From Chloroflexota bacterium (lineage in GTDB: Bacteria; Chloroflexota; Dehalococcoidia; UBA2247; RBG-13-53-26), in the NCBI GenBank assembly GCA_026389585.1, contig JAPLHP010000074.1, positions 1-46,031 of the forward strand: a DNA stretch of 46,031 nt, in the 5' to 3' direction. Numbering within the stretch: position 1 is the first letter of the stretch; every line of letters begins with the position of its first letter. The notes under the pieces were generated by a model. That model was not told where the DNA came from. It worked only from the letters and a program-made list of their open reading frames with translations, and ran no database searches. Positions 1 through 46,031 of the stretch are shown here, piece by piece. Made by a program: the position numbers and the translations under genes.

Positions 1-125
1 TCCAGGCAGACCTTGACCTCCGCCCGGTACCCCGCGTCCATGTCTATCCTCTCCTGCCCCCGGTAGAGTCCCTTCACCGCCTTGATAACTACATTCTTCT
101 TTAATTCTTTGATCGCAGCGTCCAT
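1..125 (-). CDS. Unidentified protein, N-terminal 41 residues only
   Basis: The open frame runs off the left edge. It starts with ATG at 125-123, preceded by a strong AGGAGG ribosome binding site 9 bases upstream. The visible residues begin MDAAIKELKKNVVIKAVKG and are charged and soluble, with no signal peptide or membrane segment. I do not recognise the family. The start lies only 23 bases after the PerR stop on the same strand, so the two genes are probably co-transcribed and this protein may belong to the PerR-linked peroxide or metal response. That functional link is inference from position only. Confidence 0.6.
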   Translation of the reverse strand, partial: MDAAIKELKKNVVIKAVKGLYRGQERIDMDAGYRAEVKVCL

Positions 126-148
126 TTGGTTCAACCTCCTATATAGCA

Positions 149-529
149 CTATCTCCCCTGGCAATCACTACAAAGGCCGCAAAACTCCAGCCGATGATAT
201 ACCACATTGAACCCCGTCTTACGGGCCACCCTCTCGTCAATAGCCTTATCAATCGGTTCCTCAACATCAAAAACGCGACCACATTGATCACACCTGAAAT
301 GATAATGATTTTCAGCATTGCCATCGAACCTTGCTAACGCACCTGCAAAATCCAGTTCCAGTATCTGTCCCTCATCTTTCATAAGCTTAAGGTTACGATA
401 TACTGTCCCCAGGCTTATATTAGGGATATCCTTCTTCACCTGGGCATAAACCCAATCAGCAGTGGGGTGAGACTTTGTCCCTTTCAGCACCCGCATTATC
501 GCTTCCCTCTGTTTGGATTTTCGGTTCAT
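149..529 (-). CDS. perR: Fur family repressor, PerR-like
   Basis: This is a 126-residue Fur-family metalloregulator. An N-terminal winged helix (residues about 1-80, with SHPTADWVYAQV and ISLGTVYRNL, the DNA recognition helix) is followed by a dimerisation domain with HYHFRC, CDQCG and CGLCSDC. The two CxxC pairs are the structural zinc site typical of PerR and Fur, and the HYHF segment carries regulatory metal ligands. I chose the ATG at 529 because Fur homology starts at MNRKSKQREAIM. An upstream in-frame start at 604 would put coding sequence across a good promoter. Known PerR proteins sense peroxide by metal-catalysed histidine oxidation. PerR rather than Fur or Zur is an inference from length and motif spacing. 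A short dyad near its own start suggests autoregulation. Confidence 0.88.
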   Translation of the reverse strand: MNRKSKQREAIMRVLKGTKSHPTADWVYAQVKKDIPNISLGTVYRNLKLMKDEGQILELDFAGALARFDGNAENHYHFRCDQCGRVFDVEEPIDKAIDERVARKTGFNVVYHRLEFCGLCSDCQGR

Positions 530-563
530 TAAATATAACCCGCCAAGTATCTCTTTAATAATA

Positions 564-604
564 GTAACTGTTATCAGGATATACTTATCCCAAAATCTTG
601 TCAA
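564..604 (-). promoter_or_regulatory. perR promoter with possible PerR/Fur operator
   Basis: Read on the minus strand there is a perfect TTGACA -35 box (604-599), a 17-base spacer and TATCCT as -10 (581-576). Just downstream lies the AT-rich dyad TAACAGTTA (about 573-565) within a TGATAACAGTTACTATTA stretch, which resembles half-sites of PerR/Fur boxes. A repressor bound there would block the predicted start site, consistent with autoregulation. The promoter boxes are read directly; the operator role is inferred. Confidence 0.6.
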
Positions 605-808
605 GCCTCAAAGTTCTCACTGAATGTTAACCCGCAGGCAGGCCGGGGTCTATGATCTAAGTCACATTAGCACGTAGTTAGCATATATACTTGAATAGGG
701 CTGCAGGTACTGACAACATTGTGGACTTAGGAGACAGCTTCCGGGGACCTGGCACTCACGGAACTTGGCGAGCCCGTAGCCTGTAGAGACTCTGTCCGCT
801 GTCCGAAA

Positions 809-883
809 CTAGTGCTTAGTTGCAGAAAAATGGTGACTGTCAGGTCCCCGACCTGACGGCTAGTGCCCAGTTGCGAAAATAGG
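809..883. repeat. Imperfect direct repeat flanking a hairpin
   Basis: CTAGTGCTTAGTTGCAGAAA at 809 recurs imperfectly as CTAGTGCCCAGTTGCGAAAA at 860. Between the copies is a perfect 8-base-pair hairpin, GTCAGGTC (839-846), loop CCC, GACCTGAC (850-857). The arrangement could be a small mobile repeat unit or its footprint. Confidence 0.5.
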
Positions 884-904
884 CGTCATTCGCTTTGTGA
901 GGGG

Positions 905-1045
905 AGACCGTTCGCCTTCGCTCAGGGTGACAAACCGCATAAATGTCATGGTGACATGTCTCCCACTGTGTCAGGTCATCCTTCTGCGGAAGGACGACAG
1001 CCACCGCTCTTAGGTGTCATTCTGAGCGCAGCGAAGAATCTCGAT
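905..1045. repeat. REP-like inverted repeat pair
   Basis: The arm TTCGCCTTCGCTCAGGGTGA near 910-930 is mirrored by TCATTCTGAGCGCAGCGAAG near 1018-1037. The reverse complement of the second shares TTCGC, GCTCAG and TGACA blocks with the first. Such elements are familiar dispersed repeats that give spurious peptides such as FAFAQGD and VILSAAKNL when translated. The pair spans about 130 bases and could form a large stem or be two independent insertions. Confidence 0.55.
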
Positions 1046-1072
1046 TGTTACGCTGACTTGTGCCACCAGGCA

Positions 1073-1252
1073 CTAGTTAAGCGAGAAGGCATAGGAAGTC
1101 ACCTGGTACAGATACGTTTTCTTGAGTAAGCCCTGGACTTCCTGTTTTCCCACACCTATGTCTTTATGCAGATGATCGGTGAAGATGTGAAGAAATACCT
1201 CAAGAGTAGTCTCGGAACTAATACCACAATGATTACAGCAGTAGATCGGCAT
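1073..1252 (-). CDS. Small protein with a C2H2 zinc-finger pattern
   Basis: A 59-residue reading frame shows YCCNHCG followed by 12 residues and then H-x4-H, i.e. C-x2-C-x12-H-x4-H, which is the classical C2H2 finger spacing. An AAGGAG ribosome binding site lies 4 bases before the ATG at 1252 and 1 base before the ATG at 1255, so the first or second of two adjacent ATGs could be used; I took 1252. Nothing downstream of the finger is recognisable. Bacterial single C2H2 fingers occur (Ros/MucR type), but this is not obviously one of them. The frame overlaps a spurious plus-strand frame. It may be a real small DNA- or protein-binding protein, or chance. Confidence 0.4.
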   Translation of the reverse strand: MPIYCCNHCGISSETTLEVFLHIFTDHLHKDIGVGKQEVQGLLKKTYLYQVTSYAFSLN

Positions 1253-1538
1253 CATTCTCCTTATCAAGCTTCATTAGCGTACTACACGCTCTTGTTTATT
1301 TCCCGTATTCCCCTTTTCTGCCATTCTTCCAGTTCTATGATATGACCGCTGTGACTGCTTAGGAAGTGTTTGCGTTCTAGAACAGAGTTCTACCCCGTGC
1401 GCTCAGTCGTGACCAACGAACAACTCCGCCACTCCCCCAAAAGCAAAAAACTGCTCGCTTCAGCCTCAGGACTATGCCAATTGACCTGTGCACTAAGCAG
1501 ATGCTAGCATTGCCTTTACCTTGTTGAAGGAGGATGTC
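1253..1538. other. Intergenic region, no gene seen
   Basis: This lies between the divergent small zinc-finger frame and the crotonase at 1539. Short frames on both strands lack ribosome binding sites and recognisable sequence. It must contain the crotonase promoter, but I see no clear -35/-10 pair. Confidence 0.4.
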
Positions 1539-2366
1539 ATGGAATATAAAACCCTGCAATTCGAGTGTCGCGATCATATCGGTTGGCTCACTCTCAATCG
1601 ACCCCAGCGTCTCAATGCACTGTCAATCGAAATGGTCCAGGAACTGAGGCACTTCTTTGGCAGTCTGGATGAGCACCTGGAGGCCCGTGTGGTTGTGGTG
1701 CGGGGTGCAGGACGGGCCTTTTGCGCCGGGTTCGACGTCAAGGAACTGGCCGAGAGCACGGGCAAAGGGGCCCAGGATGGGAAAGGGCCTCCTGGCCTGG
1801 CCACCCATGGCCACATTCTGCAAAGATCCGTCAGTGAAATAGTCATTCAGATGCGCCGTGCGCCCCAGCCGCTCATAGGCGCAATCCGCGGCCCAGCCGC
1901 TGGAGGCGGCTTCAGCCTCACCATGGCCTGCGACATCCGCTTAGCCGGCCAATCAGCCCGCTTCAACGCCAATAACATCCGCATTGGATACTCCGGTGGT
2001 GACCTGGGCTCCACATATTTCCTGCCTCGCCTCATTGGCCTGTCGCGAGCGGCCGAATATCTCTATACCGGCCGCATGATGGATGCTGCCACTGCCGAGC
2101 GAATAGGCTTCGTATCCCGAGTGGTGGCCGACGAACAACTGGACCAGACCGCCGAGGAACTGGCCAGGGAGATGCTCAATGCCACTCCCTTCGCTCTAAG
2201 ACTGACAAAGGAATTACTTAACATCAATATCGATGCTTCAAGCCTGGCCGCAGCCACAGAGTTGGAAGGTCGCAGCAATCTGCTCTGCGGTTTTACCGAG
2301 GATGCTCAGGAGGCAACAAAGGCCGTCTTTTTTGAAAAGCGCCCGCCCATCTACCGTGACGCCTAG
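1539..2366 (+). CDS. Crotonase superfamily protein (enoyl-CoA hydratase/isomerase-like)
   Basis: This is a 275-residue crotonase fold. The start is the ATG at 1539, 5 bases after a strong AAGGAGG; an upstream in-frame TTG at 1521 overlaps that site. The first oxyanion-hole segment is AGRAFCAGFDVKEL (about 57-70) and the second is RGPAAGGGFSLTMACD (118-132), which bind the CoA thioester. The two catalytic glutamates of classical enoyl-CoA hydratase align with Ser126 and about Asn146, so simple hydration of a 2-enoyl-CoA is doubtful. Crotonases lacking these residues act as isomerases, hydrolases, dehalogenases or other acyl-CoA enzymes. It stands alone between divergent and convergent neighbours. 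Family assignment is firm; the substrate is unknown. Confidence 0.85.
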   Translation: MEYKTLQFECRDHIGWLTLNRPQRLNALSIEMVQELRHFFGSLDEHLEARVVVVRGAGRAFCAGFDVKELAESTGKGAQDGKGPPGLATHGHILQRSVSEIVIQMRRAPQPLIGAIRGPAAGGGFSLTMACDIRLAGQSARFNANNIRIGYSGGDLGSTYFLPRLIGLSRAAEYLYTGRMMDAATAERIGFVSRVVADEQLDQTAEELAREMLNATPFALRLTKELLNINIDASSLAAATELEGRSNLLCGFTEDAQEATKAVFFEKRPPIYRDA

Positions 2367-2435
2367 CGCCTGAGCGCATCTCTAGGAGAGTCAAGGGAAA
2401 ACTGGCGTCAGTCTCAACATGGGCAGAGTCCGCCG

Positions 2436-2909
2436 TTATTCTTCTTTAGAACCTGCTTTGTGCACCGGAAAGCCTTTAACAAAATCCACCAGTTCTCCCT
2501 GCTCAAATCCAAGTGACAGAAGCATCTTCTTGAGGCGCTCGTCACTCTGTCGAACCATGAGCCGCGCTTTGATTCCCCTTTTGTGGCACGCTTCGGTGAA
2601 GGACTTCGCCAGCATCTTGCCTATACCCTTCCCCTGATAACCCGGATCGACGCCGATGATATTAATCCACCCGCTCAGGGGCAGCGAATATTCAGCTCCC
2701 ATGACAACACCTAATATGAAGCCGACCACCCGGCCCTCTACCTCAGCCACAAAGGACAGAGGAGGATAGTAGGTCTTAAAGTGACTGCTGACTTTTTGTG
2801 GCCAGCTAGACATCCTGTCCTTACCGGTGATCTTCTTGTCTATCTCGATCATAGCCGCCATATCTATATCTGTCATCTCGCGAATCCTTAATCCCTGAAT
2901 CGGCTCCAT
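2436..2909 (-). CDS. GNAT family N-acetyltransferase
   Basis: This 157-residue single-domain GNAT protein transfers an acetyl group from acetyl-CoA to an amine. The acetyl-CoA pyrophosphate-binding motif A is clear: IIGVDPGYQGKGIGKML (85-100, core Q92-G-K-G-I-G). It follows a beta strand (SFVAEVEGRVVGFILG), and the C-terminal LLSLGFEQG is the usual motif B region. The layout resembles RimI-type protein or small-molecule acetylases, but the acceptor cannot be told. It ends convergent with the upstream crotonase and is probably monocistronic. Confidence 0.87.
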   Translation of the reverse strand: MEPIQGLRIREMTDIDMAAMIEIDKKITGKDRMSSWPQKVSSHFKTYYPPLSFVAEVEGRVVGFILGVVMGAEYSLPLSGWINIIGVDPGYQGKGIGKMLAKSFTEACHKRGIKARLMVRQSDERLKKMLLSLGFEQGELVDFVKGFPVHKAGSKEE

Positions 2910-3045
2910 TTGTCACTCTCCAATTAACTTTGTCAATATCATATCATACAAGAGCCTTCTTGGGGGATAGTTGCTTTCCGGGCGATCCTGGTGACGGCAT
3001 CGGTTGAAGATGATCTGATCAAGTATTGGAAATGGGAAGCGCCTG

Positions 3046-3954
3046 ATGAAAGCAGTCATTGAGGTTGAACACCTCAGGAAGACCTACGGGCCAATTATTG
3101 CGGTAGATGATATCTCATTCAATGTGATTGAAGGGGAAATCTTCGGTCTCCTCGGCCCAAACGGCGCAGGGAAGACCACAACTGTGGAATGCCTCCAGGG
3201 TATGCGGCGGGCCGACGCAGGCCACCTCCGGGTGCTCGGGCTTGATTCACAGTCAGAAGCACAAGCCCTGCGGCAGCGGATCGGCTCTCAACTCCAGGAG
3301 TCAGCACTCCCTGACCGTATAAAAGTCTGGGAGGCGCTTGACCTTTTTGCCTCCTTCACCCCTGGCAGATCAACATGGCCCACTCTCATGGAACAATGGG
3401 GACTGGCGGATAAACGCAACGCCTCATTCTCCAGCCTGTCTGGAGGTCAGCGCCAGCGACTTTTTATTGCCCTTGCCCTGGTGAATAATCCCGAGGTTGT
3501 GTTCCTCGACGAGATGACTGCCGGACTGGACCCAGCCGCCCGCCGGGTAGCCTGGGACCTTATTCGCGCCATCCGTGATCGGGGTACCACTGTTGTCCTG
3601 GTCACCCACTTCATGGATGAGGCAGAACGGCTCTGCGACCGATTGGCGGTTGTAGATCACGGGCGGATCGCTGCCCTCGATACACCCCAGGGACTTATCG
3701 CCACCTACGCCAGCCAGGTACGAGTCATATTCAGTACCGACCATGCCGATCTATCCTGGCTGGAGCAGATACCCCAGGTACGTAAAGTGACCCGACATGG
3801 ACCACGGGTTGAAGTCGAAGGCAGTGGCCCGGTACTGGCCCTGGTGGCCACTTCGCTCGTTGAACATGGCATCGTACCAACCGACCTCCGGATCGAACAG
3901 CCCACGCTGGAGGATGTATTCCTGAATATTACGGGGCAAGCCATCAAAAGCTGA
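3046..3954 (+). CDS. ABC-2 type exporter, ATP-binding subunit
   Basis: This 302-residue ATPase powers an exporter of the DrrA/CcmA type. Visible motifs are Walker A GPNGAGKTT (37-45), signature LSGGQRQRL (131-139), Walker B VVFLDE (151-156) with D-loop AGLDP, and the H-loop THFMDEAE (His188). The last ~80 residues form the regulatory extension common to DrrA-like proteins. The stop is followed after only a few bases by the permease, so the two form one transporter. Family members export drugs, lipids or polysaccharides; the substrate here is unknown. A weak GGAAG lies before the ATG at 3046. Confidence 0.93.
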   Translation: MKAVIEVEHLRKTYGPIIAVDDISFNVIEGEIFGLLGPNGAGKTTTVECLQGMRRADAGHLRVLGLDSQSEAQALRQRIGSQLQESALPDRIKVWEALDLFASFTPGRSTWPTLMEQWGLADKRNASFSSLSGGQRQRLFIALALVNNPEVVFLDEMTAGLDPAARRVAWDLIRAIRDRGTTVVLVTHFMDEAERLCDRLAVVDHGRIAALDTPQGLIATYASQVRVIFSTDHADLSWLEQIPQVRKVTRHGPRVEVEGSGPVLALVATSLVEHGIVPTDLRIEQPTLEDVFLNITGQAIKS

Positions 3955-3963
3955 GGCAAACCT

Positions 3964-4710
3964 GTGCGCATGCTGTTGAGACTAACCTGGGTGGAGATCA
4001 AGCTTTTCGTGCGTGAACCCATCACTATGGTCTTCACCTTCATCCTCCCACTCGTCTTTCTCTTCGTTTTGGGCGGAATTTTCACAAACACTCCGGATTT
4101 AGAGGGTACCGCATGGCGAGGCGTCAGACCCATGGACTTCTACACGCCGGCCTACATTGGTCTGGTCATCGCCTCCATCGGTGTTATTGGACTGCCGGTG
4201 CATCTCACCGGCTACCGTGAGCGGGGAGTGCTGCGCCGGCTCCGCGCTTCCCCCATCCCCCTCTGGAGCATCTTCGGCTCCCAGATGATCGTCAGCTTTA
4301 TGATCGCCATACTTGGCGGTGTCCTTCTCACCATTGTGGCATTGCTCGTTTATGATGTCAGACTTCCAGAGTCACCTGCTCTTGTTATCGCGGCTTTCGT
4401 CCCCAGTATCCTGATGTTTTCCGCTCTGGGTATCCTGCTGGGGGCTATACTGCCAACCACACGGGCAGCACAAGGGCTGGGCCTGATTCTGTTCATTGTG
4501 ATGATGCTTCTTTCAGGGTGCGGGCCGCCTCCAGAGATGATGACCAAAGCCATGCAGTGGGTCGGAGATGCCACACCACTACGCTATGTCGTCGGGCTCC
4601 TACAAGATCCCTGGCTTGGCTTCGGCTGGAATATGCCTTACTTCCTGATTGTTACTGGTATTATGGTAGTGGCGTCATTGCTCTCAGTCCGCTTCTTCCG
4701 CTGGGAGTAA
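3964..4710 (+). CDS. ABC-2 type exporter, permease subunit
   Basis: This 248-residue integral membrane protein has about six hydrophobic segments (e.g. MVFTFILPLVFLFVLGGIF near 20-40, then segments near 60-80, 105-130, 140-160, 170-190 and 220-240). It contains the ABC-2 signature region with RERGVLRRLRASPI, the cytoplasmic coupling helix that contacts the ATPase. The start is GTG at 3964, with an ATG two codons later at 3970 as an alternative. It pairs with the ATPase 9 bases upstream. The phosphofructokinase starts 19 bases after its stop, so the three genes may share a transcript. Confidence 0.9.
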   Translation: MRMLLRLTWVEIKLFVREPITMVFTFILPLVFLFVLGGIFTNTPDLEGTAWRGVRPMDFYTPAYIGLVIASIGVIGLPVHLTGYRERGVLRRLRASPIPLWSIFGSQMIVSFMIAILGGVLLTIVALLVYDVRLPESPALVIAAFVPSILMFSALGILLGAILPTTRAAQGLGLILFIVMMLLSGCGPPPEMMTKAMQWVGDATPLRYVVGLLQDPWLGFGWNMPYFLIVTGIMVVASLLSVRFFRWE

Positions 4711-4729
4711 GAAGAATGGAGGCCCGCTT

Positions 4730-5821
4730 ATGGGAAAGGTAAAAAGGATTGCTATTCTTACAGGAGGAGGGGACTGCCCGGGCATAAATGCCGTCATCCG
4801 GGCCACTACCAAGAAAGCCATCCTCGAATATGGTATAGAGGTCATTGGCATCAAAGACGGCTACGAAGGGATAATAAACAATCAATATAGAAAACTGGAC
4901 TATGACGATGTCTCAGGAATACTTACGTCAGGTGGAACAATACTTGGTACCTCGAATACAGCCAATCCCTATAGATATCCTGTAATAAAGGGCAATCAAT
5001 TGACCTTCGAGAATATGTCGGAAACCACCCTCAAGAACGTGGAGAAGCTCAATATCGATTGCCTCGTATGCATCGGAGGGGACGGCACATTAGACATAGC
5101 GCATAGACTCTCGAGAGACGGAATCCCTATCGTCGGGATACCCAAGACAATTGATAACGATCTAAGAGGCACCGACATTGCCTTCGGCTTTGATTCCGCC
5201 GTGTACATTGCCACAGAGGGCATTGACAGAGTCCATACCACTGCACAATCGCACCACCGGGTTATGATCGTCGAAGTCATGGGGCGCAATGCCGGATGGA
5301 TCGCCCTCCATTCAGGCATAGCGGGAGGAGGAGATATCATACTGCTTCCAGAAATTCCCTATGATATTGACGTCGTAGCCGAGAAGGTAAAGGAAAGAAG
5401 CAAGAGAGGGAAGCGATTCAGCATAGCGGTAGTTGCCGAAGGAGCCAAACCGAAAGGCGGAGATATAGTCATACAGAGAATAGTGAAAGAAAGCTCAGAC
5501 CCGATCCGCCTCGGTGGCATAGGTTTCGTTCTCGGGGCCCAGATTGAGGGGAGAACAGGGATTGAGACTCGCACCGTGGTGATGGGGCATCTCCTGAGGG
5601 GAGGCTCTCCAACACCCTTCGATAGAGTATTGGCAACAAGGCTGGGCACCAAAGCAGTCGACATGATAAAGAATAAGCAATTCGGGTATATGGTCGGAGT
5701 CAAAGGTAACTCTCTCGTCAAAGTTCCCCTGGAGGACGTAGCCACGGGGCCAAGAACAGTTCCATTGGATGACCCGCTCATACAGGCTGCCCGTGCCGTG
5801 GGTACCTGCTTTGGCAACTGA
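4730..5821 (+). CDS. pfkA: 6-phosphofructokinase, group III-like
   Basis: This 363-residue enzyme phosphorylates fructose 6-phosphate to the 1,6-bisphosphate in glycolysis. The phosphate-donor loop GGGDCPGINAVIR (12-24), IGGDGTLD (115-122), PKTIDND (138-144, catalytic Asp142) and MGRNAGW are all visible. The donor-specificity positions are mixed: Gly119 in GGDGT as in ATP enzymes, but Lys139 in PKTIDND as in PPi enzymes. That combination is typical of group III enzymes, some of which use pyrophosphate, so donor choice is uncertain. The length is slightly above the 320 of E. coli PfkA and close to group III members. It lies 19 bases downstream of the ABC permease. Confidence 0.93.
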   Translation: MGKVKRIAILTGGGDCPGINAVIRATTKKAILEYGIEVIGIKDGYEGIINNQYRKLDYDDVSGILTSGGTILGTSNTANPYRYPVIKGNQLTFENMSETTLKNVEKLNIDCLVCIGGDGTLDIAHRLSRDGIPIVGIPKTIDNDLRGTDIAFGFDSAVYIATEGIDRVHTTAQSHHRVMIVEVMGRNAGWIALHSGIAGGGDIILLPEIPYDIDVVAEKVKERSKRGKRFSIAVVAEGAKPKGGDIVIQRIVKESSDPIRLGGIGFVLGAQIEGRTGIETRTVVMGHLLRGGSPTPFDRVLATRLGTKAVDMIKNKQFGYMVGVKGNSLVKVPLEDVATGPRTVPLDDPLIQAARAVGTCFGN

Positions 5822-5872
5822 TGATCTTCCCATTGTTGCGCCTGAAAAATATGTAGTTTAAGCAGCCAGTAG

Positions 5873-5894
5873 GGACAGACCTTCAGGTCTGTCC
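5873..5894. terminator. Hairpin between convergent genes
   Basis: GGACAGACC (5873-5881), loop TTCA, GGTCTGTCC (5886-5894) form a perfect 9-base-pair stem between the ends of pfkA and the convergent radical SAM gene. There is no T-run, so it is either a weak bidirectional terminator or a small dispersed repeat. Confidence 0.45.
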
Positions 5895-5935
5895 GAGGTC
5901 TGAAACCAGGGGCAATGGAGGCAAGTGGCCGAGCC

Positions 5936-7240
5936 TCATTTGTTTCGCAATATCGACCTTCTCCAATGAAATCTCTCGACTGTGAACCCTTCCGGAGCAC
6001 AAGGAGATAAGGTGGGATTTTGAAACAGAGGCTCTCCTTCTATAGGATAGGGCGAGGCTTTTCGGGCCGTCTCCCATATTCTCGTTCCAGGGACGGGTGA
6101 GAACTCAGACAGGTAAGGCCTGGCTCCAGCTTCCTTAACCTTTCTCATGGACTCTTCAACTTCTTCCCTGGTCTGTCCAGGAAGCCCTGAAAGCAAATAG
6201 ACACCTATTTCAGAACTCCGAAAACCGGCATTCCCCAGAGCTGAAATGGCCTGTAAAAGTTCTTCATAAGATGTCTTACGGTCTATCACCCGCTCGCTAA
6301 CTGATTCGACAGTTTCCAGCCCTAACCTTATTGTCTTGAACCCGGAATTCTTAAGCACCTTAGCTACCTCTGAAGTAATCCCCCTTGTATGGAGCCCATT
6401 GGGAACATGGAATTGAATATCCAGGCCACTCTGGCCAATCTTTTCCATAAGAGGGATAAAATGAGACTGGGTACAGACAAGCAGTGCATCATCATAGAAA
6501 GCTATATCTTTCAGGCCCATGGTCCTGTGCATCCAAAGGAGTTCCTCAAAGCAACCTCCATAGCTCTTCTGTCTGAAACAAGGGCTAAGTACACTGGAAG
6601 CGCAGTAGCTACAATCAAAAGGGCAGCCTTCAGATGTTGCGAGGATGCCATATCCGGGATTGGCTGCCAGATCAATAGCAGGGTGGCAATCCATTACAGG
6701 ATCTTCGCTTTCCTGGACAACTATGGGTACGTAGCGAGCTACCAGTTGAAAGAAATCCCTCCCGACCTTCCCCCGATAAACATGATCAGCACCAGAAAAC
6801 CTCCTTGCATGATCGTGGCATAAGGTAGCATAGATTCCCCCGAGAATAATCGGCGTATCCGGAAGGTGCTCACGCACAATTTCGATGACGCGGAATGCCC
6901 CAGGGTACCAATAGGTCATAATCGCAGTAACAAGAACCACATCCGGTTTGGGAGAAGATCCTAGATCTTGCAGAAAAGCCTGCTCAGAGATTCCATAACG
7001 GCTGTACCTTCTCGGTATACCCTTAAGAGCCTCCGGCTTCGGGATCTCCTGCTTTGCAAAGTGACCTGTTCCATACTTCTTTCCCTTGCTTATGTCCAGG
7101 CAGTCAATGAGAGTTACCTCTACCCCTTTCTCCCTTAGACTTCCGGCGATATACAGAAGTCCCAGCGGTTTGGCCCAAAAATCGAAGGCCGCAAAATCAT
7201 ATATCCACGGATTGATGAGTAACATTCGAGGTACTGCCAC
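5936..7240 (-). CDS. B12-binding domain / radical SAM protein
   Basis: This 434-residue protein has an N-terminal cobalamin-binding Rossmann-like domain (about 1-170; LLYIAGSLREKGVEVTLID, ILGGIYATLCHDHA) and a radical SAM core with SEGCPFDCSYCAS, the CxxxCxxC at Cys206, Cys210 and Cys213 that holds the [4Fe-4S] cluster. GLETV and the later GLPGQTREEVEES are typical core strands. B12-dependent radical SAM enzymes often methylate unactivated carbons or act in lipid and cofactor synthesis; the substrate is unknown. The start is GTG at 7240 after an AAAGG about 9 bases upstream; ATG at 7225 is a possible alternative. It is convergent with pfkA. Confidence 0.88.
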   Translation of the reverse strand: MAVPRMLLINPWIYDFAAFDFWAKPLGLLYIAGSLREKGVEVTLIDCLDISKGKKYGTGHFAKQEIPKPEALKGIPRRYSRYGISEQAFLQDLGSSPKPDVVLVTAIMTYWYPGAFRVIEIVREHLPDTPIILGGIYATLCHDHARRFSGADHVYRGKVGRDFFQLVARYVPIVVQESEDPVMDCHPAIDLAANPGYGILATSEGCPFDCSYCASSVLSPCFRQKSYGGCFEELLWMHRTMGLKDIAFYDDALLVCTQSHFIPLMEKIGQSGLDIQFHVPNGLHTRGITSEVAKVLKNSGFKTIRLGLETVESVSERVIDRKTSYEELLQAISALGNAGFRSSEIGVYLLSGLPGQTREEVEESMRKVKEAGARPYLSEFSPVPGTRIWETARKASPYPIEGEPLFQNPTLSPCAPEGFTVERFHWRRSILRNK

Positions 7241-7442
7241 TGTTCGGCTACCTTTCCTTGCTCCCCATACTTTGGGAGGGCATTACAGTTGAATTTTATC
7301 ATGTCCCACTGAACAACGAGGTGGGCCATTTGAGGGGGGGCATGAGCGCCATCTTGACAAGAAGCATGCCAGGGAGCAGTATTTCGGGGGGGAATTCGCA
7401 TGAAAATCATCAAGGGTGCTGTCCGACAGCAAGCCATCATAC

Positions 7443-8069
7443 ATGTCCTATCTTAGAGTTCTGCGAGGCATCTTGAGTCCATCCGGTAAATTTGTCCACT
7501 TTGTCCACTTTGTCCACTTTGTCCCAAGAGCTGTCATAGTCATCTTACTTCTGACAGCGGTCGTATCCATCGTCGTTGTGAGAAATACCTCTCTCCCTGC
7601 AGTGGCAGTGCAGGAAGAGATGCTTCAGCCAGGTGACATCCTCTTCGTTGATATCTACAAGGGGTGGAGTCAGCCCGGATACTGGGACCACCTGGCGCTC
7701 TATGTAGGGGAGCAACCCTACGCGGGAGTGATAGAAGCCACCTATAATCTTGGGGTTTACTACACGCCCCTGCCGGTATTCCTTGAGCGAGACCAGCCCG
7801 TGGATATCACTGTCAGAAGGCTCAAGGATATCCCTGGTCGTGAGGAGATAATCCAGAAGGCTATCGACTATGCAATGGCCCAGGTAGGCAAGCCGTTTGA
7901 CTTCACAGCCACTGCTACCGTACCGCTTAAGGTCAACGAGGAGAATCTACACTGTGCAGAGGTGATATGGAGGGCCTACCTGGCGGCAGGGATAGATCTC
8001 GACAGCAATGACGGGCTATTCCTGTTTCCTGACGATATCTACTACAGCCCGAAGCTCGGGCCAATCTAA
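7443..8069 (+). CDS. Membrane-anchored YiiX/NlpC-P60-like cysteine hydrolase
   Basis: A short N-terminal region and one transmembrane segment (AVIVILLLTAVVSIVVV) precede a permuted papain-like domain. LQPGDILFVD, WDHLALYVG (catalytic His) and HCAEVIWRAY (catalytic Cys) match the YiiX/DUF830 type of NlpC/P60 hydrolases, which cut peptidoglycan peptides or act on lipids. The domain should lie outside the membrane. I favour ATG 7443; a GTG at 7416 is possible and neither has a good ribosome binding site. A separate short frame starting ATG 7400 after a G-run reads into this gene in another phase, so a leader peptide or a small frameshift is possible. Just before the membrane segment is a (FVH)3 repeat encoded by a 9-base tandem repeat. 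Confidence 0.75.
   Translation: MSYLRVLRGILSPSGKFVHFVHFVHFVPRAVIVILLLTAVVSIVVVRNTSLPAVAVQEEMLQPGDILFVDIYKGWSQPGYWDHLALYVGEQPYAGVIEATYNLGVYYTPLPVFLERDQPVDITVRRLKDIPGREEIIQKAIDYAMAQVGKPFDFTATATVPLKVNEENLHCAEVIWRAYLAAGIDLDSNDGLFLFPDDIYYSPKLGPI
7491..7525 (+). repeat. 9-base tandem repeat, in frame
   Basis: TTTGTCCAC occurs three times in perfect tandem (7491-7499, 7500-7508, 7509-7517), followed by a partial fourth copy TTTGTCCC. Because the unit is nine bases, gain or loss of copies keeps the reading frame of the hydrolase gene and only changes the number of FVH tripeptides. Confidence 0.9.
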
Positions 8070-8074
8070 GCGCA

Positions 8075-8104
8075 AAGGCCTCAGCTATCGACCGACTAGG
8101 CCTT
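8075..8104. terminator. Hairpin between convergent genes
   Basis: AAGGCCT (8075-8081) and AGGCCTT (8098-8104) form a perfect 7-base-pair stem around a 16-base loop, directly between the hydrolase stop and the SDR stop. It may serve both genes as a weak terminator. No long T-run follows. Confidence 0.4.
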
Positions 8105-9031
8105 GAGTTTAATTTCGGGATGGCGTGCTGCAATCATCTTACGCATCCCCTCCCGCCATTTCACCTGGCAATCCCCGGCCAGCTCCCTGCGGCGGGTATT
8201 GTCGCTCACTATTACTTTGGCAGCCAGCGGGTCATCGGCGGCGGGCTGAAACTCGGGTTTCAGTCCTGCGATCTCTGCCATGTAAGTGCAATAGGTCTGC
8301 ACATCCACGGCATCGTCCCCTCCCCAATTAACGATGGTGGCGGGCACGCTCGCTGCGGCAAGCAATCCGCCAACCTGGTTATTGATGTCATCCTGGTGAA
8401 TAGGACTGCAGATCGAAGCACGATTCGGCTGGACCGGCACCGGCATACCGGCGAGCATCCACTCGAATTGCCAGGGGGGCAGCCCTCCGTATACCCCGTA
8501 GTACACGTTCATCCGCGCGATGGTGGTGGGGAGACCCAGTTGACGCGCCGTCGATCTCGCTACCGCTTCCTGCGCCGTCTTCGATATGGCATACGTGGGA
8601 CAATGCATCGATTTATCCCCGCCGAGAGGGTCGGTCTCTTTGACCGGGTGGTGAGGATCTTTCGGCAGCTCATAGACTGCGCAACTCGACATTACGAGGA
8701 CGCCGCGTGCCCTGCGGCAATGGCTCATCAGAAGGCCGGTTCCCTCGGCATTAACGCGCAGGGCCTGATCGAAGTCCGGGGCGCTTTCCTGATAAACGGC
8801 AAAGTGAATCACGTAGGTAAAGTCATCCGGCAGTCCGTGAAAATCCGGGGCTGCCAGGTCCAAGGCACGCGTGGTGACTCCCATTGCCTCCAACTGTTGC
8901 CGCTTGGTCTCGTCCCTGAAGCGTGCGAGCCCCCAAACCTGATTATTCTTCGCCAGATATGAAGCCAGGGGAAAGCCGATCTGCCCTGTTAGCCCAGCGA
9001 ACAAGATCTTCTCATTTCGAAGCGCCTTCAT
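8096..9031 (-). CDS. NAD(P)-dependent epimerase/dehydratase (extended SDR)
   Basis: This 311-residue extended short-chain dehydrogenase has the Rossmann motif GLTGQIG (13-19) for the dinucleotide, a serine in MSSCAVY (about 115-120) and the catalytic YAISK (Tyr147, Lys151). Such enzymes epimerise, dehydrate or reduce nucleotide sugars and related substrates. The C-terminal half is the substrate domain (about 170-300) and gives no specific substrate. It is convergent with the upstream hydrolase, and the unrelated gene at 9228 diverges from it. A long plus-strand frame opposite it (8120-8962) is a shadow. Confidence 0.9.
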   Translation of the reverse strand: MKALRNEKILFAGLTGQIGFPLASYLAKNNQVWGLARFRDETKRQQLEAMGVTTRALDLAAPDFHGLPDDFTYVIHFAVYQESAPDFDQALRVNAEGTGLLMSHCRRARGVLVMSSCAVYELPKDPHHPVKETDPLGGDKSMHCPTYAISKTAQEAVARSTARQLGLPTTIARMNVYYGVYGGLPPWQFEWMLAGMPVPVQPNRASICSPIHQDDINNQVGGLLAAASVPATIVNWGGDDAVDVQTYCTYMAEIAGLKPEFQPAADDPLAAKVIVSDNTRRRELAGDCQVKWREGMRKMIAARHPEIKLKA

Positions 9032-9227
9032 CTCTTCATTCCTCCATTATCTACTCGACTCTCGGATGCAAGCGCCCCTCCCATATCCAGGCAACATTCC
9101 TTTCATGGGTGTACATTATATACTCTCCGGCGAGGGGCAGGCCAACCGCCAGGGAGCGAATTCGCAGCTCCATTTTGGGCAACCATAACCTAAGAAGTGG
9201 TATAACTATTGTAGGCAGGTCAAAGTA

Positions 9228-9701
9228 ATGGACATTCTATCTAAGCTGCACTCCAGGTCAAGGTTGATGGGAAAGAACATCAGGGTGGACGCATGTCAAC
9301 TGATCAAGTTCAAGGACGGCAAGTGGCTTGTGAAAATGCAGTTCACGCCGGAAATATACAACGAGGGAACCGCCTTGACTGTGATTACCGATGCCTGGAC
9401 TACCCTCGAATGGAAGATCGGAACCGGCGATAGTAAGCACGTGAGGCTGGATGACGTGAAGATGATAGACATTAGAACCAGCAACATGCCATTTTCACTG
9501 AAAGGCAGGGAGATAGACGCGGGCAAACAATTGGATAATTGCGACCATCTTCTCTTCGAATCTGCGATGTTTGAACCCGAGGACGACAGGCCGCCAACGG
9601 ATACTGCCATGCAGGCCGAACTTGTCGTTCGCTACACTCGACATGCACGGCCATTGAAATTCGGATTTCAGACCAGCATTAAGGCCGATGTTTCTGACTA
9701 G
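9228..9701 (+). CDS. Hypothetical protein at island border
   Basis: I do not recognise this 157-residue protein. It is soluble, mixed alpha/beta by eye, with no signal peptide, no cysteine pairs suggesting metal, and no nucleotide-binding motif. KWLVKMQF and TLEWKIGTGDSK suggest a beta-rich core. It starts at ATG 9228 with only a weak AGG-containing site upstream. It is the first plus-strand gene of the accessory region and precedes the PRTase-SLOG pair by 241 bases in which I see no gene. It might be part of the same defence-like locus, but nothing in its sequence proves that. Confidence 0.55.
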   Translation: MDILSKLHSRSRLMGKNIRVDACQLIKFKDGKWLVKMQFTPEIYNEGTALTVITDAWTTLEWKIGTGDSKHVRLDDVKMIDIRTSNMPFSLKGREIDAGKQLDNCDHLLFESAMFEPEDDRPPTDTAMQAELVVRYTRHARPLKFGFQTSIKADVSD

Positions 9702-9942
9702 CCTCAGAGCCACGTCATTTGAGGCAGTTATGAGCACTTCGGCGTTTCAGACACAATAGTCATATCACGCGTGTAGCACTGGATGCGTTTCGGGAAGCAA
9801 CTGAGGACACTGGCGGTAGTGAAGAAAGACGCAACATGTGCTATGCTATTCAACGAACTGGAGGAGGTTCCACCAAGGTTCTGTGTTCATCACCTTTGAG
9901 CAACTCAACTCGATCACTAAATGGAATTCGAGGGTATAGTCA

Positions 9943-10545
9943 ATGGCGAAGATAAACCCTCAGAGGATCAGTGGCAATTGGACTGAAGGCTTCGTCCTGG
10001 ATGTCCACACTCTCAGCAGCACTTTTCTTGGCTATGACGAGTTTGGGCACGAGAGATTCGACACAAAGCGGAGTGAACTAGGGGAATTGCTCTTTAGACT
10101 GAAATCCAGGGCTGACGAGTCAGCTCTGGATGACATATTGCAAACTGTTGTAGAATACCTGACGAAAAGCTGGCAGATCGTCGCGTCATTGGATTTGATT
10201 ATTCCGATGCCTCCCTCCAACATCTCCAGGCTCAGCCAGCCTGTGATGAAGTTGGCAAGAGGAGTCAGTTCTCGGACAGGGGTCCCCATCTCGCAAGATG
10301 CACTAGTGAAAATCAAAGAGACTCCCCAGCTCAAGAATGTCTATGACTACCATGAAAGGACAGAACTGCTCAAGGATGCTTTTAGAGCTGAAAGGTCACT
10401 AGTGCAAGGAAAATCCCTGTTGCTCTTAGACGATCTCTACAGATCTGGAGCCACCATGAATGAGGCTTCTCGAGTCCTTCGAGAGACGGGGAATGCCAAG
10501 ATGGTATATGTTCTCGCTCTAACAAAGACGAGGAGCATTAGATGA
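9943..10545 (+). CDS. ComF-like phosphoribosyltransferase
   Basis: This 200-residue type I PRTase has the PRPP-binding loop LLLLDDLYRSGATM (159-172; Asp163-Asp164 and the Ser-Gly-Ala-Thr turn). Upstream, IPMPPS and KIKETPQ with a following ER and DAF match the ComF pattern, in which a TxxQ and an ERxxN/L-x-x-AF segment precede the loop. The usual ComF N-terminal zinc finger is absent. ComF proteins are linked to natural competence, while PRTases next to SLOG proteins occur in nucleotide-signalling and defence loci. Its last codons overlap the next gene in an ATGA, so the two are translationally coupled and probably work together. The exact reaction is unknown. Confidence 0.78.
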   Translation: MAKINPQRISGNWTEGFVLDVHTLSSTFLGYDEFGHERFDTKRSELGELLFRLKSRADESALDDILQTVVEYLTKSWQIVASLDLIIPMPPSNISRLSQPVMKLARGVSSRTGVPISQDALVKIKETPQLKNVYDYHERTELLKDAFRAERSLVQGKSLLLLDDLYRSGATMNEASRVLRETGNAKMVYVLALTKTRSIR

Positions 10546-11102
10546 CAAAGGTGTTTATAGGCGGATCGAGAAGACTATCGACTTTGAGCCCTCGTGTCAG
10601 GACAAAGCTGAACAGTATTATTCACAAGCGGTACATGATCCTTGTGGGAGATGCAAACGGAGCCGACAAATCCGTCCAGAGGTACCTCACTGACAAGCAC
10701 TACAATAACGTCATGGTGTTCTGCATGGCCAATGGGTGTAGGAACAATCTTGGCCAATGGGAGACAAGGCGCGTTGAAGTCTCCGCTAGTATCAAAGGCA
10801 TTGACTTCTACTCCGCCAAGGATCTCGAAATGGTAAAAGAGGCGGACTACGGATTCATGCTATGGGACGGCAAGAGCCGAGGGACTCTTCTGAACATCGT
10901 TCGCCTGTTGGAAAGGGACAAGAAAACGTTGGTATATGTTTCGCCTAAGCGGACGTTCTTGACTTTGACCACCCCTGCTGATGTCGAAGGTCTTTTGGCC
11001 AAATGTGATGAAGAGCAGCTTGACTTGTTTGGGAACAGGACAGGCATGTCGCAAACGCCGAAGAAGAGAACGACTCAGCATCAATTAAATCTGACCCGTT
11101 GA
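10542..11102 (+). CDS. SLOG-domain protein (YspA/YpsA-like)
   Basis: This 186-residue protein has a Rossmann-like SLOG fold: VFIGGSR (4-10), ILVGDANGADKSVQ (33-46) and a third segment ADYGFMLWDGKSRGT that fits the ligand-binding strands of the DprA/LOG/YspA group. SLOG domains bind or hydrolyse nucleotides and nucleotide-derived signals, and many sit in bacterial conflict systems. Residues after about 150 (EQLDLFGNRTG and a basic tail) look disordered. It overlaps the PRTase stop by four bases, strongly suggesting a two-gene functional unit. It ends convergent with the minus-strand helicase operon. Confidence 0.75.
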   Translation: MTKVFIGGSRRLSTLSPRVRTKLNSIIHKRYMILVGDANGADKSVQRYLTDKHYNNVMVFCMANGCRNNLGQWETRRVEVSASIKGIDFYSAKDLEMVKEADYGFMLWDGKSRGTLLNIVRLLERDKKTLVYVSPKRTFLTLTTPADVEGLLAKCDEEQLDLFGNRTGMSQTPKKRTTQHQLNLTR

Positions 11103-11214
11103 CAGCTTCTAGCCCTTTGATCAACCCCAACGGTCTCATGGATTGGCAAGCTAGTCGGTCCCATTTGGTTTTTGTTGACAATTCCATCAATTTGATCTCT
11201 CGCTTTAACTCTTT

Positions 11215-11379
11215 TCAACCAAAAGAGGACGATATCCCGCACATCATTAGCTTGACATTCTCCCTGACTTCGTCATAAGATTCGCAGCCGCAGCTGTTTG
11301 CCCCGCACAAGACGGTGACAGGTCTGATAGTCAAGTCCTCCACACGTTTGAATACCTTAGAATTCTCCAGTGAAACTGA
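11215..11379 (-). pseudogene. Remnant of an AAA/OLD-like ATPase N-terminus
   Basis: The reading frame SVSLENSKVFKRVEDL followed by TIRPVTVLCGANSCG matches the conserved opening of AAA_15/DUF3696-like ATPases, in which a Walker A of the form GxNSSGKSS follows directly. Here the motif breaks to GANSCGCES and the protein stops about 20 residues later, so the ATPase is truncated and without its P-loop lysine. It lies 14 bases after the DUF3883 gene stop on the same strand. I read it as the left-over start of a fourth gene of the operon, lost by deletion. The match is by pattern memory; no alignment was run. Confidence 0.5.
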
Positions 11380-11392
11380 ATTCAGCGTTTTG

Positions 11393-12412
11393 TCAATTCT
11401 CCTTTGCCGAATGGTGCTTGTCATGGCACCAAGTACAAGTGTCAGCACCACCGGCCGGCACAAAAGAGAGCAGCTCTATGGTGCGACTCCATTCCTTGTC
11501 ATTCATGTACAGATTGGTATATGGATCCTGGATTATCCTGAGACCTTCCTGATCGAATGTATTCTTGCCTTTGACTGGCAAGAGATACAGATAGTACTTC
11601 TCCCCATCAAGCATGGATTTCCTCATTTCATTTCGGGTCCACATGAAGCTGTACCTAGAAGGCGAAACTGCTTTTACCTCAATCAGCCTTGGCGTAGCAG
11701 TAGCAGAATCAGCGCACTTCCAGTTGAAGCTCATTATGTCATAGCCAGCGCTCACATCCTTCAGGGCGATATGCTCAATTCGAGACGCTAGGTCTGGGAA
11801 TTGAGATAGTCTTTGTTTTTCATACTCAATAACTTGCAGTTCTGCTGCTCTCCCGATTTCCTCCCTGCGGTTCTGTACGGACTGGAACTGAGCCAACGAC
11901 AGTCCGCGGGTAGAGTGAGCCTCGAGGTACTCCTGAAAAGCATCATAGTCCACCGCATATCTCACTTCAACGGGGTCTGCGTAGAGGAAGTCAAGATCAA
12001 TGAGCAGGTTCCTCAAACCACTGTATTCAAGATTCTGAGAACTGGTCGGGGTGAATTCGTATCGGCCATCTCTAAGCTGGAAATGGGCCAGAAACTCGCG
12101 CACATAGTCGTGAAGGCCAGACTCCCGTCAAAGAAGATGTGTCCGCATGAAAGTCCTTACAACTTCTTCGCGCCTCTGCGACTGCCTCAAGTGAGCCAGG
12201 AGCGCTTCATAGTCTCCTATTGGTACTATCTCGTTGTGCTTCAGCGCAATCAGGTTCAACTCGCGCAGGAACTCGAGTGTCTCTGAGAAGTTCGGCGACT
12301 GCCTGATGTACTTCGCCCTTATGAACTCCATCTCCATGAACGACGAGTCCATAATGGCCTCACATAGGTCCAGTATCTGCTTCGTGGCAACCTTGTCGAA
12401 TCTAAACATCAC
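11393..12412 (-). pseudogene. DUF3883 (NO VEIN-like) PD-(D/E)xK protein with in-frame TGA
   Basis: Two open stretches, 12412-12131 (94 residues) and 12127-11393, lie in one frame separated only by a TGA at 12128-12130. Read through, they give one ~339-residue protein. The N-terminal part is helical and possibly DNA binding. The C-terminal part has GRAAELQVIEYEKQRL, then GYDIMSF, then RLIEVKAVS, the D-x19-E-x-K arrangement of PD-(D/E)xK nucleases typical of DUF3883 domains in restriction and defence proteins. The tail carries CTWCHDKHH. The start (GTG 12412 or ATG 12409) overlaps the helicase stop, so it is coupled to it. A GTG at 12103 could allow the nuclease part to be made alone. The stop may be a nonsense mutation or a sequencing error. 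Confidence 0.75.
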
Positions 12413-14307
12413 TGCCCGCCAAATAGCCGTTTGTATGCCTGTAGTTCATCATCCCCGGCAAACATATCCATAGAGTATATGGCATAGTCATCATCGATCA
12501 GAGAATACATCCTCTTGGCCTTTCTCTCCAAGTTGTCTGCTATGTCTTGCTCAATTGTGTTGCTATACCGCAGGAAGTGATAATTGGCTTGTCTGTGCTC
12601 GGAGCCACCGACACGGTGTATTCTGTCCAAGGACTGTAGATACTGAGCACAGTTGTAGCTGAGATCATAATACACGGCATGGAAACATGTTGTGTGCAGC
12701 GAAATTGACTCGGCACAAGCGGCCGGATTCGCAACCAGAATGTCCAGCCCACTGTCGGTATCCAAGAATTCAGCACGAATTGTCTCCCTTGTCTGTTCTT
12801 CATGAATCGATGTCTGTTCCGTCGGTGTCGCACCATAGATTAGTTTGCAGTAGAAGCCAGCTTCGGTGAGATGCGTGACCAACAGCTTGAGCGTGCCTAT
12901 GAAGTGAGCCCAGATTACCACTTTCTGCTTCTGACTCTGCAATTCCCGCACCAACTGAGTTAGACAGGAAAGCTTGGCAGGCGTTTCCAAAGCATCATAG
13001 TCGCGAATGATCGTACTTAAATCTGGCTCATCGTCAATGAGACTCTCTGAGTACTCCTCCAAAGCAAACGAGAGGAGCTTTGGATATGACACACATTGCC
13101 TCAGTCGGGTGACCCTTCCCCGCCGCAGTCTGTCAATCACGTCTATGTTCTTGAGATAGTCCGCCTTTGAGTAGCGCCTTATCTTGGTTTCTATGGCGTC
13201 ATAGACCTTCCGCTCAAGTATGTTCATAGATAACAGAAGAGGCTCGTGAAATTTCGGGGGCATGAGACCCAGGTCAGACTTCCTTACGCGATACGAGAAT
13301 GGACCGATGTTACTAGTCAACAACTGCCTTGCAGATTGCATATCATCGTTTCGCTCGTAGATCTGTATTCGTTGCTTTGCCTCTTGGTCCAGAGGTGTGT
13401 GGTCTGGCCACAGAAAGTCAAACATGTTAAAGACATCCATGTAGCTTCTGGGAATCGGCGTGCCCGTGAGAACACACCTGAACTTTGCATGTTTGGATAT
13501 ACTCAGTACTGCATCTGCCCACTCGCCACCCAGCTGCTTCATATAGTGAGCCTCGTCTACCACCAAGAATGCATTGACTCCGTTCTGGTCCAGAAACGCT
13601 GCAACTTCGTTGTGATCATTGAGTAGAGTCTGATAAGTTGTGAGATACAGTTCCCCCTTTTGGGAAGCAGGGCGGTAATATTCGCCCAGCCTCTGCCGTT
13701 GTTCACCTCCCGCAAGGATCCTGGTATCCGGCTTGCGGCCGAGTGTGAGAGAGAACTCGCTTCTCCAAGGCCCAAAGCATGCGGGAGGGCCCACCACATA
13801 CAGCATGTTGACTTCGGACTGCATTCTGAGTCTCTCGTATACAGTCAGAACCACCGAGGTCTTGCCACTCCCTGGTACAGAGAAGTTGGCCCCGTTGCGG
13901 ACAAGATAGAGGTGGAATGCTGCTTTCAGCTGATGACTCTTCAGTTTTCTGCAGATGAAGTTGTTGACAAACGATGCAAACTCATCGAACAACGCTTGGT
14001 CAAAAGTGCCCTCTTTGTAGCGTCTTCCTGAGGCTCTTATTGCTTGCCAAGTATCAATGGCCGAGGTTACCTTTGACAGGTAATCCGCGCAGGACGGAGT
14101 CAGAGACTGGGAGACTCCTTCTTTGTCAAAGTATCTTAGGACTTTCAGCAGCACCGTGTCGATCTGATCAGAAGATAGTGTATAGGTGTCGGTTATGGAG
14201 ACGTTTGTGAATCCCCAGAAGCGTATCTGGCTGATCTGGTTGGGCTTGAGCTTTGCCTGAACTGCATGTAGACTCAGGACGCCGTCTTTGAGATCTACCA
14301 CTATCAT
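12409..14307 (-). CDS. SNF2-like superfamily 2 helicase
   Basis: This 632-residue SF2 ATPase has an N-terminal accessory domain (about 1-125), then Walker A FSVPGSGKTS (142-151), motif II VVDEAHYM (249-256), motif III TGTPIPRS (281-288) and a C-terminal RecA domain with VVIWAHF, ILVANPAACAESISLHT (motif V) and LDRIHRVGGSE (motif VI). The motif spellings (PGSGKT, DRIHRxG) fit SNF2/Rad54-like translocases of restriction-type systems. It should use ATP to translocate on or remodel duplex DNA. The start lies 13 bases after the ParB-like stop, and the stop overlaps the DUF3883 gene start, so all three form an operon. Confidence 0.9.
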   Translation of the reverse strand: MIVVDLKDGVLSLHAVQAKLKPNQISQIRFWGFTNVSITDTYTLSSDQIDTVLLKVLRYFDKEGVSQSLTPSCADYLSKVTSAIDTWQAIRASGRRYKEGTFDQALFDEFASFVNNFICRKLKSHQLKAAFHLYLVRNGANFSVPGSGKTSVVLTVYERLRMQSEVNMLYVVGPPACFGPWRSEFSLTLGRKPDTRILAGGEQRQRLGEYYRPASQKGELYLTTYQTLLNDHNEVAAFLDQNGVNAFLVVDEAHYMKQLGGEWADAVLSISKHAKFRCVLTGTPIPRSYMDVFNMFDFLWPDHTPLDQEAKQRIQIYERNDDMQSARQLLTSNIGPFSYRVRKSDLGLMPPKFHEPLLLSMNILERKVYDAIETKIRRYSKADYLKNIDVIDRLRRGRVTRLRQCVSYPKLLSFALEEYSESLIDDEPDLSTIIRDYDALETPAKLSCLTQLVRELQSQKQKVVIWAHFIGTLKLLVTHLTEAGFYCKLIYGATPTEQTSIHEEQTRETIRAEFLDTDSGLDILVANPAACAESISLHTTCFHAVYYDLSYNCAQYLQSLDRIHRVGGSEHRQANYHFLRYSNTIEQDIADNLERKAKRMYSLIDDDYAIYSMDMFAGDDELQAYKRLFGGQ

Positions 14308-14320
14308 CTGTCAACACAAC

Positions 14321-15730
14321 CTAGCTCTTTGGTTTGTGATCCAGTTGCTTGACCACCTTCTGGCACTGGTACAATTCTTTTTCGAGATCAATGGCGCGCT
14401 GTCGGATTTCCACAACAAGTTTTCGAGCCCTGTCCAGGTCATTTGTTGCTAGAGCTTCTGGATCCATGTCCTCGTGATTGAGCTTGCCAAGAGCTGCTTG
14501 AAGGAGAGTCAGTGGAGTCTCCTGGCCTTTCGTGTGTTGGTAGCACTTCTGCGCTTTCTTGACGTGTTTTGTTATCCTAGCAACATGTTTGGCTCCCCAT
14601 ATCTTGTCTATTCTGCGTTCATCGTATTCTTTGCCGTTCTCGTCGAACCTCTCCTCTTTTGTCAAATCCAACTCAACATCTGCTAGCTTGAGGATCTCCC
14701 TCTTTGCATCCTCATTTGCCAGCATCTTTGGCAGATCTCTCATGATCTTGTGGAGCTTAGGCAGGTCCGGCAATTCCCTTCTGCGTATGATCTTGAAGGC
14801 AGCGACTTCAACCTTGCCAACCTCGTCTTCGGCAACACCTAGCTTCACACGTTTCTTGTCATCCTCGAGTTTCTGATAGACAAAAGTGTAGTAGTCTAAG
14901 AATGCCTGCCAACGGCCTTCCGGATCACCCAGGCCTGTAGATACGGTGCTGTATAGTCCATTTCTGCCAAGTTGCTCCAAGTATCGGTCAACACACTCCA
15001 GTGGTTTGAGGTACTCCTTTTCAACTTTCTGGACTTCCTCCCTGAACTTCTTGTCGTTCAAACCTGCATAGATCGGGTCATCCCTCAGTTGTTGCTCTAG
15101 TGACATCCCGAAGGCAATCTTCCGACGCATTGAAAGGGCTCTGTCGAATGCATAGTACTCGGCCTTCGCTTCGCTCTGGAGCTGGTAGCGGTTCTCGATC
15201 TGCTCGATCTCCAACAGGGTAGGTGGTCCACCTTCACCCTCTGCATCCTTACCAGGAAGTATGACCACTCTCATGTCCTGGAATCTCGGATCTGCTGGAT
15301 GCTTCTTGCGAAGGATCTTGAGAGCCATCAATCTCCGATTGCCATTTATAAGAAACCCATCGGAGGTTATGATAGCCGCTTCTCTCTGGCCCTCGTATTC
15401 CATCGAGCTGAGCAATTCCTCCGTCTTTTCTTTGTCTTTCTCCTTGAGAAAACCCTCAATCAAATGCTGAGCTGTGGCACTCGTTTCGACGAGCAATCCG
15501 TGTGCCTTTTGATAATTCAAAACATCCGACGAGATTCGCCCGTTGTCCTTCCTGTAGCGAAGTAGGTCAATCGGCACGTAGTAGATATCTCGCTCCTTTC
15601 CGTCTCTACGGTCCGTTCTGAAGTCAATCACATCCTTTGCGGGCTTCGGACCTTGCCTTTTCTTTGCCTGAATTTCTGCCGCGAAATCAGTGATTATTTC
15701 TCTGGGAATGGGCATGGTTAGCTTGTTCAT
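14321..15730 (-). CDS. ParB/sulfiredoxin-fold protein
   Basis: This 469-residue protein has a ParB-like N-terminal nuclease/CTPase-fold domain: YYVPIDLLRYRKDN (50-63) and IITSDGFLINGNRRLMALK (120-138), whose NGNRRL is the characteristic loop of the ParB/Srx superfamily. The remainder is long, charged and helical with likely coiled coil near the C-terminus (about 430-465). In defence loci such proteins may sense, nick or mark DNA; here the activity is unknown. The start at 15730 is well supported by GGAGG 6 bases upstream. It is the first gene of the minus-strand operon and is divergent from the methyltransferase. Confidence 0.8.
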   Translation of the reverse strand: MNKLTMPIPREIITDFAAEIQAKKRQGPKPAKDVIDFRTDRRDGKERDIYYVPIDLLRYRKDNGRISSDVLNYQKAHGLLVETSATAQHLIEGFLKEKDKEKTEELLSSMEYEGQREAAIITSDGFLINGNRRLMALKILRKKHPADPRFQDMRVVILPGKDAEGEGGPPTLLEIEQIENRYQLQSEAKAEYYAFDRALSMRRKIAFGMSLEQQLRDDPIYAGLNDKKFREEVQKVEKEYLKPLECVDRYLEQLGRNGLYSTVSTGLGDPEGRWQAFLDYYTFVYQKLEDDKKRVKLGVAEDEVGKVEVAAFKIIRRRELPDLPKLHKIMRDLPKMLANEDAKREILKLADVELDLTKEERFDENGKEYDERRIDKIWGAKHVARITKHVKKAQKCYQHTKGQETPLTLLQAALGKLNHEDMDPEALATNDLDRARKLVVEIRQRAIDLEKELYQCQKVVKQLDHKPKS

Positions 15731-16044
15731 GGATTCCTCCCGTATTCTTCGTGGTGGCTAATGGGTTCGTAGAACCGACTCGGTCCATCCTGCAGTGATT
15801 GACGGCCGGTGTCTTCAGCTGCGTAGTGCAATTCAGGATTATCTTTGGCCACACCAATTGAACACTCGTTACACCCAAGCCAAGGGTTGATGTTCTCTCA
15901 AGAACATAGCATGGGCGATACCAATGAGTCAATGTCCGGTAGCTGAGCAGTATCGTCTGTCCAGCGCCAGGCTACTCAATAGAGAATCCTTTGCCTCATT
16001 GGCCGAAAATGATAGACTATGGGCAGAGATAAGCAGGGGCCGCT
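15731..16044. promoter_or_regulatory. Divergent promoter region of the methyltransferase/ParB-like module
   Basis: These 314 bases separate the minus-strand ParB-like operon from the plus-strand methyltransferase and must hold both promoters. No gene is visible. GATAGACTATG shortly before the methyltransferase is a possible -10 region. I find no convincing -35 box and no clear operator. Confidence 0.4.
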
Positions 16045-16872
16045 ATGCTCGAACTTGACAAGATCTATCAAGGTGACTGCCTCGAAATACTTAGGACGCT
16101 TCCTGATGCTTCCTTTGACCTGATCTTCACATCCCCGCCTTACGCTCACAATCGAAGGTCAACTTACCAAGGAGTTGCCATGACTCGCTATGTCGAATGG
16201 TTTGTTCCAATATCGTTGGAGCTTAAGCGCGTTCTCAAGCCTGATGGCTCATTCGTCTTGAACATCAAAGAGCGCGCAGTCAATGGGGAACGTCAAACAT
16301 ACGTGCTGGAGTTAATCCTGGCCATGAAAGGCCAAGATTGGCTTTGGACTGAAGAGTATATCTGGCACAAGAAGAACTGCTATCCTGGTCGATGGCCCAA
16401 TAGATTCAGGGATGCCTGGGAGCGTTGTCTGCATTTCACCAAGCAGAAGCGTTTCAAAATGCACCAAGAAGCTGTGATGGTACCTATAGGGAGCTGGGCT
16501 GAGAAGCGATTGCCGCGGTTAACCAATGTAGATCGTATCAGAGACGAATCACGTGTTGGCAGCGGTTTTGGCAAGAATGTGTCCAATTGGCTGGGCAGGG
16601 ATAACGTATACCCAACAAATGTGCTCCATCTTGCCACTGAGTGCTCCAACAGAGGACATAGTGCGTCGTTTCCCGCGACTCTGCCGACTTGGTTTATCAA
16701 GCTTTTCACTCGCGAAGGAGAGTTAGTTCTTGATCCATTCATCGGATCAGGGACGACTGCAATGGCCTGCATCAACCTGCGAAGACACTACGTTGGAATC
16801 GAATATATGCAAAGCTACTATGCCCTAGCGGTCAAGGCAACCGAAAAGGCAAAGAACGGGGGCCAACGGTAG
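16045..16872 (+). CDS. Beta-class DNA methyltransferase (N4-cytosine or N6-adenine)
   Basis: This 275-residue enzyme has catalytic motif IV FTSPPYA (28-34) before the SAM-binding motif I LDPFIGSGTTAM (229-240), the motif order of beta-class amino-methyltransferases. S-P-P-Y is most common among N4-cytosine enzymes but also occurs in N6-adenine enzymes, so the base is uncertain. A target-recognition region is expected near 110-200, between the motifs. It starts at ATG 16045 without a strong ribosome binding site. Its divergent partner operon of ParB-like protein, helicase and nuclease suggests it protects host DNA from that module, as in restriction-modification and DISARM-like systems. Confidence 0.92.
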   Translation: MLELDKIYQGDCLEILRTLPDASFDLIFTSPPYAHNRRSTYQGVAMTRYVEWFVPISLELKRVLKPDGSFVLNIKERAVNGERQTYVLELILAMKGQDWLWTEEYIWHKKNCYPGRWPNRFRDAWERCLHFTKQKRFKMHQEAVMVPIGSWAEKRLPRLTNVDRIRDESRVGSGFGKNVSNWLGRDNVYPTNVLHLATECSNRGHSASFPATLPTWFIKLFTREGELVLDPFIGSGTTAMACINLRRHYVGIEYMQSYYALAVKATEKAKNGGQR

Positions 16873-17310
16873 TGAGAACGCCTTTGCATCCAGCACTCAT
16901 TGACCCCCCGCAAGCTCATTCCAAGTACTGGTGACCCTGGGTTTCTTCTGCGAGGTAGTGGGTATGTCTTCATGATGCCGTCACGACTCACTAGTCGTTT
17001 TATTGAGCCGCCTATCCGATTTACTTCTCTCCCAGCAACATTCTCCAATTGGCTAGAGGGGAAGAGGGATATCATCCCATATAACCTTGCGTTGTCCTAA
17101 TGGACGTTTGACGTGCCCCCTGGGAAACTGACCCAGTGTCAGTGCAAGCCTTAATCAGGGTTGTGACTACACCAGACTAAAGGCAAAGCTGTGGGTTCTT
17201 CCTATCGTGACCTCACCTCCATCATAGGTGATTCGAACCAGTGCTAGGCTGATAAGCTGAAAGCCAGTTCAAAGGTTCTGCGTATTGTACGGTGAAGCCC
17301 ACCATACAAG

Positions 17311-17340
17311 ACTCGAACCCCCGACGCCCTGATTAAAAGA
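17311..17340 (-). repeat. Partial tRNA-Lys 3'-half copy, candidate attachment site
   Basis: ACCCCCGACGCCCTGATTAA, plus the three bases AAG that follow it, is identical to the intact tRNA-Lys at 17558-17580. The match extends to about 30 bases with two mismatches. It covers the anticodon loop through the T-loop, the segment most used as attachment core by tyrosine integrases. It lies on the 3' side of the tRNA, where an integrated element would be. No integrase is visible in the window. Confidence 0.65.
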
Positions 17341-17402
17341 TACAGACCCTTCGTCCCGCCCAGTACCTCAGAATAACACGAAATGCCATTGTCCTCGGAG
17401 CT

Positions 17403-17513
17403 AGTGTAGTTTTTCAGAAAAGACTTAACAATAGAATCCAGAAGGAATATACAATGGATTCCATGTCAAGCACGGAATGACATATTGTATAGGTATTTCG
17501 ATGACACTACACT
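17403..17513. repeat. Nested inverted repeats
   Basis: The outer arms AGTGTAGT (17403-17410) and ACTACACT (17506-17513) are perfect inverted repeats. Inside lie ATACAAT (17449-17455) and ATTGTAT (17484-17490), also perfect, and within these GGATTCC against GGAAT. The spacing is nearly symmetrical about 17465, suggesting a ~110-base dyad element or a tiny mobile element just 3' of the tRNA. Confidence 0.5.
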
Positions 17514-17535
17514 CGAGGTCAAATGGGATAGTAGA

Positions 17536-17610
17536 TGGTGAGCCGCGGGGGATTCGGACCCCCGACGCCCTGATTAAAAGTCAGGTGCTCTACCCCTGAG
17601 CTAGCGGCCC
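17536..17610 (-). tRNA. tRNA-Lys (anticodon TTT)
   Basis: The cloverleaf folds completely: acceptor GGGCCGC/GCGGCTC with one G-U, D-arm GCTC/GAGC, anticodon arm CCTGA-CTTTTAA-TCAGG giving TTT, variable GCGTC, T-arm GGGGG/CCCCC, discriminator A and an encoded CCA. The T-loop reads TCCGAAT, so position 55 is C in place of the near-universal T. The partial copy at 17311-17340 keeps the normal TTCGA. It is a probable integration target for the island to its left. Confidence 0.93.
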
Positions 17611-17807
17611 ACAGCTATCTATTCTACCGTATTCCTCAGGGAATTGTCTGCCCCCCCAGTCTTGGGGGCAACTAAAGATGGGGGACAGTCTCGCTCACGA
17701 AGTTTGACAGTGGCAGCGTGTAGCACGTAAAATTCTCATTTAGTCTGAGTGAAACCCGCATCATCTCCGGATCACAGTCAAGCAGGGATACTGAAGGAGG
17801 ATAGTTC

Positions 17808-18593
17808 ATGGAGTATACCGACCTCATCGTCGAAAAGAAGAATGGGGCAGTCTGGATCACCTTGAACCGGCCGAAGGCGCTGAATGCCCTGGCACCTGAT
17901 ACCCACAGGCAATTGCAGCACGCCTTACTCGAAATTGACAAGGACCCCGAGGCACGTGTGGTAGTCATCACCGGTGCCGGCAGGGCCTTCTGTGCCGGCG
18001 GAGACCTGAAGTGGATAAGCTCTCATAAGGGCGATCCCATTACCATAGCGGCCTATGGCCAGCAGTTTCATGATACGTTCTATATTATTGAGCACATGAC
18101 CAAAGTAGTGATTGCCATGGTGAACGGTCTGTGTTACGCCGGCGGCATTGAACTGATGGAAGCCTGTGACCTGGCTTACGCTGCTGAAGACATCTCGCTG
18201 GGAGACCAGCACGCTACCTACGGTCTCATACCCAGCGGCGGCGGATCACAGAGGCTGCCCCGCCTCATCCCGTTGAGGAAGGCCAAGGAGCTTCTGTTTA
18301 CCGGTGAATGGCTCACAGCCAAAACGGCAGAGGATTTGGGACTGATAAATAAGGCAGTGCCGGCTGATAAACTGCTGGAGACGGTCAATGAGGTGGTGAA
18401 CAAGATGCTGGCGCGAAGCCCCATGGCCTCGAAATGGATCAAATACTCCGTGAACCGGGGCATGCAGGTCGATCTGTATACCGGCCTGGAAATCGAAAAA
18501 GCGGCTTCGATGGCCCACTTCCAGACGCAGGACTCCAGGGAAGGCATCTCTGCCTTCATGGAGAAGCGAAAGCCCAACTTCCCGGGGAAATAA
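17808..18593 (+). CDS. Crotonase superfamily acyl-CoA enzyme, copy 1 of tandem pair
   Basis: This 261-residue crotonase has oxyanion-hole segments AGRAFCAGGDLKWI (57-70) and NGLCYAGGIELMEACD (106-121). Glu115 matches the first catalytic glutamate of enoyl-CoA hydratase, but the second aligns with His135 in GDQHATYG. With one acid it may act as an isomerase, hydratase of unusual substrates or thioester hydrolase. A good GAAGGAGG lies 8 bases before ATG 17808; a small CCCCCA/TGGGGG hairpin sits upstream at 17653-17668. The next gene, 43 bases downstream, is a close paralogue, so the two may be co-expressed and could form a mixed oligomer. The substrate is unknown. Confidence 0.88.
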   Translation: MEYTDLIVEKKNGAVWITLNRPKALNALAPDTHRQLQHALLEIDKDPEARVVVITGAGRAFCAGGDLKWISSHKGDPITIAAYGQQFHDTFYIIEHMTKVVIAMVNGLCYAGGIELMEACDLAYAAEDISLGDQHATYGLIPSGGGSQRLPRLIPLRKAKELLFTGEWLTAKTAEDLGLINKAVPADKLLETVNEVVNKMLARSPMASKWIKYSVNRGMQVDLYTGLEIEKAASMAHFQTQDSREGISAFMEKRKPNFPGK

Positions 18594-18636
18594 GGCTTGG
18601 CAAGAGAGCGACAAGAACAGACGAGGAGGGCAATTA

Positions 18637-19422
18637 ATGGAGTATACGCATATCATCGTTGAGAAAAAGGACGGCATAGGCAAGATCATCATAAACCGTC
18701 CGGACGCGCTGAATTCCCTGCATCCGGACACCCATACGCAGATGCAGCACGCGTTGCGGGCGCTGGACACTGACCCCGAAGTGAGGGTGATCATCCTGAC
18801 CGGCACCGGCAGAGCCTTCTCTTCAGGCGCAGACCTGAAACACATCGCCAGCGTCGCCGATAAACCGGCGGAAATAGTGGCCTACGGCCGCATGTTCGAT
18901 GCGACTACCTACCTCATTGAACACATGGCCAAGGTGGTCATCGCCATGGTCAACGGCCTTTGTCTGGCCGGCGGCATCGAAGTGATGGAGGCCTGCGACC
19001 TGGCCTACGCCTCCGAGGACGCCAGAATCGGCGACCAGCACGCCAACTTCGGCCTCATCCCCACCGGCGGCGGATCACAGCGGTTGCCCCGGCTGATTCC
19101 ATTGAGAAAAGCCAAGGAGCTTCTGTTCACCGGCGACTGGCTCAGCGCCAAGGAAGCTGAGAAATGGGGGCTGGTAAACAAGGCCGTCCCCGCCGATAAG
19201 CTTGAAGCCACCGTCATGGAGGTGGCCAACAAGCTGAAGGAAAGAAGCCCGATGGCCTCGAAATTCATCAAATACTCCGTCAACCGCGGTATGCAGGTTG
19301 ATCTGTATACCGGCGTGGAACTGGAGAAGGCCGCTTCCATGGCCCACTTCCAGACGCAGGACTCCAAGGAAGGTATCTCCGCCTTCATGGAGAAGAGAAA
19401 ACCTAACTTCCCTGGAAAATGA
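18637..19422 (+). CDS. Crotonase superfamily acyl-CoA enzyme, copy 2 of tandem pair
   Basis: This 261-residue paralogue has the same length as the gene before it and is similar along its whole length, most strongly over the last ~50 residues (RSPMASK onward), which are nearly identical. The first oxyanion segment differs: AFSSGADLK here against AFCAGGDLK in copy 1. Glu115 is kept in GGIEVMEACD and the second catalytic position is again His in GDQHANFG. GAGGAGGG lies before ATG 18637. The pattern suggests tandem duplication with divergence of the active-site front and conservation, or gene conversion, of the C-terminal oligomerisation and lid region. Like copy 1 it probably acts in anaerobic acyl-CoA metabolism. 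Confidence 0.88.
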   Translation: MEYTHIIVEKKDGIGKIIINRPDALNSLHPDTHTQMQHALRALDTDPEVRVIILTGTGRAFSSGADLKHIASVADKPAEIVAYGRMFDATTYLIEHMAKVVIAMVNGLCLAGGIEVMEACDLAYASEDARIGDQHANFGLIPTGGGSQRLPRLIPLRKAKELLFTGDWLSAKEAEKWGLVNKAVPADKLEATVMEVANKLKERSPMASKFIKYSVNRGMQVDLYTGVELEKAASMAHFQTQDSKEGISAFMEKRKPNFPGK

Positions 19423-19458
19423 CATTGACAGCTACAATTCCGGCTGATTGAGTTCATT

Positions 19459-19490
19459 AAGTCCCTTTCCCCAACCAGGGAAGGGGACTT
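19459..19490 (+). terminator. Strong hairpin between crotonase and ileS
   Basis: AAGTCCCTTTCCC (19459-19471), loop CAACCA, GGGAAGGGGACTT (19478-19490) form a 13-base-pair stem with one G-U pair. There is no T-run after it, so it could be a pause, processing site or rho-type end for the crotonase pair, or a leader structure for ileS, which starts 25 bases later. Confidence 0.5.
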
Positions 19491-19515
19491 ATGATATCGG
19501 CTGAGAGAGGAATAT

Positions 19516-22500
19516 ATGTTCAAACCGGTTGGCAGTAAGGTGAGCTTCCCCAAGGTGGAGGAGCACATCCTGGATTTCTGGAAGCAAAACGGCATCTTTG
19601 AAAAGAGCGCCGAGCTCCATAAGGACGGCCCGCAGTTTACCCTCTACGATGGGCCTCCTACTGTCAACGGCAACCCGGGCATTCATCATGTCCTCTCCCG
19701 CATCTACAAGGACGTCATCCCCCGCTACAAGACAATGAAGGGATTCCGCACCTTCCGCAAGGCAGGCTGGGATACCCACGGCCTGCCTGTCGAGCTGGAG
19801 ATAGAGAAGGAACTGCGCTTCAACAATAAGGCCCAGATCGAGCAGTTCGGGATCGATAAGTTCAACGTTCGCTGCCGTGAAAGCGTCCTGCGCTACCTCA
19901 AGCGCTGGGAGGAACTCACCGAGCGAATAGGCTTCTGGCTGGACGTGAAACATCCCTACATCACCTTTGACAACACCTACGTTGAGTCCCTCTGGTGGAT
20001 CATAAAGACGCTCTGGGACAAGGGCCTGGTCTACCAGGGCTACCGGGTAACGCCCCACTGCCCCCGCTGCGGCACCTCCCTCAGTTCCCACGAGGTAGCC
20101 CTGGGCTACAAGGATGCTGAAGACCCATCAATCTTTATCCGCTTTCGGCTGAGCAGTGACGCACAAAACAACGATGCCATGAATGCCCTGCAAAAACTGG
20201 GGTGGGACTTTCAGAAAGGCAAGTGGGCCGGGGAAGCACCCTGCGTACTGGCCTGGACCACCACACCCTGGACACTGACAGGCAACGTCGCCCTGGCGGC
20301 AGCCCCGGATGAGACCTATGTTCTGGTCAAGGCTCGAAACCAGCAGGGAACCACAGAAAGGCTTGTCCTTGCCAGGGCTCTCCTTGACCCGGCTTTGGGC
20401 ACCGGGAGCTGGGAGATACTGGAGGAGTTCGCCGGCAGGGACCTGGACGGGCTTTTCTACGACCGCCTCTATGAGCCCAAGGCCGAGTTTGTGGCCCCCG
20501 GTGAGAAACTGCCGGCACACAGCCGCGTCGTCGCCGCTGACTTCGTCTCCGTCACCGATGGCACTGGCATTGTGCACATTGCCCCTGCCTTCGGAGAAGA
20601 GGACTTCGACCTGGGCAAGTCCCGTAGATTGCCTATGGTGCAGAGCGTCGATCTGGACGGCAAAATGATTCCCAACAACAAGGCCTGGGATGGCAAATTC
20701 GTCAAGAAAGCCGACCCCATGATCATGGAGGACCTGGAACAGCGCGGCCTCCTGCATCACCGGACCACCGTGGTGCACACCTATCCCTTCTGCTGGCGCT
20801 GCGATACCCCACTCCTCTACTACACCAAGCCATCATGGTATATCAAAACGACGGCCCTGAAGGACAAGCTCATCCAGGGCAACCGCGACATCAACTGGTA
20901 CCCCGAATATATCAAGGAAGGCCGCTTTGGCGACTGGCTGGAGAACAATGTCGACTGGGCCTTCTCCCGCGAAAGATACTGGGGAACCCCGCTGCCTATC
21001 TGGCGCTGCGAGCAGCACGCAGATCACCTCGAATGTATCGGCAGCATCGAGGCCTTGAAAAACCAGCCAGGCCTGGAAGGGCTGGCCGAGCCCCTCGACC
21101 TGCACCGTCCCCACGTGGACGGGATCACCTTCCGCTGCCGCCAGTGCGGGGGCACCATGAGGCGGCTGCCCGAAGTCCTCGATGCCTGGTTTGACTCGGG
21201 AGCCATGCCGTATGCCCAGTTCCACTATCCCTTCGAGAACGTAGAGGAGTTCGAGAGCCACTTTCCTGCCGACTACATCTGCGAGGCCATCGACCAGACG
21301 AGGGGCTGGTTCTATACCCTCCACGCTTTATCCATCCTGCTGAAAGACAAACCTTGCTTCAAGAATGCCATCTGCCTGGGGCATATCCTTGACGCCAAAG
21401 GCGAGAAGATGAGCAAGACCAAGGGAAACGTGGTTGACCCGTGGAAGATCATCAATAACCAGGGGGCAGATGCCCTGCGCTGGTACATGTTCACCTGCAC
21501 CCCGCCGGGCAATGTGAAGCGGTTTTCCGCCGAGCTGGTTACCGAAGCCATGCGGAAATTCCTCTCTACTCTATGGAACACCTACTCCTTCTTTGTCATC
21601 TATGCCAATATCGACAGCTTCGACCCAACTGCAGCCGCCCCACCCTCATCCGGTTCCGACCTGGACAGATGGATCGTCTCCGAGCTCAACCAGCTCGTCG
21701 ACCAGGTGGATAAAGCATTCGATAACTATGATCCCACCGAAGCGGGGAGAAGAATCGAGGAGTTCGTCGACTACCTCTCCAACTGGTATGTCAGGAGAAG
21801 CCGGCGGCGTTTCTGGAAGAGCGAGAACGACGCTGAAAAGCTGGCGGCTTATTTCGCCCTCTATCAATGCCTGGTCACCCTGTCCAAGCTTCTGGCACCG
21901 CTCACACCCTTCATTGCCGAGGAGCTCTACCAGAATCTGGTGAGATCGGTTGACCCCGGAGCGCCGGAGAGCGTGCACCTGTGTGACTTCCCCGCAGCCG
22001 ACCTGTCCAGGGTCGATGGCAAGCTTTCCACTGATACCCGCCTGGCCATGAAGATCTGCAGCCTGGGACGGGCTGCCCGGAGTAAAGCTGGCATCAAGGT
22101 ACGTCAGCCCATAGCCATGGTGGTCATCAAGACCAGATCAAAGGGCGAAAGACAAAGCCTGGAAGGCCTTGCTTCCCAGGTGCTGGAAGAGCTCAATGTC
22201 AAGGGACTGGAATTCGTAGAGCAGGAAAGCGACCTCACCGGCCAGCCGGGCTACTGCCTGGTCGAAGAAGGAGGCTATACAGTCGGGGTGACCACCGATA
22301 TTCCCCCTGAGCTCATCGATGAGGGGATAGCCCGGGAGATAGTGCATCGGCTGCAGACCATGCGCCGCACTGCTGGCTTCGAAATTGCCGACTACATCAT
22401 CACCTACTACCAGGCAGAGCCGCCTCTTCAGAAAGCCATTGAGAACCTCTCCTCGTATATCAAACAGGAGACGCTCTCCAACCAACTGATCTGCGCTGCG

Positions 22501-22599
22501 CCGGCAGAAGGCTCTCACACCGAAAGCCACCGCATCGATAGCCACACCATCACGCTGGGCGTGAAAAGGGTAGTCGGAACGCCGCCCAGGCCAAACTGA
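19516..22599 (+). CDS. ileS: Isoleucyl-tRNA synthetase, type 2-like
   Basis: This 1027-residue class I synthetase charges tRNA-Ile. The HIGH motif appears as GNPGIHH (52-58) after YDGPPTVNG, and the KMSKS loop as KMSKT near residue 631. A large editing domain lies between them (about 185-400, with WTTTPWTLTGN) and removes mischarged valine. CPRCGTS and CRQCGG are probable zinc sites. Length above 1000, the KMSKT spelling and GWDTHGLPVE fit the archaeal/eukaryal-like type 2 enzymes, which are usually naturally resistant to mupirocin. The start is ATG 19516 after AGAGAGG. No T-box is visible in the short leader. Confidence 0.96.
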   Translation: MFKPVGSKVSFPKVEEHILDFWKQNGIFEKSAELHKDGPQFTLYDGPPTVNGNPGIHHVLSRIYKDVIPRYKTMKGFRTFRKAGWDTHGLPVELEIEKELRFNNKAQIEQFGIDKFNVRCRESVLRYLKRWEELTERIGFWLDVKHPYITFDNTYVESLWWIIKTLWDKGLVYQGYRVTPHCPRCGTSLSSHEVALGYKDAEDPSIFIRFRLSSDAQNNDAMNALQKLGWDFQKGKWAGEAPCVLAWTTTPWTLTGNVALAAAPDETYVLVKARNQQGTTERLVLARALLDPALGTGSWEILEEFAGRDLDGLFYDRLYEPKAEFVAPGEKLPAHSRVVAADFVSVTDGTGIVHIAPAFGEEDFDLGKSRRLPMVQSVDLDGKMIPNNKAWDGKFVKKADPMIMEDLEQRGLLHHRTTVVHTYPFCWRCDTPLLYYTKPSWYIKTTALKDKLIQGNRDINWYPEYIKEGRFGDWLENNVDWAFSRERYWGTPLPIWRCEQHADHLECIGSIEALKNQPGLEGLAEPLDLHRPHVDGITFRCRQCGGTMRRLPEVLDAWFDSGAMPYAQFHYPFENVEEFESHFPADYICEAIDQTRGWFYTLHALSILLKDKPCFKNAICLGHILDAKGEKMSKTKGNVVDPWKIINNQGADALRWYMFTCTPPGNVKRFSAELVTEAMRKFLSTLWNTYSFFVIYANIDSFDPTAAAPPSSGSDLDRWIVSELNQLVDQVDKAFDNYDPTEAGRRIEEFVDYLSNWYVRRSRRRFWKSENDAEKLAAYFALYQCLVTLSKLLAPLTPFIAEELYQNLVRSVDPGAPESVHLCDFPAADLSRVDGKLSTDTRLAMKICSLGRAARSKAGIKVRQPIAMVVIKTRSKGERQSLEGLASQVLEELNVKGLEFVEQESDLTGQPGYCLVEEGGYTVGVTTDIPPELIDEGIAREIVHRLQTMRRTAGFEIADYIITYYQAEPPLQKAIENLSSYIKQETLSNQLICAAPAEGSHTESHRIDSHTITLGVKRVVGTPPRPN

Positions 22600-22634
22600 G
22601 CAAACAACTTTCGATTTGCAGAAGGTGATAAGGG

Positions 22635-22750
22635 ATGGAGTTCTTCGTAGCAATTCTTGCATTTCTGTCTATTCCACTGGGTTCGGCTCGATGCTGTATC
22701 TGTTCATCATCGAGGCCACCTCAGATAACAATGAGTCCGATGTGGCCTGA
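22635..22750 (+). pseudogene. Possible small membrane protein, apparently frameshifted
   Basis: After GAAGGTGATAAGGG, ATG 22635 opens a hydrophobic frame MEFFVAILAFLSIPLG. A shift of one base near 22682 would continue as SMLYLFIIEATSDNN and stop at TGA 22748, giving a ~38-residue single-pass membrane peptide with an acidic tail. Both halves look coherent, so a one-base error or mutation is more likely than chance, but such a short frame cannot be proven. It follows ileS by 35 bases. Confidence 0.3.
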
Positions 22751-22767
22751 AGAACTTCAAACTGTCC

Positions 22768-24213
22768 TCAAAAGTGTTGCCAATGAGGACGCAAGTATTG
22801 GCTCACGTTGCAGATAGCCCTGGCAGCCCGTTCAATGCTGGGGAAAACAGGGACGCCAGCGCTGATAAACCCCTGCTCGATCTCCCGACGGCGCACTTCC
22901 GCCGGCCCTGGAGGCAGCACCAGCACCATCGGCTTATTCCGTTTCCGGTTGAAATCAAGGATGACGCCGTTGACGGCATCCGTTACTTGCCTGGGATAGT
23001 AGTCCAGAATGACTCCGGCATTCTCATAGACCAGGATCAGATCGATCTGGGGCTCGCCGGCCACCAGTTCCATAGCCCGCTGCACCGCTGGCGGAACGCT
23101 CTGGCACTGGCTCATGTCCACCGGATTGCCCAGCACGCTGCCCACCTGCCCGATCAGGTCCACAAGTTCCCTGCCGGTCTGACTCCTCAAGGGGGGCACT
23201 TCGATCCCGGCAGCAGCACACACATCGGATATTAAGACCGCCTCCCCACCCCCTCCATCCGTAAGGCCGCAAATCACGCCAAGGTTGTTCCTCCGCAACC
23301 GCCCGAACCTGTCCAGCAGCAAGAGGGTATCGGCCATCTCGTCAAGGCCCTGCACTTCAATGGCTCCGGCCTGCCGCAAGGCACCCGACCACACGTTAGC
23401 AGAAGCTGCCAGCGCGCCGGTGTGGGAGGCTGCCGCCCTGATGCCTGCCGGACTGCTGCCTCCTTTCCACACCACTATGGGTTTCTCCTTCGCCGCAGCG
23501 CGCATCACTTCAAACAGGCGGAGGCTGTCCTTTGGTCCCTCCAGATAAAGCCCGATAGTCTTGATCTCAGGATCAAGAGCCAGATACTCCATAAAATCAG
23601 CGGCACCAAGATCGGAGCCGTTGCCCAGGCTGATGCCCTTGCCAAACCCCAGGCTGTGCGTCATGCCGTACTCCAGGATCTTGCCCATGTTCCCGCCGCT
23701 CTGGAAGATGAGGCCTATAGAGCCCGGGGGAGCCATGACGTTGAACGGCCCGTACGACATGCCATGCCCCGGATTGTACACACCGAAGCAGTTGGGGCCG
23801 ATGATCCGGAACCCACCCTCCCTTGCTATCTGCACCATCTCCTTTTCCACGGCTGCCCATTCCGGCTCGCCTGCCTCCGAAAATCCGGCAGTATAGAAAT
23901 AGATAACCTGAATCCTTTTGTGAGCACACTCCCAGAGAATATCGAGCACAGACGAACGGGGGGTACAGACAATCACCAGGTCAACCGGCCCCGGGATGGA
24001 ACTCAGGCTGGGCCATATCCTGCGGCCGAAGATCTCCCCGCCTTTCGGGTTGACACCATAGAGTTCTCCTCTGAAGCCGCTGGAGATCAGGCTCTTCAGC
24101 CACAGCGAGGCAATTCTGTTCTCATCGCTGGATACCCCAACCACCGCAATTGAGCGCGGATAGAAGATGAGCTCCAGTTCCTTGAGCTTTCCCTTGTTCA
24201 GGCCGCTTTCCAT
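22768..24213 (-). CDS. NDP-forming acyl-CoA synthetase, alpha-type CoA-binding protein
   Basis: This 481-residue protein has a CoA-binding Rossmann domain (FYPRSIAVVGVSSDENRI near 18-35, then VNPKGGEIFG) and two CoA-ligase domains. The second contains AAASHTGALA with His264, the phospho-histidine of this family. Two-domain ADP-forming acetyl-CoA synthetases make ATP and acid from acyl-CoA, but they need an ATP-grasp beta part. That part is absent here and no beta gene is adjacent, so it is either half of a split enzyme with a distant partner or a regulator-like homologue. The ATG at 24213 follows a GGGGG tract 7 bases upstream; a TTG at 24234 is less likely. Confidence 0.85.
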   Translation of the reverse strand: MESGLNKGKLKELELIFYPRSIAVVGVSSDENRIASLWLKSLISSGFRGELYGVNPKGGEIFGRRIWPSLSSIPGPVDLVIVCTPRSSVLDILWECAHKRIQVIYFYTAGFSEAGEPEWAAVEKEMVQIAREGGFRIIGPNCFGVYNPGHGMSYGPFNVMAPPGSIGLIFQSGGNMGKILEYGMTHSLGFGKGISLGNGSDLGAADFMEYLALDPEIKTIGLYLEGPKDSLRLFEVMRAAAKEKPIVVWKGGSSPAGIRAAASHTGALAASANVWSGALRQAGAIEVQGLDEMADTLLLLDRFGRLRRNNLGVICGLTDGGGGEAVLISDVCAAAGIEVPPLRSQTGRELVDLIGQVGSVLGNPVDMSQCQSVPPAVQRAMELVAGEPQIDLILVYENAGVILDYYPRQVTDAVNGVILDFNRKRNKPMVLVLPPGPAEVRRREIEQGFISAGVPVFPSIERAARAICNVSQYLRPHWQHF

Positions 24214-24395
24214 TTCTTGCCCCCGAATACCCAAGAACTGTCAACAATCCCTAACATGACGGGCAAATAACCAACCTACTTCAGCTCTGGAAAACAGCCG
24301 GGTTGAAGTTTGCCTCTCCCAGGGGTTGCCGGAATATGAGGCACAGAATGTTGCAGGATATGCAAGGAAAGAGAGGTTGAACGAAAGCACACCCA

Positions 24396-25502
24396 TCATG
24401 AAGACGGTCGCTGCACTAGAGTGGCTTCCGTGGTGGCCGTGTCCTGCCCGCGAACATAAGTAATCGTCACTTTATCGCCCGGACTATGGCTTTGTATGGC
24501 AGCCCTGAGCTGATTGACGTCCTTTATGTCCGTATCACCAAACTTGGCAATAACGTCATTGGCTTCCAAACCCGCATCGTCTGCCGGGCTTCCCGAGACC
24601 ACTTCGACAACGAGTGCCCCAGAGTCCACCGAGAGGCTATACTGCGACTTGATGGACTCGGTTACGGTAAGCATCCTCACTCCAAGCCAGGCAGAGACCA
24701 CCAGCCCTTTTGTCACCAGAGCCTCTATCACCGGAACAGCGGTGTCCGTGCTTATGGCAAAACCGATATTCTCCGCTCCGGATGCGATGGCCGTGTTGAT
24801 CCCCACGACCTGGCCCCCCATATTCACCAGCGGCCCTCCACTGTTCCCCGGGTTAATGGCAGCATCGGTCTGAATGAGGTCATCCAGCACCGCGCCAGTC
24901 GATTCTTGGATGGACCGCCCCAGGTAACTGACCACACCCTTGGTCCAGGTAGGCCCCCCAGGCAAAGCCAGAGCGTTGCCCACCGCCACAACGTCCTCCA
25001 GTTTCTCCAGCTTACTCAAGGAATTGCTCAGAAAATGGGCAAAGGGAAGGTCTCCGCCTGCTTCGATCTGTACTACTGCCAGATCAGTTGCCGCATCTCC
25101 AACCCAGGCCACTGCATCAAAGCTGCGTCCATCGCTGAGGACCACACTCAGGCTCCGGGCATCCTTGACCACATGGTTGTTGGTTACTATATAGCCCTTT
25201 GGGTCTATAATCACCCCACTTCCAGCCCCTGACTCAGGGACTGGCCGTAGGAACCTGTCATAAGTCAATTTCTCCATGACAATAGAAACCACTGTCGGGG
25301 CAACCTCATCCACCAGTTCACTTATGCCTATGGGATCATGCACAGCATCGTCTACGTAGGCAGGCTGCCATCCCGGGTTATTAATTGGTTTGCCCGAGGC
25401 ATCAGTCGAATTGCTTTCCCTGTTGAACAAAGCACAGCCCGGGCTTGTCGCCAGCAGGCCCACCAGCAAAACGACGATGAAGAGATATTTGTACTTGCCC
25501 AT
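24396..25502 (-). CDS. HtrA/DegP-like serine protease, probable lipoprotein
   Basis: This 368-residue envelope protease has an N-terminal hydrophobic signal ending LLATSPGC (Cys23), a slightly atypical lipobox, then a trypsin-like domain with the full triad: His110 in TNNHVV, Asp140 in AATDLAVV and Ser221 in NPGNSGGP. A single PDZ domain (about 270-360, SGALVVEVVSGSPADDAGL) follows. Family members degrade or refold damaged exported proteins under stress. It lies downstream of the nuo operon on the same strand but separated by 184 bases with a hairpin, so it probably has its own promoter. Confidence 0.93.
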   Translation of the reverse strand: MGKYKYLFIVVLLVGLLATSPGCALFNRESNSTDASGKPINNPGWQPAYVDDAVHDPIGISELVDEVAPTVVSIVMEKLTYDRFLRPVPESGAGSGVIIDPKGYIVTNNHVVKDARSLSVVLSDGRSFDAVAWVGDAATDLAVVQIEAGGDLPFAHFLSNSLSKLEKLEDVVAVGNALALPGGPTWTKGVVSYLGRSIQESTGAVLDDLIQTDAAINPGNSGGPLVNMGGQVVGINTAIASGAENIGFAISTDTAVPVIEALVTKGLVVSAWLGVRMLTVTESIKSQYSLSVDSGALVVEVVSGSPADDAGLEANDVIAKFGDTDIKDVNQLRAAIQSHSPGDKVTITYVRGQDTATTEATLVQRPSS

Positions 25503-25619
25503 CTGCCCCTCTCTGATTCTATTCTAGCACTTTTCAACGGAAGGCAAAACAATCTCATCAGACCCAAACAATGCACCGCTCAGAGTGAATTAATACTTCA
25601 GGTTAATAGCCTCTCTCAT

Positions 25620-25646
25620 GGCCTTTTGTGTCAAGACAAGAAGGCC
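25620..25646 (-). terminator. Hairpin after nuoN
   Basis: GGCCTT (25620-25625) pairs with AAGGCC (25641-25646), and inner TTGT/ACAA bases can extend the stem. It sits about 40 bases past the nuoN stop and before htrA, so it may end the nuo transcript. There is no T-run on the minus strand. Confidence 0.4.
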
Positions 25647-25686
25647 GGAGGTGCCCAAAAAGTGTTTCGGAAAAGGATGATATAGC

Positions 25687-27153
25687 TCAGGGCAAGAGTA
25701 TGCCCGCTACCGTTCGGGCTGCATCCCGAGCCAGATCCAGCAGCGGCGACGGATAGAAGAAAAGAACCAGAACGCCCAGACAGGCAATGCCCAGGGCAGC
25801 GCGAAGCGCCCAACCCGAGGGCACGCCCTCGTTTGATGCCGGAGACCCAACCCAGATCACCTTCACCACCCTCAAATAGTAGTAGGCAGAGATAGCGGTG
25901 TTGACTACCGCTATGATCACTAACCACACCAGATCATGATGTACAGCCGCATTGAAAAGGTAGAACTTGGCCAGGAATCCGGCTGTAGGGGGAAGGCCAA
26001 TGAGAGAAATCAGGCACAGGGTCAGCGCCAGCGATATAAGAGGAGCCCGGCTCCCCATGCCCGCAAAGCTTTCAATGTCATCACTGCCCGTCTTATTGGT
26101 AACAGCAATGACAGCAATAAAAGCGCCGATATTGGCCACAGCATAGCATCCGATGAAGAAGAGCAGTCCTGTGGGACCATACACAACAGGATCGCTGACT
26201 TCACCAGCATGGCTCACCGCCGCCAGACCCACCATGAGATAACCCGCCTGCGCAATGCTGCTGTATCCCAGCATCCGCTTTATATTGGTCTGAGATATGG
26301 CCATTATATTGCCCACTGTCATGGTAATAGCCCCAAGTACAGCAAATATCATCGCCCAGTCCGGAAGCACGTCCCCGCCAAAGGCTTCCAGGAACACCCG
26401 CAGCACCACTGCAAACCCGGCTGCTTTGCTGGCCACCGAAAGGTAAGCAGTGACTGTGGTCGGCGCTCCTTCATAGACATCAGGGACCCACATCTGGAAG
26501 GGAACGGTGGCCATCTTGAAACCAAAGCCGGCTATCAAGAAAACCAGGCCCAGAAGAAGCAGGGGATTCTCCCACACCCTGCCCGAAGGGAGTGCGGCAG
26601 CAATATCAGCCAGTTTGGTCTCTCCGGTGATCCCGAAGATCAGGGCCATGCCATAGAGCAGGACGGCTGAGGCAATCGCCCCTAAGAGAAGATATTTCAG
26701 CCCTGCTTCGCTGGATTTGGCATCCTTCAGGAAGCCTACCAATGCATAGAGTGACAGGCTGGTCAGCTCCAGAGAAACATAGATGGTAATCAAATCCCTG
26801 GAGGCCGCCATAAGCATCATGCCTATGACCGACAGGAGGATCAGTGCATGGTACTCCCCCTGAAAACGGGAAAGCCTGGAGATGTAATCCCTCGAAGCAA
26901 GGAGAACCAGGATAGCCACTCCGGCCAAAAGTACCTTGAAGAATATGGCGAATTCGTCCGCCTTGAGCATGCCATTGAAGAGGCTGTTGTCCTGCCTGCC
27001 CCACAGAGCTACGCTGACCACTATAGAAGCTGCCAGACCGGCAATGCTGATAATGGTCAGCCGGCCCTTCCTGGTGATCACCAGGTCAAGCAGAATCACT
27101 GCTATGGCAACGCCGACAAGACACAGCTCAGGAGTTAACAGATAGTAGTTCAA
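25687..27153 (-). CDS. nuoN: Complex I subunit NuoN
   Basis: This 488-residue antiporter-like subunit of NADH:quinone oxidoreductase has about 14 hydrophobic segments and forms one proton channel of the membrane arm. LAVYGMALIFGITG-like helices, the FQMWVPDVYEGAPT segment (with the functional acid and lysine region) and FLAKFYLF near the C-terminal end are diagnostic of NuoN. It is last in the operon, 31 bases after nuoM. The ATG at 27153 is the only plausible start. With no electron-input module nearby, it belongs to the same reduced complex as the other nuo genes. Confidence 0.95.
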   Translation of the reverse strand: MNYYLLTPELCLVGVAIAVILLDLVITRKGRLTIISIAGLAASIVVSVALWGRQDNSLFNGMLKADEFAIFFKVLLAGVAILVLLASRDYISRLSRFQGEYHALILLSVIGMMLMAASRDLITIYVSLELTSLSLYALVGFLKDAKSSEAGLKYLLLGAIASAVLLYGMALIFGITGETKLADIAAALPSGRVWENPLLLLGLVFLIAGFGFKMATVPFQMWVPDVYEGAPTTVTAYLSVASKAAGFAVVLRVFLEAFGGDVLPDWAMIFAVLGAITMTVGNIMAISQTNIKRMLGYSSIAQAGYLMVGLAAVSHAGEVSDPVVYGPTGLLFFIGCYAVANIGAFIAVIAVTNKTGSDDIESFAGMGSRAPLISLALTLCLISLIGLPPTAGFLAKFYLFNAAVHHDLVWLVIIAVVNTAISAYYYLRVVKVIWVGSPASNEGVPSGWALRAALGIACLGVLVLFFYPSPLLDLARDAARTVAGILLP

Positions 27154-27183
27154 CTATTTGCTCCTACCAGAGTGCCTTCCTCC

Positions 27184-28668
27184 TCATGTCAATGGCAGTG
27201 CCTTTACTCCCGCACTGATAACGTCAGTCAGAATCCTGGGATAGATACCAACGAGCATTATCACAACCACAAAGACGGAGATGTAGGCCAGCTCAAGGGT
27301 ATCAGCATCCTTTACACCATCATATCGGGGCTTTGCTTCGCGGTAGAAAACCCGCTCCAGCATCCACAATATGTAGCCCGCAGTAACGACAATCCCCACC
27401 ACCCCCAGAAGGGTATAGACCCGGATGCCCGCAACGGTGAGACTGGAAAAACTGCCCAGAAAAACCAGGAATTCAGCCGCAAAGCCACTGGTGCCAGGCA
27501 GTCCCAGCGCGGCCAGTCCGGCAATGCTGAAGACCACCGCGATAATAGGCATCTGTCGGGCCAGCCCACCCAGCGCAGGGATATCCCTCACGCGGGTCTT
27601 GTCATAAACCAAACCCACCATGACAAAAAGTAGTCCGGTAACCATGCCATGGCTGAACATCTGTAAGGCAGCCCCGGCAACACTGAGATTCGACAGTGCG
27701 AAGATGCCCAGGAGCACATAGCCCATGTGGCTGATGCTGCTATAGGCGATCAGCCTCTTCAAATCGGTCTGCCGCAGCGTCAATACTGCTCCATACAGCA
27801 CACCGATCACAGCAAACACCACAATAATAGGGGCATATTCTCTGGCGATATCGGGAAAGACACTGACACATATCCGGATCATGCCATAGCCCCCCATCTT
27901 CAGCAGAGACCCGGCCAGCATTACGCTGACTGCTGTGGGAGCATCAGTGTGGGCATCGGGCAGCCACGTATGCAACGGGAAGACCGGCAGCTTCACCGCA
28001 AAGCCCAGCAGGAAGAGCCAGAAGGTGGCGGCTAGCGGGATTACCGCCACAAATTGACCCAGGTCGGTTCCTGCCAACACGGTCATATCCAGGCTGCCAG
28101 CCGTGGCATAAAGAGTGAGGATTCCGGCCAGCATCATAGCGCTGCCCATGATGGTATATATGACGTACTTCATGGCCGAATAGGCCCTCCTGCCCCCACC
28201 CCAGATGGAGATAAGGAAGTACATAGGGACAACTTCAATTTCCCAGAAGAGGAAAAACAGCAGGAGATCCAGGGAGCAGAAAACCCCCAGGATGCTCGAC
28301 TCCAGAATGAGCAGCCAGGCAAAGTACTCCCTCGGTCTCAGTTCAACCTTCCACGATATCAGGACCGCCAGGAAACCCAGCAGGGTGGTTAACACCACCA
28401 TGGGCAGGTTCAGTCCATCAACGCCGAGATGATACTGAACATTGATTTGAGGGATCCAGGAGACCTTCTCCACAAACTGAAAGCCACTATCCCCCCGATC
28501 AAACAGGGCGAACAAAGCCAACGACAGAGCAAAGGAGGCAAACGTGAAACAGACGGCCAGCCGTTTGATAGTACCTGCACCAAGGCCGGGGATGAAGGCA
28601 ACGAGCAGCGCTCCCACTACAGGGAGAAAGATCAGCAGCGACAGCGGATGAAGATCAGCAAACTCCAA
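27184..28668 (-). CDS. nuoM: Complex I subunit NuoM
   Basis: This 494-residue proton-pumping subunit has about 14 transmembrane helices. FWEIEVVPMYFLISIWGG carries the conserved helix-5 glutamate, LPVFPLHTWLPDAHTDAPTAVSV is the NuoM signature, and AYSSISHMGYVLLG contains conserved polar residues. The start appears to be TTG at 28668 (MEFADLHPL), with GAGGG about 10 bases before. It lies 65 bases after nuoL. Confidence 0.95.
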   Translation of the reverse strand: MEFADLHPLSLLIFLPVVGALLVAFIPGLGAGTIKRLAVCFTFASFALSLALFALFDRGDSGFQFVEKVSWIPQINVQYHLGVDGLNLPMVVLTTLLGFLAVLISWKVELRPREYFAWLLILESSILGVFCSLDLLLFFLFWEIEVVPMYFLISIWGGGRRAYSAMKYVIYTIMGSAMMLAGILTLYATAGSLDMTVLAGTDLGQFVAVIPLAATFWLFLLGFAVKLPVFPLHTWLPDAHTDAPTAVSVMLAGSLLKMGGYGMIRICVSVFPDIAREYAPIIVVFAVIGVLYGAVLTLRQTDLKRLIAYSSISHMGYVLLGIFALSNLSVAGAALQMFSHGMVTGLLFVMVGLVYDKTRVRDIPALGGLARQMPIIAVVFSIAGLAALGLPGTSGFAAEFLVFLGSFSSLTVAGIRVYTLLGVVGIVVTAGYILWMLERVFYREAKPRYDGVKDADTLELAYISVFVVVIMLVGIYPRILTDVISAGVKALPLT

Positions 28669-28733
28669 ACTTCAAACCCTCATACCGCTTCAGTTTCTCC
28701 AATACACCACCCGCTATGCGCATTTCAGTCCAT

Positions 28734-30698
28734 CTACCTGACCCAGTAGACCAGCCCCACGATCACCAGAATCCCCAGGAACATGATCAAGCCATAAGTC
28801 TGCAGTCGCCCTGTTTCAGCATTTCGGATAACCCTGCCAGCAACTATAGCCCCCCCGGCTACTCCGTTCACCACACCATCAACTATGTAGGTATCAAATA
28901 GCTGAAGAACCCTGAAGATACCGTTCATCAACAGCCTGACCACTATGACCCGCTCATAAAGCTCGTCCATCCAGTATTTCCTGTAGCATATCCTGTATAA
29001 GGTCCGGAACATTCTGCCCATCTCCTCTGCCGATATCCATTTGGCGCCATACATTGCATTGGCAAGATCAACCCCTAAAAGAGCGATAATAAGCGATATG
29101 AGCGCTATGTAGCTATTGTCGATGAATATGGTGAAGGCATGCGTCCATCCATAAACCTCGCTTCCGCCAAAGAACCGATCAAACCAGCCATTCACATTGA
29201 CCCACCCGGAGGTGATAGCCAGTATGGCGAAGATAAACATGGGGATGAGCATCACCTTCGGCGATTCGTGAGGCTGTGCATGACCACCGTCACCGTGAGC
29301 CCCACCCCGATACTCACCGTGGAAAGTGAGAAAGACCGCCCTGAACATGTAGATAGCCGTCATAAAAGCAGTGATCATACCTAAGAAGAAGAGGCTAATT
29401 CGCACGTCGCCCAGGCGGTAGGCTTCAACCAGAATCGCATCCTTGCTCCAGAAACATGAGAGTGGCCAGATACCCACTATGCTGATAGAACCGATGAGAA
29501 AGGTGACATACGTCCAGGGCATACGCTTGCGCAGCCCCCCCATCTGCCGCATGTCGAAGGTTCCCGTAGCATGGTTGACGCTGCCCGCCCCGAGAAAGAG
29601 CAGGGCCTTGGCAAAGGCATGGTTGAAAAGGTGGAATATGCCTATGGCAGCAGCCAGCTTAGCTGCCTCCAGCGTCACATTGCCCCCCTTGGCGATGGCC
29701 ATGCCGGCAGCCCCTAACCCGAGCATCATGTAGCCCAGTTGGCTGATGGTACAGTATGCCAGTACCCGCTTGATGTCGGTCGCCACCAGAGCCATGGAAG
29801 CAGCGAAGATGGCGGTAAAAGCACCAATGGTAGCCACTACGGTCAGGGCTGCTTCAGAGCCAGCGAATATGGGAAAACAACGAGCCACCAGGAAGACACC
29901 GGCCGTCACCATGGTGGAGGAATGGATCAGGGCACTGACCGGCGTAGGGCCTTCCATAGCATCTGGCAACCACACGTGAAGCGGGAACTGGGCTGACTTC
30001 CCTACCGCTCCGGCAAAGATGCCTATAGCTGCCAGAGTCAAAGTGCCCCCTGCCAGAGTCCCCGCTATAGTCTGCAACTGGCCGATATCAAAGGTGCCAG
30101 TCTTGAAGTAGAGGAAAAGGATAGCCGCCAGCAAGCCTAAATCACCCAAGCGGGTGACCAGGAAGGCCTTCTTGGCCGCTGCGACCGCCGACGGACGGTG
30201 GAACCAGAAGCCGATAAGAAGATAGGAACATAAACCCACCAGCTCCCAGAAGACATAGAGTTGAATCAGGTTATCCGCCAGGACCAGGCCCAGCATGGAG
30301 CCGGTGAACAGCGACATGAAGGCAAAGTAGCGGCAATAGCCGGCATCGCCGCGCATATAGCCCTGGGAGTAGATCTGGATCAGGAAACTGCACACGGTGA
30401 TTACTACCAGCATCACCGCCGTCAGCGAGTCCACCATGAGCCCCAGGTTGATCTGTGTGCTGCCAATAACCGCCCATTCATGAGCATGGAATTCCAGTTC
30501 ATGCCCATCCGCCTGCAGTACGCTGGCCAGAGTCCATAAAGCCAGCAGAAGCGATGCACCAATACCGGCAATAGCAACATACCCGGCAAGCTGTGCCTTC
30601 TTGTTTAAGAAAGGACGGATTATGAATGAAATGACAGCGAAGGCGAAAATGGGGATCAGAAAGATCGACCAGACAGCAAATTCCGGAATAGCAGACAT
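28734..30698 (-). CDS. nuoL: Complex I subunit NuoL
   Basis: This 654-residue subunit is the distal proton pump of the membrane arm. FWELVGLCSYLLIGFWFH has the helix-5 glutamate, SAQFPLHVWLPDAMEGPTPVSALIHSSTMVTAG is the NuoL/Mrp signature, and AYCTISQLGYMMLGLG follows. The C-terminal region (about 500-654) holds the amphipathic lateral helix and a last transmembrane helix. The length is usual for the family. ATG 30698 overlaps the preceding small gene stop by one base (TGATG), so their translation is coupled. Confidence 0.96.
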   Translation of the reverse strand: MSAIPEFAVWSIFLIPIFAFAVISFIIRPFLNKKAQLAGYVAIAGIGASLLLALWTLASVLQADGHELEFHAHEWAVIGSTQINLGLMVDSLTAVMLVVITVCSFLIQIYSQGYMRGDAGYCRYFAFMSLFTGSMLGLVLADNLIQLYVFWELVGLCSYLLIGFWFHRPSAVAAAKKAFLVTRLGDLGLLAAILFLYFKTGTFDIGQLQTIAGTLAGGTLTLAAIGIFAGAVGKSAQFPLHVWLPDAMEGPTPVSALIHSSTMVTAGVFLVARCFPIFAGSEAALTVVATIGAFTAIFAASMALVATDIKRVLAYCTISQLGYMMLGLGAAGMAIAKGGNVTLEAAKLAAAIGIFHLFNHAFAKALLFLGAGSVNHATGTFDMRQMGGLRKRMPWTYVTFLIGSISIVGIWPLSCFWSKDAILVEAYRLGDVRISLFFLGMITAFMTAIYMFRAVFLTFHGEYRGGAHGDGGHAQPHESPKVMLIPMFIFAILAITSGWVNVNGWFDRFFGGSEVYGWTHAFTIFIDNSYIALISLIIALLGVDLANAMYGAKWISAEEMGRMFRTLYRICYRKYWMDELYERVIVVRLLMNGIFRVLQLFDTYIVDGVVNGVAGGAIVAGRVIRNAETGRLQTYGLIMFLGILVIVGLVYWVR

Positions 30699-30892
30699 CA
30701 GGTCTTCCTCAGAATCTCCCGTACCACATGATCCTTTTCCTCCGGGATAAGGACGCGATACGCAGCCGATTCCCCAACAGTCTTGCTATCAGGGTGAACC
30801 AGAAGTCTCGTGGGAATCCCTTCCGCTTCAAAGAATTCCTTCCACATCTCGGCTATTATGAGACAGGAGGCAGTCTTTACTTCAACCCACAT
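30698..30892 (-). CDS. DUF2007-like small protein within the nuo operon
   Basis: This 64-residue protein reads IAEMWKEFFEAEGIPTRLLV then YRVLIPEEKDHVVREIL. This matches the pattern of DUF2007 putative signal-transducing proteins, in which a helix ending in EAEGIP precedes a strand and a final helix. It is soluble with no membrane segment. It starts 4 bases after the nuoK stop and its own stop overlaps the nuoL start, so it is made together with complex I. It is not a known structural subunit; an assembly or regulatory role is inferred from position only. GTG and ATG alternatives near the start cannot be separated. Confidence 0.7.
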   Translation of the reverse strand: MWVEVKTASCLIIAEMWKEFFEAEGIPTRLLVHPDSKTVGESAAYRVLIPEEKDHVVREILRKT

Positions 30893-30896
30893 GACA

Positions 30897-31214
30897 TTAT
30901 CCCTTCATCAGATCGCTCTTGCTGGCATCAACAGTCCGACGGCTGCGGTAGATAGCCACGATAATAGCCAGGCCCACTGCTGCCTCTGCCGCTGCTACCA
31001 CCATAATAAAAATGACAAATATCTGCCCGGAAAGCACCGGCCCTTCAGGGTCAACGAATCTGGAAAAGGCCACCAGGGCAATATTCACCGCATTGAGCAT
31101 GATCTCAATACACATCAGGATTACCACGGCGTTGCGCTTGACCAGAGCACCATACATGCCAATACAGAAGAGGATTGAGGAAAGAACCAGATAGTGTTCC
31201 AAACCTACGGACAT
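30897..31214 (-). CDS. nuoK: Complex I subunit NuoK
   Basis: This 105-residue small membrane subunit has three transmembrane helices. Glu37 in MCIEIMLN and Glu77 in VAAAEAAVGLAI are the two conserved buried acids needed for proton pumping. The C-terminal tail (SRRTVDASKSDLMKG) is basic and cytoplasmic. It follows nuoJ with a single base between. Confidence 0.96.
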   Translation of the reverse strand: MSVGLEHYLVLSSILFCIGMYGALVKRNAVVILMCIEIMLNAVNIALVAFSRFVDPEGPVLSGQIFVIFIMVVAAAEAAVGLAIIVAIYRSRRTVDASKSDLMKG

Positions 31215-31215
31215 C

Positions 31216-31704
31216 CTATTTCTCCCTCAGCAATACAATAGCCCCTATTATTGCTGCCAGAAGCATCAATCCGGCAATCTCGAAGGCCAGAACAAAGCCA
31301 CTTTCCGAAAAGAGCAGCCCGGCAATATCCTGCGTCCTGACCATGCCACTCATCTCCCCAGATGGCTGCCAGTCAAAGCTGAGGATAGAGCCGATCATTA
31401 CTCCCAGGAGCACCAGGCCAATAATAAGGGCAGGTACCCTCAACCTGCCTGACGGGCTGCCCTGCTTTGCGTCCCTGGTCAGCATGATAGCGAAGATAAG
31501 CAGCACCGACACTGCACCGACATAGATCAGGACCTGCACTGCAGCCAGAAAATCGGCATTGAGAGTAATGTATATTCCGGCCACAGTGAAAAAGCACAGG
31601 ATGAGAAAAAGGGCAGCACGGAACACATCTCTAACAAAGACCACAGCCAGCGCTGCCCCCACACACACCACTGCCAGAACCCAGAAAGCAACGTCCAACG
31701 TCAT
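31216..31704 (-). CDS. nuoJ: Complex I subunit NuoJ
   Basis: This 162-residue membrane subunit has five transmembrane helices. VQVLIYVGAVSVLLIFAIML, the conserved helix 3 with the pi-bulge glycine/tyrosine region, is clear. The ATG at 31704 overlaps the nuoI stop in ATGA and begins MTLDVAFWVLAVV, so the longer upstream frame is rejected. NuoJ links the quinone site to the pumps. Confidence 0.94.
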   Translation of the reverse strand: MTLDVAFWVLAVVCVGAALAVVFVRDVFRAALFLILCFFTVAGIYITLNADFLAAVQVLIYVGAVSVLLIFAIMLTRDAKQGSPSGRLRVPALIIGLVLLGVMIGSILSFDWQPSGEMSGMVRTQDIAGLLFSESGFVLAFEIAGLMLLAAIIGAIVLLREK

Positions 31705-32207
31705 CGCTTCTTCGCTCCTGTCTTGCCTTCCAGAAGGAGGTCCTGCTGCGGCAAGCTGGCTGCAATTTTCGGGTAGGCATAACCGCTGCGCTGCATGCCC
31801 GGCACCAGCTTCAGTTGTTCCTTGGACAGCACCAGTTCCTCTCTGCGATAAGCAGATCGCTCGTATTCCATCCCCAGAAAGAGCGCCTCGAAGGGGCATG
31901 ACTCAACACATAAACCACAGAAGATACAGCGGCCGCTATCCAGTTCGAACTTCTCCACTACGTAGTTATTCTCCGTCCCCTTGGAAGTCACAATCTCGAT
32001 ATTACCCTGCAGGCAACTCTTGGCACAGGTAGCACAACCCGTGCACCTTTCCCTGTCCCAGACCAGAGTATAGCCGCGAAACCGCTTCGAGAGCGTGAGC
32101 CTTCTCTCCGGATACCTGGTGGTGATGGGCCGGCGGAAGAAATGCCTGAGAGTCACCCCCATTCCCTTGACCAACCCCAGGCCATACCTGTCAAGCTTCA
32201 ATTTCAA
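31701..32207 (-). CDS. nuoI: Complex I subunit NuoI, 2x[4Fe-4S]
   Basis: This 168-residue ferredoxin-like subunit has two cluster motifs, CTGCATCAKSC (Cys55, 58, 61, 65) and CIFCGLCVESCP (Cys94, 97, 100, 104), that pass electrons to NuoB. The start is TTG at 32207, inside the last codons of nuoH, preceded by GGAGGAGG. In the first motif the residue after the fourth cysteine is Leu and not the more usual Pro. It overlaps nuoJ by four bases. Confidence 0.95.
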   Translation of the reverse strand: MKLKLDRYGLGLVKGMGVTLRHFFRRPITTRYPERRLTLSKRFRGYTLVWDRERCTGCATCAKSCLQGNIEIVTSKGTENNYVVEKFELDSGRCIFCGLCVESCPFEALFLGMEYERSAYRREELVLSKEQLKLVPGMQRSGYAYPKIAASLPQQDLLLEGKTGAKKR

Positions 32208-33282
32208 CCCTGCCTCCTCCTAATTTGAAGAGCCTGGACCATACCAGTATCAAAACGCCGGCAGCCCCAAAATTCACGAGGATCATCCACCAGGTGATAT
32301 CTCCCCAATAGACCACCTCGGCGGCAACAATGAACAGGTTGATCAACGCCAGGGGAAACAGGAATTTCCAGCCAAAACCCATCAACTGATCTACCCGCAG
32401 TCGGGGGAAGGTAACCCTCATCCAGATGAGCAGAAAGAAGATGAAGAAGACCTTCGCCAGTAACCACATAACGCCAATAGCAGCATAGCCATCCCCCGGA
32501 CCCCGCCAGCCACCGAGAAACAGGGTGGCTGCAATCGCCGACATAGCCAGGGCATGGCCGTACTCGGCAAGATAAAACATGGCAAACTTCATTCCGGAGT
32601 ATTCCGTATGAAAACCGGCCACAATCTCCGAGTCTGCCTCCAGAAGATCAAAGGGGCCTCTATTGATCTCAGCCATGGCACTGAGCAAGAAAATCAGGAA
32701 CCCCAGAGGCGTCACCAGAAAAAAGGGGATATCCTGCGATCCCACAATGGCATACATGGACAGAGAGCCCGACAGCAATACAATGCTGATAATCGAGATT
32801 ACCAGCGGTATCTCATAGCTTACCATCTGGGCTATGGCACGCATGCCACCAAGAAGTGAGTACTTATTGTTTGAGGCCCATCCGGCCATGAATACCCCCA
32901 CCACACTCATGGTGCTGATAGCCACTACATAGAGAATACCGGTGTTCAAATCAGGGACAAGCCCGTGGCCCTTGTAGAGAGGTATCACCGCAAATATCAG
33001 CAATACCGGGAGGAAGACAATGACCGGAGCCAGCCAATGGATCAGTTTATCTGCTGCGGCAGGTACAATATCCTCTTTCAGTAGTACCTTGATGGCATCA
33101 GCTACCGGCTGAAAAAAACCAAAAGGACCGGCGCGGTTTGGGCCCCACCGCAGCTGGAATGTCCCGAATGCCCGGCGCTCGAACCAGATAAAAGCCATCA
33201 CCGTAAGCAGCACAAAGGCAATAATAATGGCGGCAAATACGCCAAAATGAGCCCAGTAGTTGCCGGCAGGCCAAAGCGTCAT
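32191..33282 (-). CDS. nuoH: Complex I subunit NuoH
   Basis: This 363-residue membrane subunit has eight or so helices and forms the quinone tunnel with NuoB and NuoD. FERRAFGTFQLRWGPNRAGPFG and QPVADAIKVLLKED are the signature loops; AEINRGPFDLLEADSEIVAGFHTEYSG carries the conserved acidic funnel. ATG 33282 overlaps the nuoD stop by one base (TGATG). Confidence 0.96.
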   Translation of the reverse strand: MTLWPAGNYWAHFGVFAAIIIAFVLLTVMAFIWFERRAFGTFQLRWGPNRAGPFGFFQPVADAIKVLLKEDIVPAAADKLIHWLAPVIVFLPVLLIFAVIPLYKGHGLVPDLNTGILYVVAISTMSVVGVFMAGWASNNKYSLLGGMRAIAQMVSYEIPLVISIISIVLLSGSLSMYAIVGSQDIPFFLVTPLGFLIFLLSAMAEINRGPFDLLEADSEIVAGFHTEYSGMKFAMFYLAEYGHALAMSAIAATLFLGGWRGPGDGYAAIGVMWLLAKVFFIFFLLIWMRVTFPRLRVDQLMGFGWKFLFPLALINLFIVAAEVVYWGDITWWMILVNFGAAGVLILVWSRLFKLGGGRVEIEA

Positions 33283-34388
33283 CAGCGATCCACCTCAGCC
33301 ATACAGACATCTATACTGCCGAACGTGATAATGGCATCAGCTAATTTCCAGCCCACAACCATGTCCTTAAGCGCCGTAAGATTGATCAGCGTAGCCGGCC
33401 GGATATGAAGGCGATACGGAGCAATGGAATTGTCCGAAACTATATAGAAACCCATCTCACCCTGAGGGGTTTCGATGTGTCCATAGGTTTCCCCCACAGG
33501 TGGGTGCAACAGGTGCGGCACTTTGGAGCACACCTCTCCGCCAGGCAATTGTTTTATGGCTTGCTCCAGGATACGCACGCTCTGCCGCATCTCCAGAATT
33601 CTCACCCGATAGCGATCGTAGTTGTCACCTGCTTCACCGGTGGGGATTTCAAATTCAAAGTGATCGTACACAGAATATGGATCCGCTCGCCGGATGTCCC
33701 ACTTCACGCCGCTGGCACGCAATACCGGGCCACTGGCTGATGAGTTGATAGCCAGCTCTTTCGGCAGAATACCCACCCCCTTGCTGCGAAATAGAACGAT
33801 CTCGTTTTCAGTCAGAAGCTGTTCATACTCGTTAATAAAACCAGGCATCTCAGCCACAAACCTCTTCAAAGCAGGTATGAACTCCTCCGGCACATCCTGG
33901 CTCACCCCACCGATGCGCATATAGTTGTAGGTCAGGCGCTGCCCGCAGACCATCTCGAATAAGTCCAGGATTTTCTCCCTCTCCCGGTACATATACAGGA
34001 GCGGTGTATACACGGAACAGCCCATATCATTGAAGAAGAAGCCCACCGCCATAAGATGGCTGGAGATGCGCATCAACTCATCCATAATAACCCTGATATA
34101 TTCAGCTCTCTCAGGAACACGAATACCGGCCAGCTTCTCCACTGCAAGAACATACGCATGATTACAGGCCATGGCGCTCAAGTAGAGTAACCTGTCGGTG
34201 AGAGGGATAACCTGGGTGTAGGTCCTCGTTTCGGCCAGTTTCTCTATTCCCCGATGCAGGTAACCGAAAATCGGCTCCAGATCGACAACTACCTCTCCAT
34301 CAAGGACAACCCTCATCCGGAAGATACCATGGGTGGAGGGGTGCTGCGGCCCTATATTGACGATGATCGGTTCAGTGATTGTTCTCAT
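33282..34388 (-). CDS. nuoD: Complex I subunit NuoD
   Basis: This 368-residue 49-kDa subunit lines the quinone-binding cavity. INIGPQHPSTHG-type start (NIGPQHPSTHG), FGYLHRGIEK, TDRLLY, the GG.. EVCSKVP region and a C-terminal GSIDVCMAEVDR are diagnostic. The ATG at 34388 overlaps the stop of the radical SAM gene by four bases, so translation of nuoD depends on that upstream gene. A longer frame to 34475 is rejected because it runs inside the neighbour. Confidence 0.95.
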   Translation of the reverse strand: MRTITEPIIVNIGPQHPSTHGIFRMRVVLDGEVVVDLEPIFGYLHRGIEKLAETRTYTQVIPLTDRLLYLSAMACNHAYVLAVEKLAGIRVPERAEYIRVIMDELMRISSHLMAVGFFFNDMGCSVYTPLLYMYREREKILDLFEMVCGQRLTYNYMRIGGVSQDVPEEFIPALKRFVAEMPGFINEYEQLLTENEIVLFRSKGVGILPKELAINSSASGPVLRASGVKWDIRRADPYSVYDHFEFEIPTGEAGDNYDRYRVRILEMRQSVRILEQAIKQLPGGEVCSKVPHLLHPPVGETYGHIETPQGEMGFYIVSDNSIAPYRLHIRPATLINLTALKDMVVGWKLADAIITFGSIDVCMAEVDR

Positions 34389-36082
34389 AGGCCTAGCCTG
34401 CAAAGGCCCCAGAGTATCCTGGGCATGCTGCGAAGGAAGGACCGCGCGGGCCACTGAAGCTCGCGTTTTAGGCAAGTCGCTGCCAGAGCCAGTTCCTTTT
34501 CCCCCTGCTCTCCCAGCATCGTGCCATGCCCTGGAACCCGACGATCGATAGCATGAATCAATTGCATGTCCCTCTTAATCCTGGTCTCCACCTGCTCAGC
34601 TACTGTGGCAGTTATAACCCCGTAATCCCTTTTTATGCGGTTGAATCCTAGCGCCGCTTCATAGGTGACATCAACTATTTCCTGACGGCTGAGCCACTCC
34701 GTCTCATAGCTCAGCATGTAGCTCCAGGTAGGAGAAAGAAGCGCCTGGCGATGCTCTTCCAGGGTCCGGTAGAACAACCGATAGCCATACTCCTCCGGCC
34801 GATCGAACACCTGACTCCCCGGGTCGATGAATGGGGCCAGCGGCGATATGTGCGGATGCACCACTCCTTTGCCACCGAACTCCTTGAGCAGTCCCCCAAG
34901 GTAATCTACCGTAGCCATCACCGAGGCGCAGTCCTGTTTCGGCAACCCGATCATATAGAAAAGGTCAAACCTCCGGCAGTTGTTCTCCACCGCCGCCCTC
35001 ATCGTCTCCTCAATGTCAGCATTCCGCCAGCCCTTCCCAAAGGCATGCCGTACTCCTTCATCATGCGACTCGGGAGACATCTGTATATTGAAATTAGGAA
35101 TGGCTTTGCTGACCTTTTGAAAAAAATCCTTCCCCGCCGGTCCGAAGAGCTCCAATACTATCGGCCCTTTTACCCCCTTCCGGCTCATAGTGTTGAGAAG
35201 TTCATCAGCATAGTCATCCCCGGCCTGGCGGATATCTCCGATGATAAACACCGGCCCACGCAGGTAGCGCTGGATGCTGCAGATATCCTCGGTCACCAGG
35301 AGAGGACTGCGGTAAGCCACCCCTTCTCTATGGCACATGCCCTTGAAGGCGAAGTGCGACCCACCACAGGAGCGGCAGTTCAAGGTGCAGCCCCTACAGG
35401 TGAATACCGCGGTAATCGGGTAGTCCAGCCAGTTAACGAAGGGGAGCATGCCCGCCAGGGAGCGATACTTGATCACCGATTTAACCGGGTAGGCATAGTC
35501 TAGAGGGAGATCATCCAGATTAGTCGGGACCCAGGAGAGCGCATTATGATGCGCTTTGCCCTCCCTATCCTTCCAGCTCAAATTAGGCACATCATCGACC
35601 GGAGCCCCGGACTTTATGCGCCGCATGAGCCGAAGCACAGGCTCTTCGGTGGAATCGCCACGCACCACAAAATCAACCTGAGGATACGCGATCAGTTCCT
35701 CATAAAAGTAAGTGGACGATAAACCACCGAAGATAACCGGGATCGAGGGATGGAGCTTCTTAACCAGCCGGGCCAATTCCAGGCTGCCCTGCGCATGGGG
35801 TAACCAATGAAGGTCAATGCCAAACGCCAGCGGATGAAGCTTGCTCAGGAAATGCTCCACATTGAAGCGCGGTTCTGTCAGCATACGGTTGGCGATGTTC
35901 ACCACCCTGGTAGATATCCCTGCCTTCTCCAGATAGGCGGCGATGCTGATGAAGCCTATGGGGTACATCTCAAAGATGGGGGTCGAGGGGATGACATCGC
36001 TTATGGGGCCGTATACTACGGAACGTTCCCTGAAATCATAGTTGCTCGGGGCATGCAACAGTATCAGTTCAGGCTTGCTCAT
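34385..36082 (-). CDS. B12-binding domain / radical SAM protein embedded in nuo operon
   Basis: This 565-residue protein has a B12-binding-like domain (about 1-175; GIDLHWLPHAQGS near 88-100, VIFGGLSSTYFYEEL) and a radical SAM core with FTCRGCTLNCRSCGGSH, whose Cys232, Cys236 and Cys239 form the CxxxCxxC cluster site. The layout resembles the TIGR04190-type B12/radical SAM family. It overlaps nuoC at its start and nuoD at its stop, each by ATGA, so it is an integral member of the operon. No role in complex I is known; it could modify a complex I subunit, quinone or lipid, or be a passenger. The long C-terminal helical region (about 450-565) has no match I know. Confidence 0.88.
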   Translation of the reverse strand: MSKPELILLHAPSNYDFRERSVVYGPISDVIPSTPIFEMYPIGFISIAAYLEKAGISTRVVNIANRMLTEPRFNVEHFLSKLHPLAFGIDLHWLPHAQGSLELARLVKKLHPSIPVIFGGLSSTYFYEELIAYPQVDFVVRGDSTEEPVLRLMRRIKSGAPVDDVPNLSWKDREGKAHHNALSWVPTNLDDLPLDYAYPVKSVIKYRSLAGMLPFVNWLDYPITAVFTCRGCTLNCRSCGGSHFAFKGMCHREGVAYRSPLLVTEDICSIQRYLRGPVFIIGDIRQAGDDYADELLNTMSRKGVKGPIVLELFGPAGKDFFQKVSKAIPNFNIQMSPESHDEGVRHAFGKGWRNADIEETMRAAVENNCRRFDLFYMIGLPKQDCASVMATVDYLGGLLKEFGGKGVVHPHISPLAPFIDPGSQVFDRPEEYGYRLFYRTLEEHRQALLSPTWSYMLSYETEWLSRQEIVDVTYEAALGFNRIKRDYGVITATVAEQVETRIKRDMQLIHAIDRRVPGHGTMLGEQGEKELALAATCLKRELQWPARSFLRSMPRILWGLCRLGL

Positions 36083-36516
36083 AGGTAATCCCGCCTCAGA
36101 GGATGCCCCTGAAATCCTTCCCAGAGGAAGATGCGCTTCAGGTTAGGATGCCCCACGAAGATGATGCCCAGTAGATCGTAGATCTCTCTTTCCTGGTAGT
36201 CAGCGCCGCGCCACAGGCTGACGACAGAGGGCACCTGAGGATTATCACGACTGCACTTCACCTTGAGGACTGCACTATGGTTATGCATTATCGAGGTCAG
36301 ATGATAAACCACCTCAAGGTAATCCAGGTAGTCCACACCGGTGATGCAGGTAAGGTAATCAAATTCAAGCCCGGGGGCGGTCTTAAGAAACTGGGCTACC
36401 TGGAAAAGCGATTCGGGGCTGATAACGATCCACTCCGGATTGGACTCAACAATAGACTGCGGCCAATGCTCGATTATCTGTCTGGCAACATCCTGACCCA
36501 GAAGCAATTTCGTCAT
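36079..36516 (-). CDS. nuoC: Complex I subunit NuoC
   Basis: This 145-residue 30-kDa subunit is short but has the core of the family: FDYLTCITGVDYLD, EVVYHLTSI and the signature ADYQEREIYDLLGIIFVGHPNLKRI followed by GHPLRRDYL. It docks on NuoD, and in some bacteria is fused to it, which makes the gene placed between nuoC and nuoD here notable. It starts 8 bases after nuoB. Confidence 0.94.
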   Translation of the reverse strand: MTKLLLGQDVARQIIEHWPQSIVESNPEWIVISPESLFQVAQFLKTAPGLEFDYLTCITGVDYLDYLEVVYHLTSIMHNHSAVLKVKCSRDNPQVPSVVSLWRGADYQEREIYDLLGIIFVGHPNLKRIFLWEGFQGHPLRRDYL

Positions 36517-36523
36517 ACTTAAT

Positions 36524-37159
36524 TTACTTCGACTCGGCCTTCACAGACGTCAGCTTATCCGGGCTCTGATCTTGCTTGAGACTCATCCTGTCGATCTTCT
36601 TATGCAGCATCATGATGCCATAGAGCAAAGCCTCGGGGCGGGGAGGGCAGCCGGGGACATAGACATCCACCGGAATAATACGGTTGACACCCGGCACCAC
36701 GCTGTAGGAATGCGCGAAGGTGCCCCCGCTGATAGCGCAGGCGCCCATGGCTATCACCCATTTCGGCTCAGCCATCTGGTCATAGAGCCTTCTCACCGCC
36801 GGTGCCATTTTCCAGGTCAATGTACCCGCTACGATCATCAAGTCAGCCTGGCGTGGCGAAGCCCGAAAGATCTCCATGCCAAACCGAGAGATATCAAAAC
36901 GGGAGGCAGCCGTGGCCACCATCTCCATGGCGCAGCAGGCAAGCCCACTGGCCAGCGGCCACAATGAGTAGCGCCGTCCCCAGTTGACTGCCTTATCAAC
37001 CGAGGTTATCAGCACGTTGCGGCGCAGCTCTCTGTCCAGCCATTCATCCGGGTCTGCAATAGGCTGCTGAGAGCGAACGATGAGCGCTTCAATCTGCCGG
37101 CCCTCATTCCTATCAATGTCCGCCAGAGAGTAGCCGGGCTCGATCCTATCTACTTCCAC
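36524..37159 (-). CDS. nuoB: Complex I subunit NuoB
   Basis: This 211-residue subunit carries the terminal N2 cluster: adjacent Cys75-Cys76 in GLACCAMEM, Cys141 in MGACAISGG and Cys171 in [11 protein letters not shown]. The N-terminal ~45 residues before [13 protein letters not shown] are an extension longer than in E. coli. It starts with GTG at 37159, overlapping the nuoA stop by ten bases. Confidence 0.95.
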
Positions 37160-37524
37160 TCCAGAAGCCCCTTCTTCCAGACATAAAGGTAAGCAGTCAG
37201 GATGATACCAACAAAAATAGCCACCGCCACCAGACCGAACTGGGCCAGATTCTTGATATCAGTGGCCCAGGGATAGAGAAAGATGGTCAAGATGTCGAAG
37301 GCAACGAACACTACGGCATAGAAATAATAGCGGAAGTTGAATTGAACCCGGGTCTTTCCTGTGGTCTGCACCCCGCACTCGTACGTAGCATCCTTATCCG
37401 GATTAGGTTTCCTGCGGGCGGCAACACCCAGGAAACGGAGGGCAACGGGTACCAGAGGCAGAGCAACAGTGAAGAGAACAGCTATAACAAGGAATAAAGC
37501 CAGAAGCCCATAATCAGCTAACAA
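37150..37524 (-). CDS. nuoA: Complex I subunit NuoA
   Basis: This 124-residue three-helix membrane subunit has the conserved YECG segment (TYECGVQ) in its loop and [22 protein letters not shown] as helix 2. The start is TTG at 37524 with GGGAGGGGG just upstream. It is first in the operon, with a TATAAT box about 33 bases upstream. Confidence 0.94.
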
Positions 37525-37529
37525 ATACC

Positions 37530-37562
37530 CCCTCCCTCCCGCTCGACGATTAGCCTATTATA
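37530..37562 (-). promoter_or_regulatory. nuo operon promoter and ribosome binding site
   Basis: On the minus strand GGTATAATAGG gives a perfect -10 box (37562-37557). No good -35 box is found at the usual 16-18 base distance (nearest is AGGTTT-like), so the promoter may need an activator or have an extended form. The GGGAGGGGG tract at about 37538-37527 is the nuoA ribosome binding site. Confidence 0.5.
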
Positions 37563-37642
37563 CCAAATATCTCTGAGCAAACCTCTCGGGAAAACGCCAG
37601 CTCAACTTGCTTCCAGCTTGCTCCTATGATATTTTGAAGCCC

Positions 37643-38410
37643 ATGAAGATTCAAATTCTGGGGGCGCATGCGACGGAAATAGCCAGCGCGAAATCTACAG
37701 CGCTGGTTATTGATGAAGTCCTGGCCCTCGATGCCGGCAGCCTCTGCTCCAGCTTAACCCACTCTGCCCAGAAGAAGCTGCGAGCTATCCTACTCAGCCA
37801 CTACCACTATGACCACGTGAGAGATATCCCTCTCATAGCCATGAATATCGCCTACCAGGGAAGCCTCAACATCTACTCCACCGCCACCACACTCGAAATC
37901 CTTTCCACCCACCTACTCGATGGCAAAATGTACCCCGACTTCCGGGAATGGCCACAACAGCAGCCGGCCATAAAATTCATTACCCTGGAGCCACATCAGC
38001 CCATGAATATAGACGGCTACAGTGTCCTGGCTGTTCCAGTATGCCACAGTGTGCCCACTGTAGGCTTCCAGATCACCTCTCCTGGGGGAAAGCGGCTGTT
38101 CTACACCGCAGACACGGGCGAAGGCCTATCGGCCTGCTGGAAGTATGTTTCTCCGGACCTGCTCATCACCGAGCTCACCATGCCACAGAAAATGGAGGAA
38201 TGGGCTATAAGAAGCGGGCACCTCACTCCACAAATACTGAAAGCAGAACTATCGGAGTTCCGCAAAATGAAAGGCCATATCCCTCCTGTGATCCTGATTC
38301 ACCTGAACCCCCTGCTTGAAAACGATATTGCAGCGGAGGTGGCCGAGATAACCCGGGAACTCGGAGCCAGCATCACTCTGGGACGAGAAGGAATGAAAAT
38401 CACCCTGTAA
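37643..38410 (+). CDS. MBL-fold metallohydrolase
   Basis: This 255-residue metallo-beta-lactamase fold protein has the metal site LLSHYHYDHVRD (His53, His55, Asp57, His58), a further histidine in VPVCHSVPTVGF and an aspartate in YTADTGEG, as expected of a dinuclear zinc/iron enzyme. The C-terminal half resembles class II cyclic phosphodiesterases and related hydrolases, but the substrate is not clear. I favour ATG 37643 since homology starts at MKIQILGAH; a TTG at 37607 is less likely. It is divergent from nuoA and leads a four-gene operon. Confidence 0.82.
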   Translation: MKIQILGAHATEIASAKSTALVIDEVLALDAGSLCSSLTHSAQKKLRAILLSHYHYDHVRDIPLIAMNIAYQGSLNIYSTATTLEILSTHLLDGKMYPDFREWPQQQPAIKFITLEPHQPMNIDGYSVLAVPVCHSVPTVGFQITSPGGKRLFYTADTGEGLSACWKYVSPDLLITELTMPQKMEEWAIRSGHLTPQILKAELSEFRKMKGHIPPVILIHLNPLLENDIAAEVAEITRELGASITLGREGMKITL

Positions 38411-38418
38411 GGGCTGCC

Positions 38419-38892
38419 ATGGAGATCAGCTTCATCGTTGATGCCAATGCCGGCAAGCTGGCCAGGTGGCTGAGGATGATGGGCTATGATACCCTCTCCT
38501 TCAACGATATTGAAGACAGTCATCTGGTGGATATTGCCCTGAAAGAGGGAAGGGTAGTGCTGACCAGAGATACCCAGATCATGAGAAGGCGTGTTGCCAC
38601 CAAAGGCCAACTGAAGGTTATCCTGGCGCAAGACGATGACCCGAAGGAACAATTGCGCCAGGTGATGAAGGAATTGAATCTGGACTGCCGCCTCAGACAG
38701 TTCACCCGCTGCCTCGAGTGCAACCATCTCCTGGTTTCTAAAAGCAAGGAGGAGGTAAAGGACCTCGTGCCTCCCCACGTTTTCCGCACCCAGACCCAGT
38801 ATATGCAGTGCCCTTCCTGCCTCAGAATCTACTGGCAGGGTACCCACTGGCAAAGGATGAAGAAGGCCCTCGAAGAAATTTCAGCAGATTAA
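38419..38892 (+). CDS. Mut7-C RNase-domain protein with zinc ribbon
   Basis: This 157-residue protein has a PIN-like Mut7-C domain (IVDANAGKLARWLRMMGYD near 6-24, VVLTRDTQIM near 46-55, with acidic residues Asp8 and Asp51 region) and a zinc ribbon with CLECN and CPSCLRIYWQGTHW. Members are predicted RNases or nucleic-acid-binding proteins of unknown target. It starts 8 bases after the MBL gene and precedes the CCA-adding enzyme by 25 bases, fitting an RNA-processing operon. Confidence 0.85.
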   Translation: MEISFIVDANAGKLARWLRMMGYDTLSFNDIEDSHLVDIALKEGRVVLTRDTQIMRRRVATKGQLKVILAQDDDPKEQLRQVMKELNLDCRLRQFTRCLECNHLLVSKSKEEVKDLVPPHVFRTQTQYMQCPSCLRIYWQGTHWQRMKKALEEISAD

Positions 38893-38917
38893 GGACTTCT
38901 CCCAGAAGAGACAACAC

Positions 38918-40186
38918 ATGTCGGACATAAAGAAGCACTCAAGCGAGAATCCGGTCATTCAACTGGAGAATCACCTGCCCTCCGAATCGCTGAACCTGAT
39001 CAGCATGATCGGCGAGCTCGCAGCAGAAGAAAAGGTGGGCTTGTATCTGGTAGGCGGGGCAGTGCGAGACCTTCTCCTGGGAAGGGCCAACTTCGACCTT
39101 GACCTAGTGGTGGAAGGGGATGCCCCAAAACTGGCCATCCTGGTGGCACAGAAAACCAGGGGGAAGGTACTGATCCACCGCCGCTTCGGTACTGCCAAGC
39201 TGCGCAGCGGGGGCCAGACTATCGACCTTGCCACTGCGAGGTCAGAAAGCTATGCCCGCCCCGGTGCTTTGCCCACAGTGCGCCCGGGCTCAATCAAGGA
39301 TGACCTGAAGCGGCGTGATTTCACCATCAATGCTATGGCCATCCATCTCAATCCAGACAGCTTCGGCAAGCTGGTTGATCCCTTCGAGGGAAAGAAGGAC
39401 CTTAAAAGCAAACTCATTCGTATCCTTCATGGCAAAAGCTTCATTGATGACGCCACACGTATGCTGCGGGCCATACGTTATGAGCAGAGGTTCGGCTTCC
39501 ACATTGAGAAATCCACGGAACTACTGCTCCGACAGCACCTATCCATGCTGGACACCATATCCGGCGACAGGATACGCCACGAGTTGGAACTGATATTGAA
39601 GGAGGAGTTGCCCGAGAAGCCTCTGGGGCGAGCCGGAGAGCTGGGCCTGCTTGATAAAGTGCACCCCTCCCTCAAAGGCAATGGCTGGTTGAAGGATAAA
39701 TTTCAGCAAGCCCGTTCCATCGCTCATCCTACCCCGCCGGCACTCTATTTCGCCCTTCTGACATATCCCCTCAGCCAGGGGAAGGCCGAGGATTTTGTTG
39801 TCCGCCTGAAGATGCCCGGATTAACAGCAAGGGCAATAAGAGATACCCTTCACCTGAAGTCAAAGCTGCCCTCCCTGGCTGGCCCCGGGCTATCACCCAG
39901 TGCCGTGTATCGTCTCCTTCAAGAATACTCCCCGACATCGATCCTGGCCTGCACCATTGCCTCGGATTCAGCTTTGGTTCAGCAACGGCTTCACCTGTAC
40001 CTGAACAACTGGCGTCACGTGAAGACATCATTGGACGGAGTAGCTCTACAGCACATGGGAATACCACAAGGCCCCCAGTTGGGCCAGATGCTGAGGCTAT
40101 TACATGAGGCAAAGCTGGACGGCAGGGTGAACACAAGAGAGCAGGAGATAGAGATGGTGCAACTCTGGTTAGCACAGGAGATCTAG
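38918..40186 (+). CDS. cca: tRNA nucleotidyltransferase / poly(A) polymerase, class II
   Basis: This 422-residue enzyme adds CCA to tRNA 3' ends (or A only). The head has YLVGGAVRDLLLG (43-55), the catalytic DxD in ANFDLDLVVEGD (Asp60, Asp62), and KRRDFTINAMA near 128-138, which binds the nucleotide. The neck AIRYEQRFGFHIE follows. The class II bacterial layout is clear, but CCA-adding, A-adding and poly(A) forms cannot be told apart here. The encoded CCA on the tRNA-Lys in this window means it may act mainly in repair for that tRNA. It is in one operon with Mut7-C and the zinc-ribbon protein. Confidence 0.93.
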   Translation: MSDIKKHSSENPVIQLENHLPSESLNLISMIGELAAEEKVGLYLVGGAVRDLLLGRANFDLDLVVEGDAPKLAILVAQKTRGKVLIHRRFGTAKLRSGGQTIDLATARSESYARPGALPTVRPGSIKDDLKRRDFTINAMAIHLNPDSFGKLVDPFEGKKDLKSKLIRILHGKSFIDDATRMLRAIRYEQRFGFHIEKSTELLLRQHLSMLDTISGDRIRHELELILKEELPEKPLGRAGELGLLDKVHPSLKGNGWLKDKFQQARSIAHPTPPALYFALLTYPLSQGKAEDFVVRLKMPGLTARAIRDTLHLKSKLPSLAGPGLSPSAVYRLLQEYSPTSILACTIASDSALVQQRLHLYLNNWRHVKTSLDGVALQHMGIPQGPQLGQMLRLLHEAKLDGRVNTREQEIEMVQLWLAQEI

Positions 40187-40187
40187 A

Positions 40188-40424
40188 ATGGAACAGAGAT
40201 GCTGTGTCTGCAGCGAACCGCTGGACAGTGACAATGTCTCCCGGTGTAACCTCTGCGGTGGGGACTTCCACATGGCCTGGTCAACCAGGGTCAGCGTGAA
40301 GGAATGCGGACACTACCGGGTCAATAAGCAGCAATGCGGGCTCGCCTTTATCTGCAGCCGTTGTGAGGAAGGACTCCAGCCTGCCAGGGAGAATCAATCA
40401 CCCAACCACTTGACTACTTCATGA
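40188..40424 (+). CDS. Small zinc-ribbon protein
   Basis: This 78-residue protein has CCVCSEPLD, CNLCGGDFH, CGHYR and CSRCEEG: several CxxC pairs and a histidine, consistent with two zinc knuckles. It starts one base after the cca stop, so it is co-translated. Its last 31 bases overlap the 3' end of the convergent dinG gene. Function unknown; partner of an RNA-processing enzyme by position. Confidence 0.7.
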   Translation: MEQRCCVCSEPLDSDNVSRCNLCGGDFHMAWSTRVSVKECGHYRVNKQQCGLAFICSRCEEGLQPARENQSPNHLTTS

Positions 40425-42250
40425 GGCATGTGCCGCAGCAATCCGCTTTTCATAGTGCACCTGGGTAAGGAGTTCAGAAAGACCCTGCCATAAGGCTTTG
40501 TCTGCAAACGCCGATCCAGGACAACCACTACCCCGCGGTCGCTCCAGCTACGGATAAGACGGCCAAAACCCTGTTTGAACTTGAGTATCGCCTGGGGAAC
40601 CATATATTGATTGAAGGGATTATCAAACAGCTCGGCACGGGCAGAAAAGATGGGATCATTGGGAACGCCGAAGGGCAAGCGGGCTATCACCAGAACACTC
40701 AGCGCTTTCCCCACCACATCAACCCCCTCCCAGAAGGCAGCCGTGCCCATCAGCAAGGACTGCGGATTATCCTTGAACCTACCCAGAAGCTTCTTGGGAC
40801 TGCCGTCAATCCCCTGCCCCAGAACCAGAATGCCTTCTTCATCAAGAGTAGGCTGGATAGCACTGTAACAATTACGAAGGGCAGCATGAGAGGTAAACAG
40901 AACCAGGGTGCGACCCCGTGTCGCCCGGCAGAGTTCCACCAGCGATTCCGCCACCCCCCGCTGGTAGCCAGGCTTCTCCGGCTCCGGGATATCCTGAGGG
41001 AGATAGATCATAGTGGACTTCACATAATCAAAGGGGGGATCTATTGCCAGCTCACCAGCCTCTCCCAACCCCAGAGAGCCTTTGATATACTCAAAGCTGC
41101 CATCGATGCTCAGGGTAGCGCTGGTCAGTACAACACAGTCCTTCTTGGAGAACAAGGATTCCTCCAATACCCGCCCCACATGCAATGGGGCAGCATTCAG
41201 ACATAGACCTCCCGACACCTTGAGGGAAGCCCAATAAATATCATGCGGCTCCGGTTTGGCTATGATGGAGTCTGCCTGAAGCCGTAACCCGCGGACCTGC
41301 TGCCGCGTGAAGGATATCTCTGCCAGCGAACTGTTCAAGTCCGGATTTCTCCTATCGGGCAAGTCCTCCATCATGGCGTAGAGTTCACTTAAGCCGGTCT
41401 CGATACTCCCAAGATCAAAATCAAGATTCTCCCAGGATAGCTCTACTTCCGCCCACGCCGGCTGACGGCGGAGTTCTCCAGTAATCTTCAGGCGCCGCTC
41501 ATAGTCCCCGGCTTCTTCAGGATGGTGAAAATTCAGGAAATGAGTCAAAACATCAAAAAGCTCAGCCACCCGGGTACGGGCCATCTTGCCTTTGCCCTGC
41601 AGGCCTTCAACCTTGTTCCCTACTTCCTTTCGCCTCGATGAAGCTACCGAGGTGGTACGCAGATAAGTGCGGAGTTGAAACAGAAACCCTCCCCTGTCGC
41701 CAAACCGGTCCAGGCACTCATAGAGGTCTTGATCAGAAATCTGGAACCCCAGTTGCTCAGTGGCCTCTTCCTCCAGGTGATGCGCTTCGTCAATGATCAA
41801 ACAACTGTATTCGGGTAATATTCCCCCCTTCACCAGGTCAGACAGCAGGAGGGCATGATTAACCACTATCAGATGAGCCCCTTCCGTCCTCTGCCTGCCC
41901 CGGTAAAGGAAACAACCGTCCGGATAGTGCGGGCAACGCTCAGCAACACAGTTTTCTTCCGAGGCACAAATCCTGCTCCACAGGGCGGATTCACTTAAAT
42001 TGAGGTTGATCTCGGCGCGATCACCGCTGGGTGTTGAGTAAATCCAGAGCAAAAGGCGAAGCAGAAATCTGGCCTCTTCCCACGCTAATCCGGGGGTCTT
42101 GCGCCAGGAGTGCCATCGCCTGAGGCAGAGGTAATTACTGCGGCCCTTGAGCAGGGCTACCTGAAGGTTGGAGTTCACCTCCCCATCCACGGCCTTGACC
42201 AGAGCCTGGAGCAAATCGGGGATGTCTTTATTCATTAGCTGTTCCTGGAG
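40394..42250 (-). CDS. dinG: DinG-like helicase, C-terminal part (broken by artefact)
   Basis: This is the downstream 618 residues of a DinG/XPD-type helicase. After LQEQLMNKDIP it has four cysteines in CASEENCVAERCPHYPDGC, the iron-sulfur site of XPD-like enzymes, then LIIDEAHHLEEEA (motif II), LVLFTSHAALR, and GFGRLIRSWSDRG with DRR (motif VI). The frame upstream of 42250 is nonsense out of phase. Joined to the 42273-43205 part it would give ~935 residues, close to B. subtilis DinG (931). It unwinds DNA with 5'-3' polarity in repair. The gene is almost certainly intact in the organism; the break coincides with adapter sequence. Confidence 0.88.
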   Translation of the reverse strand, partial: LQEQLMNKDIPDLLQALVKAVDGEVNSNLQVALLKGRSNYLCLRRWHSWRKTPGLAWEEARFLLRLLLWIYSTPSGDRAEINLNLSESALWSRICASEENCVAERCPHYPDGCFLYRGRQRTEGAHLIVVNHALLLSDLVKGGILPEYSCLIIDEAHHLEEEATEQLGFQISDQDLYECLDRFGDRGGFLFQLRTYLRTTSVASSRRKEVGNKVEGLQGKGKMARTRVAELFDVLTHFLNFHHPEEAGDYERRLKITGELRRQPAWAEVELSWENLDFDLGSIETGLSELYAMMEDLPDRRNPDLNSSLAEISFTRQQVRGLRLQADSIIAKPEPHDIYWASLKVSGGLCLNAAPLHVGRVLEESLFSKKDCVVLTSATLSIDGSFEYIKGSLGLGEAGELAIDPPFDYVKSTMIYLPQDIPEPEKPGYQRGVAESLVELCRATRGRTLVLFTSHAALRNCYSAIQPTLDEEGILVLGQGIDGSPKKLLGRFKDNPQSLLMGTAAFWEGVDVVGKALSVLVIARLPFGVPNDPIFSARAELFDNPFNQYMVPQAILKFKQGFGRLIRSWSDRGVVVVLDRRLQTKPYGRVFLNSLPRCTMKSGLLRHMPHEVVKWLGD

Positions 42251-43205
42251 ATAAGAGCGTCGTGTAGGGAAAAATGACCACAGGGCTATTGTTGTCCAGC
42301 GCAAAGAAGATCGCCGGCAGCAGATAGGCAACGGACTTACCAATGCCAGTGCCTGCTTCTACGACAAGGTGCTGCCCGTTGTTCAAGGCTTTGGCCACTT
42401 CCTGCATCATGGAGACCTGACCCGGACGGTACTCAAAGCCCGGGAAAGCCTCTGCCAGCGGACCCCCTTCGCTTAGAAAAGCGGTCAGCCGGTCCAGGTC
42501 CAGCGGTTTGAGGACGCTGTCAGGTACCAGTGGTTTCCTCTCCGGCAGATCCAGGGCCTGCGGGTTGAAGTCCGCTACCCAGGACTCTCTGTCCCACAGG
42601 GAAACTTCACCTACTTTGCTCCTCTCCAGGTCCAGGAATATGGAGCGCCACGGCCAGTTGGCAGCCATGGTCAGGCGATTGATCTCCGCAACCAGAGGGA
42701 GGTCCAGTTGAGAAGCCTTATCCAACAGCGACAGGAACACCTCTTTGCCCATCACAGCATCGGCCAGGGCACGGTGCTGCACAGGGTAAGGCCTCTCCAG
42801 TTGCTTGGCCAATGCGATCAGACTGTAGTCCGTGAGCTGGGGGAGAAGGATGTTCGCCACATCGAGAATATCAAAGGTCGTGTTGGAGAAGCTCAGCCCT
42901 TGAGCACGAAGGAAGTTCAGGTCAAACTGGATACTCTGCCCTACAATGGGACAGTCTCCGATAAAAGAGAGCAGCCCATCCGATACTGCTGGAAAGGAAG
43001 GGGCGGGTTCCAGTTCCTCCGCGGTAATGCCCGTGAGCAGACGGATGCGGTAGGGAAGCGGGCACTGAGGATTGACCATGGTGTGGAAGATCTCCAGCAC
43101 CTTCTCACCCTTAAACTTGACCGCACCTATCTCAATGATGCGGTCCTTTTCCGGATCAAGCCCGGTAGTCTCCAGGTCGAGCGAGACACATGTCTGGCTA
43201 ATCAT
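42228..43205 (-). CDS. dinG: DinG-like protein, DEDD exonuclease and first helicase motifs (broken by artefact)
   Basis: This is the upstream part of the same gene. It begins with a DnaQ-like exonuclease: SLDLETTGLD (about 8-17), GITAEEL, GQSIQFDLNFL and HRALADAVMG. Then comes helicase Walker A VVEAGTGIGKSVAYLLPAI. Homology ends at PVVI (codon 42275-42273), after which the reading enters the adapter-derived FPYTTLLSPGTANE and stops. The exonuclease-helicase fusion is the Bacillus DinG form. The start is ATG 43205. It lies downstream of the DedA-like gene on the minus strand. Confidence 0.88.
   Translation of the reverse strand: MISQTCVSLDLETTGLDPEKDRIIEIGAVKFKGEKVLEIFHTMVNPQCPLPYRIRLLTGITAEELEPAPSFPAVSDGLLSFIGDCPIVGQSIQFDLNFLRAQGLSFSNTTFDILDVANILLPQLTDYSLIALAKQLERPYPVQHRALADAVMGKEVFLSLLDKASQLDLPLVAEINRLTMAANWPWRSIFLDLERSKVGEVSLWDRESWVADFNPQALDLPERKPLVPDSVLKPLDLDRLTAFLSEGGPLAEAFPGFEYRPGQVSMMQEVAKALNNGQHLVVEAGTGIGKSVAYLLPAIFFALDNNSPVVIFPYTTLLSPGTANE
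42249..42272 (-). other. Illumina adapter sequence embedded in dinG
   Basis: AAGAGCGTCGTGTAGGGAAA at 42253-42272 is identical to part of the reverse complement of the TruSeq universal adapter / read-1 primer, and the AGAT just before it (42249-42252) also matches the adapter once CGG is missing. It lies in helicase motif Ia of dinG. Around 22 bases sit where six codons (18 bases) are expected, giving the +1 shift that splits the gene. Confidence 0.93.
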
Positions 43206-43246
43206 AGGCCCCCGAACATCTCATCATTCTTCAATTAGATATAGGC

Positions 43247-43903
43247 CTAGCCCGAAAATGGGGAGCCTACCCAGCGAGGCAAATGCGAGAGGAGATTCTC
43301 AAAAATCCAGGTGTAGAAATAGATCTCGATAATGGCGCGGGGCAGCCGGCCCACGAAGGTGAAGAAAAGGAACTTGGTCAGCGACAATTTCAGCGATCCG
43401 GCAGCAATCCCAACGAAGTCAAAAACGAAAAGGGGCAGAAAGGCAAAGGTGACAACACTAAGCCAACCATGACGCTTCATCCAGCCCTCCGCCGCCCTGT
43501 ATCTCTGAAAACGCTCCAAATGGAATAGACGCCGCCCCCCGTAGCCCACGTAATAGCTGGTCACTTCTCCCAGCGTGCTGCCCACAGCGGCTACCAACGC
43601 CACCAGGAGCGGATTGCCAACCGCAGCGACAACCACATTCAGCGCCTGCCCCGGGAAAAAGAAATGGACAGGCACGACAACGCTCAGAGAGGGCAGCAGG
43701 TTTGCCAGGAAGACACCGAGGTAGCCATATCTCCTGAGCTCCGTCAATTGTATCGGCGGGAGGAAATGAACCAACACCACCAGAAGGGCAAGAAAGGCAA
43801 AGGAAATGCCGATCAAGGCCAGAAGGGCTTTCACCCTCCTGGGGGTGATCTGAGGAACTGCCTCTTGTATTTCAACTATGAATTCGCCGGCTTTCATTTT
43901 CAA
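43247..43903 (-). CDS. DedA/VTT-domain membrane protein
   Basis: This 218-residue integral membrane protein belongs to the SNARE-associated/DedA (VTT) family: a first helix near 27-45, the re-entrant LPSLSVVVPVHFFFPGQALNV, GSTLGEVTSYYVGYGGRR (the conserved G-E-x3-Y-x2-G), and FLPLFVFDFVGIAAGSLKLS near the end. Family members are thought to scramble or flip phospholipids or undecaprenyl phosphate. The ATG at 43903 overlaps the ispE stop by four bases. It lacks part of the F/Y..R..P..R motif of bacterial undecaprenyl-phosphate flippases, so function is open. Confidence 0.88.
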   Translation of the reverse strand: MKMKAGEFIVEIQEAVPQITPRRVKALLALIGISFAFLALLVVLVHFLPPIQLTELRRYGYLGVFLANLLPSLSVVVPVHFFFPGQALNVVVAAVGNPLLVALVAAVGSTLGEVTSYYVGYGGRRLFHLERFQRYRAAEGWMKRHGWLSVVTFAFLPLFVFDFVGIAAGSLKLSLTKFLFFTFVGRLPRAIIEIYFYTWIFENLLSHLPRWVGSPFSG

Positions 43904-44763
43904 AGGGTCCCGGCCAGATAGGCTTCCACCCTCTCCTTCTTCAGGCGTTTACAGATTTCCTCACCCTCAGCCCTGTCATTCACCAACGTGAAAAGGACAG
44001 GCCCCGCGCCGGCCACGTGTACCTCGGTCGCTCCGGCAGCCAGAAAGCGCTGCCAATACCCATCAAGCCCCGGAAAGAACGATGGGGCCACATAGTCGAA
44101 TACATTATAACAGACACGGGTGGTAGCCCTTTCACCTTCCTCTATCAACCTGGCCATCCTCCGGGTGTGTTGTCCGCGGGTGAACCGGGAAGGGTCCAGC
44201 CGGGCATACATTTTCTGTGTCTTGCCGCTTACATTGACAGGGGGCCTGATTAAGACAACCCAGGTCTTGGACAGAGAAGGCAACGTCACTACCCTGTCGC
44301 CTCTCCCCCGTACCAGGGCTGTAGTACCGCCGGAAACAAAGAAAGATACGTCAGAACCCAAACCTGCCGCTATCCCCTGCAGCTTCCCCGGGGCCAGCTT
44401 CAGACCCCAGATTTCATTAAGGCTTTGCAGGGTCGCCGCAGCATCGCTACTGCCACCGCCGAGTCCACCGGCCAGCGGAATAGACTTCTCCAAATGTATT
44501 GCCACGCCGTGGTCCGGACCGGCGACAGCCTGCACCAATCTGGCTGCCCTGAAGACCAGGTTGGTCGGGGAAGCCAGCTCCGGAACGTTGCAGGTTATAA
44601 AGATATGCTCATGCGGTTCAAAGGTAAGGACATCGGCAAGGTCAATGGCCTGCATGACGCTGGCAATCTCATGATAACCATCCTCACGCTGGCCCAGAAC
44701 CTCGAAGGTGAGGTTGATCTTGGCGTAAGCCTTACGGGGCTTGACTGCAGACTTACTCTTCAT
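43900..44763 (-). CDS. ispE: 4-diphosphocytidyl-2-C-methyl-D-erythritol kinase
   Basis: This 287-residue GHMP kinase phosphorylates CDP-ME in the MEP isoprenoid pathway. AYAKINLTFEVLGQREDGYHE at the N-terminus gives the catalytic lysine and substrate loop, PLAGGLGGGSSDAAATL (about 91-107) is the ATP-binding motif, and the C-terminal HVAGAGPVLFTLV fits motif 3. The length is typical. ATG 44763 lies inside the last codons of rsmA (11-base overlap). Confidence 0.95.
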   Translation of the reverse strand: MKSKSAVKPRKAYAKINLTFEVLGQREDGYHEIASVMQAIDLADVLTFEPHEHIFITCNVPELASPTNLVFRAARLVQAVAGPDHGVAIHLEKSIPLAGGLGGGSSDAAATLQSLNEIWGLKLAPGKLQGIAAGLGSDVSFFVSGGTTALVRGRGDRVVTLPSLSKTWVVLIRPPVNVSGKTQKMYARLDPSRFTRGQHTRRMARLIEEGERATTRVCYNVFDYVAPSFFPGLDGYWQRFLAAGATEVHVAGAGPVLFTLVNDRAEGEEICKRLKKERVEAYLAGTL

Positions 44764-45616
44764 GATGGTGCATCTCCTCGAGTATCTCCGCCCACTCCTG
44801 GAGATTGAGGGTCTCTGCCCGGCGTTTTGGGTCTATCTTTGCCTTCTCCAGCAACTCGGCAGCGTCCCGGGGCAATATGCCCAGGCCCTGGGATAATGAA
44901 TTCCGCAGTTGCTTCCGCGGTGCGCTGAAGCCGGCCCGAACCACATCAAAAAAGTCGCTGGTCCGGGACACCGCGACCGGAGGCTGTTTATAAAGCTCGA
45001 CGCGGAGTATGACAGAGTCCACCTTGGGCGGAGGGTAGAAGCTTTTAGATGGCGCATGACCGGCGATAGTCGGCTTGCCGTAGAACTGGACGCTCACGGC
45101 GAGTATGCTCATGTCACCGGGCTGCGCTACAATCGCTTTCCCCACCTCCTTCTGGACCATGATCACCATAATGGAAGGCTTGAGAGACGCTTCCAGAAAA
45201 TGCCTGAGGATGGGAGAGGTAATGTAATAAGGGATATCGGCCACCACCTTGTAGCCGGGCGAGTCACCCTCCACCCCAACCCCGGCCAGAAGCAACCCCG
45301 GATCAGTCCGGAGCACATCCGAGGTGACGATAGTGATATTAGGTATCCCGGCCACAATTTCGCTCAGCGCAGATGCCATGGCATTATCTGCCTCAACAGC
45401 AATGACTCTGCCCGCATGCATAGCCAGCTCTTTGGTCAAGACACCCAATCCCGGGCCAACCTCGATCACCACATCCTCGGGAGTCAGATCTGCCGCCGAG
45501 ACTATACGGTGCAGCACCTGTCTATCAACAAGGAAATGCTGGCCCAGGCTCTTCCTCGCCCGGAGGCCGAAATGACCCAGTAAGCCCTTTACCTCTGCAG
45601 TCGGCGACCTTGCCAT
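44753..45616 (-). CDS. rsmA: 16S rRNA (adenine1518/1519-N6) dimethyltransferase
   Basis: This 287-residue KsgA enzyme dimethylates two adenines of the helix-45 loop during 30S maturation. SLGQHFLVD (23-31), the SAM motif VIEVGPGLGVLTKE (50-63) and ADIPYYITSPIL (126-137) are seen. The catalytic N-L/I-P-Y motif appears as D127-I-P-Y; Asp is allowed in N6-adenine methyltransferases in general but is unusual in KsgA. The start is ATG 45616. It leads the rsmA-ispE-dedA-dinG operon. Confidence 0.94.
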   Translation of the reverse strand: MARSPTAEVKGLLGHFGLRARKSLGQHFLVDRQVLHRIVSAADLTPEDVVIEVGPGLGVLTKELAMHAGRVIAVEADNAMASALSEIVAGIPNITIVTSDVLRTDPGLLLAGVGVEGDSPGYKVVADIPYYITSPILRHFLEASLKPSIMVIMVQKEVGKAIVAQPGDMSILAVSVQFYGKPTIAGHAPSKSFYPPPKVDSVILRVELYKQPPVAVSRTSDFFDVVRAGFSAPRKQLRNSLSQGLGILPRDAAELLEKAKIDPKRRAETLNLQEWAEILEEMHHHEE

Positions 45617-45699
45617 CTCAGATCACGATATCCTGTAAATCAAAAAGGGTCGTGCACCCACTTTTGGCCTCGCCCTATGGCTTTCCATCACTTGGACGG

Positions 45700-45797
45700 C
45701 TCCAACCAGGAGAACCTGTGGCACCCAGAACGGGCTACTTACCGCTGCTTCCTTCCGGACCTGACGGACTTCGTAGTGTCCTGCCGCACAGGGCCCA
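45700..45797 (-). ncRNA. ffs: SRP RNA (4.5S-type, small)
   Basis: Read on the minus strand, GTCAGGTCCGGAAGGAAGCA is the nearly invariant helix-8 Ffh-binding segment of bacterial SRP RNA. Flanking CCTGTGCGGCA and TGCCACAGG pair to give the long hairpin. The size is about 98 bases with ends estimated from pairing, so each end may be off by several bases. It targets inner-membrane proteins with Ffh. It lies upstream of rsmA on the same strand. Confidence 0.92.
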
Positions 45798-45861
45798 GTC
45801 TTCAATACCGCTCAATTGAGTCAGTCCCACAAGACAACAGGCCGGGAGTAGGAATTCAGCC

Positions 45862-45983
45862 CCGCTATAGCGGATTTCGGGTACAGGGCACCGCTAACTC
45901 CCCACCTAGCACGACCCAAAGCCAATGTTAGTCTCCCCCGCGGCTCTTGTCAAAGCACAACATCACAAAAGCACAACATCACA
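45862..45983. repeat. Palindrome and tandem repeat at the right edge
   Basis: CCGCTATAGCGG (45862-45873) is a perfect palindrome. AAAGCACAACATCACA is repeated twice with no gap (45952-45967 and 45968-45983), followed by TGTTG that can pair with the second CAACA. Nothing else is recognisable between the SRP RNA and the edge. Confidence 0.65.
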
Positions 45984-45989
45984 TGTTGT

Positions 45990-46031
45990 TGTCCAGCGAA
46001 AATGTCACCCTAATTGTTCAGCGAATTTGTC
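45990..46031. mobile_element. Possible IS21-like element end
   Basis: TGTCCAGCGAAAATGTC (45990-46006) and TGTTCAGCGAATTTGTC (46015-46031) are near-copies spaced 25 bases apart. Multiple short repeats with TGT...TGTC pattern are typical of IS21-family ends. No transposase is in the window, so this is a tentative call; it could also be an array of binding sites. Confidence 0.3.

Follow-up and report, generated by a model that had tools for sequence, protein, structure and literature searches.

The window analysed here is the whole 46,031-nt stretch of contig JAPLHP010000074.1, designated C74 among the contigs of this genome. On its forward strand, positions 9943-10545 encode, from an ATG start, a free-standing and zinc finger-less ComF-like PRTase of 200 amino acids, recognised by its PRPP motif, its N-terminal motif and its profile matches. 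Positions 10542-11102 of the same strand encode, also from an ATG start, a 186-amino-acid protein that resembles the SLOG superfamily in its conserved motifs and weak profile matches. The start codon of the second gene and the stop codon of the first one share the four bases ATGA (10542-10545, forward strand), a coupling that had been noticed in the first-pass annotation and that was confirmed by the coordinates of the two genes. Such a four-base overlap, either ATGA or GTGA, occurs in most of the bacterial PRTase–SLOG loci that we compared.

The PRTase harbours the PRPP motif LLLLDDLYRSGAT (with D163/D164 in DDLYRSGAT), and an N-terminal GNW..G..LD.HTLSS motif that it has in common with the PsyrT PRTases. 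The protein contains no cysteine, so the zinc finger is truly absent; together with the partial match to the NCBIfam comF model (TIGR00201; residues 46-195 only, 42.5 bits for a cut-off of 233.6), this finding upholds the earlier description of a ComF-like PRTase lacking the zinc finger. The match to Pribosyltran was below the gathering score, and the search of PDB sequences with the PRTase profile returned general PRTases only (E about 5e-4). The PADLOC PsyrT model matched the window PRTase with 71.4 bits over model positions 537-685 only, which correspond to the C-terminal PRTase part, but this match is not diagnostic alone because the genome's own canonical ComF also matches the same model, with 51 bits.

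The second protein displayed weak matches to DprA, YAcAr and Nuc_deoxyrib_tr (E 0.07-0.2), while 13 of 30 members of its family matched Pfam DprA (PF02481; best E, 8.9e-5). The conserved motifs of the family are GDAxGxD, RNN, W and WDxxSxGT, and from these motifs and the weak profile matches we regard the protein as SLOG-like, i.e. as a presumed member of the SLOG superfamily. Searching PDB sequences with the SLOG profile yielded no credible match (E 0.95), and the window SLOG matched neither the PADLOC PsyrA/ShosA models (including PDLC03961 and PDLC02997) nor any other PADLOC model. Upstream of the pair no operator-like inverted repeat was found, and the promoter and terminator scans remained at background level.

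Conservation of the pair and its genomic settings

That the PRTase and the SLOG protein form a real functional pair is supported by the following lines of evidence. First, the scan of genome contigs yielded 34 loci, most of them with the PRTase gene directly upstream of the SLOG gene. Second, among 398 Pseudomonadota genomes the PRTase was present in seven and the SLOG in the same seven, always adjacent to each other, a co-occurrence whose chance would be about 1e-13 if the two genes were independent (one of the seven genomes is the seed; without it, the values are six of 397 and about 2e-13). Similarly, the SLOG occurred in two of 301 Chloroflexota genomes, both times with the PRTase, one of them being the window's own genome. 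Third, the search for other PRTase–SLOG pairs, which the first-pass annotation had suggested, found 55 non-redundant pairs, whose PRTases can be as little as 23% identical; in these pairs the DD active-site motif of the PRTase is conserved and the PRTase and SLOG distance matrices are correlated (mirrortree, r=0.86; the highest value in 2000 permutations was 0.126). This correlation, part of which comes from the common descent of linked genes, shows co-inheritance; for a contact between the two proteins it is no more than suggestive.

No neighbour besides the PRTase and the SLOG was conserved over 44 loci; beyond these two, the comparison gave only ORFs antisense to them and ABC ATPases of a common kind. 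This finding does not support the earlier idea that the pair is controlled by a nearby helicase/methyltransferase module. The first-pass annotation had also viewed neighbours that differ every time as an argument against the pair; this turned out to be true of the outer neighbours and wrong for the pair, which stays together. A stable pair with changing outer neighbours is what one sees in a mobile module that is self-contained.

Of the plasmid records, 98 contained the SLOG and 70 the PRTase, in hosts that include Agrobacterium, Xanthomonas, Listeria, Klebsiella, E. coli, Methylorubrum, Sagittula and Acinetobacter. On plasmids, the vicinity of the pair can include CBASS, restriction and VapC genes; in two Agrobacterium plasmids the pair has CBASS genes on one side and a gene for a VapC toxin on the other. 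With the SLOG alignment as the query, matches were found in 25 viral contigs, comprising 21 close members (L116-L136) and four distant ones. The close members have the PRTase directly upstream in 20 of the 21 cases, the exception (L133) being cut by the contig end, whereas the four distant ones have no PRTase. In some prophage-like contigs, the pair adjoins ORFs that we judged, by eye from the sequence, to be terminase-like or integrase-like. The GenBank phages gave no SLOG match and only distant PRTase matches.

We also observed that 29 of the 30 SLOG members match phrog_289 (up to 3.6e-10), a group of phage proteins named 'GTP-binding domain' with examples in Delftia phage PhiW-14 and Salmonella phage Vi01. 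These phage proteins may be relatives of the SLOG, perhaps with a counter-defence role.

In the window, the segment 9228-16872 has a GC content of 0.486-0.498, compared with 0.53-0.58 for much of the remaining window, and two upstream genes also have low values (0.485 and 0.503). This low-GC segment fits an island and does not prove it. A direct repeat of about 23 bases (17317-17339 and 17558-17580), corresponding to part of the tRNA-Lys gene (17536-17610), is perhaps the remnant of an integration beside the low-GC segment; it was rejected as an island end, as it does not flank the pair.

Positions 11393-16872 encode, on the minus strand, a NOV_C-type nuclease-like protein (best PADLOC match PD-T4-1, 3.5e-16), a small ORF, an SNF2-like helicase and a 469-amino-acid protein with a weak ParB-like match, and, on the plus strand, an N6/N4 DNA methyltransferase. 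We regard this gene set as a candidate defence system in its own right, which is not conserved with the PRTase–SLOG pair.

Kinship of the PRTase and its relation to competence

In agreement with the earlier remark that neither comEA nor comEC lies nearby, no competence gene was found among the genes scanned around the window pair. The true ComF of the genome, endowed with a double zinc ribbon (DZR_2), is encoded on contig C36 (locus L038), its ComEC on C24 and its DprA on C86, in a set of metagenome-assembled contigs that may be misbinned. In five of the six other genomes reached through the family loci, a further ComF-type PRTase with a lower score was found; the remaining one (L015, SLOG alone) had only a low-scoring ComF-type PRTase. 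The first-pass annotation would have yielded to the finding of an ordinary DNA-uptake locus in relatives; this was checked and is not so in the relatives examined. Together, these data support the conclusion that neither in this genome nor in these relatives is the pair a competence locus. The window PRTase has the PRTase core and the PRPP motif in common with the competence PRTase ComF/ComFC, but it is devoid of the zinc ribbon, possesses another N-terminal motif and belongs to a separate clade, in a genome where the true ComF is elsewhere.

The scores of the family profile in Chloroflexota indicate this separation. The two pair members scored 245-283 bits, and four full-length cousins (L061-L064) scored 124-157 bits, whereas the ComF-type matches reached at most 86 bits and covered only the positions from about 45 on; the zinc-finger cysteine pattern was present in 14 of the 21 ComF-type matches that were read. 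All four cousins have a DprA-like SLOG gene downstream. In L061 (L061:429-2046) the PRTase is free-standing and its partner scores as both ShosA (2.4e-30) and PsyrA, and L062-L064 are RecQ-family-PRTase fusions, of which the partners in L062 and L063 score as PsyrA/ShosA; the partners of L061-L063 were scanned against the models, and that of L064 was judged by its likeness to the L063 partner, with which it is nearly the same. L061 is, by itself, the observation of a ShosTA-like pair in a Chloroflexota genome.

In the maximum-likelihood tree, for which the ComF rows were the 14 matches with the zinc-finger cysteine pattern, the family and the L061-L064 cousins split from ComF with a support of 100/100, and L061 falls inside the free-standing PRTase branch. 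The support for this deep split falls to 92/74 upon addition of the strongly diverged RqlH-type PRTase of E. coli (L147), because its place in the tree is unsure. In the reciprocal comparison of the PsyrT PRTase domain of L062 by tblastn with 72,556 plasmids, the free-standing family PRTases (1e-25 to 1e-26, matched over nearly their full length) ranked ahead of the E. coli RecQ-PRTase. On sequence grounds, the window PRTase groups with the PsyrT/ShosT-like PRTases of its own phylum, away from ComF. As for the E. coli plasmid NZ_OX030731.1 (L147:1-6462), its RecQ-PRTase gene and its dprA gene, which overlap by four bases as seen from both coordinates and sequence, separate the S subunit gene from the R subunit gene of a type I restriction operon.

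By motif alignment, residue R167 of the window PRTase is the counterpart of D663 in RqlH, and this position is mostly R, D, H, Q or E in the relatives. We take it to be the catalytic base position of the HGPRT-type enzymes. Given this difference between R167 and D663, the reaction may differ from that of RqlH.

Proposed role of the pair and alternative readings

We favour first a reading in which the PRTase is the toxin and the SLOG protein the antitoxin, because the closest characterised relatives of the pair are RqlHI/PsyrTA and ShosTA (PMC4670107, PMC9122126). RqlH is genotoxic in E. coli through its PRTase domain, its toxicity is abolished by the D663A and DIVD663EVME mutations, and the DprA-like RqlI restrains and binds RqlH, probably via the PRTase domain (PMC4670107). 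A DprA and PRTase pair from a hotspot of P2-like prophages defends E. coli against T7 and lambda, and the authors likened it to the toxin-antitoxin systems shosTA, syrTA and rqlHI (PMC9122126). Iyer et al. (2017) reported solo PRTases in mobile elements, as well as a link between helicase-PRTase proteins and DprA (PMC5512222).

Similarly to PsyrTA/RqlHI, the window pair comprises a homologous PRTase domain, a PRTase-then-SLOG gene order and a partner from the SLOG superfamily. However, its 200-residue PRTase has no N-terminal RecQ helicase, the helicase part of the PsyrT model being unmatched, and its partner is a short non-DprA SLOG, whereas that of PsyrTA/RqlHI is DprA-like; the hhalign comparison of the SLOG with the DprA-like antitoxins gave a weak probability of 5.5%, the DprA-side alignment having only four rows. 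ShosTA and the DprA-PRTase pairs of P2-like prophages resemble our pair in their free-standing PRTase, their adjacent SLOG and their mobile-element setting, but ShosA is a DprA-type protein. Type III retrons also employ a PRTase as the presumed immune effector (PMC12548924, PMC9122126), but with a winged-helix protein in the place of the SLOG, and no reverse transcriptase was recognised beside the window pair. Finally, type II toxin-antitoxin systems are likewise small two-gene operons with overlapping genes, mobile and patchy; some SLOG homologues carry an antitoxin-type DNA-binding domain, which is absent from the window SLOG.

We consider it likely that the two genes make up a compact toxin–antitoxin or abortive-infection module of a PRTase toxin and a SLOG antitoxin, the role of the module probably being abortive infection or plasmid/prophage addiction. 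First, by homology, the PRTase is most likely the toxin. Second, two different antitoxin-type DNA-binding domains occur on the SLOG side, namely a C-terminal PF21716 'probable addiction module antidote protein' domain in L042 and L044 (E 1e-21 to 1e-23) and a C-terminal HTH_37 domain in L047 and L055 (E 1e-19), which suggests that the SLOG is the antitoxin. Third, at least eight loci have the SLOG without the PRTase (L014, L015, L029, L032, L052, L053, L054 and L058), while no intact family PRTase without the SLOG was found among the loci read, which include part of the plasmid records; this again points to the SLOG as the antitoxin, since a lone antitoxin is viable and a lone toxin is not. 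The lone SLOGs of the Mesorhizobium, Shinella, Planktothrix and Methylobacterium plasmids (L052, L058, L053 and L054, respectively) are possibly anti-addiction antidotes.

We infer the toxicity of the PRTase, the direction of the couple, its chemistry, its trigger and its anti-phage role, and propose that they operate as follows. The zinc-finger-less PRTase would be a toxic effector that retains its PRPP-binding site and probably phosphoribosylates an unusual acceptor (a nucleobase, a nucleotide or a nucleic acid), or else exhausts the PRPP supply. Its SLOG partner, produced from the same mRNA through coupled translation, would bind the PRTase and restrain its activity. Like DprA, it may sense nucleotides or single-stranded nucleic acid, such as ssDNA, a property suggested by its superfamily. 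Invasion, or loss of the element, would then free the PRTase toxin.

The idea of the first-pass annotation that the pair handles a nucleotide signal, with the PRTase making a nucleotide-like second messenger and the SLOG sensing or degrading it, is possible but unlikely; it also reflects how SLOG proteins of conflict systems are generally viewed. It would agree with the DD motif kept by the PRTase across the 55 pairs, with the invariant GDAxGxD and WDxxSxGT-type loops of the SLOG, which are typical of ligand pockets, and with the role predicted for SLOG proteins elsewhere, in conflict systems where they would sense or process nucleotides (PMC6459960). However, a SLOG sensor leaves the system with no effector, unless the SLOG itself is the effector; the antitoxin HTH domains that some SLOGs carry better fit neutralisation and autoregulation; and the nearest characterised relative acts by direct protein binding (PMC4670107). 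It is more doubtful still that the roles are reversed, i.e. that a weakly NDT-like SLOG is a toxic nucleoside- or NAD-cleaving enzyme for which the PRTase serves as the antidote or repair enzyme. The weak Nuc_deoxyrib_tr match (E 0.12) and the NDT-like genes known as retron accessory genes (PMC12548924) are consistent with such a scheme, but in the loci read it is the SLOG, never the intact PRTase, that occurs alone and that is fused to the antitoxin HTH domains, and the PRTase is the toxic part of RqlH (PMC4670107). As to an accessory DNA-uptake or DNA-processing couple that aids transformation or the handling of incoming DNA, the combination of a ComF-like PRTase with a protein distantly like DprA would suit it, but its patchy distribution (about 1-2% of genomes), its plasmid and prophage settings, its lack of a zinc finger and the separate ComF, ComEC and DprA of the same genome make this most improbable.

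Returning to the toxin–antitoxin reading, we found in the open literature no description or experimental test of this PRTase–SLOG family. A gene pair of a SLOG protein and a PRTase was already mentioned for one branch of the YpsA SLOG proteins by Brzozowski et al. (2019; PMC6459960). YpsA corresponds to PF06908, a model that the SLOG family does not match (one of the 30 members studied here gave a hit, at E 0.031), but an overlap with the YpsA–PRTase branch is possible. Within this literature, the compact non-YpsA, non-DprA variant presented here appears to be new. In a broader and more tentative proposal, the pair would represent an unnamed and widespread family of minimal modules, each with a stand-alone PRTase toxin of altered chemistry (an arginine at the catalytic-base position) that is kept in check directly by a non-DprA SLOG; the family would act in plasmid or prophage addiction and in phage exclusion, and the lone SLOGs would be anti-addiction or anti-defence antidotes.

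What the toxic PRTases (RqlH/PsyrT, ShosT and those of the type III retrons) do chemically is an open question in the published work, and a PRTase of about 200 residues with a 186-residue partner and no helicase, DprA or RNA would ease the assay of this chemistry. On many plasmids, clinical ones of Klebsiella among them, the annotation of these modules reads 'ComF family protein' and 'hypothetical protein', so that they have probably been overlooked as a stability or defence system.

Follow-up and report, generated by a model that had tools for sequence, protein, structure and literature searches.

According to Moeller et al. (2024, PMC11536531), more than 1000 reference assemblies out of 15,657 are contaminated with adapter; they give the TruSeq universal/P5 adapter as CGTCGTGTAGGGAAAGAGTGT and also describe the clustering of adapter at contig ends in published databases. 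The gene affected in the present case encodes DinG. In DinG proteins of the S. aureus/B. subtilis type, an N-terminal 3'-5' exonuclease of the RNase T type is fused to an XPD-like helicase; the S. aureus protein was reported to be without an Fe-S cluster (PMC12345164). The window analysed here is an entire contig (C74, 46,031 bases) of a draft genome of 103 contigs and 1.93 Mb, estimated to be 95% complete.

dinG and the adapter sequence within it

On the minus strand of the window, dinG is split into two ORFs. Its 5' part (42273..43205) encodes a DEDD/RNase T exonuclease (PF00929 at 1e-27) and the start of helicase motor 1 (a partial DEAD match) with the Walker A sequence EAGTGIGKS, while its 3' part (40394..42248) encodes the remainder of motor 1, with Fe-S-type cysteines and DEAH, and motor 2 (Helicase_C_2; PF13307 at 2.4e-42, plus PF06733). 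Motif VI, QGFGRLIR, is located in this downstream ORF, for which the best match among solved structures is PDB 8zef, "3'-5' exonuclease DinG".

Between the two parts, positions 42253..42272 (plus strand) read AAGAGCGTCGTGTAGGGAAA, which is identical (20/20) to the reverse complement of the Illumina TruSeq universal/P5 adapter; in other words, this scrap is the reverse complement of TTTCCCTACACGACGCTCTT, within an adapter that we take to read ...CTCTTTCCCTACACGACGCTCTTCCGATCT. About 3e-6 matches of 20 nt to this adapter are expected by chance in the window, and adapter matches in its 100 second-order Markov copies reached 15 nt at most. The 20-mer is the sole copy both in the window and in the 1.93 Mb assembly, where a search with a shifted core revealed no second copy even at up to 3 mismatches. 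A panel of 12 adapters compared with the window gave a next longest match of only 11 nt, and no TruSeq index, Nextera, 454, PacBio or Nanopore adapter was detected elsewhere in it above chance length. A chance match was considered as well and was ruled out by the Markov copies and by the genome-wide uniqueness of the 20-mer. At the level of sequence identity, we regard the scrap as established adapter.

The scrap lies where the frame of dinG changes: the N-terminal ORF (42228-43205, minus) ends shortly past it; the C-terminal frame, which is open from 40394 to 42343 (minus), picks up again at CTCCAGGAACAG (LQEQ). Each of the 25 relatives with sequence at the site has exactly six codons (18 nt) between VV(I) and LQEQ; they encode helicase motif Ia, mostly STNTIN, and the adapter 20-mer is absent from this place. 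The window has 22 nt instead, 20 of them adapter, so that the frame of dinG is off by four bases. None of the relatives searched belongs to the same genus and could serve for a direct comparison. An earlier note on this DNA had described a 20-base exact adapter match, situated exactly at the frame change, with 22 bases in place of six codons, and our analysis bears out all three statements. It had further counted four more matching bases across a missing CGG. AGAT is indeed present at 42249..42252 (plus strand), and it may be the start of the adapter with CGG deleted, or native dinG sequence. A native Asn codon AAT would yield ...CCTGGAGAT... at 42249-42252, and AAT precedes CTCCAG or CTTCAG in several relatives; since such a codon gives identical letters, AGAT is weak evidence that should not be added to the 20-base match, and its value had been overstated.

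Origin of the break

An adapter scrap gives this DNA-repair gene of the ordinary kind the look of a broken one, so the disruption is almost certainly of laboratory and not of biological origin. We estimate the probability that the split of dinG arose in assembly, by a fragment of the TruSeq/P5 adapter being built into the contig, at roughly 0.96. The earlier note had likewise called the frameshift an artefact, and this agrees with a 20-mer that is unique and far beyond chance and that replaces the universally conserved motif Ia in an otherwise intact, syntenic dinG. Accepting this origin, 20-22 foreign bases would replace about 16-18 native bases encoding motif Ia, and the four added bases would create a false frameshift, by which a single gene (about 940 codons) comes to appear as two ORFs. 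Most likely, reads from short inserts ran on into the adapter, so that a contig stopped at this thinly covered place, and its adapter-tailed end was then connected with the following contig by overlap or gap filling. The scrap is without the AGATCGGAAGAG seed on which trimmers and screens rely, and hence probably escaped trimming: the trimmer would have removed the seeded scraps, and the seedless remnant would have survived to serve as overlap or gap filler. No AGATCGGAAGAGC was found in the genome at up to 1 mismatch; this is what one would predict had the reads been trimmed on the seed and had only the seedless scrap survived. The position of the scrap, 3.76 kb inside the contig, and its truncation at both sides are atypical and speak against an assembly artefact, but an internal, doubly cut scrap fits the joining of adapter-tailed contig ends. 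At the right-hand junction we found no microhomology that would neatly explain the join.

It could be argued that the adapter marks a false join of two organisms or strains, making the contig chimeric at 42250. Most likely a gap in coverage was bridged when the two sides were joined, and the tetranucleotide distance of the right arm is slightly larger, at 0.204 versus 0.12-0.17 nearby, measured against a reference stretch that includes those nearby pieces. However, the halves of dinG fit together, with just 16-18 nt replaced, and they are similarly close to their relatives: identities are 50-68% for the 5' part and 53-69% for the 3' part overall, 61-68% and 60-69%, respectively, in four genomes of the same family, and 50-53% across both parts in one genome of the same order. 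Gene order across the site also matches relatives, with ksgA, ispE, the VTT gene, dinG and the genes beyond arranged in the same way in two of them (G001 and G004), and the final 3.76 kb of the contig hold the expected genes, namely ksgA, ispE and the VTT gene. By these comparisons the flanks of dinG are orthologous and syntenic on both sides. The similar identity of the two halves and the conserved gene order indicate that the contig is probably joined correctly at the site, merely with 16-18 native bases swapped for adapter, and we consider a chimera very improbable.

A real pseudogene, frameshifted in the chromosome by a natural insertion-deletion and resembling the adapter by coincidence, is more improbable still. 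Real pseudogenes do occur in draft genomes, and the window contains two more disrupted reading frames, at 12128 and 22682, but this explanation has to accept the chance match of about 3e-6. Besides, no stop interrupts the 617 and 311 codons on either side, the helicase motifs examined are kept and the protein aligns with its relatives over the full length, in keeping with the claim of the earlier note that the rest of dinG is continuous; on these grounds there is no sign of relaxed selection on the gene. That the exonuclease domain lies on one side of the break and most of the helicase on the other might also suggest a programmed or tolerated frameshift that makes the two activities as separate proteins. 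We give this virtually no credence, as the inserted bases are adapter and not a slippery site, motif Ia is destroyed within motor domain 1 and not at a domain boundary, and in the relatives with full coverage dinG is a single ORF of about 930-1060 aa.

Further breaks in the window

The break at 12128-12130 is an in-frame TGA without a change of frame in a NOV_C/DUF3883 gene (11393-14307, minus), while that at about 22682 is a one-base deletion in a small membrane ORF of 38 aa (22635-22750, plus), as judged against its intact paralogue. Neither site has adapter sequence. The suspicion of the earlier note that these breaks, too, might be technical thus finds no shared signature, given that adapter is absent and the types of lesion differ. 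The adapter artefact does not explain them, and they could stem from true mutations or from base errors.

The intact paralogue of the 38-aa ORF is found in the same genome (C34:7321-7434) and is 68% identical; a search of 20 relatives gave no clear homologue of the ORF. The NOV_C/DUF3883 gene had a match, a distant one, in just one relative out of 40. Its neighbours, among the loci grouped with it at 14321-15730 (minus) and 16045-16872 (plus), are a SNF2-type helicase (best PADLOC match ZorD, 2e-23), a 469-aa protein with no family match and a type II-like methyltransferase. Judging by its gene content, this group looks like a phage-defence module.

Comparison with other assemblies and with known DinG

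Among 393 genomes of the class, the 20-mer was found in three, including the present one. Both others are plainly contaminated: the seven copies whose sequence was read are whole adapters (AGATCGG...) that run out at the end of the contig within 23 nt, while the remaining five are located at contig positions 19-42. Whole-adapter copies number 127 in the viral contigs fetched, with a median of 11 nt to the contig end; all lie within 301 nt of it except two, which adjoin the opposite end. The CGG-less form of the adapter was not found in the genome contigs or the viral contigs. Only one case in the genome contigs has non-adapter bases on either side of the core; it lies at base 120 (L172:120-141), near the start of a contig from a Rhodobacteraceae MAG, and as about 0.26 such matches are estimated to occur by chance in the whole collection, it may be a chance match or another scrap. 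Three IMG/VR viral contigs contain whole adapters followed by more sequence, either a second adapter or poly-A, and show that contigs can continue beyond an adapter: L144 at about 6411-6437 (in the last 440 bases, where the minus-strand reading starts), L117 at about 14339-14365 and L110 at 4159-4185.

The scrap in dinG is not a real feature of the gene but a scientifically ordinary technical artefact, and the split should not be taken as gene loss or as a split-gene architecture. Internal adapter scraps without a seed pass seed-based contamination tests, the published one included, and create false pseudogenes. Searching assemblies for the adapter core AAGAGCGTCGTGTAGGGAAA besides the AGATCGGAAGAG seed would catch such cases. 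The use of the finding is limited to the correction of the annotation and to a reminder about seed-based adapter screens.

In the contamination described by Moeller et al. (PMC11536531), as here, the P5-side adapter (CGTCGTGTAGGGAAA...) was built into a draft assembly. The published cases and those scanned by us lie at contig ends and start with AGATCGGAAGAG, whereas the present scrap lies inside C74 and is cut on both sides, CGG being missing before the core and the GAGTGT of the adapter absent after it. The full seed and the contig-end location, which are typical of such contamination but not required, are thus both lacking, and the published seed test would miss a scrap that is internal, seedless and doubly cut. 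As to the gene itself, the order of domains and motifs is that of the exonuclease-fused DinG, with an RNase T/DEDD exonuclease followed by an XPD-like helicase that has Walker A, DEAH and motif VI; a single reading frame with motif Ia is missing in the window, lost at the adapter scrap only. In contrast to S. aureus DinG, the four Fe-S-type cysteines are apparently retained in the present lineage, and the sole other difference from the exonuclease-fused DinG is the artefactual frameshift.
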